Origin: Fennellomyces sp. T-0311
Lineage: Eukaryota > Mucoromycota > Mucoromycetes > Mucorales > Lichtheimiaceae
DNA length: 64,000 nucleotides
Assembly: GCA_025266875.1 (NCBI GenBank)
Contig: JALLLT010000077.1
Coordinates: 1 to 64,000 of the forward strand
Direction of reading: 5' to 3'
Shown: piece by piece, positions 1 to 64,000 of the stretch
Layout of the letters: every line of letters starts with the position of its first letter
Position numbering within the stretch: position 1 is the first letter of the stretch
Notes under the pieces: model-generated
Database searches by the model: none
What the model saw: only the letters and a program-made list of their open reading frames with translations
Told to the model about the DNA's origin: nothing
Made by a program: the position numbers and the translations under genes

Positions 1-88
1 TAGTGATGTTTCACTGAGTGTCACTCTTCACTCTGATTGTTTCACTTTCATATTTTATCCGAACTTATGTTTATCCGAATTCATCTTT

Positions 89-1960
89 ATGCGAATTATC
101 ATGTCAGCCACGACAGTCGGCGATTTCAATCTACATTTAGCCGAACATGTTCCTGAAAGGATCCGCCCTTGGTGCCAGCTTCTACTCGATGACTTCGCGA
201 ACTGCTTATACCCAGATGAACCAGTCGGTATCCTCTCTCCACGCTCGGCTATGCCTACCTACACCTCTGGCTCTCGACAGTCCACCATCGACTATATTTT
301 CATCACCAAAACCTCTCTGTCCACTGTGCACCATAGTGATAAACTCCTTCTCTCCCCAACATGAACAGATCATAACATGCTCACCATTGACTTTCGCGTC
401 CCAGGCGTTGAATGTGAACCAGGCACATGGCGTTTTAATCCTCTGCTGATTCAGCAAGAAGCATTCCAGCTATTGCTATCTACCACCATTGACAAGTTCT
501 TTGAACTTTCTCTTAATACCGAGTTCTCTCCTATTTTTTATCAATGGGATAGACTTAAGCAGGTTGTTAAAGAGACCGCTGTCGAATATAGTCGTGGTCA
601 GAGCCATCGCACCCGAGCCCGACTACAGACCCTTTAACGACAACGATATCGACTTCTTGTCCAGGCACAACTCCATTAGGACACTGTTCAGGAGCGGTTG
701 ACCGCCATCGCACGAGAGATTGCCGAAATCCAAGAAACTCACGCACACCAACTGCTATTGCGATCGGCTACCAGATGGCATGAAGGTGGCGAACGTAACA
801 ATAAGTATTTTTATCGCGTGCTTCGTGGACACACCACAGCTGTCACCATCAGCCAGCTCAGAGACCCAGAGAGTGGGGAAAATGCCACAGCCATGGAAGA
901 CATTATGCGTGTGGCCCGGTCATTCAATACACAGCTATTCACGCCTGAACCTGTACAGATGTCTAGTATTAACCAGTTGCTCATGTCCATTCCGTCTACC
1001 ACCCATCTATCTGAAACTCAGGGCCAGCTGTTAACTAGGCCTTTCACTCGGCTGGAACTACTAGAGGTCATAAAACATACCCCACTAGGCAAAAGCCCAG
1101 GCCTAGATGGGTTATGCTTTGAACTTTATCATTTCTTCCTGGATAACAGAGCTGTACTTGACCTTTTACTCACGATATTGAATACCGCACTGAGTGATCA
1201 CCGATTCCCATCTTCCTGGTTCAATACACATATGGTCCTACTTTACAAGAAAGGTGACCTACGTCTGTTATCCAATTGGCGACCCCTCTCTCTTATCAAC
1301 ACCGATGCAGAAATATTCACGAACCTCCTGGCCAACAGGGTGCAACCACTACTTCATCATCTGATCAATCCTTATCAAACGGGTTTCCTGTCTGGCAGTT
1401 TGATCTCCGATAATGGTTGGGCAGCCCAAAACATCATGCAACACTATCGGAACATGGCAACTGATGATCCAGCAGTTGGTGTCCTGCTTGATTTCTAGAA
1501 GGCGTATGACCATGTGCATCAAGAGTATCTTCGACAAACAATGGCAAGGTTTGGCGTTCCAGTTTCTTTTATTGATTCCATTCTCCACTTGTTTTTCTCT
1601 ACGTCTATCTCCCTTTCAATCATGGTTGGCTCTCAGAGCCTGTTAAACAACTTCGAGGCTTGCGCCAAGGTGATCCTATCTCCCCATTATTATTTAATAT
1701 TGCTTGTGAACCCCTTCTTTGTACCCTTCTTTCCGATCCCCTTTTGCAGGGTTCACCTCTAGCACCCCTCACTGAGCGACGCTGGCTCTGGCGCCCACAC
1801 TTTCGCAATACTACTGTATCTGCCGCACGCTCATCTTTAAAACTTTTAGCCTATGCTGACGACCTGCTGGTACTTCTGAGCAATCCTACGGAATGTCCAA
1901 GATTACTGTCACATTTGGAGATATATCAGAAGGCGTCAAATGGGAGAATCAACTTGAACA
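89..1960 (+). pseudogene. LINE ORF2, endonuclease C-terminus and reverse transcriptase palm (broken)
   Basis: The reading starts inside the APE-like endonuclease (VGDFN near 117-131, then SGSRQSTIDYIFI and TDHNMLTIDF). The reverse transcriptase follows: KSPGLDGLCFELY, the NWRPLSLINTD block, LLDF-x-KAYDHV around the catalytic Asp, LRQGDPISPLLFN, and the YADD box at 1852-1863. The protein would copy the element RNA at a nicked target. One frame runs from 89 to about 1645 but carries stops at 362-364 (TGA), 635-637 (TAA), 677-679 (TAG) and 1496-1498 (TAG, inside the conserved DF-x-KAYD motif). A frameshift follows near 1650. The core motifs remain easy to read, so decay is moderate. The gene stops at 1960 because a MULE was inserted directly after RINLNKT. 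Confidence 0.9.
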
Positions 1961-1969
1961 AAACACTGG
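1961..1969. repeat. Target site duplication of MULE 1, left copy
   Basis: AAACACTGG occurs here directly before the left terminal repeat, and again at 5702-5710 directly after the right terminal repeat. Nine bases is the usual Mutator-type duplication length. Removing one copy and the element rejoins the LINE reading (INLNKT, then LVFSLSG) in frame. Confidence 0.9.
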
Positions 1970-4900
1970 ACTCCGCCTACGCGTTTCCAAATTTTCACGG
2001 ATGAGCACTGGGAATTTCTGCCCAGATAGGTCAAAAGAAAGGCTGTGGCTTAACAGCAGGTGGCTTATGCCAGGAGCGGTCCCTTGGATGGCGGGACACA
2101 CAGATGGTAACCCTTCAACCATCCATCACAACTTAATACACGAGTAAAAAGCACAAAAAAAAGCAGAAAATCATGGCAAAAGCTGCATATTTATTTATCT
2201 TGTCACATAAATACCATGTACACTTGCCTTAAATTAGACAGCTGACATTAAAACAGGCAGTTGACATTCCTATATAACACTTAGCATGTAACAACACTTA
2301 CATTGTTCAATTGAGGGACTTGCACAATAGACCGCTTAGTATTCGAGTTCTGAGAAGTCGCGGCGTATGAATACGTGTATAGCTCGTGTAATATAATAAA
2401 TAAACAATGATTTGTTAAAGTGTATAATGAAAAGAGATAAGAAAAGTATATAGTGAAAAGAATCAAGAAAGTCTATAACGAAACAAAAAAATGGAAGCAC
2501 AAAAAGTAAAAAAAAATAAAGATGATAAAGAAAAGTAAGTCTATAAAGGATAATACTGAATGTACGGATGGACACCACGCGAGTTCCTTGAGCGGATATT
2601 CTCGTTGCGGTGTTGACGAACTCTTCTGACATATTCTTCAGTGTCGCCACGTAGAAAGGCATCGTCGAATGTTCGTCGCTGGTTCGGTGGCAGCATCATC
2701 CGATAGCTTGCTACTTCTTCTTGTAGCTGAAGGCGTGTCTCATTTAATTGCTGCATTAATTGTTGATGCCGTTGATATGTTTGCAGCAAACTATCTTCCG
2801 ATGTACCCAAACGGGTCCACAAATCAGTCTCTTCATCGTCAATGTCGGCATCTACGTCTAAAGCATCTTCAACCAGTCCGTCGTCGTCGTCATCGTCGTC
2901 GTCGTCATCGATCACTATGATCTCATGCTCTTCGTCCACAGTAACGTGACCAGGCAAAGGAGGCAAATTATCCCCTTCCATTTGAACGCCACTAACCGAT
3001 AGGATATCAGCTTCTTGAGTAGCATTGAAATCCGTTAGTGCGTCTATAAATAATGCACTCAGTACTTTGAATATCACTAATGTTAACCTATACTACAAAA
3101 GCCACGCACCATCTTCGAGAGGGCGAGCAGCATTTGTAGGTACATCGTCTACTGCTGTCAGAATATCGTCTTCATCGCCCCGAGGCCAAGAAAGAGGGGA
3201 AAGTCGCATTAGCCTAAAGGGATATACTTGGATCTACGTGTTAAACACGTTAGAAAGCAGATTTTTTTCATGTAGCTATAGGCGCACATACGTCTTCTTC
3301 AACGTGCACATAAGGCGCAGTGTCTTTGCGCTGGATATAAACATCCAGTGCACTAAAGAGACTCCATGATTGTCTAACTGCATCATTGTACCGTTTGACA
3401 AGGTGCTTGCAGAGCATGAATCTGCTATTAATGAATGCAGGACAACCACAAGTAAAATCCTCTATCGAGGGCATATACCGTGCATCTGCATTGGGTTCCT
3501 CTCCTCCATTGCGTCGTCGAAGAGTTTGCGTCAAAGTTTTCCATGACCTAGCAAACTCTTTCTCCCACTCCAATGCCTGACGGCGATTCTGAATCTTGAG
3601 CTGAAAGTTTGCTCTCATCAGTGGAAGTTGTTGGTTGATGATTATATACATCAGCAGGTCGAGTCGTGGACGAGGGAAGTTCAAAAGAAAGTCCCTCTTT
3701 AGCACTCGCCATTGTGCTTCTATCATCATCGTGGTTTTCGCCATCGGGATGTTGTCAGGGCGACTGCTGCGAGCCCATCGATCCCACCACACACGAGCGT
3801 ACCAGCAGTTGTACATATACGCCCACACATCAGGAAGATTGTGCTGAACGCAAAAGCGATATAACTCGCGACCAGCACGCTGGCGAAGTTGATCTGCATT
3901 TTCACGGCCAACTAAGTCTAATATTAACAATGTATCTTATACCTACTCGATTCAACGGTTACAACATACCACGTTGAAGTGGAATATGCGGGTGCATATG
4001 ATAGTGCTTTCGCACCATGGCTACAATTTGGTCGCGATGGTCTGCATTCGGGCAAATTTTTCCACTGCGGTCTGATGGTGGAACAAAGCGCAAAGAAACG
4101 AATGGGAATTGCTCGCGAGCATCTGCTGCATTGTAGCGCGGATCAACTCTTTTGTCTTCACCCAACCGTAGCTTTACTGCTCGTTGAATATGCCAGAGAC
4201 ATAGGCGTAGTGGATGACGACCAAACACAGTTTCAATTGCATTGATTTGGCCGCGATCCTTGTCCGAAAAGATGAAGTCCGGGGCAAATCCATGAGTCTG
4301 TAGACTACGGAAAAAGCGTCGTATCATCTCCTGGCGTGAAGGTGCTCTTTGGTGTTCTGGAACGACGCCATCATTAACACCAAGGAACATATAGGCGATG
4401 GGGAATCCACATCCATTAAAGTTGGCAACAACGCCGAAGAGCTCGTATCCCATTCTATTCGTCTTATATGTCGAATCGACATGGAATTCGCGTACCAGAG
4501 GGGATGCACACGCCGAAACAAAAAACTCGGTGACAAAACCGAAACCAACAACACCACCATAATTCCGATAAAGAATCTGTTTTTTATTCATCATAAATAT
4601 GTATGAACTCTTTATTGTTGACTACCATTTTTGTTGCATAGTAATCATCGCAAAGAAAGCTATGGTCATGCACATATGGTTATCTTACACATACCTTGCA
4701 GACACCATTGGTGCCTCTATCAACGTGCATTATGGCCGAAGTAAGTTGATTGTCGTGGAGTTTATAACGGTTTTCAACTTGACGCGCCCATGAAGCATAG
4801 ACCTACAACATCATCATCGTACCAACATCATACCACCACTTGTTACATACCTGTGGTTGTGTAACAGTACCAGCAGCAGTCGGAAACTGAGCAACAATGC

Positions 4901-5701
4901 GACGATATAGCGGTTGAGCTGAAAGCTCTTCCGCATGTTCGACGATATACTCACGAACTTCTCGCGGCATCTCTGTGCGGATATTCTCTCGCAGTCGAGG
5001 AGGAGGGTGACCAGAAGAGTGCTGAATTTTGAGGTATACATACCCACTCTCCCGGTCAATATACCCCGAGATTTTCCCATTGCAGGGATGAGTTCGCATG
5101 CGAGAATGAAGACGAGCACGAACTTCATCCGGCACTTGAGATTGAACTCTGGTATCCTGACAACAGACATACTTAAAGGAAATCGAGCGTCGTAGCCGTG
5201 GATCAGCAAGGTTCTTCAGGTAATACATATAACCATCGCATGCCTCGATTTGACTAACGATGTGCATAAGAAGAGCGCGATCGTCAGTCAGTTGCAGCAT
5301 GAACCCTTCGATTAACACATCGGCCTCGTATACATAGGATACACCGGCTAAAAAAAGCTTGTTAAGTATAGTTTCGGTTTATTCTGATTATTTGATACAA
5401 ACCATCAGTGCGTGCTGGGATAAACTCAATCATTTCTTCCATTGTCGTCGCGAATTCCGAAGCTGGGCGTGTCACATTGGACTGCCTACGACGACAGGTA
5501 ATACACGTCCTGTACTGTCCATTTCTAGCCGTAAAATCCCGGGTAGGACGATACACCTTGCAGTGGGAGCAATATTGAAGAGAATCCATGGTAAAGAGCG
5601 AAGATATGTGGCTTACAACAAAAAAACTTAATTTGACCTGTCGGAAAATGAAACTTAGCGGTGGCTTCATCCGTGAAAATTTGGAAACGCGTAGCCGAAC
5701 G
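1970..5701 (-). mobile_element. MULE 1 (Mutator-like DNA transposon), complete, nested in the LINE
   Basis: The element is 3,732 bp with terminal inverted repeats of about 34 bp. The left end at 1978-2003 (core ACGCGTTTCCAAATTTTCAC, then GGATGA) is the reverse complement of 5668-5693. The outermost bases are more diverged. Flanking 9-bp duplications (1961-1969 and 5702-5710) fix both ends. The interior encodes one intron-split transposase on the minus strand. A homologous but diverged sister, MULE 2, lies at 46854-50191. Confidence 0.92.
2541..5589 (-). CDS. MULE 1 transposase, intron-split (zinc finger, DDE, SWIM)
   Basis: The start is taken at 5589 (MDSLQYCSHCKVYRPTRDF), where a small CxxC...CxxC finger begins. 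Exons lie at roughly 5589-5402, 5347-4850, 4799-4693, 4594-3975 and 3915-3268. The DDE triad is visible: Asp in HVDSTYKTNR, Asp in FIFSDKDRGQINAI, the LCLWHIQ box, and Glu in MIEAQWRVLKRD. A SWIM zinc finger follows (CGCPAF...CKHL). The last open stretch, 2541-3077, encodes an acidic run of about ten Asp from a GTC/ATC repeat and a Gln-rich coiled coil; MULE 2 has the same kind of tail. I infer it is joined by splicing through about 3080-3218, but it could be a separate small protein. Donor and acceptor positions are read by eye. No stop interrupts the main exons, so this copy could be functional. Confidence 0.82.
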
Positions 5702-5710
5702 AAACACTGG
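5702..5710. repeat. Target site duplication of MULE 1, right copy
   Basis: AAACACTGG, identical to 1961-1969. The LINE reading resumes immediately downstream. Confidence 0.9.
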
Positions 5711-6918
5711 TTTTCTCACTTTCTGGCGCCAATCACCCCACTTGGCAGATGCTTTTGGATCCACTTGGAATATCTTGGCATGACAGTTCCTCGCCTTCAG
5801 CGGTGACTTACCTTGGGTATCCTCTTTATAGTACCTCTGCTCAACTACAGCTTTTCCTCGATAGTCTGTATGGCGACCTCCAACGACATGTCAAAATTCT
5901 ACAACAACGACGCCTATCTGTTCTCGAACGGTCTATAGTCGCCAACTCTCTTCTTCTGGCACGGCTGTGGCATGTTCTGCAGGTCTACATTGTTCCTGAA
6001 GCATGGCTGAACACTTGCATTGTGCTAATTCGTCAATATGCCCTCACATTTTTTCCGTACCCTCGGTGGCAACATGTTTGTGCTCCCAAAACACAAGAAG
6101 GGCTGGCGATCGTTGATCTCAAAACACAATACCATGCTCTGCAACTTATCTACCTCCAATGTGTTTTCAATCCGAGAAGCTTTCATGACGTCAACCCACC
6201 TTTTCTACCAACAATTCTCACACAACTTTTCCATTTATATACTGGTCAGCCATCGCCAATCACCTTACCAATGCCGAACAGTTTAAATCCTTGTGCAAGC
6301 CTGTTCCTCACCTTGCCCACCTTATCTGACTTGTTGATAAGATTCCAAAATTCAAAATTCCGACATCAACACCCGTCAGTGCTTTGTTAGAGTTGCCCTT
6401 ATCCAGTGTGTCGACTATCTGCTCCACCAGTCAGACCATCTCGCCAATATCCCCGAAATATTTGGTCTCAGATGCCTATTGTTGGTGCTCAACAACTCTA
6501 CGCTTGGTCCCGATTGACACCTCTCGGCCACCACTCGCCTATACCACCTTTTGTACACAATTGTTAATGGGGCAAGTCCAGCTACACCGCTCCCTTGAAC
6601 ATAGTTTGGTATATTCAACAACCCTTACTCCATAGACATCTCATATTTCAATGGATCAATGGATATTTCCAATGGTAACCCAACCTGATCGACCTCCTCG
6701 GCCACCCCCTCGGAAGATTATACATATTCTACACACTGTCCCCGGGCGATTACGCCACTACTGGCGAGAATCTCTGGCGGCTCAGACAACCTCAGCTGTC
6801 ATTGCCACTTCCCTTAGCCCTAGGCTATGGAAACGTTTTTGGCAAACTAAAATTCCTCATGGTATCCGCACTACTTGGTGGCATATCCTTCTAAATCGCC
6901 TATCAAACAAAGCACACC
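5711..6918 (+). pseudogene. LINE ORF2 continuation: thumb and connector
   Basis: Reading resumes after the MULE with LVFSLSGANHPTW and the AVTYLGYPLYS motif that follows the YADD box in L1-type reverse transcriptases. The first frame stays open to 6390; at least two frameshifts follow (near 6385 and 6640) before a further segment at 6651-6918 (LWKRFWQTKIPHGIRTTWW). It ends at NRLSNKAH, where a solo LTR was inserted. It has no independent function; it is the same gene as 89-1960. Confidence 0.85.
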
Positions 6919-7339
6919 TGTTAAATCAGAGAGAAGCAAGTGTAAAAGACAAATATGTCAACGAGACTCAAAAAAGGTAACTGTTTTATTTCATATGTTT
7001 TGCTCTCTCTATTTATAATAAATGCTTATCCATGATGGGATTTCCTTAAGCCGGTGCTTCCGTGAGTGATGTGTAATGTCAACCTTATTATCATTGAGCA
7101 GTTACGGATCGTGATGATTGATAGGATGAATGCTGACAGAGCATATCTGTGAAGAGACGCGTTGACCAGAAGGTCGTGTCTATGAGTAACCTGATTGGCT
7201 GAGTATTTGGTAAGCATGAAGCTCAACGTTCTGATGTCGGAAGTGGGAAGCGGCGGTAAGGATGGAAAGCTCTTATTCGCTGACGGACAGCATAGATGAC
7301 AAAGAAGCTTGTTAGGGTGTGTTCATGTTGGATACAACA
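6919..7339 (+). repeat. Solo LTR 1 (421 bp), family X, in the LINE
   Basis: The sequence begins TGTTAAATCA and ends TTGGATACAACA, with ACACC on both sides (6914-6918 and 7340-7344), so the ends and a 5-bp duplication are clear. Internal blocks GTCAACGAGACTCA and CTCTATTTATA recur in the copies at 26718-27132 and 28201-28622. No internal retrotransposon genes remain, so the copy is a recombination remnant. Confidence 0.9.
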
Positions 7340-7684
7340 ACACCTACACCGAATAACGCCCTCCAAACATCCAACTGATCTCTGCCCGATTTGCGAAATG
7401 GAACTGGAAACTGTGCGACATTGCGTGGTAGACAGCCCGCTGAAAACTACTTTCTGGATTTATGCTCTCCAGGCTATCCGCGCGCCATCTGAAGTCTCTT
7501 TAGAACACATTTGGGAGGCTTTGAACTTGCGCTTCAGCTCGCCGACGGATTATTGCGCATAGAACTTACCGAGACTCGGACTTATACTCCAAACGGTCTG
7601 GGCTATGCACTGGCGCAGCGTACTGGATGGATTGCCATGGAACTTCTCTGTCGCCAACAATCATCTGAACGAATTAATAGCTAG
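7340..7684 (+). pseudogene. LINE ORF2 C-terminus with zinc knuckle
   Basis: After the LTR the LINE continues as HRITPSKHPTDLCPIC with CPIC...ETVRHC, the CxxC...HxxxxC-type knuckle (zf-RVT-like) that ends many L1-clade ORF2 proteins. A frameshift near 7540 moves the reading to a frame ending RTGWIAMELLCRQQ and a stop near 7684. This is the natural 3' end of the LINE coding region. Confidence 0.8.
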
Positions 7685-7739
7685 ATATCCCTATATTGTT
7701 ACATCCGATAATCCTATAAATTTGGAGGCATAAGCCCCA

Positions 7740-8374
7740 AATAATAAAACATAAGATACCAAAAAAATGTGGGGATGGTATAAAGATTCAGGATTGAGAG
7801 CAACGCTATCGAGACAATAAAAGGCTGGCTTCGGGTGGATCCAGAAGTCCTTATTGTGGTATATCTTGCTGCTCCCTTTGTTGACCAAAGCATCGCGTTG
7901 CTCGCGAAGGTATTTTGCCACAACACCCAAATCGTCAAGCTCTAGCACCAGCTCTGGCTCTTGATCAGAGCTTTCTTCGTTAACTGAAACCGGTTCGTTA
8001 ATATCATCGGATGTAGAACATCCTTGAGTTGGTTCTGGACTTTCAATATGACGTATCATATCGCCAACGTTTGTAGTGTTATTGGTATCAGGCTGTTCTT
8101 GATCCTGCTACCGGTAATGTCCGCGTGCTTTAGCACAATGAAAACTGAAAAAATGCTATGTATATACCTCTAAAACACGTTCATGTTCAATCGAATCAGC
8201 ATTACCCTCATTGACGTTGACATTGGTACTTGCATTGTCAGTGACATTGCTTGCGATGGATGGAGTTCTAGTGCTGGCACGCTGTTGAGTGAAAAAGCCA
8301 AGACACTGTGCACCAGGTAATGTTTGATTAGGCTTGCGCCTGGGAATGCCTCTTCCTTTCTTTTGGTTAGCCAT
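7740..8374 (-). pseudogene. 5' relic of the exonuclease-transposase family
   Basis: Two open stretches on the minus strand (8374-8156, starting MANQKKGRGIPRRKPNQT; then about 8090-7740) match, in order, the first two exons of the large gene at 13634-18757. Each has a short basic AT-hook-like start, then an acidic linker, then a conserved block. Here that block is KYLREQRDALVNKG...DFWIHPKPAF...YHPHIFL; there it is QYLLEIQKDIPKKG...TFWVEPPEPF...YYPRVFL. The relic stops just before the zinc-binding residues and meets the LINE end, so the rest has been lost. It shows that the large gene is a repeated family, as expected of a transposon. Identity is modest, so the copies are not recent duplicates. 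Confidence 0.65.
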
Positions 8375-9060
8375 ATTTTATGAATGTAAACTATTTGACA
8401 CGAAACAATTAAGGGTGCCTTATATAATGCAGATATTCTAAAGTCTGTGCACACACCTAGGTCTCAGCCTGACGCCAGCTCATTGACACTTATTTCCATG
8501 GATCTTATTGGCTCAATCCATTGATTGGCTCTGCTAGTTGAATTTTTACTGGCCTAGTCTATTCCCGCTCATACAACGTTGGATAGTTTTAACCTCAACA
8601 TGGGTTTTTATTGGCCCTGGGACCCCTGGGACATTTTAGGCCCACCTTTTTTAGCGGGGTTAAAGCTCCTGAGGTAGAGCCCCAGCCAACGATATTAAAA
8701 GTTAATAACGGCTCTCTGGTGCATACTAGAGAGGTTGAGGTGACTTTCATACATTCTTTTGCGCTAATAAAATGTACAAAAAAATGTTAGTCGTTACGAA
8801 AAAGGAAAATGTGAATTCCGAACAGTGCAAACTCACATTTTATTTTACATTGATTGTAAAGAAAAAAAAGGGATTTACATTAATCTTTTGTCCAATGACA
8901 ATTAAGACTAAACTACCCAGTTTTGATCTACTGCGAATCCACTGGATTACATATTTTTGACAGATGCATCAATTAATAAAAGCATCACGGAACATGTACT
9001 TCCTTTTTTTCGTTGCTTCTTTGAACTTTAGTAATAATAGCACAACCCATTGCACCAAAC
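8375..9060. other. Intergenic stretch, no gene seen
   Basis: Upstream regions of the relic (left) and of Harbinger 1 (right). ATTGGC/GCCAAT boxes occur near 8510-8620, which could be old promoter elements. A run of C/G pairs with CCCTGGG repeats lies near 8616-8640. I found no convincing reading frame and could not place the Harbinger 1 terminal repeat. Confidence 0.4.
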
Positions 9061-10111
9061 ATGAGCGATAGTAACAGCAACAACAGCAACCATAAACAGT
9101 TGTGCGAAAAGTCAGAGCAGCGTGGCTCTTTCAGTAATGACTACCAACGCCTGACCGCAGTGTTCGAAGCAATTCGCGACCTTCACCCATTTGAACGTTG
9201 GGATGAGAATGGAGTAACGCGTAATATATTGCAATTGTGGGTAGAGGTTATGGCGAGGATCAATAACGTTCGTTGCGACTTGCCACCTCTTAGTGTAAGA
9301 GGTGTTAGAAGAAAAGAGCAAGCTGTACGAGCCAGTCGATGGCAACAGGATGAAGGCAAATGTCATGGCACTGGAAAAAATGAAGCATACACGACGTTTC
9401 AACAGCTCGTGGATGAGGTTTCCCATTTAGTAAGATGATTGTTTCAGTAGCTTATTATAATGCTTATGTAGTAAATTGCCATACTCTTTAGATGTCTGAA
9501 AACCAAGCTCGAGTTGATGAAGCTATGCGGCAGAACGCCGCACGCTTACAACAGCGGCAGCAGATGCAGCAGGTTGTCTCTGAGCGTGCAGGAGATGGCC
9601 TTCACAGAAGAGCGACAGGTGCTGCCAGTACTAGGCGACGACGCCATGACCGCGATGGTGAAGATGATGGATCGGCTCCTGGAAGTGATGAGTCAGTAGA
9701 TGATCAAGAGGTTCATCCTGATCACCATCTGCAACGCTGTCGACGTCAAACAGTAGAAAATGAGAACAGAAGCAGTAGTTTCCTTATGATCGACCAGTTT
9801 CAGTGTGAAATCTCTCGTGCCGCCAATGGTGCAATTGAACGCGAGTTGCACGAGGAAATGGTGGAGTCAATTGGACACCACCATCGGGAGTCACTAGAGC
9901 TGGCGCGTCAGCATCATGCTGTACAGATGGAATCTTTCCGGACAACCGGCCATGCCTTAGAAGCAGTTGCCTGGAGCCTACGTGGTATTGATGAACAGAT
10001 GCGCAGGCGCTCTGCTTCACAAGTAAATCCACCACAATACCAGCAGCAGCAGCGTCCCCCTGCCACTCGTTCAATTCATCCAGTTCCACACCTTCCTTTT
10101 CGCAGCCACTA
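9061..10111 (+). CDS. Harbinger 1 accessory protein, SANT/Myb-like
   Basis: Exon 1 (9061-9417, MSDSNSNNSNHKQ) encodes a helical domain with spaced Trp/Phe (FERWDENGVTRNILQLWVEVMARIN), like the DNA-binding partner proteins of PIF/Harbinger transposases. A 74-nt intron (9418-9491, GT...TTTAG) precedes exon 2, which encodes a Gln/Arg-rich region and a long charged helix (IERELHEEMVESIGHHH). Its partner transposase lies convergently at 10538-12032. In known Harbingers the partner helps nuclear import and end binding; here that is inferred. A further open tail in another frame (to about 10248, PSTQSTSPVPPNRNPSTRLT) and a competing frame at 9514-9696 (AFTEERQVLPVLGDDAMTAM) suggest one or two frameshifts, so the exact protein is uncertain. 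Confidence 0.6.
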
Positions 10112-10249
10112 GCACGATATGAAATACCTACGCCGTCTACACAATCAACATCGCCAGTACCGCCTAATAGAAATCCATCCACTCGTTTAACTGAACCGTT
10201 CGTTCACTATGACCCTTTTACCTCTCCACCTCCACCACCTCAGCAATAA

Positions 10250-10530
10250 GCCCTTTTTTCCCTCTTTTCTTATGTATTCCTTTTAAACTTGTCTCTTTTA
10301 TATATTTTCTATGCAAATCCTTTTCTTAAACGTTTCTATGTGCTTTCTTACTTACACTGTCCTATGTCCTTTTTTATATACATTCGTTATATTCTTATGT
10401 GTGATACTACCGCTCACTCACTTATATCTCAAGTTAATAAATTTAGAAGTTATTATGATTATCGGTATATAAACAACAATATGATCGAATATGCGTTTTT
10501 TTTATAAAAAAAAAACAAAGACCTTTATTA
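10250..10530. other. AT-rich spacer between the Harbinger 1 genes
   Basis: T-rich sequence after the accessory gene, probably holding the two 3' ends of convergent transcripts. An A8 tract lies at 10506-10515. No gene seen. Confidence 0.4.
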
Positions 10531-10537
10531 CCCTTAA

Positions 10538-12032
10538 TCTTCCTGTTGTTGTTGCTGCTTGTGTTGCTGCTCTTGTTCCTGTTGCTGCTGTTGTTGCTGT
10601 CGCTGCCGTTGTCGCTGCTGTTGTCTGCGGTTGCGCAGAAGTCCCTCGACATACTCGTATATGGTTGGTGGGGAAATGCCGAAGTGATGGCTGGTCTGGT
10701 TACCGCCATTGAAACAGACTTGCAAGTTTTTCAGAAAATTAGCTACTACATAGTAGCTACTGACTAGGCTCAATAAAAGCTTCTGGCCAGATCTGTACTT
10801 CAAATAAACAAATTGAGTGGCGGTATGCCCAAACTCTCATTCGACGCAGATTCGTAGGCTATTCATGACACAGTTCAGATCCTGAATAGCACGAGTCTCA
10901 GCAGGATTACTGCCGTTTGCTAATGCAGGAAACGTATGATATGAGCATTAACCTCCAAAGCGATAAAATAGATATATAACCTGCAATCGAACGAGTTATG
11001 TAGTATGTCTCTCTGTATGCTGGATCACCATACAAATAGTAGCATTGACCGCCACGATCACGAAAGTCAAAGTACTGTTGCATTATGCGATCCAAACCAC
11101 TTGTATCATATAGGTTTTGGTCGTGCATTGCGCCAGCAAATGGTCCCATGATACTCGCTGTTATACCATCAGAAGTTACCACCGCCTGGTACTTAAGACC
11201 ATGTTCACGCTACAAGGTTTACATTCATATTTAAATTTAGTTTTCTAATTCATTGATATATATGTTTATATATATACCACATGGCCATTGTACACTATCT
11301 CTTGAAAATCGATAGGCCATGCTATGGCAGTAAGTGTTCCATCAATAAAGCCAACAACATCTCGGTATCCAGAGCCTAATGATAATATAAAAGTTTAAAA
11401 TACAATATATGTTTACCATGTGGTGTATAATTATACGTGTGTACACCTATATTGTATTCAATTATCTTACCTGCTTCATGAATAACACGGCTAAAGCGCC
11501 AAAGATTCTCAGGCCGAAAATGATATTCATCGAATTCAAGTGCTGTACCAAAGGTATCGTAAATGCATGTTATCATGCCATTAAATATTCTGCTGATAGA
11601 ATCTCGGTCGCGACCAAACAACGGAACGAGATCGACCAACCGCGCAGGATACGCAAGGCGGCGAAGCATTATGGCCATTGCCTCCATGCTTGGAACTGCG
11701 AACTGCCAGCGAGTGTTTTCACAGAACCTCGTAAATTCTCCAAAACCAAGAACGTCCACTAATATAGCGATCTAATATATATATGTATACACGTGTTATA
11801 ATCAATTATCAGTAAAATTCATATATATATTGCTTTCCTGTGCTGAAGTGAAGCGAAACAGCGTTCTGCAATCCTGATCACTCAAGACAGTGACATCTAA
11901 GTGCCCTCTGCCTCGCAAATTGATAAGTCGACGTGTCGCAACTTCCTGAAGATGATTTTCATGCTCTTGAACCGCGGCTTCTAATGCGGCGAGACTCAAA
12001 TACATGTCGATGATGCGTATAGCAGTGGGCAT
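10538..12032 (-). pseudogene. Harbinger 1 DDE transposase (PIF/Harbinger, DDE_Tnp_4 type), broken
   Basis: Exons on the minus strand: 12032-about 11837 (N-terminal helices ending LFRFTSAQ), about 11780-11471 (LRRLAYPARLVDLVPLFGRD, helix-turn-helix), about 11375-11279 (VGFIDGT, first Asp) and about 11215-10538 (AVVTSDGI, GDPAY second Asp, then the Glu region and the C-terminus). The C-terminus is a Gln run from a CAG/CTG repeat (10538-10625). The intact relative at 45444-46451 reads VEWEFG around the catalytic Glu, but here the Trp codon is TGA (10837-10839), so the protein is truncated at the active site. The first exon also lacks a GT donor (CAG|GAAAG), unlike its relatives at 35831 and 55060. 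The transposase would cut and paste the 9.0-12.05 kb element. Confidence 0.8.
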
Positions 12033-12059
12033 TGTAGAATAAAGAGAGTGTAATCGTGT

Positions 12060-13429
12060 GAAAGAAAGAAAATTTAATTTCTGTATAGATCAACTTTTTT
12101 GCTGTGAATTATTCCATTGTTAGATAATGCATGAATTTTAATCATCCTGGTCAGAGTAGCAAAAGAGTGCTTCAACTTTCCAAAAACTCTCAAAGAATGC
12201 CACCCCCTGCATATTTAGTGAAAGCTACACAAGGCTACTTAATTTTGCTAGTCGAAAATCAGTGCAAAAAGAATGTATGTAAGTCCCCCCAACCTCTCTA
12301 CTATATTACAGTTTCAACATGTAATATTGTAAGTAAGACGGGGATGTCTCGCGTTCTGGCACCTTGTGTTGCCCTTTAATAGCGTGTATGAGGGTAAAGT
12401 TATTGGCAAAGTGGCTGTTGCCTTCGAAGATATCTTTTCGTATTTTTCCACTCTTACCTAGCTCCTCTACATGCAACACATTACGTGTAAGTCATTCTAA
12501 TCAGTCACTGGAAGGTACATAGTTATGATTGGGAAGCACAAATAAGAAGAAACGGATCATAACTATTTCCTACTGGTCCCCAGTTAATAGTTATGACATT
12601 TATACGTACTGCTTGATAACACAAAAGGTACAGATACTGGCACTACATCATTTAAGCAGCATAAGTCACCTTCAAGATGATGCTTCTTCTCAGGTTTTAC
12701 GTATGCGTATAGAGAGAGAGCTGATATCCATATATATCTGTAGAGTATTATCTCAGACATACAGCTTTTTTTCATTTTAAAAGTACATCGTACGTACATA
12801 ACACATAATACGTAGGTACCAAATACGTCAACAAATCTATATAGGTACGTAGACTACAATTCAATGTATTCCAGGATTCAGCTAGCTAAAGCATGATATC
12901 GTTTGTCCATAATACATAGAAGCACTTAAGGTAAGTAGCCTATAACTATAATACCTTTTAGGGACATACACCATAGCCTGGGAATGCATATCTTAAATAC
13001 GTTGTAACGAAAATTCTCTGCTACTCTTATCCGTTGATACTACCGTTCATGTCCCCTTTTCCGCATATACATGAGCTCTGTACATGTTGTCTATTCTATT
13101 ATATGGTGCATTTGTACCATCGTTATCTTCTTCCGCAGTCGGATCTTTTACGAATTGCACTTCCAAACTTTTATCATATTGTGCTTCCACTACAATCAGT
13201 TTTATCTATAGTCAGATTACTCGAAGCTTTATCACAGAAACATATAAATACCACAAGGGTATCGAATGAAATAAGACAGTTAACTTGACCTCAATTATCT
13301 TGACCATACCTTGTCAACCTCAAGCTAGGAGCATATATATTCTTTTGGTTAACTCGCCCTTTCTATTTCTCTCATTTCAACTTATATCGTGAACCCTGAT
13401 TTACACAGATCTCTTATGTCACAAACAAT
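12060..13429. other. Long non-coding stretch with short inverted motifs
   Basis: No convincing gene. ATAGTTATGA occurs at about 12520, inverted near 12558, and direct again near 12588. Palindromic TACGTA/GTACGTAC clusters lie at 12787-12855. The right end of Harbinger 1 should lie in the first few hundred bases, but I could not identify its terminal repeat. Confidence 0.35.
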
Positions 13430-13513
13430 TTCGGCCCGGGTAATATAGGTGTGGCCGAATTTTTTATTTTTTTTTATTTTTGCTAGAGCAGCCCTTCGGG
13501 CTGCTCTAGCCAA
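13429..13513. other. Two consecutive hairpins downstream of the large exonuclease-transposase gene
   Basis: Hairpin 1: TTCGGCC at about 13430, 16 bases later GGCCGAA. Hairpin 2, about 20 bases on: GCTAGAGCAGCCC, loop TTC, GGGCTGCTCTAGC. This is a perfect 13-bp stem that extends through flanking T/A runs with one mismatch. They lie about 120-200 bases past the stop of the minus-strand gene at 13634, so they fall in its 3' region or at the end of the transposon. The role could be transcript processing or part of a terminal structure; neither is shown. Confidence 0.6.
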
Positions 13514-13633
13514 AATTAATACATTTTAAGATTAATATAAAGTAGTTTTTGAGATATATCGAGTAAATTTATATATAGATTGTGCTTAAATCCTTCATGC
13601 ATCTACGATGTATGTACTACGAAGTTTACAACT

Positions 13634-14758
13634 TCACGTATTTGTACAATATTTATGTCCACCGCTGCCTGGGCATCCAAACTGGTGACATTTTCCACAT
13701 CGTCGCCCCTTTGTTGGTAGATCAGATAAGAAACTAGATTTCTTCTTTCTAGATCTTGAACGAGAAGATGAAGGTGTCACTGATGGTAACGGCGCTAATG
13801 GTGGCAGCAACGTTGCTATAGATGCGATATTAGGTATGACTTGTCCAAGTTCCTCTCTGGGTGACGGATTGTTCTCCATATGCAAAGGAGGTTCCATAGC
13901 ATTGGGAGGTGTAGATATCGGCCGAAGTTGTTGAAGAAAAGCGTGTAAATATGGAAGAGTGTTAGGCTGTATGCTACGGAGTTGTTTTGATGCTTGATTT
14001 TGTCCACTGCTTGAGGGTACAGCAGATGATAGAGATGACTCTGGAGCTGCTTCATAGCATGGTACCTTTAGTGGAGATGGCTGTTCCGGATCCTGTGCCT
14101 TTCGCTTTCTACTCGATGCAAAGAGCTGGGCATCGATTCTGTCAATCGCCTGTTGGTTATTCTTATTCGTATCACTGGCGTTTTCAAAGTCGCTCCAATC
14201 GGTATATTTTGCACGAATGAATTCCGGCGTTTTATAGAAAATTGTCTTCCCGTCGACGTGTGATGACCAAAGCTTCGCAAGAGTTGTAAAATTCACATGC
14301 TTAGTTGTGCGATAGTCGGGAAAATGCTTGGTCAATAGTTCGATGAATTTTGAATGCTCTGCTTGGATGTGAATCGGAAGGATTGCATGGGCTGCATTTT
14401 GTCTTTGACTAATGAATCGGTACTGTGCTCCTGTTTCTTGAAGTGTTGACCCAGTTATTGTGATGAGTGTAGCAAGATCTAGAGAAGTTGGTTGGTCGAG
14501 TGGCTTCATTTTGTCGTTTGCTTCAGGAGTTTCTACTGCGGCCGGTAAAATGTTCAACTCGTTCATGATACGTGTAGGCAGCTGCGATATACCAAATGTC
14601 TCTCCGGAAGATCCCATATGTATCGCGTGCTTATGAACACCAGCATGATCGTAACTGAATGACATCCCAAAAGACGCCCGTAAATCTTGAATATGCTGTG
14701 TTAGCCAAGGCTCGTAGTGACCTTTATGCACACGTCCATATCAATTCATAGTGCCAAC
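13634..14758 (-). CDS. C-terminal exon of the giant transposase, zinc knuckle
   Basis: This exon starts with the motif that follows the Glu box (VGTMN, stop, YGRVHKGHYEPWL) and continues open to 13634. It encodes about 370 residues: an alpha-helical first half, a Pro/Ser-rich low-complexity middle, a basic SRSRSRKKK stretch that could be a nuclear localisation signal, and the ending RRCGKCHQFGCPG...HKYC. The last segment has the spacing of a retroviral-type CCHC knuckle variant and may bind nucleic acid. One TGA at 14741-14743 separates it from the previous exon; otherwise it is uninterrupted over more than 1 kb. Confidence 0.65.
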
Positions 14759-14824
14759 CTTTATCAGAATATACAGTTGGTGATATATATCATAGGTACG
14801 CAACAATTTTAACGAGACATATCT

Positions 14825-15190
14825 CTACTTTTTACTTACATCGATATTATGTCGAAGTCTGTAATCAGCTAGTGCGGCATCTGCTAGCTGTGGACTGGCA
14901 CCAAAGGAGCCAAACTTGCGGATTATATTCTGGTGTATTCCTCCTTCTAAGGAATTCGTGCCACGGCAACAACGATAAAGGGGTAATCCATCCTTATCTT
15001 TCCCCATCAAGTAATAGAACGAGATACCGGGAGGATCAGATACATATCCTTGCCGTATATTCTTGAGAACATTCTTTGACTGTCTCCATGCATCATTATC
15101 GAACAGAACTCTCCCAGTCCTAGCACACTTCATTGGGCCGTATGTTTCGAAAAGATCTTTGACAACTAGAAACAGTGTTTCAGCTTCAGG
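14825..15190 (-). CDS. Exon with the predicted third catalytic acid (Glu) of the giant transposase
   Basis: The frame reads TIPEAETLFLVVKDLFETYG, then RCCRGTNSLEGGIHQNI (Glu codon 14945-14947) and ALADYRLRHNIDV, followed by a good GTAAGT donor. TNSLEGG followed by a helix resembles the Glu box of the MULE transposases elsewhere in this window (RVEGAHADLKRD at 62.4 kb; MIEAQWRVLKRD in MULE 1). I therefore assign it as the end of the DDE triad. The upstream exon (15264-15661) encodes an acidic linker and VTWDEMMLKNPRWVLRRVRR after a TGA at 15329. Confidence 0.6.
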   Translation of the reverse strand, partial: PEAETLFLVVKDLFETYGPMKCARTGRVLFDNDAWRQSKNVLKNIRQGYVSDPPGISFYYLMGKDKDGLPLYRCCRGTNSLEGGIHQNIIRKFGSFGASPQLADAALADYRLRHNIDVSKK

Positions 15191-15263
15191 AATAGTGCCT
15201 ACCCGAAATGAGCATATTTGTAAGTATACATCCTTCATGGCCTGGTAAATTGAGTATAGATAC

Positions 15264-15661
15264 TAACGGCGAACTCGACGAAGGACCCATCGAGGATTTT
15301 TTAACATCATTTCATCCCAAGTTACTCCTCACTTATGAAGCACTTCTTCGACGTTTTTCTTGTCACTTTCATCTGGAATAAACAGTGCATCTCTGAGCTT
15401 GCGACAGAAAGTTTTTGCCAGGCCGTGCTTTCTAGGTACTCTGATCATATCCATTAGATGAAAGGCATCTTTGAGTATTCTAGAGCGTATCAGTCCTTGG
15501 GAACCACTGATTGAATTAAGTTGCGCTTGTCCAAATATGGCACTATTTGAGTCAACTTCAGTTGCAGGATTGGACGTGGTATTGGATCCTTCTTCTATGT
15601 CGGTGGTATCGCTATCTGTATCAGCATCGCGATAACTGGTTTCATTTTCATCTGTATACAT
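15264..15661 (-). CDS. Acidic linker exon of the giant transposase (one nonsense codon)
   Basis: The open frame has an Asp/Glu/Thr-rich start (TDSDTTDIEEGSNTTSN), then a basic segment IRSRILKDAFHLMDMIRVPRKHG...CRKLRDALF. It reaches TGA at 15329-15331 and stays open beyond it (GVTWDEMMLKNPRWVLRRVRR) to a GTTAGT donor near 15264. Position and phase fit between the exonuclease exon and the Glu-box exon. No separate function recognised. Confidence 0.5.
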
Positions 15662-15739
15662 GTATAATTGACAGATTTTGTGGTTAGACTAAACCAGTAT
15701 ATTCACGATCATTTCTGGGATAAAGCAATACTTACCGGA

Positions 15740-17575
15740 TTCGCCAATATCATCACTCAACGTAGTATTTTCTTGGGGCGTTGATAAACTTGGTTGCTCA
15801 GTACAATGCTGGATTATTTCGACTGGCTTATATGTGAACAGATCGGATAGCTTGACAATAGTCTTAAACGGAACTTGACCAAGCGTAGCAAGTGATTCAC
15901 CTAACGCATTTGTGGCACCAGGTAGCACTATCTGTTTGACTGTCATGACTGCTCGGTTCTTTGTGACCTTTTTCCCTTGGAAGTGCGCTGGTTGTTTTTC
16001 CAGTTCACCATATGCAACAGCGAATGTTGCCGAGCCGGGATTATATGATACATGTGATCCTAGCATTATCCTCCAGTTAATAACAACGTACAGCAAGCCA
16101 AACATGACAAACGAGTACGATAGAAATTTACCTTCTATACGTCGTGTTAGCTGCTTGCCAATAACTCCATATTTCTCCATTGTCTGGTAAGCAAGTAGTC
16201 CAGCCAAGGCATCTAATGCAGCATAACGCTTTTGTTCATCGGATAAGCTGGCACTGTCCCAGTCACTAGATCGTATATCTTCGGGCTTTGGCAAGCTACG
16301 ATGCAGCACTACTACACAAATTTTTGCAAGGCCATTGCGTGCATCCTTGATTGCACCTTGACGCTTACAGTAAGCTGCAAGATCCAAACCGCCTTTATAT
16401 CCAGTGCCAAAGTCTCTCTGAATCTTCTTTAAGTCCCCTTCAACGCTTTTCCCAACCTTTACAACAAGTTCGCTTTCCAGTAGCTGACGGAGCGAATCGG
16501 GTAGTTGGTTTAAGTGAGAAACACAATATATGTCGACTTGGTCATCGTAAGCGACTTGGATCATTGCCAGTTTGCCCTGTCCGTTCGGTGTTCTGCTATA
16601 GGGCCACTCGCAATCAAAGCCAACGACAATTGAGCGTTCTACTACATCACCGGTCGCTGTCGTTACTTTTGTCCTCTGGAGAATTGCTTTGGCGCTTGTA
16701 TCAATATCACTGGGGTCGGACAGGCAATGTATAACGTCGTCTGAAATTTCCAAAGGCGGCAAATCGCTGTATGCTCTACCTTCTGTATCATCGAGTTGCA
16801 GAGGTCGAATATCCTTCGTTAATGACGGGAACGCAGCAATAAGAGTGTTCTTGTCTCCAGACGGGTTGTCTGTGAAGAAGATGGCAGGCTCTTCATGATT
16901 ATACAGCTGATAGGCGTTTCGCATACCATCGAATGCATGTTGTAGATGAGACAGAGATTTGGTTGGTACGAGAAGCTGGAGTCGTACTTCTTCGTATTCG
17001 TTACATACGGTGTAAAGAGCTGAAAAAATTGGAGAGCCGTTGATCATTCCCACGTGCTTAATCAGCTTGAATGAGTGATCTCCTTTCAGAAACTTTCCAC
17101 CAAGAACCATCATCTGCTTGTCGATAAGTGCACGTATGCTGTCAATGTATGTCGTGTAAAAGCTTCGTAGGTACTGGGCTGAGGGAACATATCCAGCATA
17201 ACATGTCTTATCTGAGAAAGATGAAAATTCTGCATACGCTGAAGCTTTTTCGAAATGCTGATCAATGGTCAATTGCTCGTCTCTACGATACTGTATAGCC
17301 GTCAGATACTGAAGTTCTAGACGGCTGTGGCGTAATGTGTGCATCTCTTGAAGTATGCTTTGGAAGCGCTTAGGCCCTACAGAGTTTTGGATGCAGCTTC
17401 GTAGAAGGTCACCGGCGTTCTTTGACAAAGCATTGCGATGGGTGGTATACGCTGGATATTGGCATTGTAAGAAGTGTGGCAGCTGGCGAATGACCCTTTC
17501 GTTATGGCAGCCAATAGTAGCATTGCATTTTTTACATTGGTATCGACATCCCACAATATAAAAGCAGCTACACAT
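15740..17575 (-). CDS. Main exon(s): zinc block, DDE first half, 3'-5' exonuclease
   Basis: The frame is open from the acceptor at about 17577 for more than 600 codons; a 60-nt intron near 16070-16130 may be removed. It begins CFYIVGCRYQCKKC, completing the zinc-binding block. Numbering from 17575, transposase acids are D166 (codon 17078-17080, GDHSFK) and D236 (16868-16870, TDNPSGD). The exonuclease acids D321 and E323 (GFDCEW), D381 (VEGDLKKI), Y451 and D455 (RYAALDAL) make a full DEDDy set. WRN/RNase D-like exonucleases remove 3' nucleotides using two metal ions. No stop interrupts the exon, so its coding capacity has been retained longer than that of the flanking exons. Confidence 0.8.
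16163..16645 (-). other. DEDDy 3'-5' exonuclease domain (WRN/RNase D type)
   Basis: About 160 residues. Exo I is SIVVGFDCEW, then AMIQVAYDD (core strand). Exo II is VGKSVEGDLKKIQRDFG, then GGLDLAAYCKRQG and GLAKICVVVL. Exo III is LSDEQKRYAALDAL. All four carboxylates and the exo III Tyr are present. Fold assignment is by motif order; close family placement (WRN-like versus RNase D-like) would need an alignment. Confidence 0.85.
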
Positions 17576-17996
17576 GAAAAGGTAACATCAGCCAAGTTCT
17601 AAAATATCTATAATATATACATATATCATAACGGATACTCGTCTATTGAATCGAGCATCGATCGCATCGTCTTTGAAATATATAGCACAAAATATATAAC
17701 ATAATATCTGGTTCATATATTTATTACACACTGCCTAGTCGTCTTATACTAAGTAAACTAGAGAAAAAGGATACACATGTGACAATTTATTATGATCGAA
17801 ACGAATACGTATGTGAGCTGGAACCACAATTACCCGTTTATATCATCCTGTCAATGTACACTAACTCATTTTTTTTGGATACTTGGTACTTATTCACCGT
17901 GCTTATGATTATACTCAATACGATACACTCGATGCCGATACAACGAGACGAAAACCGAATGATAGCTGTACACGTTGTCATGATTACGAAACGCTT

Positions 17997-18570
17997 ACCT
18001 ATCAACATCGACAGCCCTGCGTGTCTTACCATAGCCATGGCGCTTGAGTCCTCCGTCACATCCTTTCCTTTCGCATTTCAAATCGAAAAGTAGATGGGGA
18101 AGCCACAAAAATACGCGAGGATAGTATAAGAGAGTAGGCTCCAGCTTTTCGCGCAAAACAAAAAAAGGTTCAGGAGGTTCAACCCAGAAAGTTTTCTGCT
18201 TGTACGCTTCGGGTAGACCTTTTTTCGGAATATCCTTTTGTATCTCCAGTAGATACTGGCGCACAACGGTGTCGATGACCTTGTCCTCGTTCTCTTTGCT
18301 CTTTTCAAAGTCTATTATCCCATTTTCATCCTCAGGGGAGAGACCGTTGTCATCATCTTCTTCATCACCCATGTAGCTGTCAAGTTCGTCTATAATGACA
18401 TCGTCCTCTGCTGCTGGCCTTTCCGAATCCAACATCATGTCACGCAACGAGGCTAGCGTTTCATCCTCGGAAACGTGCTGTTGGCTCTCGGCTTTGTCAG
18501 CTTCCGTGAGGATGAGTGGCGTAAATCCAGGATTTTGATTCTCTTGGATTTCAGAAATCATTTCTTCTAA
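17997..18570 (-). CDS. Second exon of the giant transposase, acidic linker and zinc half-site
   Basis: Reads EEMISEIQENQNPGF, a long acidic stretch, then VVRQYLLEIQKDIPKKG, KTFWVEPPEPFF, YYPRVFLWLPHLLF and LKCERKGCDGGLKRHGYGK, ending at a GTAAGC donor near 17995. The two Cys of CERKGC pair in spacing with the CKKC of the next exon. A long gap of about 420 nt (17577-17995) follows; it may be one unusually long intron or hide a small exon. The relic at 7740-8374 is homologous to this exon. Confidence 0.65.
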
Positions 18571-18619
18571 ATTTTCAGCCTTAAGTATAAAATTATGCCC
18601 AGATTACGATTGCTCTACC

Positions 18620-18757
18620 GGTTTGCTTGCCATCGTTACTGAAAAATGCTGTCGTAGTCGCACGTCCATACGGAAGAATTGTTTGATTTTTCGGAAGTTG
18701 TTTTTTGGGACGACCGCGACCGCGTGCCTCGGCTTTTGGTTCGTTCGTATTTGTCAT
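18620..18757 (-). CDS. First exon of the giant transposase, AT-hook
   Basis: ATG at 18755-18757 begins MTNTNEPKAEARGRGRPKKQ. GRGRPKK is a canonical AT-hook core, a minor-groove DNA-binding motif. A GTAGAG donor after GKQT and a TTTAG acceptor give a 52-nt intron that joins in frame to the next exon. The relic copy starts with a comparable basic segment (KKGRGIPRRKP). This start is preferred because no in-frame ATG precedes it and the upstream sequence is AT-rich. Confidence 0.6.
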
Positions 18758-19204
18758 TTGGTATTATTTTTTTATGATCGGTGTCAAAAAGAAAAAAACT
18801 ACGCCAAGCGATAAATTCTTGACACGGTACGTATATCCGAAAGTCCGACAACACTGAACTTATCCGGGTCATTCATTGGCCAGGTAAAGGGGACTTAACA
18901 GAGATTTTTATTGGCTGTCGCAGACACCCTTATGTTATCTGTGCCACAATTTCCTATTTCAACAACATACTTTAATGTAGTACTTTCATTTATCTTAGGA
19001 ATACTTGGCTTAGTATTATACTATGCTTTCATTTGATCCTTGTATTTTGCTTCAACATATTATCGTACGTATCGATTGCATATCTTTGGAAACTGTTTAT
19101 TTGCTACATAAGCGTAATCGTATAATTCAAAAGTAAAAAGCTGCGTGTCCGTAGCAGTACTGATAGCTGTATGGGCATGACTGCCTGACGTCCCCTAAAT
19201 ACTT

Positions 19205-19761
19205 TCATAATTGGCCGGGAAGAAGAGTAGCGAAGTAGCTATAAAATAGGTAATACACTACTGGTGTTGAAAATAATGATGGTCCCAAAGTTAATGAAGC
19301 ATCAACTGTTATGATGATGCCAATAGGATAAGGTAGGGGTGATGACTCATTACGTAGCCAATTGGTTGTATCTCGCTCGATAATCCGGAAATCCACACAA
19401 ACTTGTTTATTAGGAGTTCTTTTATCAAAGTTCTCGATGATAAATGGGTCGAGTACGTATAGCTCTGGTACTTGTTTTCTGTCAAAAGGTACTGCTGACA
19501 CCGTAAAATAAGGTAGGAAAATCTCTTTCTTATATACCCAAAACTTTACCGCTTGCAAAGACCTAGTTTAGAGCAAGATTAAGTTTTATTATCTGCTGTA
19601 ATGATGAATATACAAAATCTCTTATTTTTCTTTCGCTCACATTTTTTTTGCAAGCCTGATTCTCTGCGTATATATCGTAAAGCTGCTTTCACTTCACGGG
19701 TATATGACAACCGAGGGAATTCTCCATCCCTGTAGCCGTGTAGGTTCCAATTAATAGTCAC
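19205..19761 (-). CDS. Unidentified two-part reading frame
   Basis: Two adjacent minus-strand stretches, 19761-19600 (MTINWNLHGYRDGEFPRL...LRYIRRESGLQKKC) and 19555-19205 (AVKFWVYKKEIFLPYF...PELYVLDPFIIENFDKRT), may be exons of one gene joined across about 19560-19605. I do not recognise a family. The composition is protein-like, with mixed charged and aromatic residues and few low-complexity runs. It lies head-to-head with the Fanzor-like gene and just upstream of the giant transposase, so it may be cargo or an accessory of either, or a relic of a third element. Splice sites are not clear. Confidence 0.3.
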
Positions 19762-20589
19762 CGGAAGGATATATCATATTGACGACAATCTGTACGATCA
19801 GTGTAAAGTTATAGGCATTGTCAGTATTCACTTACAGAGTATGGCGTTGTTATCACAGACAGCTTTGAAAAAGCAAAATATTTCAAAGACATCGATGCTG
19901 TGATGCATGGCCCGACTGACAACGTATTGCTGTCCATCGGATTTCAAAAACAAAAGTCAACAAAAATAAATACGTAGCTCATTCTTTTTTTCTCCCAGCT
20001 CTTCCCATCATTTCACTGATAGCTTTTTTCCAAAATGAACGTACAAGAGCCCACTGAAAACGTCGATGCTTTTATTGACTTAGCTTTCCCAGAAAGGCAT
20101 CACAGAGTGTGCAGTCGAGTAGCAGCACTCCATCGTTCACTAAACGAGGATTATCGATATCTGGAAGTATGTATATTTACGAAAGCTTTTTACATCATGT
20201 GCTCTTGGACTCAAACAGCCGTAATAAACAGGACATTTTGAAGCAAATTGCCAAAATCCACACAACGTTGAAGCATGATGCATTCAATATTTTAAACTTG
20301 CATTTACACAGGTTTTTGGAAAATGAGGAGGCCTTCGCAGCCACACCAGATTTTACAAACCAAACACTATACGCCAAAGCGTATATACTTACTTCAGTCG
20401 TGCCATTTCATGATGTTCCAAGAGGCGAGGTAAATAGCACATGGGATGCATGTCCATTGCTATTAGCTAATACATGATATTGCGAATAAGGCCGGTGATC
20501 CTTGGGTAGAAGACTTGCGAGATACTTTTGCTACGTTTCAGGACTGTAGGAGTGGTCCACAGCGTCAAGGTATGTATCACTTGCTTCGT

Positions 20590-20706
20590 GGGGCTTCCTT
20601 AGTTTGACTTATGGTGAACTTGTTATATGGGGTTCCTTTGTTTGACTTATGGTCAACTTGTTATATAGGGTTCCTTTGTTTGACTTGTGGTGAACTTGCT
20701 TTTAAT
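20590..20706. repeat. Three tandem copies of a 39-bp unit in a Fanzor-like intron
   Basis: Units at 20590-20628, 20629-20667 and 20668-20706 share GTTTGACTTATGGTGAACTT with a few substitutions. They lie between a GTATGT donor and the next acceptor, so they only lengthen the intron. Confidence 0.85.
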
Positions 20707-22517
20707 TATCAGCCTTATACGTGATACCTGGCATGAACACATCGCTTCTAGGCATTATGTCAGTACGATTTGCAAACCAGGCCATGACGAGTACATGTGG
20801 CACTTTTAAGTCATTTGAAACTATTTATAATTAATTGACAAACTTGCTTTGTAGACGTCAAGGAGCACATGACGCAAAACTTGCCGAAGTACCTAAAAAA
20901 CGTGTGTACCAAGTACGCCGATATGCTCCGTCAAGTGAACAACAATGAAAACCTTCTACAAGGTTTGACAAGTGGAAAAATAAGTATGTACAGTTACACA
21001 CCATTGGCCTATATGCTAAATTCGATACTGCCGGTAGCGTCGTTGATCTCCACAAGTCTCTTTCGACATGATGCACAACCACCAGCAGAATTTGCAAATA
21101 TAGTTGATTTGCAGGACGCCTATATGAAAGCATAAGGCTACACGGTAATTATTTCTTTGAAGACAATTAGCTAAAACCAGATTAGGGAACTCCACGGGCA
21201 CTATGAAGAGTTTTTGGTCGGTGTTGACTTCGAAGCCATTGCATTAGGACGTTCCTGAACAATATCGAACGAGTTCATTATAAACGTTGCGCGTTTCGAT
21301 CGATATCTTCTGAATGTTGCCCATAGAATTGGCGCAAAAACATTTTCATTGCTTCAATTCAGTAAACATCAGATCGGATTCTATAACATTGATGGCCGGT
21401 GTATGTGGAGCATCTTACAAACAGTTCATCTTGCAAGGCCCGGAGTGCACCAAATTCCAGATGGTTTCATTCAGCCAGTAGGCTTTATGCTACATTTATC
21501 TAAGCCACTGCTAACACATTAGTTTATTAGAACGGACGGTTCATATCGCAGCAGCGCTTTGATATGCTTATGCGCAACCCGTTTCTACAACAGACGTTTT
21601 GGGAGACATTATATCGTATTGACCATGTCCAGCGACGAAGGTGGTGATACAGGAGCCAACGTACGCAATTCTGCTACATAGTATTTCATTTAAGATTTAT
21701 AGCCTTCTTTTACTTAGATCTTCCTGGTCGGCCTATATGTTTTTCTGGATCCATCGAGACAGATGGCGAATCTATACAGTTCCATTTCGAATGCCCACGC
21801 AGTGGTGCAGACGCGGGTAAGCCAAAATCGGTGATTTGGAAATAATCTTGTTAATGTATATCGTTTATTAGAGTGTTTCCCGGAAACAAGAAACGATTTA
21901 CAAAAGTTGCCACGGAATCTGAACCTCACTGGTTGGCGACACGGGCACAATACCTTGAAAAAAGAGCCAATGGGGCTCATAGCACGGAGGCTTGAGCAAT
22001 CAAGGCTTGTCAGTATTGACCCAGGTATGGATTCGAGTGCAATATATACACGGGTTATTAAGGGTATTTTTCCAGGCAAACGGTCATTCATAACTGCAAG
22101 TCCACACGAAGAGCCATTTAACATGAATCCTGAGCTCCGAAGAGATACTATTGTTGAAGTACCCTCCAGGCATTATCAGTAAGTGTTGACTGAGAGCAAA
22201 TAATCATGTACTCATCACACTACAGACACCAAGTGATGCAAAATTGGTTTAACGACAAGAAAAACCGAAATCGCCAGAAAGCCAATATGCAAGTAATCTA
22301 TAACATGATTGCATCAAACACTCCAAACACTCCATCATTTCTAGAGTTTACTGCATACGTGGTAATCACCAGGCTAGTTCACGAGTCGTAAGCAACTGTA
22401 CATTTGTATGGTGTCTTCAGTTACTAAAATGCTTCCTTAAAGATTGCTTGAATTTAGTAGCCACTTCCATCATACGAAGCATCATCAGATGCTGCATTAT
22501 GCCACTGGGAAGGGCTA

Positions 22518-22666
22518 AAAGAATACAGGGGTAAAAAAGTTGCGTATTCTACCTGAGTATCCTTAAGAATACTCATGAAGATACAGTATTCTTGAAAATA
22601 CTGCATTCTTTTAAGGAGAACTCGACATTCTTAAGAATACAGCGCTTTAAAAGCGATGTATTCTTT
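22518..22666. mobile_element. Small inverted-repeat element (MITE-like) with TA flanks
   Basis: 149 bp from AAAGAATAC to GTATTCTTT, flanked by TA on each side (22516-22517 and 22667-22668), the pattern of Tc1/mariner-type MITEs. The interior holds several more AGAATAC/GTATTCT pairs and would fold extensively. It interrupts the Fanzor-like gene. A 36-bp relative with the same ends is at 29779-29814. Confidence 0.6.
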
Positions 22667-23109
22667 TAGTGAATGGCCAATCGGAGGTTGTGTAGTTTTA
22701 CTAAAGACGGCATAAATATGACGTTTTGAACCTTAATTTTCGTGTAATGAAATGTTTCGTGTCAGAATGGAAGCTTTCTCAGAAACAAAAATAGATGAAA
22801 CACTAATTATCGATATCGGAAGGAGTACCCGAAGCAGATGGAACGGTATCGTTTTATAGACTTTCGTTTCAGCGACATAATTGGCAGAATAGATGGTGCG
22901 ATTGTATGCATTTAAAATTTGTGGCATTTTTATTATCAAAAGAAAAGATAGCAGGTTCAATTTATATATAGCGATATGTAGCAAGTAGTCCGGGAGCATG
23001 GCAGCGAGATCGTGCAATGGAACGGGACAGCAAGAGCAGTAATAATGACCAGCCTCGATGAACAGTATAGGTGCACCAGTTAGAAAATGTTAACTGGTGG
23101 TAACTAGAG

Positions 23110-23723
23110 TGAGAAATGTTAGACGAAAACGTGCACAGTAATATTAAAGTAAAGGTTACCTTACGCTGATGGGCACACTCCAATTGCAGGATCTCTGTTG
23201 TCAAATTTCGTGAGCTTCATTGTAATGGAGTTCAGCAATTATGTACCTTTGTAGATTGAGTCTATGAGTGGAGCACCGGCAATGGTAAACAAGTGGCTCT
23301 GGTAAATTAAAAGCTTAAGAATTTATGCGGTGGCAAGCAGACTTACCCGATTAGCCAGTCTTGTTGTTAGTTTCTAATAAGGCAGCATAGAGAATAATGG
23401 ATAGTCTTCAATCAATACCGATAAGTTGTAGCAATGAGAGAGTGAGAAGTTGTACAAGGTAGCGATGGTAAAGGAAAGTGAAAGAGATGAAAAGAGAGAT
23501 TTTCTGCTGCATACTGCTTTTTATAGAAGTGAAGGCAGCGGCTACTTGTAAGCTTTCTTACTGGCCAGCCATTTCAAAGTATATAAAGTGTTTAAGAGCT
23601 TAGAACTTCTGGTCCCTCGTTCTCTTACCTTTTCTGACTTACCTTTCGCTACTTCGATTTAACTGTGAGCTGTCATAATATTAGCATTGATATAAAAAGT
23701 CATCATACCTATTTCTTCATTAG
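23110..23723. other. Non-coding stretch upstream of Tnp2 element A
   Basis: No convincing gene. It probably contains the left end and promoter of Tnp2 element A, but I could not match a terminal repeat with the 29 kb side. Confidence 0.35.
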
Positions 23724-24982
23724 ATGTCCAGCTACAATAACAGCAACAATATCAACAGCAACTGCGTGAGCTTCGAGCAAACGCGCGTGGAGCAAATGCT
23801 GCATGCGATGCAGAACATGGAGGAGGAGATGCGGCGCACGCAGGAGAAGATGCGGCACATGGCGGATGAAAACCGTGAGCTGCACGCAAGACAAATGGTG
23901 ATGGAGGAGCGTATGCATCGGTATGGTGTTGCTCTTGCTGTGCGACCGGTAGTTGTAGAATCCGCGGCTGCTGAGCCAGCAATCGCGGGGCCATCAACTG
24001 CTGGGGAAATCCCTGCGCCTGCGTCTCGCAGATACACAGAGGAACAGGAGTCGACCATTCGCGTAAGAAAGATATAGAAGAAAACGGTCAGTAGTACCAT
24101 ATTTACAAAGTGTGTTAGGAACATGTGCATGCGAGGGTGAAACAGCTGGCAACCCGGGCGGAAGATCCATGGCAGTTCGACTTCGATTTGGACTTTCGCC
24201 GTGGTGTCAACAGCGCGATTAAGGGGGACGTGGTGGAGTATGTACGTGAGCAGCCAGACGGCGTCGACGATCCAAAGTACGTAAAGAATGCGCTGCTCAC
24301 GTACTTCAATTCATTGAAAAGAATTGTGCGGATGTCTCTGGCTCGCCACGAGGGACTCCTCCTATACAATCGCAGGCAGAAACGCCTAGTCAAGGTTCGC
24401 ATGATATAGATACAGAGAAACAGGTGTATTGTGCTAATACAGTATCTGATCGATTACAGAAACTGAACGCACGCAAGGCCGCCTATGCTGCCCACAAGGT
24501 TTCCGTAGAGGCCATGTACCCTGGCGGGTTGGCACTTCTTGTGCCGGAGTGCACTTCGCCAGAGGTGAGCGATCAGGAGAACGAGGTGAAGGTTTTGCGC
24601 ATCCGTACCCCAGGCTTCCGCAATCGCAATGTACAAGTTTACTTTTTTTTGAAAGTGAGAAGGAAGCTTACATAGGTTGTGGCGTACATAGGCCAAGGAA
24701 TTTCTGAAGAAGCTCGACGGCCTTATAAAGGCGAATCGGAAGCGTCACGCCCGCTCCGCCATAGCCAGAAGCAGTGGCAGCAGCAGCAGCAGCACCAACA
24801 ACAACACTGTTGCTGTGGAGGAAGCAGAAGTGGTGGCTGGTGTCACACAAGACGAGGCCCGTGCAGGAAGTGGCCAGGGCAGCCAAAGCAGCAAGCAGTT
24901 CATTACCAGGTATGAAGTGGATAATGACCGCGTTTTGGACCCGGCTGTGTTGGAGACCTTGCCCTCTTGGGCTAAAAATTAA
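23724..24982 (+). CDS. Tnp2 element A accessory protein, coiled coil
   Basis: The ATG at 23724 begins MSSYNNSNNINSN, followed by a long coiled coil (VEQMLHAMQNMEEEMRRTQEKM). Introns near 24077-24118, 24395-24460 and 24640-24675 join a second block (DPWQFDFDLDFRRGVNSAIKG...VKNALLTYFNSLKRIVR) and a third (KLNARKAAYAAHKVSVEAMY). The last exon has a CAG/CAA-type Ser/Asn run and ends LETLPSWAKN at 24982. It runs convergently to the Tnp2 transposase, whose stop is only 57 bases away. The likely role is a DNA-binding partner of the transposase (TNPA-like in arrangement); no known domain is recognised with certainty. Splice sites are by eye. Confidence 0.6.
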
Positions 24983-26717
24983 AAGTTTCGTTTTTTCCCC
25001 TGAACAACCATTGTTTTCATGTCAAAGCAACTTTATTTTTTAAATGGTTATTCTTTTCGGCAACGGGATTACGACCATCAAGGCCGTCGTAGGATCTGCC
25101 TGCGCGCCATGTGGAACCACTGCTACCTGGGAATGGATTCTGTGGACCGGGATTATACACACGTCATTCTCTTCTATATACTGCCACAGCCATTCTTCAA
25201 GGGTCGCTGGTACAAAGCGTTGCTCCTCCTTTGAACTGTACCAACGGACAAACACAAGATGGTGGACCATTGATATATGGTTGATGATGATTTTGTGCTT
25301 GAAGAAGTACATTACGCGGCCAGGATATGCACGACGTACACCACGCCGCAAGTAGATTACTTGAATATGTGAACCGCGCGATGATGAAACTGCAGCTGAT
25401 CGGTACGTCTGCCCAAAGATCTCAATCGTTCGAAACTTCTCAACCTTTTCCGTAGCAAAGTTACGGCCAGTGGTGCCACTTCGAGGTGCCAAAACCTCGA
25501 TGCCGTACGTATTGCTGTAGTACTGGCATAAGAGAGCATGGTGGTCTTCACTGAGGCTTCCCTCAACACCATTGCTCATGGACATGGCGGTGGACGGTGG
25601 CAATGGCTCTGCTCCAGTGATGTTGACGGTCAACGTCGGGCTCAACGAATAGCTGAGGAACGTCTCATAGTCAAAGGTATTTAGGCAGTGGTATTGTCCT
25701 TGGGATGTAGATTGACCAGCAATCTGTAACAGCATAGCGTATTGCCGGGCATACTCCTCGAAACGACCTGCTTGACGCTGGACAAAATCGACTGCACCAG
25801 TCTTCTCAATAAATCGCTTCATGAACGTAAGCTCAAAGCAATCCTTCTGGTTCGTGTCGACATCTTTCATATAACCGTTGTATCTCTTAAAGGAGAAGGC
25901 CCACCATCCATAGATCGGCCCATGTAGCTGCAAGACGTCTCGTAGGTGAAGATGGAGATGCATATTGGGAGATACAGCAGCGTCACCATAGTACCTCGCG
26001 CAGTCTGCCACGAATTCCACCATCTTGTCATGTACTTCTGCAATTTCGGCATCAGTGATCCAGGGTTTTGCCAGCATGCAGCAAGCGTCGACGAAAAGCA
26101 ACCAGTGCACATAGTGAGTGCGTCTCAACACACTTTTCAGTACGTATGGCGAGTACACCAAGGTCCAAACTCTCCAGTCATCGGCAGTCATGAAGCTGAA
26201 TTTCCGTTGGATCCTGCGTTGAAGGGTTGGCATTCCGGGAGGCACGATGATTCGGTCTGCTTTGGTTTGCATCTCTGTGAGCACCGATTCCATCAGATAG
26301 CCCTCGGATTTCCATATCGTAACCATCCGCTCAGCGGTGCCAAGGAAAAGGTTATGCATAGGGTCGATGACAGTTGCATTTATGGCATCAAAATAAGGAA
26401 GCCGATGGAGCTGCGACCAACGTGTCCCATTTTCGCGCTCAAGGCGTTGTCGCGTACTTTGGGCTTCTGCTGCCTGCCAAAGCCTCGCCACCTCGCGATT
26501 GCCCGTGTTTGATCACAATATCTCCTCAGGAATGTCGACGCCAGCGTACATCATCTTGTTGGTCTCAGGATCGGTCACAAACTCGCGGTAGCACTTGTTG
26601 CATGCCCGTGTACTTGTATGCGATGTAAAACCGCAGATTTTGCGGCTTGCCGGCATATCACAAATAACGTTGAGCAGGGCAGCGCGCACGCGAGTACCTC
26701 GAGGCATCTGAGCAGTC

Positions 26718-27132
26718 TGAGATAAGAGCGAAGTAGCGAGTATCGAAAAGGGACAATAGAAGTCAACGAGACTCAGAAAACTGTAGTTTGTTGATGAAGA
26801 GTTCGCTCTATTTATATTAAATGCTTATCATGGGTGGGCCTTCCTATTACTGATGTTATCCAAGGTCATATCATGATTATACCTGTATATCCATTATGTA
26901 TGTCATGTTGGGGTGTTATTGAGAAACGAGTGATGTCTATCGTTATGGAGCCGGTCCATAACGGATAACGATAAGCTAAGTGATAGCTGTTGACACGCGT
27001 TCATGATAACGTCTATGACAATATGCCAGATATGGAAGATATGTCTGCATGAGTGAGTTCTACCAAAAAGGGAAGTGAGAGATAACCATTCCGAGATACT
27101 AATCAGTGATTATGTTCATGTTGGATACAACA
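26718..27132 (+). repeat. Solo LTR 2 (415 bp), family X, in Tnp2 transposase A
   Basis: Begins TGAGATAAGAG, ends TTGGATACAACA, and is flanked by CAGTC at 26713-26717 and 27133-27137. It shares GTCAACGAGACTCA, a GCTCTATTTATA block and the terminal GTTCATGTTGGATACAACA with solo LTR 1. More diverged at the 5' end than LTR 1 and LTR 3 are from each other. Confidence 0.88.
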
Positions 27133-28200
27133 CAGTCGGCATATCATCGATTCCAGTGTACAAAGTAAGTAGATCGGTTATCAGCAGCTCCAAATAATTA
27201 TTGATCTCGTAAGTGCTAGGCTCGCGTGGTCCAGGCATGACACCAACAAGAATCACATTCTCGGTCTTATAGCGCTCGGCACGCGGTAGATTGTTGACCG
27301 TAAGATATATGGCTCCACAAGAATAACCTGAATCGAAAGGTGCAAACCAATCTGCATTGATGGATAGTAGCAAAGAACGCTCGCGGGCAACAAAGGGCTC
27401 TTGGGTATTTTCGGTCTTGATGCTGTTCCATGCAGCACCGTGGTGGATGTCCGAATACACGGTGCCAAAAAACGGGTGCTGCCTCCATTCCTCAATCTTT
27501 TCCTCGAAACCGTTGCGCTTGAACAACTTCTCCAATGCAGACTTGACCAGGTAGTAGGCGTACTGCTTGAATGGCGTCCAACGCACGCGAGTCTGACGAT
27601 TGGAAGATATCTTGAACAATGGGTTTGCGCACACGTCGGCGTTCAATCGAACAGTCTCATAAGTGTCAGGTGCTGTGAAGGGCAGGTAGATCGCGTGGTA
27701 TTTTAAGCAAGCAACGTACATAACGATAGGCTCTGTCAGGTCCTGAAATCCGATATAATGACGAATTGTGGATATCATAGCAGGAAAGTTTAATATTGGG
27801 ACATGTATAAGAGGGATTAACGTCATGACGAAAGTAATCAGTAGGGTCGACGTCCGTTCCGAGAGATGGTGCAGTTGGAACAGAGCAAGAAACATGAAGA
27901 TGAAGAGCAGTGGCTGTGGAATCAAATCGCTCAAAGGAGTGTTCAGTTGTACGTCAGAATTTATATCTATATCAGTTTTATATTAACGGTCGTACTCTAG
28001 CCTCAGCAGTAAGTTTCTTTACAAACCTTCGTCGTCATTCGTCAAGGAATCAAAGTCCTCCATTGGCTCCCCGATCAGTGGATCCCGATCTTCCGTAATT
28101 GCGTCATGAAATAACTCTTGCAGCAGAGATTTCTGGCTCAAAGTTCACAACAAGGGCGCTGGTGTATGCTCCTGTGTAGGTTCTGATGAGTGGTACGATG

Positions 28201-28622
28201 TGTTGTATCCAACATGAACACACCCTAACAAGCTTCTTTGTTATCTATGCTGTCCGTCAGCGAATAAGAGCTTTCCATCCTTACTGCCGCTTCCCATTTC
28301 CGACATCGGAACGTTGAGCTTCATGCTTACCAAATACTCAGCCAATCAGGTTACTCATAGACACGACCTTTCGGTCAACGTGTCTCTTCACGGATATGCT
28401 CTGCCAGCATTCATCCTATCGATCATCACGATCCGTAACTGCTCAATGATAATAAGGTTGACATTACACATCATTCACGGAAATACTGGCTTAAGGAAAT
28501 CCCATCATGGATAAGCATTTATTATAAATAGAGAGAGCAAAACATATGAAATAAATCAGTTACCTTTTTGAGTCTCGTTGACATATTTGTCTCTCTACAC
28601 TTGCTCCTCTCTTGATTTAACA
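28201..28622 (-). repeat. Solo LTR 3 (422 bp), family X, reverse orientation, in Tnp2 transposase A
   Basis: The plus strand starts TGTTGTATCCAACATGAACA and ends CTTGATTTAACA, which is the reverse complement of solo LTR 1 with few differences. Flanks are CGATG (28196-28200) and CGACG (28623-28627), a 5-bp duplication with one change. LTR 1 and LTR 3 are very similar along their length, so they inserted at similar times. Confidence 0.88.
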
Positions 28623-28968
28623 CGACGTATATCCTATTTTTTCATTAGCAAGCTACCTCTAGATGTTACTCTGAAGCATACTGTTGCCACCACCATCGTA
28701 GTTATCAACAGACATTGGCTCGTCACGGCTTTGATCCGCGGTTTCCTCAGTATTTGTGGTTGATTCGACACGATTACCATCTGCGTATACCTTGGTCAAC
28801 ATAACGCATGGTACTGTATAATTTGGACTTACCAACAGATTCCATCAGCATTGCAGTAACACCACGCTCATAGTGCGCGTTGTACGTTGCTGCTGTTATG
28901 GCCATACCATTAGGATTATGGCGCGTACATGTCTCGCACAAGCATTGAAACAATTGGTGACTGGACAT

Positions 28969-29778
28969 TGGTAAAGAGGTAAGTATGATATGCAAGAAGA
29001 AGTGTAGATGCCCGATCCTTCGATCGCGTTTCTGGCGTGCTTTTATATTCATCTTTTTTCTTCAATTACGGCACCGCGCTATAAAATAAAATATAGATAC
29101 GAATGTGTGCTTTCTATTAACCAGCTTCCTTAGCTGCATGCCTCTCTCTTTGGCCACATCTATTGCTTTCTTAGCCACATGTATTATGTTCGTAGCAATA
29201 TTAAACGGCCACGTTTTTTATGATAAAGATTTTTCTGTTTTGGATTTGTGTTTTCTTATACAGATCGGCAGTAAAAATAACTTGCTGCATAATATAAAGT
29301 TGCATATCTCTCATCCAGAACCGTGCCTGAAAAGAGCGAAATTACATACTGCCTTAGCGCTCCATGAATGGAAGACTATGTGCAAGCACTCAATCTTGAC
29401 ATTGGACATTCATTCTCGCCATCATTAAGTAGATTAGCAACAGTACGCCTTTTTTTTACTGCTGAAGCAGAAAATTGCCGTCCCTTTCCTAAATAAACTG
29501 GCTTTCCCACTAAACCGTTCACTTCCTTCATGTGCATTGTAAAGACTACTAGCCACTGCACATCTCCCATATTGAAATTGCCAAATGACATTGCTGGTTT
29601 ACTGTTTCGCATGTTCCGAATTAGGTTTAAATGCTTGTATCTTATTTACTTTCGCTAACACATGACATCGGAATACCATTGCCATTGTTTATGTTTCATT
29701 TTTTCTTGCTGCAAGCACCATCTTTCTATATCAAAATCGGGGGCCCCGGCAGTTTCTCATGTACCCCCACTCCAGTTA
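28969..29778. other. Region right of Tnp2 element A, no recognised gene
   Basis: Promoter and right end of Tnp2 element A should lie here. A minus-strand open stretch at 29612-29376 (MSFGNFNMGDVQWLVVF) has no family I recognise and is probably chance or a short relic. Confidence 0.35.
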
Positions 29779-29814
29779 AAAGAATACGTTGCTTCTAGAA
29801 GCACAGTATTCTTT
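29779..29814. repeat. 36-bp palindromic mini-element with TA flanks
   Basis: AAAGAATACGTTGCTTCT is followed at once by AGAAGCACAGTATTCTTT, bordered by TA (29777-29778 and 29815-29816). It is essentially two terminal repeats back to back, with the same ends as the 149-bp element at 22518-22666. Confidence 0.65.
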
Positions 29815-29907
29815 TACTCCTGTGCAGTGATAGCTGGCTGATGCAGTGTTTTTTTTTATAAAGACCTCTTTTACGCAAATTCTGTTACCCATAATATTGG
29901 TTTGTAT

Positions 29908-31305
29908 TAAGGCTCGTGGACCGCCCGTTTTGGCCTGGAATTTTTGGGCATCAGGTCAGGAAAGCTGTATGTAGGTGGGTGCCCAAACGGGCACGGTCCT
30001 GTATAGCGGCCCGACCGAGTACCCGAATGTGAAGCATATGTATTTTCTTTATGAAACGTCCATCTAAATGGCCCTTGTTATATATGTAATTTGATTCTAT
30101 CAAAACCATGTATTGCAAATAAAGATTAACCAACTAAGTATACATCTTTAATATGGAAAGATTTGTCAAAATGTTGAGCAGTTTCTACAATGATCCGGTT
30201 ACACAATGATTGGCGTTGATGGGCCAAGTTGCGACAATGAAAGGCTGCTATGTTAATTAGCACTATTCAAACTGCCTGCAGCACGCTAATCTGCAAATGT
30301 CTTAGAACTTGGATAGAATCGGCATTAGTGTGAAAGGGCTATTTGATCAAGTAAAGATAATTTCCAGCTGGCATTGTGTAAGCAGAAGTAAAACGCGAAG
30401 ACAAAGTAGGTTAGTATAATAATAGCTTTATTCCACGAAAAAAAAGGATAACAATAGTGATTGAAAAGTGCCTCGACCGTACAGACACTTTATTACTGAA
30501 AAAAAACCAACCTTTGGCTTACTAAATGTGGTGCTTCGTGGAAAAACATCGGATAAAGAAAAAAGAGCTACAACAAGCATCCTTCTTCATCTCGAGTAGT
30601 GTGCTTGAAAAAGTGTACCTATTTGAAAAACAATACGGGTGGCTGTGTATACACCATTACAGTATGTACGCAGCCACCCTTTTTTGATTGGGATGCACAA
30701 TGTCGAAATGGAATGGAGTGCCAGTAAAACAAAGCTGAGTCATATAGTAAAATTCAGTTGTATGGAAAATAAATGTGGTCGAGTAGTACTGTATGTGGTG
30801 ATTAAAAATTCATTCGGAAGCAATATGGTCGACCTGAATTCCATTTGATGGGCATTGAGAGAAGAAACATTGCTGAAAAAATGCAAAGCAGGATGCATTC
30901 CTACGCCATTTGCGATGTCGAATTGCTGGTTTGTCTCACTGTGTCGCTTTGGCTTTTTGTACTTCTTGGTCTTCCTTTGTTGCTTGCAGAAGTTCTGCTG
31001 TTTCAAAAAAGTATGTGCAAGATAGCGATTACATGATCTAATACAATAAAGACGACTTTTGCCCAAACATTATATATGATAGCACAAGGCAGAACCCCAT
31101 TTCACTTCTACATTAGTCATTGCTGCATTAAGATCGTTTACATTGTAGATTTCATCAGGCAGGCCACTTTAATTTAGGCTCTTGTAATTTCGGGTTTGGC
31201 CAAAAGACATGGCCCGTTTCATTGGGCCTGACGGGCTACGGGCCACAGGTGTGGCCTGGCTGAACTGGCCCGATGCCCGTCGGGCATGGCCCGTTTAGAG
31301 CCTTA
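29908..31305. mobile_element. Non-autonomous hAT-like element
   Basis: The 1,398-bp element starts TAAGGCTCGTGGACCGCCCG and ends CATGGCCCGTTTAGAGCCTTA. It is flanked by the 8-bp duplication GTTTGTAT (29900-29907 and 31306-31313), the hAT length. Both subterminal regions are packed with GGGC/CCCG words (for example around 29925-30010 and 31200-31295), as in hAT elements with GGGCC-rich ends. The interior has no transposase; a weak minus-strand open stretch (31066-30740, IRSCNRYLAHTF) has no recognised family. It would depend on a transposase supplied elsewhere. Confidence 0.8.
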
Positions 31306-31313
31306 GTTTGTAT

Positions 31314-31790
31314 TTTTTCCACCATGATAAACAGATTCTTTCTCACTTTATTTTTTTTTACAGAGAACTTATTTATATATAATCTTGCAGTATGTTTTTC
31401 TTTAACTATAGTACCTAAACATTTTATACTTTTTTATACCAGGCATCCTCTTGTTACTTGATCAGTTAAATGGTATATTTGCTTTTTTTTTTCTCTTTTT
31501 ATCTAATACTAAGAGCATCCCCAGCAGTGTCCACATTCATGTCCGTAAAAATACAAAACTGCAAATTTTGTGACGCGAGTCTGTAAATGAAGTCAAAATA
31601 AAGATCAGCGGCGCAGGTCCATAAAAGTTTTATTTACCCTTTCTTTCACTAGGGGGTTTCACAGTTGCAAAATTTACCAAAAAATAAAAGCGCTTTTGTG
31701 CACTTTTAAAGCGAAGTCACGGACTACGGATAAACATTTTGATAGCAGCTGTTACGCGTTCGACGCGTCGCCGTTACTTTACACCCCACA
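31314..31790. other. Intergenic, probable 5' region of Harbinger 4
   Basis: T-rich first half without genes. GAGCATCCCCAGCAGTGTCC at about 31513 resembles the GAGCATC-type ends of some Harbinger elements, but I found no matching inverted copy beyond 34120. Confidence 0.35.
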
Positions 31791-32942
31791 ATGCCAAAAA
31801 TCAGTAAACGACAAAGAACTTTACGTGGAATCAACAAGCTCATCAAAGAAAGTTGTCAGCACCAACTGCTTTGTGAAGATGAAGAAGAAGTGTACCGAGA
31901 AGAACAAGACTGCGACGAACTACTGGACCTTTATGTTGGAATAAGCAGCTACTGGTACCTTAATCCTCGCGGCCATGTTCCCAAGTTGCAAGAACGAAGA
32001 GACTTCTTTACGAAATGGCCCCCAAAGCAGTTTAAGCAATTAGTTCGGATGAATAAGTCATCGTTTGAGAATCTTCTCAAGCTTATCGAGACTAATTTGG
32101 ATTTTCACAAGAATCCAAAAAAAGTTGCCCAGGTAGACGTCCAGATACAGCTGGCTATCACGCTGCAAAGACTCGCACATGACGGCAGTGGAAACTCGAT
32201 AGCAAAACTCTCTATGGACTGGGGTATGTCAGTGGGTTTTGTAAGCAAATGCTTCTATCGCGTAATTGGAGTCATCAACAAGGTGATGGTGGCCAAATAT
32301 TTATCTTGGCCCAATGCTCAAGATCGCAAGACAATTTCTGCGCGCATAGAATGCAAAGCTGGTTTTCCGTCCTGCGTTGGTTTTGTGGATGGTACCCACA
32401 TTAACTTTTCGCAATGACCAACCCAACAAGGCGAAGTTTACTTCAATAACAAATCACAGTACGCTATGAACGTTCAAGTCATTTGTGACGACAAGCGCCT
32501 GATAAGAAATATCTGTTGCGGATGCCCAGGGTCTATGAGCGACGCCAGTGTATTCAGTCAGCACTCTCTTCCAGGATTATATCCTGATGATTATTTCTCT
32601 GAAAACGAGTACTTGATTGGTGACTCAGGATATGGGCTTACCACGCGTCTTATGACACCATACCGTAGCCCAGCAGCCAAGTCAAACAAGGACAATGAAG
32701 TATTTAACTTCCAACATGCATCAGCTCGAGTGGCGGTCGAAAATACCATTGGCATACTGAAAGAAAGATGGCGCTTTCTAAAGCATGTCCCTTTGCAGAT
32801 GAGAGACAAAGCAGAGATAAGCAAGTTGAACAGAATCATTGTTGCGACATGCATTCTTCATAACTATCTCTTGCGGCGAAATGATGAATGGGATCTGGAT
32901 ACTGAAAAAGAGAATGAAAGGAATGAACATAGTACATCATGA
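31791..32942 (+). pseudogene. Harbinger 4 transposase (DDE_Tnp_4), one nonsense codon
   Basis: An uninterrupted frame from MPKISKRQRTLRGINKL to 32942, except TGA at 32415-32417. The order is helical N-terminus, a helix-turn-helix region (IQLAITLQRLAHDG...GMSVGFVSKCFYRVI), first Asp in VGFVDGTH, second Asp in GDSGYGL, and Glu in RVAVENTIGILKERWRFL. It is intronless, unlike the other Harbingers here, and about 383 residues, normal for the family. The stop falls between INFSQ and PTQQGEVYFNNKS; a CGA codon (Arg) would restore the frame. The partner gene lies convergently at 33038-34120. Apart from this codon the gene looks intact, so its loss is recent. Confidence 0.88.
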
Positions 32943-33037
32943 CCTTCGTCAGATGCAGAAGGAAAACGTGAACGCTTAAAAAACATTGTAGTAAAGTTTG
33001 TATCTAGCCAATAAAGCTTTTTATTTAGTTGAAAGTA

Positions 33038-34120
33038 TCAACGACTATCATACATGTCTTCAATTATTTCTTTCGCTTCATCCTTAGCCATTCTAAGCTT
33101 CAGCAACTGAATGAAATGCTCGACTTTTGATGCGCGTCTTTTCTCTAATATAAGTTTCTTCTTTACATCAAGTTTTTGGCGCTCAAGCTTAATGCAATCC
33201 TTTTCCATGGCGTAGTCTAATTTGCGCCTCTTCACCTGATAAGCTGCATAAACTGCAGTGAAGTTTTTACCAGTAGGTACATTATCTTCATCATCACCTT
33301 CATCCTCTTCCCCATCCGAGCTTTCTTCTGTGTCTCCCGCACTACTTTCCTCAGGTATTGGTGCTGGAGTTGGTGCTGGGTATCGCTCTAAGTACCAGTC
33401 GATTACCTCCTCAATGTTTTCTTGGGTTACTTCTTCATATTGTTCGTAGCTATCTTCATGTTGCTCATAGCTATCTTCCGGTTGCTCGTAGCTATGAGAC
33501 AGTAACTCGTAGCTTTCAAACTGTGGCTCGTCGATATCGGGTTGTTCCAAAGCAACGAAGGAAGCTGGCTGATCGCTCATAGGAGCTGCTTCAGTGTCGG
33601 CTACTGTCACTGTCGTTGTTGATGCATTTGCTGAAGCTGGAGCAAGTGTAGCTGCATGCGTAGTGGAAGATCTGGGCACACCAGCATGGAGGACAGTGCT
33701 TGGGTTTATGTTCTCCCTATCACCAAAGATAGCATCCATCTTGTAATAGTAGTAGCATAAAGCATTCATCTTGTCGACAATAGTATGAATGCTTTTCTTA
33801 CGTTCTTCATCGGTAACCTCTCTTCCAAATCCAGAACTATTCAGCAAGTTACGCGCAGCAGTGTATTGCTTTTTGTAGCTTTCAAAGCGGCTTTTCGTCA
33901 TTTGAGCGTCCCAGTCAACACCAGTTGCCTCTTTGATTGCCTTGCTCATTTCACCGAACGCAGCTATCTTTCTCATTCTCTTGGTCAACCCTGGTGGTCC
34001 CGCATTGCCTGCACCCGAGTACATCTCGAAGTTTTTGATGACTGATAGGCAATCCACCATCACTTTACACACTTTCTTGGGCGTAGAAACTTTCGAACCC
34101 TTATAAATATTAAAAGACAA
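33038..34120 (-). CDS. Harbinger 4 accessory protein, SANT/Myb-like
   Basis: An intronless frame of 360 residues, from MSFNIYKGSKVSTPKKVCKV to 33038. The N-terminal 130 residues are a Myb/SANT-like module (KVMVDCLSVIKNFEM...FGEMSKAIKEATGVDWDAQM...YKKQYTAARNLL). A repeated YEQPEDSYEQHEDSYEQYEE segment comes next, then an acidic stretch (EESSDGEEDEGDDED), and a basic coiled-coil C-terminus (KRRKLDYAMEKDCIKLERQKL). Harbinger partners with this layout bind the element and help bring the transposase to DNA. No stop interrupts it. It is convergent with the transposase, about 95 bases apart. Confidence 0.82.
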   Translation of the reverse strand: MSFNIYKGSKVSTPKKVCKVMVDCLSVIKNFEMYSGAGNAGPPGLTKRMRKIAAFGEMSKAIKEATGVDWDAQMTKSRFESYKKQYTAARNLLNSSGFGREVTDEERKKSIHTIVDKMNALCYYYYKMDAIFGDRENINPSTVLHAGVPRSSTTHAATLAPASANASTTTVTVADTEAAPMSDQPASFVALEQPDIDEPQFESYELLSHSYEQPEDSYEQHEDSYEQYEEVTQENIEEVIDWYLERYPAPTPAPIPEESSAGDTEESSDGEEDEGDDEDNVPTGKNFTAVYAAYQVKRRKLDYAMEKDCIKLERQKLDVKKKLILEKRRASKVEHFIQLLKLRMAKDEAKEIIEDMYDSR

Positions 34121-34359
34121 AATTAGAGTAAACCATACTTTTGCTTAGTGATATATTTGCTAAGAGACATATTGTTATGCCGTATCTCTATCGTTTTAGA
34201 CACAACTGAAAATTTGACAAGAATAGCTTGTCTTAATAAGTTTTTTGTATAATACCTAAACACAGGTTAGTAACCTAAAAGGTTAGTTAAATTGACCGCA
34301 GGAGTTCTTGAGCTTGGACTTATATTTCAGATGCCAACTGCAGTAATATCTAGAAAAAA

Positions 34360-34800
34360 AAAACTAAATATGTCTCAAAAGAGAAAAAGCTAAAAAGTAA
34401 AGTTTAGCAGGAAAAGAACTGTAGTTTATTGAAAATACGAACGCTCTATTTATACCTTATATATTCCAGCTATATATTTCTAGAATCTAAGGGTATTCTG
34501 GATAATTACACTAAGGAGGAACAGATAGTTATTCTGATAAGATCTTTTTCTGAACAAGGTCTCGTATTCTGAACAAAAATTCGTTTCTGGGTAATTTTAG
34601 GTTTCATATAAACCAATAAGGTTTTACCATTCCAAGTGACCTTAACAGATTTTAGTTTTCAGAACCAAAAGTAGCGTAACATATGCCCCCTCCATGCAAG
34701 ATGCACGTCCCGTGTATATAACACAATTATGCTGAGCTAGAATGGTCGGAATAGAAGGAAACGCTCATATAGTCATTGCAAGTAATTTATTCCCCAAGAA
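34360..34800 (+). repeat. LTR-like fragment (uncertain boundaries)
   Basis: AACTGTAGTTTATTGAAAAT followed by GCTCTATTTATACC at about 34420-34460 matches the equivalent block in the family X LTRs (for example AACTGTAGTTTGTTGATGAA and GCTCTATTTATATT at 26785-26820). No clear TG...CA ends or duplication were found, so this is a diverged or partial LTR. Confidence 0.35.
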
Positions 34801-34844
34801 GGGAAGAGGGAGAGAGAGAACGGCTAGTCATATCACTTATAATT

Positions 34845-35000
34845 ATATAAGGCCGAAGGCCAAAGAAGTACGTCCTAAGACAAGCACAGAGAAATAGAAA
34901 CGTGCCCGAAGGCAAAAGAAATATGTGCCCGATGGGCGAAAGACAAAAATATGCCTCAAGGCAGAGGAGACAAAAGAAATGCAGGCAAAAGAAAAGAGTG
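34845..35000. repeat. Degenerate tandem repeat with GCCCGAAGGC words
   Basis: About five diverged units of roughly 27 bp, built around small palindromes (GGCCGAAGGCC, GCCCGAAGGC, CCCGATGGGC, GCCTCAAGGC), each followed by AAAAGAAATAT-like sequence. Confidence 0.5.
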
Positions 35001-35041
35001 CTGCAAGGTAACAGCAAAACAGATGTTACTATCATAACAAA

Positions 35042-35440
35042 TCAAATAAAAACTTCTTTGGCCGCAAGGTGAGCTGGCAAACCCTCATGGACCATCGTAT
35101 TGAAATAGTTGTTAACGAGTACATGAAGCCGCGCATCCGCCGATGTATATGTGTCATGGATGTGTATAGCAATATATAACTTGATCGTATACTGACGAGT
35201 GGCTTCGTCATTAATCGCCATGAGCACTGGGTACAGGCGAGCAGCGATCCTATAAGCCAACAATCTCCTAACAGTATCCAGATTCTTCTAGGCTAGTCGG
35301 AGGCACTGATGTTGATAGCTAATTTCATGTGTAAGGTCATAGAAAAACGTGTTCTCCACTGTGAAACCATCAGGCTGTGGATAGTATGGAGGTGGCACAA
35401 AGTCCGGATCGAAACGTCGTTCTATCACCGATCCTCCAAT
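35042..35440 (-). pseudogene. Unidentified protein fragment
   Basis: The minus-strand frame reads VIERRFDPDFVPPPYYPQPD, then FYDLTHEISYQHQCLRLA, a TAG near 35298, then KNLDTVRRLLAYRIAARLYP and LVNNYFNTMVHEGLPAHLAA to 35042. Composition is protein-like across the stop. I do not recognise the family. It lies next to a Harbinger first exon on the other strand (35643-35831) and may be the second gene of that relic. Confidence 0.4.
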
Positions 35441-35642
35441 TTTCTTATATTAGAGGGTTTTAGGACTTTGCAAAATTGAATTTTAATGTGTTACCTGCCA
35501 TTTACGGTGTGTTATCTGGATTTGAAAGAGGCAGGCTCTGCTGCTACAAATAAAGAAAGAACAGTTGCACAGAAGAGGCTTATCTACTAAAAGCACAATA
35601 GCAGTTGTCATATTGTAGTTGACTTTTTTCACCTCTTTCTCT

Positions 35643-35831
35643 TCCATTTTTATATATTCAACCATGTCCACCTATGCTGAGATTCTTGACCAGAACCTTG
35701 TCAATCTTGAAACTTTGTTGGCGCGCAGTATTTATAGACAGTTCGCTGCGAGAGAACCAAGAAAGGCATTCAACTTAGACAGCATTACGGACGAAAAGTG
35801 TCTCAAAAAGTTTCGCTTTACAAAGGCACAG
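35643..35831 (+). pseudogene. First exon of a further Harbinger transposase, remainder missing
   Basis: MSTYAEILDQNLVNLETLLA...KKFRFTKAQ followed by a GTATGT donor. It matches the first exons of Harbinger 1 (ending LFRFTSAQ) and Harbinger 2 (ending FRFTHHQ) in length and ending. No second exon follows on the plus strand before Harbinger 3. Confidence 0.55.
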
Positions 35832-36208
35832 GTATGTAAAAACAGAAATCTTGAGCTAGTTCTCAAGTTGTTAACTTCCTTCAAATATTAACTTCTGACT
35901 GGATCAAAGTCGTTCTCAAGCAACCACCACACTCTTCCGGACGAAAGTCCGAAAATAGAAATTGACTAGCCTAATTTGTTGGTCATCCGAATGGATGGCT
36001 TGAGAGGCGTTGGGTCGACCAAAATTTCCTAATTCGTGAAGATATCCAAGAGGTCAACAGTTATCGATCAAAAGTAGCCGTTTGGCCGTGAAAAAGAGGT
36101 ATATAGACCATATTCCATATATTGATGATGCTCCGGATGTCAGAGAATATAAATAAGATCCAAAAATAAAAGAAACCATCTGTTATTATTATTTTTACGT
36201 TACTTACT

Positions 36209-37312
36209 ATGCGCGACAACTTCATACCCTACGTCTATCCCGTTGCTTCTCAAGGTAACCGTGAAGGTTCATCGAGTTCTTCTGCACCGGTACCCTCTCA
36301 ACAAGGAGCCCCATCAACCAATGCTGTCGTTTCGCCAGTGGTTCCCCAACAGCACTCGGTCCATTCGATGTCACTTTCATATCCTGCCAATAGATCTTGG
36401 GACGAACCAAGCTCGCTTCAACAGGATCGTCAGTATTCACACTACTCGCCTGGGGAAAGTTCCTCGTCTGTGCCTCCTCCCCATCTGACACTGCCGACAC
36501 AGCAATCATGGGTGAGCTTGACCCAGCATGACATCGAGCAAAGCATATTCAGCGACGTCGACTCTGACAGCGACAGTGATTCCGGAACAAGCCGACATCT
36601 ATGGACGCTTCAAGAAATCAACGAGTTGATCCAGATGAAGCAATTAGAGGAAAGAGCACTTGTCGGTGCCATAGGAAAAGTGGCGAAGGGGAAGGTTTGG
36701 GAAAGAATAGCTGCCGCGATCCACTTGAAGAACCCCTTTGTATCCCGATCCAATGAATCAGTTCGCAAGAAGTGGGAATCGCTCCTAACAACGTACAAGA
36801 GAATTCGTGACGGAGGTTCTACTGGTGTTGGCGGTGGCCCTGCTGGGGAAAGATATCCCTGGTATGATGCTATGTTCGCGTATCTTGGTGGTAGTGCAGG
36901 TGTCGAGGCAAGGTTTACGGTTGACTCTGGTCGTCAAGGCCCTTTGGTTCGAAGACGTACAGACGGCGACGAGACTGAAGTACAAGCACAGGAACGGCCG
37001 GCGCAGCGACGTAAGACCTTTCGGGAAGAGCTACTGGAATCCCATGAGCGCTCCAGTGAAATGCTGTTCACGAGGCTCGATGAAATCTTTATGAAGATAA
37101 CCGAGCAAGAGAAGCAGCTGGATGATGCGCGCGAGGCCGCTGACGAACGACGCTTCCAGGAGCAAATGCGCATGGTAAAGGAAATCGAGATGGAGAAGAT
37201 CCGCGCTCAAGCTGCCTCAGAGGAAAGGATGCTTCGCTTAGTTGCAGCACTTAGTGGTAGAAGACGAGTTGATGGGGATGGTGGTGAAGAAGAGCATAAC
37301 AGTGATGAATAA
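36209..37312 (+). CDS. Harbinger 3 accessory protein, trihelix/SANT
   Basis: An intronless frame of 367 residues. A Ser/Pro/Gln-rich start (about 1-120) and an acidic Asp/Ser run lead into a trihelix (Myb_DNA-bind_4-like) module at about 130-225, with RHLWTLQEINELIQMKQLEE and VRKKWESLLTTYKRIRDGG followed by YPWYDAMFAYLGG. The C-terminal 120 residues are a charged coiled coil (ITEQEKQLDDAREAADERRF). Such proteins are the DNA-binding partners of PIF/Harbinger transposases. It is convergent with the transposase at 37751-39379. No stop or frameshift seen. Confidence 0.82.
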   Translation: MRDNFIPYVYPVASQGNREGSSSSSAPVPSQQGAPSTNAVVSPVVPQQHSVHSMSLSYPANRSWDEPSSLQQDRQYSHYSPGESSSSVPPPHLTLPTQQSWVSLTQHDIEQSIFSDVDSDSDSDSGTSRHLWTLQEINELIQMKQLEERALVGAIGKVAKGKVWERIAAAIHLKNPFVSRSNESVRKKWESLLTTYKRIRDGGSTGVGGGPAGERYPWYDAMFAYLGGSAGVEARFTVDSGRQGPLVRRRTDGDETEVQAQERPAQRRKTFREELLESHERSSEMLFTRLDEIFMKITEQEKQLDDAREAADERRFQEQMRMVKEIEMEKIRAQAASEERMLRLVAALSGRRRVDGDGGEEEHNSDE

Positions 37313-37750
37313 ACGCGCTTTTTTTGTCATTAAAATACTTTCCGTATCTATGTCTATGATAAAAAAAGAAGTTATATGAGTACGTAGCTGTACGAGATCA
37401 TGATGAGTTGTCAAGATGCATTCAGTAACTTCATTCGAAGAGTGTCATTGCATAATTATGAAGTAAAAGAGCTTCTACCCATATACTGAGTACAGACTGA
37501 CTACACAGCAAGAAATATGTGTGTACGTTTGACAGAAATAAGTGTGCACTTTTGAAAGGAAGTAGGAGAACTTGAAAGAAAAAAAACAAATAGTTGATGA
37601 CGTGAATTGTGACAACATTTTAAATTCATGCAGATTACCTGCTATACAAATGCTACTCGGCATAATGCCAATTACATCTTGTTGGATACTGTAGTAATAG
37701 TATTTATATTATATATCTTGCTAATTATAAAGTATGTATACATATGTGTA

Positions 37751-39379
37751 CTATCTACGTCGTCGAGCCTCGAGATCATCCTTAAGCCTATCTCGCGCGA
37801 TTTTACCACGCCTTAACAGATCTGCTGCTTCCTCCCTGGAAAGAGAGTCTGGCAAGTCTCGTTCTAATATCGATTCAAAACTGCCTACAAACTCTCGTTC
37901 TTGCATCGGTTGGAATACGTCGGCTTGTTCTTGCAATTGCCGCTGCAATTCACTGCTCGTGCTCGCATTGTCATCGTCATCGTCGTCTACGTTACTGTTG
38001 CTGCTCGAGTCAGAGTTTTCGCCTTCAGGATTACGGTGGGCGTCGACTTGTTGGACTGTCACATGACTTGAATCATTGAGTGTCTGGTCAACATCGTCGA
38101 TATTTGCAGGAAGATTGTTGCCAGGTCTGTCGATACAAATATTGTGTAAGATGCAGCAAACGTATATCGTAAGCGTAAGATCGAGTTCGGAATGCTGGTA
38201 CAGGTAATGCTTCAAGAAACGCCATCGCGCAACAAGACCAGAGAAGGTGTGTTCAATTCGCATGCGTTGCGATGAGTGCATAAAATTGAATCGCTTCTCT
38301 GCCGGGTCACTGGTTTCTTTTGCGTATGGGGTGATCAGATATGGTCGAAGAGGATATGCAGAATCTACACATAAATATACTATATGAATAAATATACACT
38401 ATTAATATGTTAGTACGTACCAGCAATGATATAAGATCCGTTAGGACACTTTTCCTCAGGTCTATTCTTGAGGTCCTCTGCAAGCGAACTTCTGGAAAAA
38501 ACTCTGGCATCTTGAACACGGCCTAGAGTTATACAAAGTAATTAGTGAAGATATATTTATATCATTTATACTAATATGATATACTTTACCTGATTCTCCA
38601 GGAAAGGCATATAAGATGCGCGTATCCGCATCACAGACGGCCAGTAGGTTCATCGAGTTATGGTTCTTGCGATCCATGTAAGCGACATTACTGTGGGCGG
38701 GTTTATGAATAACAACCAGCTTGCCATCCATTGCTCCGATAACGTTGGTCAACCTCGGTCTCTGGACTATACGAGTCCGATCACTTGGGACCAGTACATT
38801 CGCAAATTCGTCGGCAATTGCTTGGACTTCTTGTGCAGTTGCGGGCCAGCGAATATACCTACCATGAACATTGATCATGGCCTTCACAAAAGTTTTTGTA
38901 AAGTTACGGTACGATCCTTGGGACAAGCCAAAAAAGTTCTTGAATGCGCGGTACCCAAGATGTGTGTTTGCATATCGCCATAGTACACAGGCAACTTGCA
39001 TATACACCGGCGTTGCGTTTATGGCAGTGGTCTGGTATAACGGATCAGATGACAAAGTGTTTACCAGCCACTCAAAAGTCGCCTTGTTCATTCGGTAGTG
39101 AGCCTTGTAGCTGTCTCTTGGGTTATCATCGTCTTGAAGGCCGGGGTGCTCAACTGCCCAATAGTGGTAGTTGGCCTCCTTGTTTTGTCGTTCGGCCCGG
39201 AAGTGGTGTGGCGATCCAACGTATGCATACGTTTCAACTGTCATGCTCATTGAACGCAATGCCGTTGTTGCCATTCCAACTAACAATCGCATATATACTC
39301 GGCGTCTATGCTGCGCTTGCTGGTGACGACGTTTACGTTGTTGCTGACGGTATGCTTGTAATTGGTTGAGATGATCCAT
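37751..39379 (-). CDS. Harbinger 3 transposase (DDE_Tnp_4), three exons, apparently intact
   Basis: Exon 1, 39379-about 38593, starts MDHLNQLQAYRQQQRKRRHQ and includes TPVYMQVACVLWRYANTHLG, a helix-turn-helix, and VIGAMDGKLV with the first Asp. A small exon (about 38523-38421) and a third (about 38366-37751) are joined by introns of about 55-70 nt; they carry ADSAYPL (second Asp) and MRIEHTFSGLVARWRFL (Glu). The C-terminus is acidic (VDDDDDDN) then basic. Length, near 500 residues, is normal. I saw no premature stop. With its intact partner gene, this is the best candidate in the window for a still-active element. Confidence 0.85.
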
Positions 39380-39399
39380 GATAAAAAAATGTGTATATA

Positions 39400-40640
39400 T
39401 TACTTCAAAAATAATACCGTATATATATATCTTTTTTTACTGTACAGCGCTTTCCAAAATAAAAACCTCGAGCGTTTACTCATAGGATCTTACTAATGTG
39501 ATATCATCCGCAGCTTAATACCTTTTTCAAGTGATGATACGAGTAAAGACACGCACTTTTCAGTTACTAAATACGAGAGGTATGCCGATATCGCTTGCAT
39601 AATACATGTACTACATGTACATTCCTTTTTCGATGAAGTGGATTTCCTTTTTCTCTTTTGACCTCAGTACGGAGCATCGTTTCGTTCCTCCGTACTTCTC
39701 GCCCAATTTGGTTCCATCGGCCAACCCCGCTTTGGAAATTTTTCTTCGGTGTCTGAAAAACCTTTCTAAAAACAGCTCTACCGGAAGAGTTTGGTGGATG
39801 CTTGAGAACGACTATAGTTTGATGATATAGTTGTACTTTCAAAATAACTTAGCTATAATAACTTGTAATATATTATATCACAAACATTGAATTTGGTAGC
39901 CATGAACCACGATCATAAGTTAGGCATGCCTGAATCATAATTGCATTTTATAATAAAGTGCATGTTTGGGATACTGGTATGTGTTGTATCCTAACATACC
40001 AGTCATCCATTGTCTACATACCTTTCTATCTCAGCCTTTGTTACATCCATTCCTTTATTTTGACATCAACAACTGCACAGTTATTTATAAATATAGGCAT
40101 CAACTCATGACAAAAACATGTATGGTCTGTCTATTATTACCGATTGAACAGCTCGACTAATTGATACAAGTGTTTTAAAAGCAATATGAAGTACTTTAGC
40201 TGTTGTTACCCAAGTTCAAATTGTTGTGAAAACCAAGAGTCATCATTATTATCATTAGCTTCGTCATGTATGCCAAGCTACAATAAAGGCAAATATATAA
40301 ATGCTCTTTAAAATGCTTGTTATAAAATGTGATCAAGGTTCAGGTATATCAGAACCTCAATCAGGGTTTGGATTCAACCTAATCTAGGATCTGGTAAATC
40401 AGGGTTTTGGACATAACATATATAAAGCAGAATTTCTAGATACAGGGATCCTTATCACTGTACTTTCATACAAAGGTTACACCTTCAAGCTTTTATCAAC
40501 ATTGCCTAATGTACAGCAACGTATCAATTGTAAGCATACTATGGTCTGTGCTGTTATAGTTGGATAACGTCTGTAATGGATACACCATTACACAATTATT
40601 ACTTTAATGTACATTTTTTCATTTAACAGTGTATATTTTG
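39400..40640. other. Intergenic, no gene seen
   Basis: AT-rich. TGTTGTATCCTAACATACC at 39982 resembles the end of a family X LTR but lacks a partner end. A weak open stretch at 39842-39567 has no recognised family. Ends of Harbinger 3 (left) and of the Merlin element (right) should lie here but were not identified. Confidence 0.35.
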
Positions 40641-40658
40641 AATATAAAGTGTATACTA

Positions 40659-41888
40659 CTAGTTATCTTCATATATATAGTCACTGTCATTAATGTTATC
40701 ATCTTCTTCTTCCTCCCCTTCCTCATCACTGAACTCTAGCTCTTCCTCTTGTAAATAGTCTACTTCAGGACTACGCTCACGACGTTGGCCACTAGGTGCT
40801 TCACTGTTGTCTAAAGTAAAAGTTATAAGTCAATAATAGTACTAATAATGCCAAGGTATAACATACCACGAAAGAAAGGGCTGTTGAAATCAGTAAAGTA
40901 TGGCATTCTAAATGTGTGATCATCTGCAGCAGCTGGTGTAAACTCGACTTCACGTAAAGCTGTTAAAAGCCCCTCCCAAAGGTTGTCATCATGTTTACGA
41001 CGCCAAATAAACTCCACAAGCTTCCATGGGGTCATCTTTTTGGTATAATGCCTTTCAACGATACCACGTTTAATACCAGCCCATGTTCCTATAGTGGATA
41101 TTAATAAGGTTATACAATAACAGCAGCTTATAACTATACCTTCAATGGTATTTGTATGAACACCATCTGCAGTTATGAATTGGATTGAGTGATTGACAAC
41201 ACGATGGATATAGTTCATTCCTTCTTCATCTTCAAGACCACTATATGCCCTCCAGCAGTCAGAATAGATCAAGCTATCCTTTTTGACAAACTTGGTAATA
41301 ACGCGTGTCAACATTGCAGCATTTCGCTGTGGTACCACGGCTAGAAATGTCTTGCGTTCAGGGGTTTTTTCAACGCCACCAATAACCCAAACACCTTCAA
41401 CATGATGGCCAACATGATACTTGCGCTTGCCAAACTTGCTTTCATCAATTTCAACAATAATGCGCTCACCAGATGCTGTTCTTCCACCTAAAGTTTACTA
41501 TATATTAATATCATATTAATAGTATCTATATATGCTTACCAATTTGCATATCTTCTAAACGAAGATCAGCTTCAATAAGCTGGTAGTAATCGCGTGTTAA
41601 ATCACGAACAGTATCACGACTTGTTTTCAACCATGATGCAATAGAGCCTTGTGAAGCACGATGCAATAAACCCCATAAGCCAACAAGAACCTTATTCAAT
41701 GGAAGATGGCGACCAGAAAAGAATGAACCAGCGCGATAACTTCTTCTTTGGCGGCTTGCACCGGTTCCACAGGTACAGTTAGCAGATGGACACTGCCACA
41801 TCAAACCATCACGAGCAAAATAGTTAAGGCGCATTAATGTATTGCCAGTACACCACTCTTGATTACTAAAAAACCCTTGACTAATCAA
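40659..41888 (-). CDS. Merlin-type transposase (IS1595/ISXO2-like DDE)
   Basis: Three or four minus-strand exons. The first, about 41888-41540, has MISQGFFSNQEWCTGNTLMR, a Cys-containing region (WQCPSANCTCGTG) and the helix-turn-helix LLHRASQGSIASWLKTSRDT. The second has IIVEIDESKFGKRKYHVGHH (first Asp), then SLIYSDCWRAYSG (second Asp), HTNTIEG and TWAGIKRGIVERHY. The last (about 40815-40659) is acidic. Introns such as 41490-41540 begin GTAAGC and end TTTAG. A possible extra 5' exon with MPGLDSLPSFFEIAAL (about 42030) precedes. ISXO2-like transposases define the Merlin superfamily. No premature stop is obvious, but the splice pattern is uncertain. Confidence 0.78.
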
Positions 41889-42433
41889 GAAGCTACAGAA
41901 ATATTAGTATACCTACTATCAAAAGTTTCAAATAGTATAGTAACCGACCTCAAAGTAGTAGCAACTGTTACTGTCAAAGCAGCAATTTCAAAAAAACTGG
42001 GCAATGAGTCAAGGCCAGGCATTGAAGTTATAAAAATAGAAGAAAAAATAAAGAGGAAACGAAAAGAACCATATGCTTTTATATCTTTTTCTTTATATAA
42101 TTGCGTCATTCTTAGCCAATAAAAGTGCATATAAAAAGCTAACCTTTTCCCGAGTCAAAGCCCCAAGTCAATTTTTATTTTTGATTTGTCAACAGTTGTG
42201 AGAAAATCACACTTTTTTCACACAGTAAAATCTTTATGTTTAAAAACTTGTAGAACATTTGCTTTACTTTAAACGCTTATATCTCACGCTCTAAATAAGC
42301 TATAATAGTCGTGTAACGTTTGTTATAATGCTGCGCATCTCTACTTTCTATGTACAAAATACCACAGCTTTACCTTTATCCAGTCATGTGATATCGCAGA
42401 TGTCAACTTGAGTGTATAAACTCTTAGAGCTCC

Positions 42434-43646
42434 ATGGATGGTATTCAAAATTCTATTCAGAATAAAATAAACGATGTAACACAAGGATGTGCTACGATTG
42501 CATAACCAGTTTATACAAAATGGTATTCAAAACGTTTATTTTATTTTATTATTGTGGGTTATTCACCCCTACCATTGCCAATTCCTCCCCTTTACTCTGC
42601 CATTGCCCATTCACCCGTGGCTCAAGGTATACTTTCCATATCTAGCTGATCTTCATCTCAGCGACACGAAAATTATGCAATCTGAAGATTACATGCAAGA
42701 TCAGAGAACGTGTGGTATCGTTGGCTGGCAATGAGAGCTTCAATTGTTGGAATCCTGATTGAACCGATCGCATACCCCATTCGCTTTTTCTATCTGAAAA
42801 GGTCAATAATACAGTAAAAAGAAAAGCAATCTTTGTTGAACACGGTCAAACGATAAAAAAGGAAAAAGAAGTCGATTCGGCCAAGACATCTAAAAGAAGA
42901 GTACACACACTGGCGCGCTCACTCGATACCAGTCCAGTACTTCTCACTTCAATTACTAATCTATCGTTCTTCACTTTAATTACGATATGCTGAAATACTT
43001 AAGCTACTGTCCTTGTCAGTGTATCCATGGAAGCAAAAGGTATATAAGCCATACATTTGAACAGCGTAAATATTCAAGTACCATTCATCCATTTTTACTA
43101 CTAAAACTTTCATGCTGCCCTTGTTCCATTAACCATGCTTGCCAAGTGGCTTGCGACACCGCAAATGCAACCACAGGCGGAAAGCAACCCTTTGGGATTG
43201 GGTGTAAGTACTTGAAGGAAAAAAAAGTGAAGAAACTTACGTGCATTTATAGAACTTAACGCTTCTTATATCGTTAGTTCAAAAACTCAACCACAAGGTA
43301 GATCGCCTAGGTGATGACATTTTGTCTTTGGACTCATCTTTCTCGCTTCTCTGTGAGGTGGTACTTCGTTGTTAGTCTTTAGTTTTTTTTTCTCTGTATT
43401 TCACATATTTTTTTATGTTTATATAACAGGTGGAAATGGAGTACCCTCCCCCCACCTCATAAATTTTTTTGGTTATGATGAATAAACACTATGTTGTGGG
43501 CGGAGAAACAATGTTTATAGGACTTGATTTTAGAGTTTATAGAGGGGGTAGCAAGGTTTATTTTCGTTCCAATTAGGAAACGTGGCACCGAGGCACCGTT
43601 TATTTTATTTTATTCAGGGCGAATAACGAATTTTGAATACCATCCA
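42434..43646. mobile_element. Terminal-inverted-repeat element without recognised gene
   Basis: The left end TGGATGGTATTCAAAATTC (42436-42454) is the reverse complement of the right end GAATTTTGAATACCATCCA (43627-43645). Homology continues inward (AATAAAATAAACG opposite CGTTTATTTTATTT). A further direct copy of the end sequence, ATGGTATTCAAAACGTTT, starts at 42522. The target duplication is not clear. Interior open stretches (42489-42734 and 42987-43259) are not recognisable. Probably a non-autonomous DNA transposon. Confidence 0.6.
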
Positions 43647-43778
43647 ATATCTGGTTTTAACTATAACTGTTTCTTTAAAAATTATTGGACTAGTTGTTTT
43701 TAAACACGCAGAACATCATGAGTTTTTCTTCTTTTGGAATTCTGTTTTATGTTCTGAGATGCCACGATGTGTGGTAAC

Positions 43779-44662
43779 ATGTGGTCTAAATATGGTAACG
43801 GTGTGACTGCTAGTTCAGGCGCTATCGCGTGGGACCTATAATACACATTAGCCGACAAACTTGACATTACCCTGATTGAGGAGACCTTGGAACTTCAGCC
43901 ATTCAATGGCAAGCATGGCTCTGTCACCAGTACATGGGAACAGGTCGCTGCCAATGTCAATGCGCGAATCATGCCATTGATTGAGGCTGGCGTGACAAAG
44001 CAGGTCACAGGAACGTACTGCTCTGCTTGTATTCTCGCTCTTCAGAAAAAAGAGCAGAAGAGGCAGGAGCTCCTCGTCGTTTCGAGCGGCATTGTTACTG
44101 GCTGTACTCCTTTGCAGGAAAAATGCATTGAATTGCTTTCTGTGGTAAGAGCTGCTAGGCATTAAAACATTACTTTTTATAAGTTTATTTTATGCATATA
44201 CTTATTTTATATATTTAGTTGCTTGACAAAGAAGTAGTGGACGAAGAGAAAAAGCTGCAGAAAGATGGGGCGAAAAAGACGAAGGCGCGGCAAGAGAAAA
44301 AGCTAAGAGGTGCTGCAATGGATCGTCATAGTCGTGCCAAGCGCAGAAAGCAGGACAAGGCGCCCCTTGTTTCAGATGGTGGTGCCATCGACCTTGACGA
44401 TGAAAGCGCTTCTGGCGATGTAGCCGTTCCTACTAGTGACAGTTCAGATCTTCTTACAAGGAAGGATGGTAAATTTCTCCTTGTACGATCAGAACTATGT
44501 CACCTTCGTTCAGAACGAGATGCATTTCTAGATGCAATCTTGAAGTCTGAAGAAGAAGTGAAGCAACTACGAGAGGAACTACGAGTTCATAAAGAGGAAT
44601 CCAGTCAAAGGATTGCTCACCTAGAACAACAGGTTTCCGAGCTTATTTTACTCCTTCGTTAG
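43779..44662 (+). pseudogene. Harbinger 2 accessory protein, one nonsense codon
   Basis: The ATG at 43779 begins MWSKYGNGVTASSGAIAWDL, then TAA (43839-43841), then continues in frame TLADKLDITLIEETLELQPF...GSVTSTWEQVAANVNARIMP. Trp spacing and helices resemble a SANT/Myb-like module. A GTAAGAG donor at 44143 and a TTTAG acceptor at 44218 join exon 2 (44219-44662). Exon 2 is highly basic (KKLQKDGAKKTKARQEKKLR) and ends in a coiled coil (EEVKQLREELRVHKEESSQR). It is the DNA-binding partner of the convergent Harbinger 2 transposase. Only the single stop breaks it; the true start could also lie after the stop if an upstream exon was missed. Confidence 0.65.
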
Positions 44663-44707
44663 TACACAGCTATTTAGAAGCTTAAATACATTTTTATGAA
44701 AAAAATT

Positions 44708-44890
44708 ACTACTGGCTGTCTTCCTCAAGGTCATCATACTCGTCGTAGTTTGTCAGGATATCCGACACTGGACGAAGGTTTGCTGATGCAAGATACTCTT
44801 GCAATGTTGGCGGGTTGATGGCGAAGTAATGACATGCCTGGCCCTCTCCCATGCAAACCTTAATGTTCTTAAAGAGAACGGAAACAACGT
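44708..44890 (-). pseudogene. Harbinger 2 transposase C-terminus, cut off by an LTR
   Basis: Reads NNVVSVLFKNIKVCMGEGQA, CHYFAINPPTLQEYLASANL, ending YDDLEEDSQ. It aligns with the Harbinger 1 C-terminus (NFLKNLQVCFNGGNQTSHHF, GISPPTIYEYVEG). The preceding residues (KLLLSPVGKYY) lie at 45444 and beyond, so the two halves are separated exactly by the solo LTR at 44891-45443. Confidence 0.78.
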
Positions 44891-45443
44891 TGTTGTAAAA
44901 GGAAATTGTTTGTGTAAGGTAATTCTGTGTGAAACAGGATCCACAAAGTAGGTTGAAATATAGAGAAATAGAAAAGGTGAGTTAACCAAATACAGATATA
45001 AGCTCCTGTCTTGGGCTTTGAAAGGTATGATCAAGATAATTGAGGTCAAGTTAACTGCTTTATTTCATTTGATTCAGCAAGGGTATTTATGTGTTTCTGT
45101 GGATATATCGGGCTATGCCGGAGGTAAAAGGTGGGTTAGATAGGAATTACAACTAGCAAGAGATCCAAGTGCGGAAGAAGATAAACGAAAGTGCAGATGC
45201 ACCATATAATAGAATAGGTCGGTAGCTTGGGAAGATCAGAGAGAGGAAGAAGATACATCAATGTGCAGATGCACCATATAATAGAATAGGTCGGTAGCTT
45301 GGGAAGATCAGAACGAGAAAAAGGAGATATATCAAGTGCAGATGCACTATATAGTTGAATGAAGGTCAATATAAAGGTCAAGTGCGAGCCAAACAAAAGG
45401 GGAAGGTAGCATAAACGAAGAGGGGCCGAGAAATTTCGTTACA
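44891..45443 (+). repeat. Solo LTR 4 (about 553 bp), family Y, in the Harbinger 2 transposase
   Basis: Begins TGTTGTAAAAGG and ends TTTCGTTACA. ACGT flanks both sides (44887-44890 and 45444-45447), extendable to AACGT if the terminal A is shared. The insertion lies inside a coding exon. The interior contains the 72-bp tandem repeats listed separately. It is not closely related to family X, although both have an AACTG...TTTATTTC block. Confidence 0.75.
45170..45360. repeat. 72-bp tandem repeat within LTR 4, about 2.5 copies
   Basis: GTGCAGATGCACCATATAAT starts at 45191 and 45263, and a partial unit (GTGCAGATGCACTATATA) at 45336. GTGCAGATGCAC is itself close to palindromic. LTR repeats of this kind often lie in the U3 or R region. 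Confidence 0.85.
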
Positions 45444-46451
45444 ACGTAATACTTCCCAACAGGACTAAGTAGAAGCTTTTGTGTCTTGTGGAAGTCATTG
45501 AACGCGAACAAATTAACTGTTCGTCCAAACTCCCACTCCACTGCAATTCGTATTTTCTTCATGCTGTTGTTTTCTCGCGCTTCTGGACTTCTTTCGTCGT
45601 CTTTTTAATATATTAATATATCAAGTTAATTGCTCATGGAATAAAAAATAAGTAGAGAATTGATAACGTACTTGCTACAAGCCGATGAGGCGCCAGTAGG
45701 TTTGCATGCCGACGATATGCCAAATCGCCATAGACAACAAACTTGCTTCCGTCAGGAAAGTTGAGGCGTTCGTCGAAGATGTCGAGGATGCCTGACTCCG
45801 TCAGGAGATAGCCGTCGTGTCTGGCACCAGTGACAGGCCCATAGAAGGCCGAAGTTATGCCATCTGGTGTAACTAATGCCTGATATTTCAAAGCATGCTT
45901 GTGCTAGATAGATTCATATGTTTTCCGGTTAGCAAACCATACAATTTCTTAAACCAAAGAACTTAAGTGCTCTTCAACCTTGTGGCCATTGTATACAAGC
46001 TCCTGAAGCTCGACAGGTCGGCAGATACCTCGCACAGTGCCATCGATGAACCCAATGCAGTTATTGTAAGGAGCGCCTATACAATTGTTAATGATAATTT
46101 GCACTCTATGTCTTAAACATTTTATCTAATATATAACGAATTGTTTTTCATACCTTTTGCGCGAATGGCGTCAGCAAAGTACTGCATACGCTCCTTGGTA
46201 AACTGAGAGTCCGTAAACTCTAACAGACCGGCGTATTTATTATAGATATAATCTATAACTCCATTAAAGATAACAGATAAAGTGGACGGAGGGCGATGGA
46301 ACATTTGCTTCAGGTCGCTATATCGCGATGGATATGCTAATCGACGCAAACAAAGGCATAGCGCTTCTTCGCGAGAAACACGAATGATGTGTCTGGTATC
46401 GTTTTCATCTTCCCGGAAAGAAAACTCATGGGGGAGCTCCATCACTTCCAT
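45444..46451 (-). pseudogene. Harbinger 2 transposase, central part
   Basis: Exons: about 46451-46152 (MEVMELPHEFSFREDENDTR, helix-turn-helix LRRLAYPSRYSDLKQMFHRP), about 46078-45970 (NNCIGFIDGTVRGICRP, first Asp), about 45900-45680 (KYQALVTPDGITSAFYGPVT, GDLAYRRH with the second Asp) and about 45590-45444 (RIAVEWEFGRTVNLF with Glu, QKLLLSPVGKYY). The N-terminal exon is 8.5 kb away at 55060-55216 because a CACTA-like element was inserted between; the C-terminus is at 44708-44890 beyond LTR 4. Coding quality in this section is good, with all three acids present, so the insertions rather than point decay inactivated it. Confidence 0.82.
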
Positions 46452-46843
46452 AATTTCTCAAAGCTAAAAAATATAACTGAATGAATATAACCCATACACC
46501 ATAGGAAATTGAAACCCTAAAATACCCAACTTACATAGTGGAAAACCCGGATTGGGGTTTCGTCGTTCGGAGCTCCGCTTTACTTCCTAAAAAAAACGGC
46601 TTTCATAGATTTGCTGCGCTATTCCTCATGCCAAACGCTGTTTATAAACCTTTCTACTGTCTCAATTGCAACAGTTCCTTCAATAAATTTGGTTCACGCG
46701 TAAAGAAATCAGAGCACTACGCGCAGTGCGTGGGCATATCGCGGGTAAAAATTGGTATTCGCTGTCGTTTGGTAAGCAGCTGTTTTCACTAAGTATGGAA
46801 TTTATCAATTAGAATGAATCTGATCAAAGCTACACGAATGACG

Positions 46844-46853
46844 CAGAAGATTC
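46844..46853. repeat. Target site duplication of MULE 2, left copy
   Basis: CAGAAGATTC, repeated at 50192-50201. Deleting the element and one copy restores the Tnp2 reading frame. Confidence 0.9.
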
Positions 46854-49800
46854 TAGCACCATAGGAGCCGCTGAAATTTCCCCAGAGGCACAGGAAGGAT
46901 AATAATTTACCCGGGTGATTTTATTATAGGAAAATCGTGTAGGCTCTAGTTCTCATAATGAAAAGTTAAAAGCACAATTTCATAATGCAGAATATTATAA
47001 TATGATATACGTAAGTTATTATATGTTGTACAAAGAGAAAAAGGTGGATTTTGTAAGATAAAAGTGATAAAGAAAATAGGATTTGATAGTCAGACATATA
47101 AGAATTTTATGCATGCCGTGTATTTTGATTGGTTTCAGTGTAAGTTGTTGGCATCGTTCTCCTGCGACGATATTGAATAACGTCTGAAAGATATGCATCA
47201 ACTCTATTATCGTCTCGTGTTTGTTGAAAACGACGGTATTGTTCCTCAGAAACATAGGATTGATAAGCAGTGGCGGATGCGTTAAACAACTCCTCTGTTT
47301 CTTCAAGTTGCTGGATGAGTTGGCGTCGACGTTGCCGCTGTGCTTGCATTTGCAATTCCAATCGCAAACGTTCGCGTTCCAAATCCGGAAGGATATCGTT
47401 TCTATTGTCCAGTACTGCTGGAGTTGCATCATCGGTAATGCTTGCCGGACTATTGTCGTCCTGTTGCTCTTCATCATCCGAACTGTCTATTATAATGGCA
47501 GTCGATGCGGTAGTAGCAGTAGGAGCAGGCGCGGCAATGGTGAACGTTGGGCTGGCAGTAGTTGGGGGAACAGTGGCTCTAAGCACAAGCGGGCGGGGTG
47601 CATTCTCAGATATCGTCATATCTCTGAAAAAATTCACATTTCTCTGATACCGAAAAACAGGCGATGTCATTAATATGTATGTACAATCGATGTCATATCC
47701 GTATCTTCTTTACCCGTTCTAACCGTACGTATGGTGCTGTGATTTGCCGAATAACAAAGTACTGGCCGGCCGAAATAAACCTATGTGGTTCCCCATTTTC
47801 ATCTCTACTGTTAACCACAAGGTGCTTGCAAAGTAGGAAGCGATTGCGCACAAAATAAGGACAGCCGCAGGTCCATGTTTCAACTGACGTTCGGTAGTCG
47901 TCGCGGAAGTTGATGCTCATCCCTCCTGCCATTCTTCCTTGGCCGTATAATTCGTTCCAGTTGCTAACAAAATCATAGTGCCATTGGGTGGGAATACGGA
48001 GGCGAACCATCTGTTGGTTGAATTTTTTGACTAACATGGGAACATGCTTATCCAAAATGATGTAAAAAAGCATGTCCAAGCGAGAGCGAGGATGTCTGGC
48101 CAAGTAGTTGCGCTTTAAAACACTCCAATGAGCTTCAACGAACATCGTAGTTCGTCCAGCTGGGATAAAATCTGGTACAATACTACGCGCCCATTGATGC
48201 CATACTTCCCCTTTATACCAATTGGTGTATAGATAGACCCATGCGTCGATCAAGTTATTATCGCGACAATAGTCATAAATCTCCCTGCCGGCATACTGGT
48301 ATATAGCAGCGGCGTCGAGTCGCTGAGAACCTACATTAAGGAAATACGTCATACTATTTGAGCATGATAAAATAATAACAAGCCCTGAATTGACTGTGTA
48401 TGTTTCATAAAGAGCTTACCATGTGGGATCAATGTGTGCATATTATAATGCTTGGTCATAAGAGCTTCAATAGCTTTACGATGCCCTTGGTTGGCCATAA
48501 CTGCATTTCCACCACGGCCACCAATAGATGGTGTAAAGTCATCACCAACGAAGGGGAAATCACGATGGGCTATGGTCCAGTGGTAAGGAGGGGGGTTGGC
48601 CGGACTTCTTTGCATCAATTTGCGCTGAACCTGATGCTGGATATGCCAAAGGCAGAGACGTACATATGCATCAGTAAAGACACCTTCAATTGCATTTAGC
48701 TGGGCCTTGTCTTTATCCGAGAACATAAACACAGGTTGAAAGCCAAAGTCTTGCAAGATGCCGAAGAACTCTTTAAGAGTGTTTGTCTTTGTAAGCGGTG
48801 GTGCTTCATTGAATGATGTATAGACCATGTACGCAATTGGAAAGCCCACACCACCAGCATTTGCAATGATGGAAAATAGCTCACAGTCAGCACGGTTGGT
48901 TTTGAATGTCGAGTCAATAAAGTACTCTGTGACATATTCACATTCGACCAACGGTGCAAAAAAAGGTGTGGTAAGCCCAAGAGCAATGGCATGATCATCA
49001 TGTTTCCAGTACACCTAATATTTATTCATACTTGAATAAGAAACTTTATACTATCTACACCTATTTCTAGCTTAAAAAGCAAAAACTAGGCTTGTTATTA
49101 GTAGATGACTTTACACATACCTCATTGTAACCGTTGTGACGATATCTTTCTATGAGCAAACGTGTGGATCTCATTTGATCTTCATCTAAGCGGTAGTTTG
49201 CCTTGAAAGACTCACTCCACCAGTAGTACACTTGCATTGGCGTAACATCAGCCTCCACGAATTGCCTTGTGATCTCAGTAAACAGTTGCGGGGCGGTGGT
49301 ATGACCATCTGTTCTTGAGGCAATGTGGTCTCGTATCTCCATAGGGACCGGCACACGGATGGTATCGCTTTCCGAGTCGATGCGTTCATGCTCGCAATGC
49401 ATGATTTTGAGCTTAACACATCCAAGGTTCCGTTTGATTGTCCCATGCACACAACCTTTGCAGTCAAACTGGGGAAGCCGAACATTCCTACGTTGGACTT
49501 GTGAATGGTCTAGCTGATTTTGTATCTGCTTTGATCTATGACAGTATGCAGTGAACGAGATATCAAATTCCAATCCTGGATCCGCTACATTCTTACGAAC
49601 ATAGGTATAGAGATCACAGGATTGAACCTCGTCGATGATCATATCAATAAGGTCATGGTCTTCCACTGACTCCATATGTGGTTGAATGCAGATGTAGCCA
49701 TCGAATGAGTAGTCCTATCAATGTCATCCATATAAATAAACACATGAATACGAATTTTATTAATACATACGAATCCGCCATTGAACTGGATAGGATACAC

Positions 49801-50191
49801 CTCGTTAAGCGCGTCTAAAAACGTCATGTTATCAAGTGAAATAGTAGGGCGAGGCGTGCGACGGAGACGGCAATCCAAACAGGTCTTGTATGGCTTTTTA
49901 CGACCAACAAAAGATGTTCCAGGCATAACATGTTGGCGATCAGTACAGAAGTAGCTGTTTTCTACATCGAATTCGTCTGGTCCAAGATCAGTGATTCGTA
50001 GATAGTCAGTTGGCAGAGTAGTGTTATCGCTCATGATTATAAAAACAGTAACAGGAACAAGAGAACAAAACTTTTTCCCCTGCCTTCTCTTTTCCCATAT
50101 GAAAAAACGAAACAAAGCCACTAAAATCACCCGGGTAAATTATTATCCTTCCCGTGCCTCTGGGGAAATTTCAGCGGCTCCTATGGTGCTA
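46854..50191 (-). mobile_element. MULE 2, complete, nested in Tnp2 transposase B
   Basis: 3,338 bp with long terminal inverted repeats of about 75 bp: TAGCACCATAGGAGCCGCTG at 46854-46873 and its exact complement at 50172-50191. The match extends through TTACCCGGGTGATTTTA with one visible difference. The flanking 10-bp duplication is CAGAAGATTC. The near-identical ends indicate a young insertion. It is related to MULE 1 by gene content but has different end sequences. Confidence 0.93.
47107..50034 (-). CDS. MULE 2 transposase, intron-split, apparently intact
   Basis: Starts at 50034 (MSDNTTLPTDYLRITDLGPD) with a CFxTDRQ...CLDCR finger; exons at about 50034-49770, 49715-49121, 49014-48420 and 48350-47693. 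DDE residues: Asp in YFIDSTFKTNRAD, Asp in FMFSDKDKAQLNAI, the LCLWHIQ box, Glu in MFVEAHWSVLKRNY. SWIM finger: CGCPYF...CKHLVV. A separate open tail at 47670-47107 (MTSPVFRYQRNVNFF, acidic SSDDEEQQDD, Gln/Arg coiled coil) parallels the MULE 1 tail and is probably spliced on or a second product. I saw no premature stop, and the terminal repeats are almost identical. Together with Harbinger 3, this is one of the two most plausibly active elements here. Confidence 0.85.
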
Positions 50192-50201
50192 CAGAAGATT
50201 C
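50192..50201. repeat. Target site duplication of MULE 2, right copy
   Basis: CAGAAGATTC, identical to 46844-46853. Confidence 0.9.
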
Positions 50202-53183
50202 CAGTGCCAGATCTGATAACGAACAGTGGGAATCACCGAATTACAATTTCGACGATGATGTTGTGATGCATGATTCGTTAAGTGCGGAGGTTCTTGTGGA
50301 GGAGAGGTGCCATGACACCGAGGACGAGGAAATGATAGACGGTGCTGTATCGACTGGCCACTCGACTACTTACAGACATAACCCTACAGCAGGTGATGAT
50401 TCTCGCATTTTTCCGAACCTTGGGAACGATCACGATTCGGCCATGCCTCAATCGATTACTGAGGAAACGTGTGATGGTGAACCAAGCAGCGCAGCTTCTG
50501 ATAGTATGTCGATCCAGCAGGCTTCAGTAAGTGAGGATACATCACCGATTGAGATAAGATTCGGCCTTCAAAACGATCAACAATGTCCAAACAATATCAC
50601 TACATCGCAAAAACTGCATACTTTGCTAAAGAAAGGTGGATTATCGCGTGACAATTATGACGAAAGCATCGGTATTATTAACGAATACCTCGCAAGAATA
50701 CCAGAAGAATATCGGCCAGATCCATTACTCACCGAATATCGATTGTCAACACACTCTGTTAAGCGATTCCCTATCAAAGTCAAGACGTTTCACATGTGCC
50801 CAAATGGTTGTCGCATGTATAATGATGAAATCACTAAAATATGCTCCGATTGCAATGCAAGCAGATATCAAACAGAAGCCACAAGTTCTTCGTGCATGTC
50901 GGATAACGTACCTGCGAAAGTTGTGAAACAACTATCGGTGCTTGAACAGCTTGCTTTATTAGTATATGACAAACCTACACGGGAACTGCTGTGGTATCGA
51001 GTGGACAGGACTACAAAGGATGGCGTGTTGATGGATGTATTCGATGGAAAAGTATACCGGAAAGCAGCTTCTCGTTTTTTCCCAAACGATCTTGACCTGG
51101 CGATTGGCATTTATACGGATGGATTCACAAAGTACAAGTCAATGACTATCGTTCATTTTGTCATTATGAATTTTCCTCCGTCGGTCAGGACAGAACAAAA
51201 GTACATGTTGCAATCGTGTATAATTCCTGGTCCGCATGCACCAAAAGATCTCATGAGCTTTTTGAAACCGACCATCGACGAGTTCAAGGCTTTAGCAAGC
51301 CGTGGGATGAACGTCCTTACCGATGTAGGCGACGAAGTACATGTCCGAGGGCATTTATTATTTGCTGGAGGCGATATCCCTGCAGTAGCGAAGATGTGTG
51401 GACATGTGGGCCACATGCATCAGTTTGGTTGTCGTACTTGCTTTGTGGATAAGCATGATGTTCCCGCACGAAATTACGAGCCAAGACCGCAAGCCACTGC
51501 ATACCAGAAAAGAGAGCACTACCGCTCTCAGAAACTCTCAATGGTCGGTCAGGCTCCAACCGACTTTGCTTTTCTGGAAAACTTTCATGGGCCGTCATTC
51601 TTTCCATTGGATCAAATGCATTTACTTGGACATGGTATTGGGAAGCAGATGGTATCTATGCTGTTGGGATCAGATTATTCAGTGGAGGGTAGTCAATGCC
51701 CTTTAAAGCTGTCAACAGATCACTTACGCTTGGCTGACGCTCTTTTGGAGAAATCGAATCGCAATCTCCCTTCAAGTTTTTCCAGTAAATGCAGAAATCT
51801 CTCGAAGCAGGGCAAGTTTTTCCGTGCTATCGATTACCTACATTTTATGCGATTCGCTGTTCCGACAATCATCGTGGATATCATCCCCACTGCTCATCGT
51901 CAAGCGCTTCTAGCTATATCGAATCTTATTCAGCGTGCATCATCTCGGACCATAACAAAATCTGATATTGAAGAAATCAACTCGGCTCTCATTATTTGGC
52001 ATACGTGGCTACAGGATCGTGTAAACGAAGGATCAATTTCACGGAAAATATTCACTATTACTGAGCATTACCTTACGCATATCCTCTACATGATCGAACG
52101 TATGGGCCCACTCGCGTACTATAGTGCATTTGCCATGGAACGTGCAATAGGTGCGATAAAAGAGCGAATAAAGTCAAGAAAATTACCAGGTCAAAATGCA
52201 GGTAAGGGATGGGGAAGTGATAGTATATGGTGCTCTTAATTTTTTTAACAAACTCTTGTAGCAAATATCCTTGTTGTGCTTGCAGCCGAAAGACGCGAAG
52301 AAAGACTTGGTATCGACGATTTTTCAGCGCACGACTCAGACAGTGAATTCGCAGAAGAAGACCCAGAAGAATTAAATCGGACCAGCAAACCTAAGCGCAC
52401 AATTATTGAAGACGATAGCCTCGATAGCCCGGAGCTTTGGGCACCGTTCCAAAGAAAAACATTTGCGAAATTGGCAGATGAATGTGGATTTAATGTAGCG
52501 GAGAAAGGAAGTATTTACGTCGCTGACTCGCGCATGCATTGTGCTAATATGCAGCCGTCCCTTTAGACACGCGTATACTATGACGTGTTTGAAAAGAAGA
52601 TAGTAACGATCAATCCAGGGGAACATGTTTGGACTGCAAGTCGACTTTGGAAAAGCGACGATTCATGGAATGAAGATTCGAAAAGCAAAGGGAATGTGTA
52701 TGGCAGTGCAACACGGTACAAAGGATCCACGCGAACCAACAACCTAGTGAAGCTTTCCCTTAAAGTGAATATGAATCACCAAAGCAACAACAAGCGCAAC
52801 ATGCAAACAGTAATCTATTTCGGTGAAGTCCTCACTTACTTCTGCTTTGAAGTTGATAACAAAAGGAGCCTACTGGCAGCGATGAAGCTTTACGAAGCCA
52901 ATGATACAGGCGAGCATGGTGGATGGCCATATCGAACACCGAGCGGCAGAACTAAGTTTATCGTCACTAGCGTACATGCAATCAACGACACTGTTTGGTA
53001 TATCAAGAGCACAGGCCGTCATTACTTTTGTTGGAGCGGAGGAGGGAACAAGGTGCCGTTGGGCGATTTAAAAGACACATTTTAAATAGTATATCTTATG
53101 TTACATATTCGGAGTCGGATGCTGCGCACTGTACTTTTTGCGTTTTTTTCTTGGCTTTTCTCTTCAGCTTTACTTTACTCACA

Positions 53184-54659
53184 ATGACACAAACCGATTC
53201 AGAAATCCTGTCAAAAATTCTGGAGCTAGTTACAAGCACGGATAACGCTCTCTACGCAAACAACGCATTAATTGGAGCACTCGCGAAAGAAGTCAGTTTG
53301 CTCAGAACTTCCGTGGAAACACTCGAAAGAAAGCTTGCGTGTCAAAGGCCTAATAACAGCACCGCGGGCATCTTTGCTGATGCTGAACTAACCTCAAGCA
53401 TACCGCGCCGCTCGACAACCAAGTTCTGTTGGGAGGAGATCAACCAGCTTTGCTTCGAAGTTGCCCATGTGCACAGCTTGGACATGAGCGACTTCGATGC
53501 TGGTTTAATGAAAGACAATGTTTGGGGGAGAGCTCAAGTGCTTATTTCTAAGCTTCTCAATAGCGAAAGAGTTGATCCTACTGCAACCCACTGGAACGCT
53601 ATAAGTGACCTTGTTGACGAAGCTTGCACGACTTTGGAACAACAGTGCGCAGCATTTGCACCTCTCGCGGCGTGTCAAAACCATTGGGCGGCACGCAAAA
53701 TCTTGCAACGCTCCTGGGATAAAAAGACGAGCTATCTCAGGAACAAGGCAAATGGTGGGTTATCAAAGAAAAAAGGTAAGCTCTTTGTTAATGACATTGT
53801 GCATGTGCCTTATTGTTACTACAGCCGAAGAGGCGTTGGCACGCACTGCACTTGATGTGAGCACCACCGCTCCGAACCAACAATCTGAGCAGGCATGCAC
53901 AAGGGAGGCACTACCAAGCAGCAGTAGCGTCGACACAACCAACGAACCTTCTTCAGCTGCAGGTCCGGCAAGCAATTGTTTAGTATTAACGGTACGTACT
54001 AATGACATAAATAATCCTTCTACAGCTTTATATCAAGTACGCCACCATGGTCAATTGTCGCATCCTGCAGACGAGGGCTATCAAGAGCAAGCAGCAGGTG
54101 CAGTATCAAACAGTGCTAATGATCCGCCAATGCATCCTCCTGTGCGGTAGGTATTTGAATGGCTAGACTCAGCACCTGCATCCTCATCCCAATTTAGTAC
54201 ACCATTGGAAAATACCGCCAACTGTTATGTGCCTGAAAGTAGATCTTGGACGGACAGCGACGAAGACAATGACGTGGCACCATTGCCTCAAGTTCTTTCC
54301 GAAGCCATCACCAATACCAGGGCCCGCAATCCAATGAAAAGCAAGATGAGCAATGCTGGTAAGCTTTATTTTATATATAACGCTGTTAACCATTCGTAAT
54401 AGTTATTTCAGGAAGATCAACTAATCAGCAGAGGGATGCTACGAGTAACAGCCATAAGACGAGAAGGTCCATCAAACAGAAAAGTACTAATGGCGCCATA
54501 GTAACGAGTGGTACTACTCACATAACGAAAGGTGACGTTAATGGCAGCAATGGAGCACAGTGCGGTGATAACTCGGACGATGATGAAGATGAGCGACCCT
54601 TGAAGCGAAAGAGACAGCCTACACGCCGAAGCAGATCACAAAGGAAAATGACCAATTAA
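53184..54659 (+). CDS. Tnp2 element B accessory protein
   Basis: The ATG at 53184 begins MTQTDSEILSKILELVTSTD, a coiled-coil N-terminus. A conserved block follows: TTKFCWEEINQLCFEVAHVH...NHWAARKILQRSWDKK. Introns at about 53775-53824 (GTAAGC...CTACAG), 54148-54197 and 54360-54411 join a Ser/Thr-rich middle and a very basic tail (KRKRQPTRRSRSQRKMTN) that may be a nuclear localisation or DNA-binding segment. The corresponding protein of element C (59096-60219) has the same HWA...W pattern (CAGHWASEHMLDEGWSNK) near its C-terminus. The family is unnamed as far as I know. It lies just downstream of the transposase, in the same direction. No stop in the exons. Confidence 0.65.
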
Positions 54660-54829
54660 CTCCACTCAGATCACTTCTCGTATGTAGATAATTTAGTTAC
54701 TAATATAAATTAGAAAGAAAAGCTGCGATTTATCATTAGCTAGAAATTCATGTTATTAACCCATATCAAATAAAGCAGCTATTATCTACTATATAACGAA
54801 GAGTAAGGCGTGATAAACGTATGTAAATA

Positions 54830-55038
54830 CAAAACCTAAAAAACCTGAAAATATAGCCTACTACTGGAAATTGGTAGGGATCTTTGGTGGTCTGTTAGGG
54901 TTTTTTGGTGGTCTGTTAGGGTTTTTTAGGGTTTATCTGACCCTAAAAAATACCTAAAATAACCTTTTCGTGTTTTTTCGGGTTTTAGGTTTTTTCGGGG
55001 TTTTTTGGGGAAAATTAGGGTATCCATTTCCTATGGTG
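54830..55038. repeat. G/T-rich subterminal region of Tnp2 element B with TTAGGG-like words
   Basis: Repeated GGTGGTCTGTTAGGGTTTTTT and TTTTTCGGGGTTTT words run up to the right terminal repeat. The left end has the complementary ACCCTAAAATACCCAAC. Subterminal repeats of this type are where CACTA accessory proteins bind; here that is inferred. Confidence 0.6.
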
Positions 55039-55041
55039 ATA

Positions 55042-55216
55042 TAGTCCTGTAACATAGTAATTAAACAGCATACTTGGTGATGCGTAAACCGAAAGTTGAA
55101 TCGACACTCTTCAGTCGAGTATTTGGTAAGGTCAAATGTCTCTCTGCGTTGATCCGTTCCGATTTCTACTAGGCGGCGGGCATGTGCGGCCAAGTATTGC
55201 TGGGCAGCTTGGTAGA
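55042..55216 (-). pseudogene. Harbinger 2 transposase first exon, displaced by Tnp2 element B
   Basis: MSLLYQAAQQYLAAHARRLV...STEECRFNFRFTHHQ followed by a GTATGC donor. It corresponds to the first exons at 12032 and 35643. The intron is interrupted at 55041 by the end of element B, and the rest of the gene continues at 46451 on the same strand. The start is taken at about 55216 (MSLLYQ). Confidence 0.72.
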
Positions 55217-55585
55217 GAAGTGACATCGATAATAATGATAAGAGGAAGAAAGAACAAGCAGAAAAAAGTGTGCAAAAAAAAAGCAGTTTACAAGCCATTG
55301 TCACTTTAGTATTTCAACCGACTTGTGTTACAGCAATTACAATGTCAGTAACCACTGTGGAGAATTAGTACCGTGAAATTGAGGTGTTTTCTGGTGAGCT
55401 CATGTCCTAGTTTTTTTTTACCTAAATTTACATGAGTTCACTGGCATATTACTGAAAAAAGTGATGTGATTTCTTGATTGTACTGTGTCCTTTGTAATGT
55501 TCCATTATATTCTGTATCTTACTGTGAAGAGAACACGCGAAAACATAATTTAACAGAATTTTACAGGACCGTGATATACAATGCT

Positions 55586-58500
55586 TTATATTTTTGCTGT
55601 TAAGCCAAGCTTGATAGGAGCCAGCATCATATCTCTGTATACATAATAGAAGCAGTTCTTCTTAACTGACGACTTCAGAACTCCAACTGCGCAATCAATG
55701 GATGAGGCTTCGCAGACATAAAAGCGCTTTCCGGTACCGAATGTTGTTTTAGCGAACGGGTAACCATGCGTTGTCAAATGTGTATCTTCTGCAAGCCGTA
55801 GAAGACATAGAGTTTTCTTTTGACCTATAGTAAACTATTTTATCAACAAACTGCTATTTAGTGACGTCAAACATAAGCCATTAGTTACCCATATAAACGT
55901 GAGAGAAAAATAATACTGCTTCGCCAAAGTATGTTTTCAATGGGTTGTCTGATTGATCATCGGTATCGTGCGTAACATAGGTATAGGGTAGTGATAGTTT
56001 TATAAACGTCCCACGAATACTTGGTGATGATCGAGGTAATCGAGAGCATTCATATGTACTCCCATTCACGAAGGCGCGCTTCCCAACAGTAATTGTTGTG
56101 TTCAAAGATGGCAATGATGACGCTAATAGGTTTCGCTCGCGAGCCCAGAACTTCCTCAGGTAATGCATTAAGTTGGCATCCTTGTACTGTTCCACACTAG
56201 CCTTGTTGTCTAAGTGCGGTCCCCAAAGTTCTGGCTCAGAATCATCTGAATTAGCGTACATCAAATGGCGGTGACCAAGGTCTTCGTCGTCATCTAGAAA
56301 GTCAATGTCTTTGTTGCTGATTTCTTTACTGGTTGAGGGATAGCTCGTTGCTCGATCACGATAGCGTTGTGCTGCCATAAGTTTCATCTTATTTCCTGCA
56401 TTTGCACCAGAATGCCGTGTTGATTTGATTCGCCGGTCGAACATACCCACTGCACGTTCCATACACCTGGCACTATATGCGCGTAAATTTCCAATGCGTC
56501 GAATTGTTTCCGGGATATGTCTTAGATAGTGAAAATTGACTGTATAGAGATTCTGAGGAACTTTGCCAGATAGCATAAAATCGTGCCACTTTCCGATCAA
56601 TCTATTATGTATTATATATAATTAAATTGTTACTTTGAATTGCGTACTTTGCATTTTTTAAAACGACTTACTGCTCAACAGTGTCGACATTCTCACTATT
56701 CAACTTCCATGAAAGCGAGATGCTGCATGCTTTTACCAAAGAAGCTAGAGCGTCTACGGCCTCTGCAGAACAATTGCAGCTTTCCACTTCCAATTGCTCA
56801 ATAATGATTGTTGGTATCACGTATATAAGGCTGTCGATATAATCCACCGCACGCATGTCTTTTGTACGAGTTAATATATCTAATATTGATTAGTGAGATT
56901 CATTATAGCTCCCGAAATTTTATGCTAGATCTACCTGTTAATCTGCTTTCAAAAATTGATGGCCACGTTAAGCGTGATGAATTGATAGCATGACTGATGG
57001 CTACTTGTTGTGATTTTGAGAGTAAATACGGCGCTCGTAAAATTGGATTTGTAATCATCCCCCATAATTGAGGACTAACGTTGCACCCGAATAAGTGTAA
57101 TTCATCAAGCCCAAAGAAGTACGGACTGTGAAAAGATCTGAGCTGCGCGAACAAACAAGGAGACTTGATACTATGTTCCTGTGATAGGGATTCATGATAA
57201 GTCACACTCTGTATAAAGGATTGCCATTTAATACAATCTTTATACCTTATCACCATTTTTGTAACTCTCGACGCTGCGTTCCGCATGAAGCGTACTCGAT
57301 CCAGGATAATAACGACCATAACCAGCTTTTGCACTTTCGTTTCCATCGAATTCGGGATTGCGACGCCTCTTTGACATTGAACTTTCAAGACGAACAGAGG
57401 GTATTACGCAGATTCGACAACTATACATTGATTGGTGGCCACCATGATGGGCAAGTGCCGCCACACCTGGGATATCTCCTGTTGCAATAACCAAGTGTGC
57501 TTTGATAGCTCTGAGCACTCCATCATCGCAGTTGACGTCCATTCCAACTGATTCAAGACTCGCAAACTCTTCGATCAGAGGTGCCAGGAACGAGTCCAGA
57601 TTTCCTTCTTTTGACGATGCTGGAATGATTGAAATGAATATAATGTTTTTTTCCTTGTATCTGCGGGGACAGTATAAGACATAGGTATATAATATGGTCC
57701 ACCCATTCCATATATTGCTACCTGTCCTCGGCCGGAAGGTTGAGCAGTACCAAAAGTACGATTGTCATCGAAACTGTGCTGTGTATAAAGGGCTGGAATC
57801 CATCAACGTATAGCGTCAAAGCTAGGTTCGACTCGTCCCATTGCTGTGCATCTTTTAGTGCGGCTCCATCAAAGATATCCTTGTATAGCCCTGGTTGCGA
57901 TTCCTTGGTGGATCTGTGCTTCAACTTCACCCGTGTTTCCTTTTGAGCGACGAATGTACCAAGTTGCTGTGAAAGAGGAAGATATTGCATGGTTGCGACC
58001 GCCTTTTTATCAGTTGTGCTGTCAGCGTTTTCTTGATATCGATCTTTGCCGCACTTTGGGCATTTATTGAGTCCACCATCCATAAACAGATAGCATCCTT
58101 CACGGCAGATATCATAATCAATTTTTTCAACTGGATAGATTGACTCCAGCAGATTTTCGGTCAAATATGGAGAGAGTATTTGGTAAAAGTACACTCGTTG
58201 CTGTGATTCGGATACTAGGATGTCATGGGATATGAGTGACTTGGAATTATCGACCGAGTATTAAGGACGTACCGTACTGATTTTCCACTTTGGTTATTAC
58301 ATTGTTCATAAATCCAACGATACGTTGGTAGGCAGCACGTGGCAAGTTAAACTCGTCAACTATTTGTAGTAACTTCAAACTGAGTAATTCAGACTGTTGA
58401 AGATTAGACGTTGCTGTTCCAGGATAGTCGAAGCGCTGTCTTTCATATTCAGCGGTCACCGTGATAGTGGGATTAACTATTGCTTGGGCTGTAGTCACGA

Positions 58501-58984
58501 TATCATCTTCACCGTTGGTGTCACTACCCCCGTCTTCTTCATTGTCGTGCAACGCGCAAATGTAAGTTGTTGCATCTTCGTAATCACCATAGTCATATTC
58601 GTCGTCAAACCACTGAACTTCGTCACCCGTACTTGCTCCAGCACCTAGACTTGCCTCGGAGCCTAGTGGCGTCTCGTTTAGTGGCACAAATCAGGGAACT
58701 ATCGTAGAAGTATTTTGCTGCTGTTGTTGCGCGACGCCAGTAGTGAAAGATAGGTTCATCGCAGGATCAACAGTATTCATTGATTGCACTTGAGCAGTAG
58801 ATATTTCAGGTTGAGCAGCAGGTATGGCAGGCTGAGCAATAATGGGAGTTGCGATTGCCGATCGTGCACGCTTCATAGCCCGAGCAGATGCGGGCTGCAT
58901 GTAGTGTTCCATGAAGCATTCTTTTTCGTGATTCTTTATAGTTGCACCTGTAAACGAGCCTGGGCAGTAGCGGCACTTGTACAT
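55586..58984 (-). pseudogene. Tnp2 transposase C, one clear nonsense codon
   Basis: Starts at 58984 with a C2HC finger (MYKCRYCPGSFTGATIKNHE). A TGA at 58691-58693 interrupts; the frame continues FVPLNETPLGSEASL to a GTACGT donor near 58260. Further exons: 58194-57722 (KIDYDICREGCYLF, CPKCGKDRY, LALTLYVDGF), about 57660-57240 (NIIFISIIPASS, GDIPGVAALAHHGGH, YSCRICV), about 57240-56905 (SPYFFGLDELHLFGCN), 56856-56668, 56600-55881 (LRAYSARCMERAVGMFDRRI) and 55777-55586. Same domain order as transposase B but diverged throughout. It encodes the excision enzyme of element C. The divergent partner gene starts 112 bases from its ATG, so the two may share a promoter. Confidence 0.8.
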
Positions 58985-59095
58985 TTTGACTTAGAAAATG
59001 TTAGGGGGTACAGAAAAAGTCAATATATATATTTAATGCAAGAGGTCTACCGCTGAGTTCCTTTCTTTCTCTTCCTCGCCATTGCATTACTCATA

Positions 59096-60219
59096 ATGCC
59101 CCCCAAAAAATCATCAACAGCAACCAAAAAGGCAAAATCAGTGCAAGATGAGTTTGCTGAGATTCATCGTCAAATAACAGCTTTGAATCAAGACGTTCAA
59201 ACTATGTTCACCAAAATCGGATCAATCGAGAACCTCATCAAAGCTGAACAAATCCAACGTCAAAAAGATCAAGAGAATCTTATGAGCTTCATGCACGATT
59301 TCAAGGATGCAATCAACGCTGCTATCAGTACTCAAGGCATTTCTTCGGAATCACCAGCAACTAACCAGCCCACAGGCACACTAGTCGAAAATGTAATCGC
59401 TGAGCCAACACGTACGCTCACAAAAAATGGAAAACGACAGGAATACACCGTTCCATTACGGAAATGTCACATTCTGAATCTCGTTATCAAGCCAACCGCA
59501 AACAGCATGTCAGCAGCAAAAGTCAACTCTTTGTACAACAGCGTCAAGAAGGAGAGAAAGGCGGTGCTCAACGCACTTGTCATACGTCTAGGAATCGTAA
59601 TCAAAAAGATAGGTGAGGACGTTGATGCTGACGACGATGATGAAGAGGATGGACAAGGTGAGGATGAGGAGAATATGGAAGTCGATGACAGAGGTGTGGA
59701 AGCGAACAACAACTCTTGGACGTGGCAGCAGCTTGATCAGACGGACCGTGCTACAGCTATTTGTGCATTTGAACAGGCTGTATTTGACAACGTTGGAATC
59801 GACTTCTCACGATGCGCAGGTCACTGGGCGTCTGAGCATATGCTTGACGAAGGTTGGAGCAACAAACTTAAAAACAAGACGATTACGCTAGCTGAACAGA
59901 GCACTCGCCAAGAATCAGTCAACCCGAATCCAGAAAGCAGGGACATGGACATTGACGGTGAAAGACAAGAGAGTATCCTACGGTAAGTTCTGGTATATAT
60001 CTTGACGATAAAATATTTTGATTACTATATATCACTCATTGTATCTCTAGGGCGCTTGCTGGGAATATGGATCAGTTGTGGGATTCTCGTTTAGAGTAAG
60101 TAAAACGATTAAGATATTGTAGAAGCACTATAATAATTAACATTACTGTTAGATCGTCCAGTATATCGCGGTTGCCTTTGTCGGACATACCGCAGAACTT
60201 GGATAGCGCTGATAGTTAG
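59096..60219 (+). CDS. Tnp2 element C accessory protein
   Basis: The ATG at 59096 begins MPPKKSSTATKKAKSVQDEF. Exon 1 encodes a coiled coil (about 20-80), a linker, the block YTVPLRKCHILNLVIKPTAN...LYNSVKKERKAVLNALVIRL, an acidic run (DADDDDEEDGQGEDEENMEV) and CAGHWASEHMLDEGWSNKLK. A GTAAGT donor near 59984 leads to a 45-nt exon (GNMDQLWDSRLE), and a last exon ends at 60219 (SISRLPLSDIPQNLDSADS). It resembles the element B protein at the HWA...W motif. Divergent from transposase C with a 111-base gap. No premature stop. Likely DNA-binding partner; inferred. Confidence 0.68.
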
Positions 60220-61018
60220 GTATGTACATTTGATATGAAGGTCAAGAAGTATCGTTAGTTATTAACCATTCTTTAGTAGATCATCTAGTATTGCTATCTA
60301 TATATCAACGTTACATGCTTCGTTTACTCCATTTTCTGTTATGTGTGCTCTTCAGTTCGACGAGGCAAAAGGATTATAATAAAGCGTAACATATTGGTTT
60401 ATATACCAGCACCTATAGGAGTATAAAACAGATGATGGACACTAGAACTACGTGTATAGCCACTTGGTATTATTCTGTGTTTTATGTACACTTTGCGGCT
60501 ATGTGAACTAGCGTAGATTCACTTTCTTTCATGCCCTGTTATTCACCGTCATCTCTGGCGTTTTCCTTTCCCAGTTAACTCACGTGAATTTTTGTTCTGG
60601 TATTCCAATGTCATATGCCGTCTTTTCATTCTCGGTAAATTTTCCATTTCTACATACAAAGTACAAAACACCAAAATACCATATTCTACATAATTTCACG
60701 CTCTGGATTTTCCGCGGTGAACGTTCATCACTTTTTTTTTTCGAAGACAGACGATGTTCCCAATTTGGAAGAGCATTCTGAAAAATGGATTTTTCAGAAC
60801 GCCCTAAACTCTCTAATATGTATAACTTTAACGAATGTAGACTTTAAATATCACTGAAAAACTTTAAACAGGAACGACACGCTTTTGGCAATATTATAAC
60901 GCTTAGCACAATACTATAGATATAAGTGACAGGAATATAGAAAAAGTACCCGTATTAGAAAAATAAAGCCGCCCTCTGGTCTTATCACTTCACAAGTTTT
61001 CACTAATCTCTTAACGCA
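60220..61018. other. Intergenic between Tnp2 element C and the FAR1-type MULE
   Basis: No gene seen. AT-rich. The right end of element C and the left end of the MULE should lie here. I found no matching terminal repeats, and the MULE right end is beyond the window. Confidence 0.35.
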
Positions 61019-64000
61019 ATGTCGAAATCTACCAACGCAATCCCTGAAGAACTTCATAAGACTTGGAATAGTCATACCAAAGCCAAGAACGAGATCCGCG
61101 AATGGGCTAGACAGCAGAAAATATTTTTGTCAACTTTTAAAAGTACTCTCAGTGGCGAGAAAAGAAAAGTTTGCCTTGCGTGCAAGCACTATGGGGAGCC
61201 CAGGAACACAGAAGTGTATGGGGAGCCAACTCCGACTGGGAAGATCTTTGTCGCTGACGACAATGGCAAGGTTACCAAGTCCAGCGGCAAGGAAGCCGAG
61301 CGTCGTAACAAGGAATCGCAGTGCATCGGATGCCCGTTTACGATAACACTTCGGCCAGTGACTAAAGACAGCCAACAGTGGCGTATCGTGTCCTATTACG
61401 ATGGTCCTCATAATCACGAGCTCGCACAGGAAGAATCGACCTATCCAGGGTTTCGTAACTTTGGCGATGATAACGACATTGTTGTCAGTATGATAAAGGG
61501 ACACGCAACAAACCCTACCATTATGTCGTTTCTTGCCAGCAAGAACAAAATCGTTACAGCTAAAGACGTTACAAGATTACGCCAGATGGTATTTAACAAC
61601 GATCCGGACCACAAAATGTTCAAATTTATCAGCAAGCTCCAAGAAAAGGAGTATGTGGTCGAATGGCTGGCTTCGCAGGAAGGAGATGTGCGATTTTTGC
61701 GCTCTATTTTCTTTGCGCACAAGTCAGCTATTGATCTTGCACGTCAGTTTCCGGAATCCATCTTGATGGATGCGACATACAAGACGAACAAGCACCGTAT
61801 GCCATTCGTGAATGTTGTTGGCACTGGTAACGTTGGCTATCCGGCATTGAAAACATTTGCCATCGCTGGTGGATGGTTATCCGAGGAGAACAACACTAGC
61901 TACGAGTGGTTTGTCGGTAGACTTAGAGCTATCATTTGGCCATCCACCCAGCCTGCATTGCCGAAGGTGTTTGTCACGGACAGTGAATCTGCGCTGACAA
62001 GAGCATTGGACATCGTTTTCCCCAGCTCGACGAAACTCCTATGCCAGATTCACATACGTCATAACTTCAAGCAAAAGTTGCAAGGGTTATTCGACGTTAA
62101 AACGGATTACGAAGACCTGGAAAAGGGTTTGAACTTCTTGATGGCTGACGAGTATAACGACAAGGTCACTGGAATGCGCGTAGTTTCGAACACGGATCTA
62201 CAAAAGAAAGGAGAGGCAATGTATGCAACTGCTGCTCAGATGGCTAAAAAGCCTGATGTAGTAAACGCGTACTTGAAACAGTGGGTGGCTCGATGATGAA
62301 TATTAACAACTATCACAAGTTTATTCCAAAAAATGTTGATTTTATGCTTTAATCATAGAAAACGCGAACACGAGCAAAAGTAGGTGGGACCCTTTCTTGC
62401 AAGTGTTATGCACTTGGGGAATACCAGTACCAATAGGGTTGAAGGAGCGCATGCTGACCTGAAACGCGATATTAAATCCTTAAACGGTGGCCTCTTTCTT
62501 GTTTTTGAAAAAATTGACGAGCACTATCGAGTGAAGGTAACCGCTTATAGCACATAGGTTTCAGGTGAATACTTATAACATTGGCTAGAATTTATCCTGG
62601 AAGCGGCAGGTCGATCTCGAGCATCTCAGTGTCAATTCCTATTTTCCTGATGGAGTGAAAGAGCGTCTATCTGCATTAGAGCGCAATATATCGAAGTTCG
62701 CGTTCTATGCTATCCGTCAAGAACTTAAGCATAAGAATATCTTAAAGACCGACCATTGCCAATGCGCTTTAAAAGCTCATTACCGTATCCCTTGTTGTCA
62801 CATGCTGCCAAAAGAAGGTGTAATTCCCTTGAACTTAGTTCCTAGGCGCTGGCATCTTTTCTCTGAGAAAACTGCACCTATAGGTAATGTTAAGAATAGT
62901 AATCGAAGGTAATTATTGCTCACATACCGGCATGGTGTAGAAGAAGCGACTGAAAGTGGCGAAAGCAATGTTCTTGCAATCACAGAGCCTTACAGTGCTC
63001 CTAGCTTGGAAGACCAAATTGATGCTGAGATTGCGCGGATCACCAGCTTGTCATACAAGTATTCAGATCACCAACAGCAAACAACCCTTTTACGCCGTCT
63101 ACAGGCCATCAGCGACGATCTTTTTGTTGACCTTGCACATCTCCAGCAACCAAAATCGATAGAGAAAAAAGGCAGATATCAGCAGGCGTCAAAAGGCAGT
63201 AAGCGAGATATGATTGCCCTAGAGTTTCAGGAGGTACGAAGCAACAAGAAAGCAAAGACAGGAATAGGGCGCGAAGCAGCTGAAATTTGGTATATATGAT
63301 CATATATCTGCATACGAAGTTTATTCTTACATAATTATATGCTATATAGGGAAGGAAAACGCGAACTGGGTAGTAGTGCTCGACCAGAAACTCCTTCTGC
63401 TCTCATGCCATCTGGTCCACGCTTACGGCTTGTGCCTTATCTTGACCTAGTGACTCCTAACATCCCTCGATCTGCTGTTGAACTCGTTCACAATCCCGTT
63501 GGTGATGGTAACTGTGGTTTCCGCGCCCTTGCTTTTGCACTCTTTGGTGATGAGAATCTCTATCCCGAAGTTAAGCAAGCAATGTTGGAGCAATTTCACC
63601 ACCTCGTTGCAGAACCAGATTACATCGAGTATCCGGTCCTACGCCTCGCAAAAATACTTGATCCAGCTGACAACGAATGGTTCATGTATCCATATTGCGC
63701 TCAAATTGCTGCTGATACATTCAATGTCCCAGTAGCATTTTATGGCATCCAGTCACACCTTTTTCTCCCATACCACACTATTCCTGAATTTGCACGTCAA
63801 ACTCATCCAATTGTGCTGCAACTTCGCGGTGATCATATAATTCTGGTCCAAATCAAGAAGAATGCCAAAATCCATTAGCCAGAGGTTACACCTGAGCGCT
63901 GTGGAATTGTCACACTCGATATACAGAACGACCCATGGTATCCTCTTTTCGCCAGCTCGTTCGAACGAACAGCTGTGCCTTATACGCCATTTCCCCCACC
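61019..64000 (+). pseudogene. FAR1-type MULE transposase with C-terminal OTU protease domain (runs off the right edge)
   Basis: 61019-62296 (MSKSTNAIPEELHKTWNSHT) has a FAR1/WRKY-like finger (CLACKHYG...CPFTI...GPHNHEL). The MULE core follows, with Asp in SILMDATYKTNKH, Asp in VFVTDSESALTRAL and the LLCQIHIRHNF box. It ends in TGA at 62294-62296 after AYLKQWVAR. Later exons continue: about 62400-62535 (NRVEGAHADLKRDI, Glu), 62615-62911 (SWIM-like CQCALKAHYRIPCCHML), 62916-63299, and 63345-63875 with an OTU cysteine-protease domain (NPVGDGNCGFRALAFAL, catalytic Cys; LRGDHIILVQI, His). A TAG at 63876-63878 is followed by open sequence to the window end. OTU proteases cleave ubiquitin; a role for the transposon is unknown. 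Exons after 62296 are inferred to belong to the same gene by order. Confidence 0.78.
63345..63878 (+). CDS. OTU-like cysteine protease domain of the FAR1-MULE
   Basis: About 175 residues. GDGNCGFRALAFALFGDE contains the Asp-Gly-Asn-Cys box with the catalytic Cys. The helix EVKQAMLEQFHHLV and the block DNEWFMYPYCAQIAADTFNV follow. The terminal strand LRGDHIILVQI carries the expected His. These are the standard OTU landmarks in the right order, so a deubiquitinase-like fold is well supported; activity is not. The preceding exon ends with a splice donor near 63290 and this one begins after TATATAG at about 63348. Confidence 0.8.
   Translation, partial: YREGKRELGSSARPETPSALMPSGPRLRLVPYLDLVTPNIPRSAVELVHNPVGDGNCGFRALAFALFGDENLYPEVKQAMLEQFHHLVAEPDYIEYPVLRLAKILDPADNEWFMYPYCAQIAADTFNVPVAFYGIQSHLFLPYHTIPEFARQTHPIVLQLRGDHIILVQIKKNAKIH

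Follow-up and report, generated by a model that had tools for sequence, protein, structure and literature searches.

The window, by which we mean the whole 64,000-nucleotide stretch analyzed (positions 1 to 64,000 of contig JALLLT010000077.1, assembly GCA_025266875.1, Fennellomyces sp. T-0311), most probably contains a dead copy of a cut-and-paste DDE transposon from a family that is undescribed in the sources searched. Its transposase appears to carry a WRN-type DEDDy exonuclease within the catalytic core, inserted between the helix associated with the second catalytic aspartate (D2) and the strand bearing a DxxH motif. We put the probability of this reading at roughly 0.8.

Structure of the window element

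The element is a complete transposon copy of 5,513 bp (13433–18945, minus strand) in a genome of 45.6 Mb, with terminal repeats at both ends and enclosed by a perfect 8-bp target-site duplication. The duplication reads GAAATTGT in the orientation of the gene at the gene's 5′ end (18946–18953), and the identical 8 bases are found at its 3′ end (13425–13432). The 5′ terminal inverted repeat, GGCACAGATAACATAAGGGTG (18925–18945, minus strand), matches the opposite end imperfectly, as it does the ends of sister elements. The complement of this opposite repeat (13433–13453, minus strand) begins GGCCCGGGTAATATAGGTG.

According to our splice model, the gene runs from 18757 to 13634 on the minus strand and comprises six exons with 1,468 codons. 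Exon 1 (18619–18757) provides the start codon and an AT-hook-like motif, RGRGRPKK, identified by eye. Exon 2 (17999–18566) encodes an acidic stretch and the first half of a split zinc block that is contained in the Pfam match to DUF6729 (PF20499, E 7.9e-6); this weaker half scores 26.1 bits, just below the curated cut-off of 27. Exon 3 (15736–17567) contains the second half of DUF6729 (E 2.9e-8), the first catalytic aspartate (D1, GDHSFK, codon 17078–17080), D2 (FTDN within FTDNPSGD, codon 16868–16870), and a complete DEDDy exonuclease (about 16172–16630) that matches DNA_pol_A_exo1 (PF01612, E 5.7e-15). A possible sixth intron, judged by eye, is an in-frame run of 66 nucleotides within exon 3.

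Exon 4 (15268–15651) codes for an acidic linker, followed by the motif ILKDAFHLMD with the Asp (codon 15467–15469) and His (codon 15458–15460) that are conserved throughout the family. Exon 5 (14840–15198), which is 55–76% identical to sister copies in unsplit matches, encodes a region predicted to be mostly helical and the final Glu (RGTNSLEGG, codon 14944–14946). Exon 6 (13634–14758) encodes the C-terminal region with a terminal Cys-rich knuckle, again recognized by eye. In the numbering of the 1,468-codon model, the residues in question are D399 and D469, the exonuclease residues D554/E556/D614/Y684/D688, D908 and H911 of DxxH, and E1059. The exonuclease residues correspond to D321, E323, D381, Y451, and D455 when counted from position 17575. 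All these motifs lie on the minus strand where the first-pass annotation had placed them, and the AT-hook, the split zinc block, and the knuckle that it described are present as well.

The frame is continuous through all five model introns apart from two in-frame TGA codons, one in exon 4 (15329–15331) and one in exon 6 (14741–14743). Because of these two stops, the window copy is a dead transposon copy.

A second piece of related sequence is located at about 7758–8646 (minus strand), where a second truncated copy of the transposon had been proposed at 7.7–8.4 kb. It is a truncated relative, not a copy of the same element: this 5′ fragment, which keeps the terminal repeat on the gene's 5′ side, belongs to the related but different subfamily of loci L017 and L024 and shares 91.7% identity with the complete element at L017 across 913 aligned bases (L-numbers denote loci of the Fennellomyces genome, P-numbers related database proteins).

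Copies in the Fennellomyces genome

The 632-codon open frame of the central exon has at least 72 matches in the genome, and 20 of these relatives were taken with their flanks for comparison. They fall into several subfamilies. Some copies are about 97–99% identical over about 5 kb and diverge sharply at both ends, as exemplified by near-identical copies in different flanks with 99.0% identity over 5,109 bp and 97.8% over 5,020 bp. GG...CC repeats and 8-bp duplications are found at the points of divergence. Seven complete copies (L010, L011, L013, L014, L019, L025, and L026) were located by alignment without using the duplication.

When all 20 loci were scanned for GGY...RCC termini flanked by near-matching 8-bp duplications, eight gave credible complete elements (L010, L011, L013, L014, L016, L017, L019, and L025). 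The matches at L009 and L028 were taken as chance, and the ten other loci gave nothing. L016 and L017 were found by the scan only, so their ends and duplications are not independent evidence; L026, defined from its alignment ends, is the ninth complete relative. Together with the window element, these nine sister elements possess imperfect GG...CC terminal inverted repeats and a perfect 8-bp duplication of variable sequence (10 elements). At L022, an aligned copy, the flanking bases match at 6 of 8 positions only.

For four elements, the flanks were joined with one copy of the duplication and searched for uninterrupted loci. Related empty sites were found for three of them, which supports the element ends as drawn. 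The joined flanks of L010 are matched over all 312 bases at three places (92–97% identity) and over bases 1–286 at a fourth. Those of L014 are matched from about base 69–83 to base 312 at nine places (93–96%) and at others with 85–95%, and those of L013 at two places, reaching base 194. The joined flanks of L025 found no empty site in the genome search. That the window gene belongs to a mobile DNA transposon, as the first-pass annotation had proposed, is thus well supported: the elements have terminal repeats and 8-bp duplications, near-identical copies sit in different surroundings, and related empty sites exist.

Predicted organization of the catalytic core

GDHSFK, FTDNPSGD, and the entire exonuclease share the single open frame of 632 codons (15692–17587). 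In one uninterrupted frame of 790 codons at L027, a motif search recovers D2, DxxH, the final Glu, and two exonuclease motifs, and alignment adds D1 and the remaining exonuclease residues. These single open frames rule out that the exonuclease is a separate neighboring gene. Together with the database proteins described below, they bear out the fusion of transposase and exonuclease seen in the first-pass annotation. The aligned coding segments of L016, L019, L025, and L026 contain no stop; L026 is split into two overlapping frames, the break falling close to where the exonuclease ends. A search with the E part for copies that lack the exonuclease returned 91 genome matches, which may include such copies.

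The catalytic core would consist of D1, D2, DxxH, and E. Averaged Chou–Fasman propensities, a crude measure, predict three strands, a helix, a fourth strand (FFTD), and a second helix (ending in PSL) on the N-terminal side of the exonuclease, and a short strand carrying DxxH on its C-terminal side. This order fits the β1-β2-β3-α-β4-α/β5 arrangement of an RNase H core, in which D1, D2, and E would meet in one fold. On this prediction, the exonuclease would interrupt the core after the helix that follows strand 4 and ahead of strand 5. The original description had the exonuclease between the catalytic residues, which holds, and directly before the final Glu, which does not: the domain lies between D2 and DxxH, and RGTNSLEGG sits two exons beyond the exon of the 632-codon frame, about 150 residues after ILKDAFHLMD.

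The gap between D2 and DxxH spans about 290 to 440 residues (293 in L019, 415 in P0005, and 439 in the window model). hAT and MULE transposases have their [C/D]xxH motif no more than a few dozen residues behind D2 and their usual insertion beyond that motif; in a MULE copy at 61007–62293 of the window, 21 residues separate D2 from the Cys (by eye). In view of this long gap, the insertion site seems to differ from that of hAT and MULE.

Conservation of the two active sites

Three protein searches, each of which scored only the roughly 8,000 candidates with most shared words, yielded 139 related proteins from Mucorales (Circinella, Mucor, Apophysomyces, Zychaea, and Parasitella), from genera that we take to be Agaricomycetes (Mycena, Marasmius, Lentinula, Hymenopellis, Phellopilus, and others), and from contigs that are probably metagenomic. 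Leaving out 15 proteins of less than 600 residues, we aligned 124. Summed over three groups of proteins and counted at ungapped positions, conservation stands at 106/109 for D1, 111/113 for D2, 108/109 and 103/105 for the Asp and His of DxxH, and 91/93 for the final Glu. Where 21 genome loci can be aligned, D1 is present in 19/20, D2 in 20/21, and E in 18/18, the exceptions being D1 in L018 and D2 in L024; the Asp of DxxH is missing in L022. The strand-transfer residues so appear to be under general constraint.

The exonuclease residues are similarly well kept in the genome (D 21/21, E 19/21, D 21/21, Y 20/20, and D 20/20), with Lys in place of the Glu in L011 and L023. Individual proteins such as P0005, P0011, P0033, and P0037 combine both Asp residues of the transposase, all five residues of the exonuclease, and the final Glu. 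P0022 and P0023, two Apophysomyces gene models without the exonuclease, are possibly annotation errors.

All five exonuclease residues are intact in Mucorales and in several Agaricomycete branches. Two groups within the Agaricales have lost the site and kept DDE. In a Mycena clade of six proteins, the first Asp is replaced by Ser and the last by Asn where aligned (first Asp 0/5 ungapped, D1 5/5). The second group is a large clade of 53 tree tips (61 of the 124 aligned proteins, grouped mainly by search of origin), in which the first Asp is found in 0 of 56 and the last in 1 of 54 ungapped positions (P0131), against 51 of 52 for D1. Outside these two clades, the first Asp is conserved in 49/51 and the last in 46/49, and a few other proteins (e.g. 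P0125, P0130, and P0132) have a damaged site. In a midpoint-rooted tree (109 tips, 537 columns) calculated on the transposase portions alone, intact exonucleases occur on both sides of the root. The exonuclease site is therefore probably ancestral and dispensable in some lines.

Function of the exonuclease domain

The inserted domain finds its best PDB matches in WRN exonuclease chains (E 2.4e-21 with the single sequence), and a family profile matches these chains over the domain with E 2.4e-33. Of 33 proteins scanned from the Agaricales set, 11 still show a weak match to the exonuclease model. Against L028, the dN/dS values of the D-D part, the exonuclease, and the E part are 0.14, 0.18, and 0.07 for L025 and 0.13, 0.29, and 0.07 for L026. 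Close pairs are noisy: the exonuclease value is near or above 1 in four recent pairs with few changes (L025/L026, L010/L011, the window element/L009, and L015/L016) and 0.24–0.38 in four others. It is saturated in three more distant pairs.

With moderate confidence, the family may be read as a candidate superfamily-level group of fungal DDE transposons. A working WRN-type exonuclease would have entered their core, between D2 and the strand with DxxH, in an ancestor shared by the Mucorales and Agaricomycete elements. Both enzymes would act on the same synapsed ends, and in some lineages the exonuclease would have become a dead scaffold. In such a mechanism, the AT-hook and the DUF6729 zinc block probably bind the element ends. 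The DDE core would excise the element at its GG...CC termini and join it to the target at cuts staggered by 8 bp, as the observed products suggest. The conservation of the five residues in Mucorales and several Agaricomycete branches points to an exonuclease that was originally catalytic. Its substrates would be 3′ ends that arise in transposition, with the donor flank or the target gap as their most likely source: it could trim donor flanks, remove 3′ overhangs, or help repair gaps, and in some lineages it may do no more than hold DNA.

The first-pass annotation had inferred that the transposon brings its own end-processing nuclease. A nuclease domain is carried by the element; trimming of the element's own 3′ joining ends is unlikely, since the ends are exact in complete copies, and two clades do without the active site. 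The loss in these clades also means that exonuclease catalysis is not needed everywhere, and where the site is lost, the transposase probably retains the domain for its structure or to hold DNA.

Taken further, the same two observations, exact ends and the retention of domain and DDE without the exonuclease site, would fit a fold that, comparable to the helical domains inserted in other transposases, has mainly a structural or DNA-binding role and whose nuclease activity plays no part in transposition. We regard this as rather unlikely, because outside the two clades both Mucorales and Agaricomycetes conserve the five residues and the exonuclease has a dN/dS of 0.18–0.29 against L028. With an originally catalytic exonuclease, the family represents a natural fusion of a strand-transfer enzyme with an end-trimming enzyme whose site is either intact or lost. 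These natural versions make it directly testable whether DNA ends are managed by the transposase itself or by host repair.

Relation to known transposase superfamilies

No significant match to a Pfam transposase model was found in five pieces of the window gene and in sets of 7, 35, and 33 proteins (some scanned twice). The closest was the ISL3 zinc ribbon with E 0.059 in 1 of the 35 proteins. The MULE model PF10551 reached E 0.14–0.15 over D1–D2, below the cut-off, in 2 of the same 35, and neither model was matched in the 33 others. The KDZ (Kyakuja-Dileera-Zisupton) model PF18758 and the hAT models gave no match at E up to 1 in the scanned window pieces and proteins. In the same genome, 90 KDZ and 150 MULE matches were obtained, showing that those models work here.

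Comparison of the family profile with profiles of the genome's own copies (2–5 MULE and 12 KDZ open frames) gave a probability of at most 6.6%. A core profile without the exonuclease columns, searched against 834 open frames, retrieved no significant outside relative among the matches listed, none of which was below 1e-10. The best outside matches listed both fall in KDZ loci: L033 scores 0.73 with the core and L044 0.31 with the D-D part. A match of 0.022 in L024 lies within that locus's own family copy.

Several features are nevertheless shared with known groups. The order D...D...[C/D]xxH...E is that of hAT and Mutator transposases. The 8-bp duplication is common to hAT and the window family, whereas MULE duplications measure 9–11 bp and Kolobok elements duplicate TTAA, unlike the variable sequence found here. 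KDZ elements are fungal DNA transposons like the present family, and Zisupton also makes 8-bp duplications according to PMC12730594. Duplication length, motif order, and the very weak MULE match could indicate a diverged member of an 8-bp superfamily (hAT, P, or KDZ/Zisupton) or of a Mutator-like group that captured an exonuclease. We consider such an affiliation doubtful, given the GG...CC ends and the lack of a transposase match better than E 0.059 with KDZ and MULE models that work in this genome.

A duplicated host gene family, which would suit the databank names of these proteins ("hypothetical protein," "3′-5′ exonuclease," or "DUF6729 domain-containing") and the single-copy DUF6729-only open frame at L029, is highly improbable in light of the terminal repeats, 8-bp duplications, and near-identical copies in different flanks and is contradicted by the related empty sites of L010, L014, and L013. 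In many fungal genomes, proteins that combine DUF6729 with an exonuclease under such names are likely to be transposases.

Exonucleases on other mobile elements

Exonucleases have been found on mobile elements before. KolobokD, a DDD/E DNA transposon of animals, encodes a TREX/ERI1-like DEDDh 3′–5′ exonuclease, which its authors suggest degrades DNA intermediates from the 3′ end (PMC9587614). The alliance of a DDD/E transposon with an element-borne exonuclease is the same as here, whereas the enzyme is of the DEDDy type in the window family; the available part of that paper contains no statement that the KolobokD exonuclease interrupts the transposase core. DEDDy exonucleases are carried by rotifer Terminons and by ORF3 of rotifer LTR elements (PMC6431247, PMC5718144), but these are retroelements, and the domain stands outside any DDE transposase.

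In the open-licence literature, a scope that does not extend to Repbase, we found no paper with DUF6729 or PF20499 and none describing the window family. An exonuclease on a mobile element is thus known, and its position inside a DDE transposase core is new within the literature searched. The WRN (Werner syndrome) exonuclease, the best sequence match, has the five catalytic residues in common with the inserted domain, but the window protein has no helicase, and its exonuclease is embedded in a transposase.

Insertion sites and element ends

The sister element L010, which is complete and flanked by an 8-bp duplication, is inserted into another repeated sequence that is apparently coding. Uninterrupted copies of this target repeat, which represent empty sites, are found at C149:56863-57174 and C136:47519-47830. 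For L014, another complete sister element with an 8-bp duplication, one of several uninterrupted copies of its own target repeat lies within the window itself (39583-39815, minus strand, 95%).

Near the 3' terminal repeat of the window element, two 13-bp arms at positions 13482-13510 form a perfect inverted repeat around a loop of 3 bases, which on the gene strand is followed by a stretch that appears A-rich by eye. Together, the inverted repeat and the A-rich stretch are possibly part of the end structure of the element. Immediately internal to the terminal repeats, visual inspection also revealed a recurring CCAATAA/CCAATGA-like motif in the window element and several sister elements, which may be a subterminal binding site.

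Possible variants of the domain architecture and other transposase families

Two gene models of the family from Apophysomyces ossiformis (P0022 and P0023) have all three DDE residues (D1, D2, and E) and have exonuclease regions of 0 and 10 residues, respectively. These proteins represent either annotation errors or natural versions without the exonuclease.

The top match of the genome to DUF6729, the zinc block near the transposase N terminus, is an open frame of 398 codons (L029:3210-4406, minus strand; 66.7 bits), in which neither an exonuclease nor a DDE motif was seen. When this frame was compared with the rest of the genome, the second-best match was 40% identical. The frame may encode an end-binding domain that has become domesticated.

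In the window, three open frames match PF10551, the model for Mutator-like transposases: 3962-4621 and 48352-49014 (both minus strand) and 61007-62293 (plus strand). This model has 150 scored matches across the Fennellomyces sp. T-0311 genome. The model for Kyakuja-Dileera-Zisupton (KDZ) transposases has 90 matches across the same genome (loci L030-L044 among them), a number of which contain stops.
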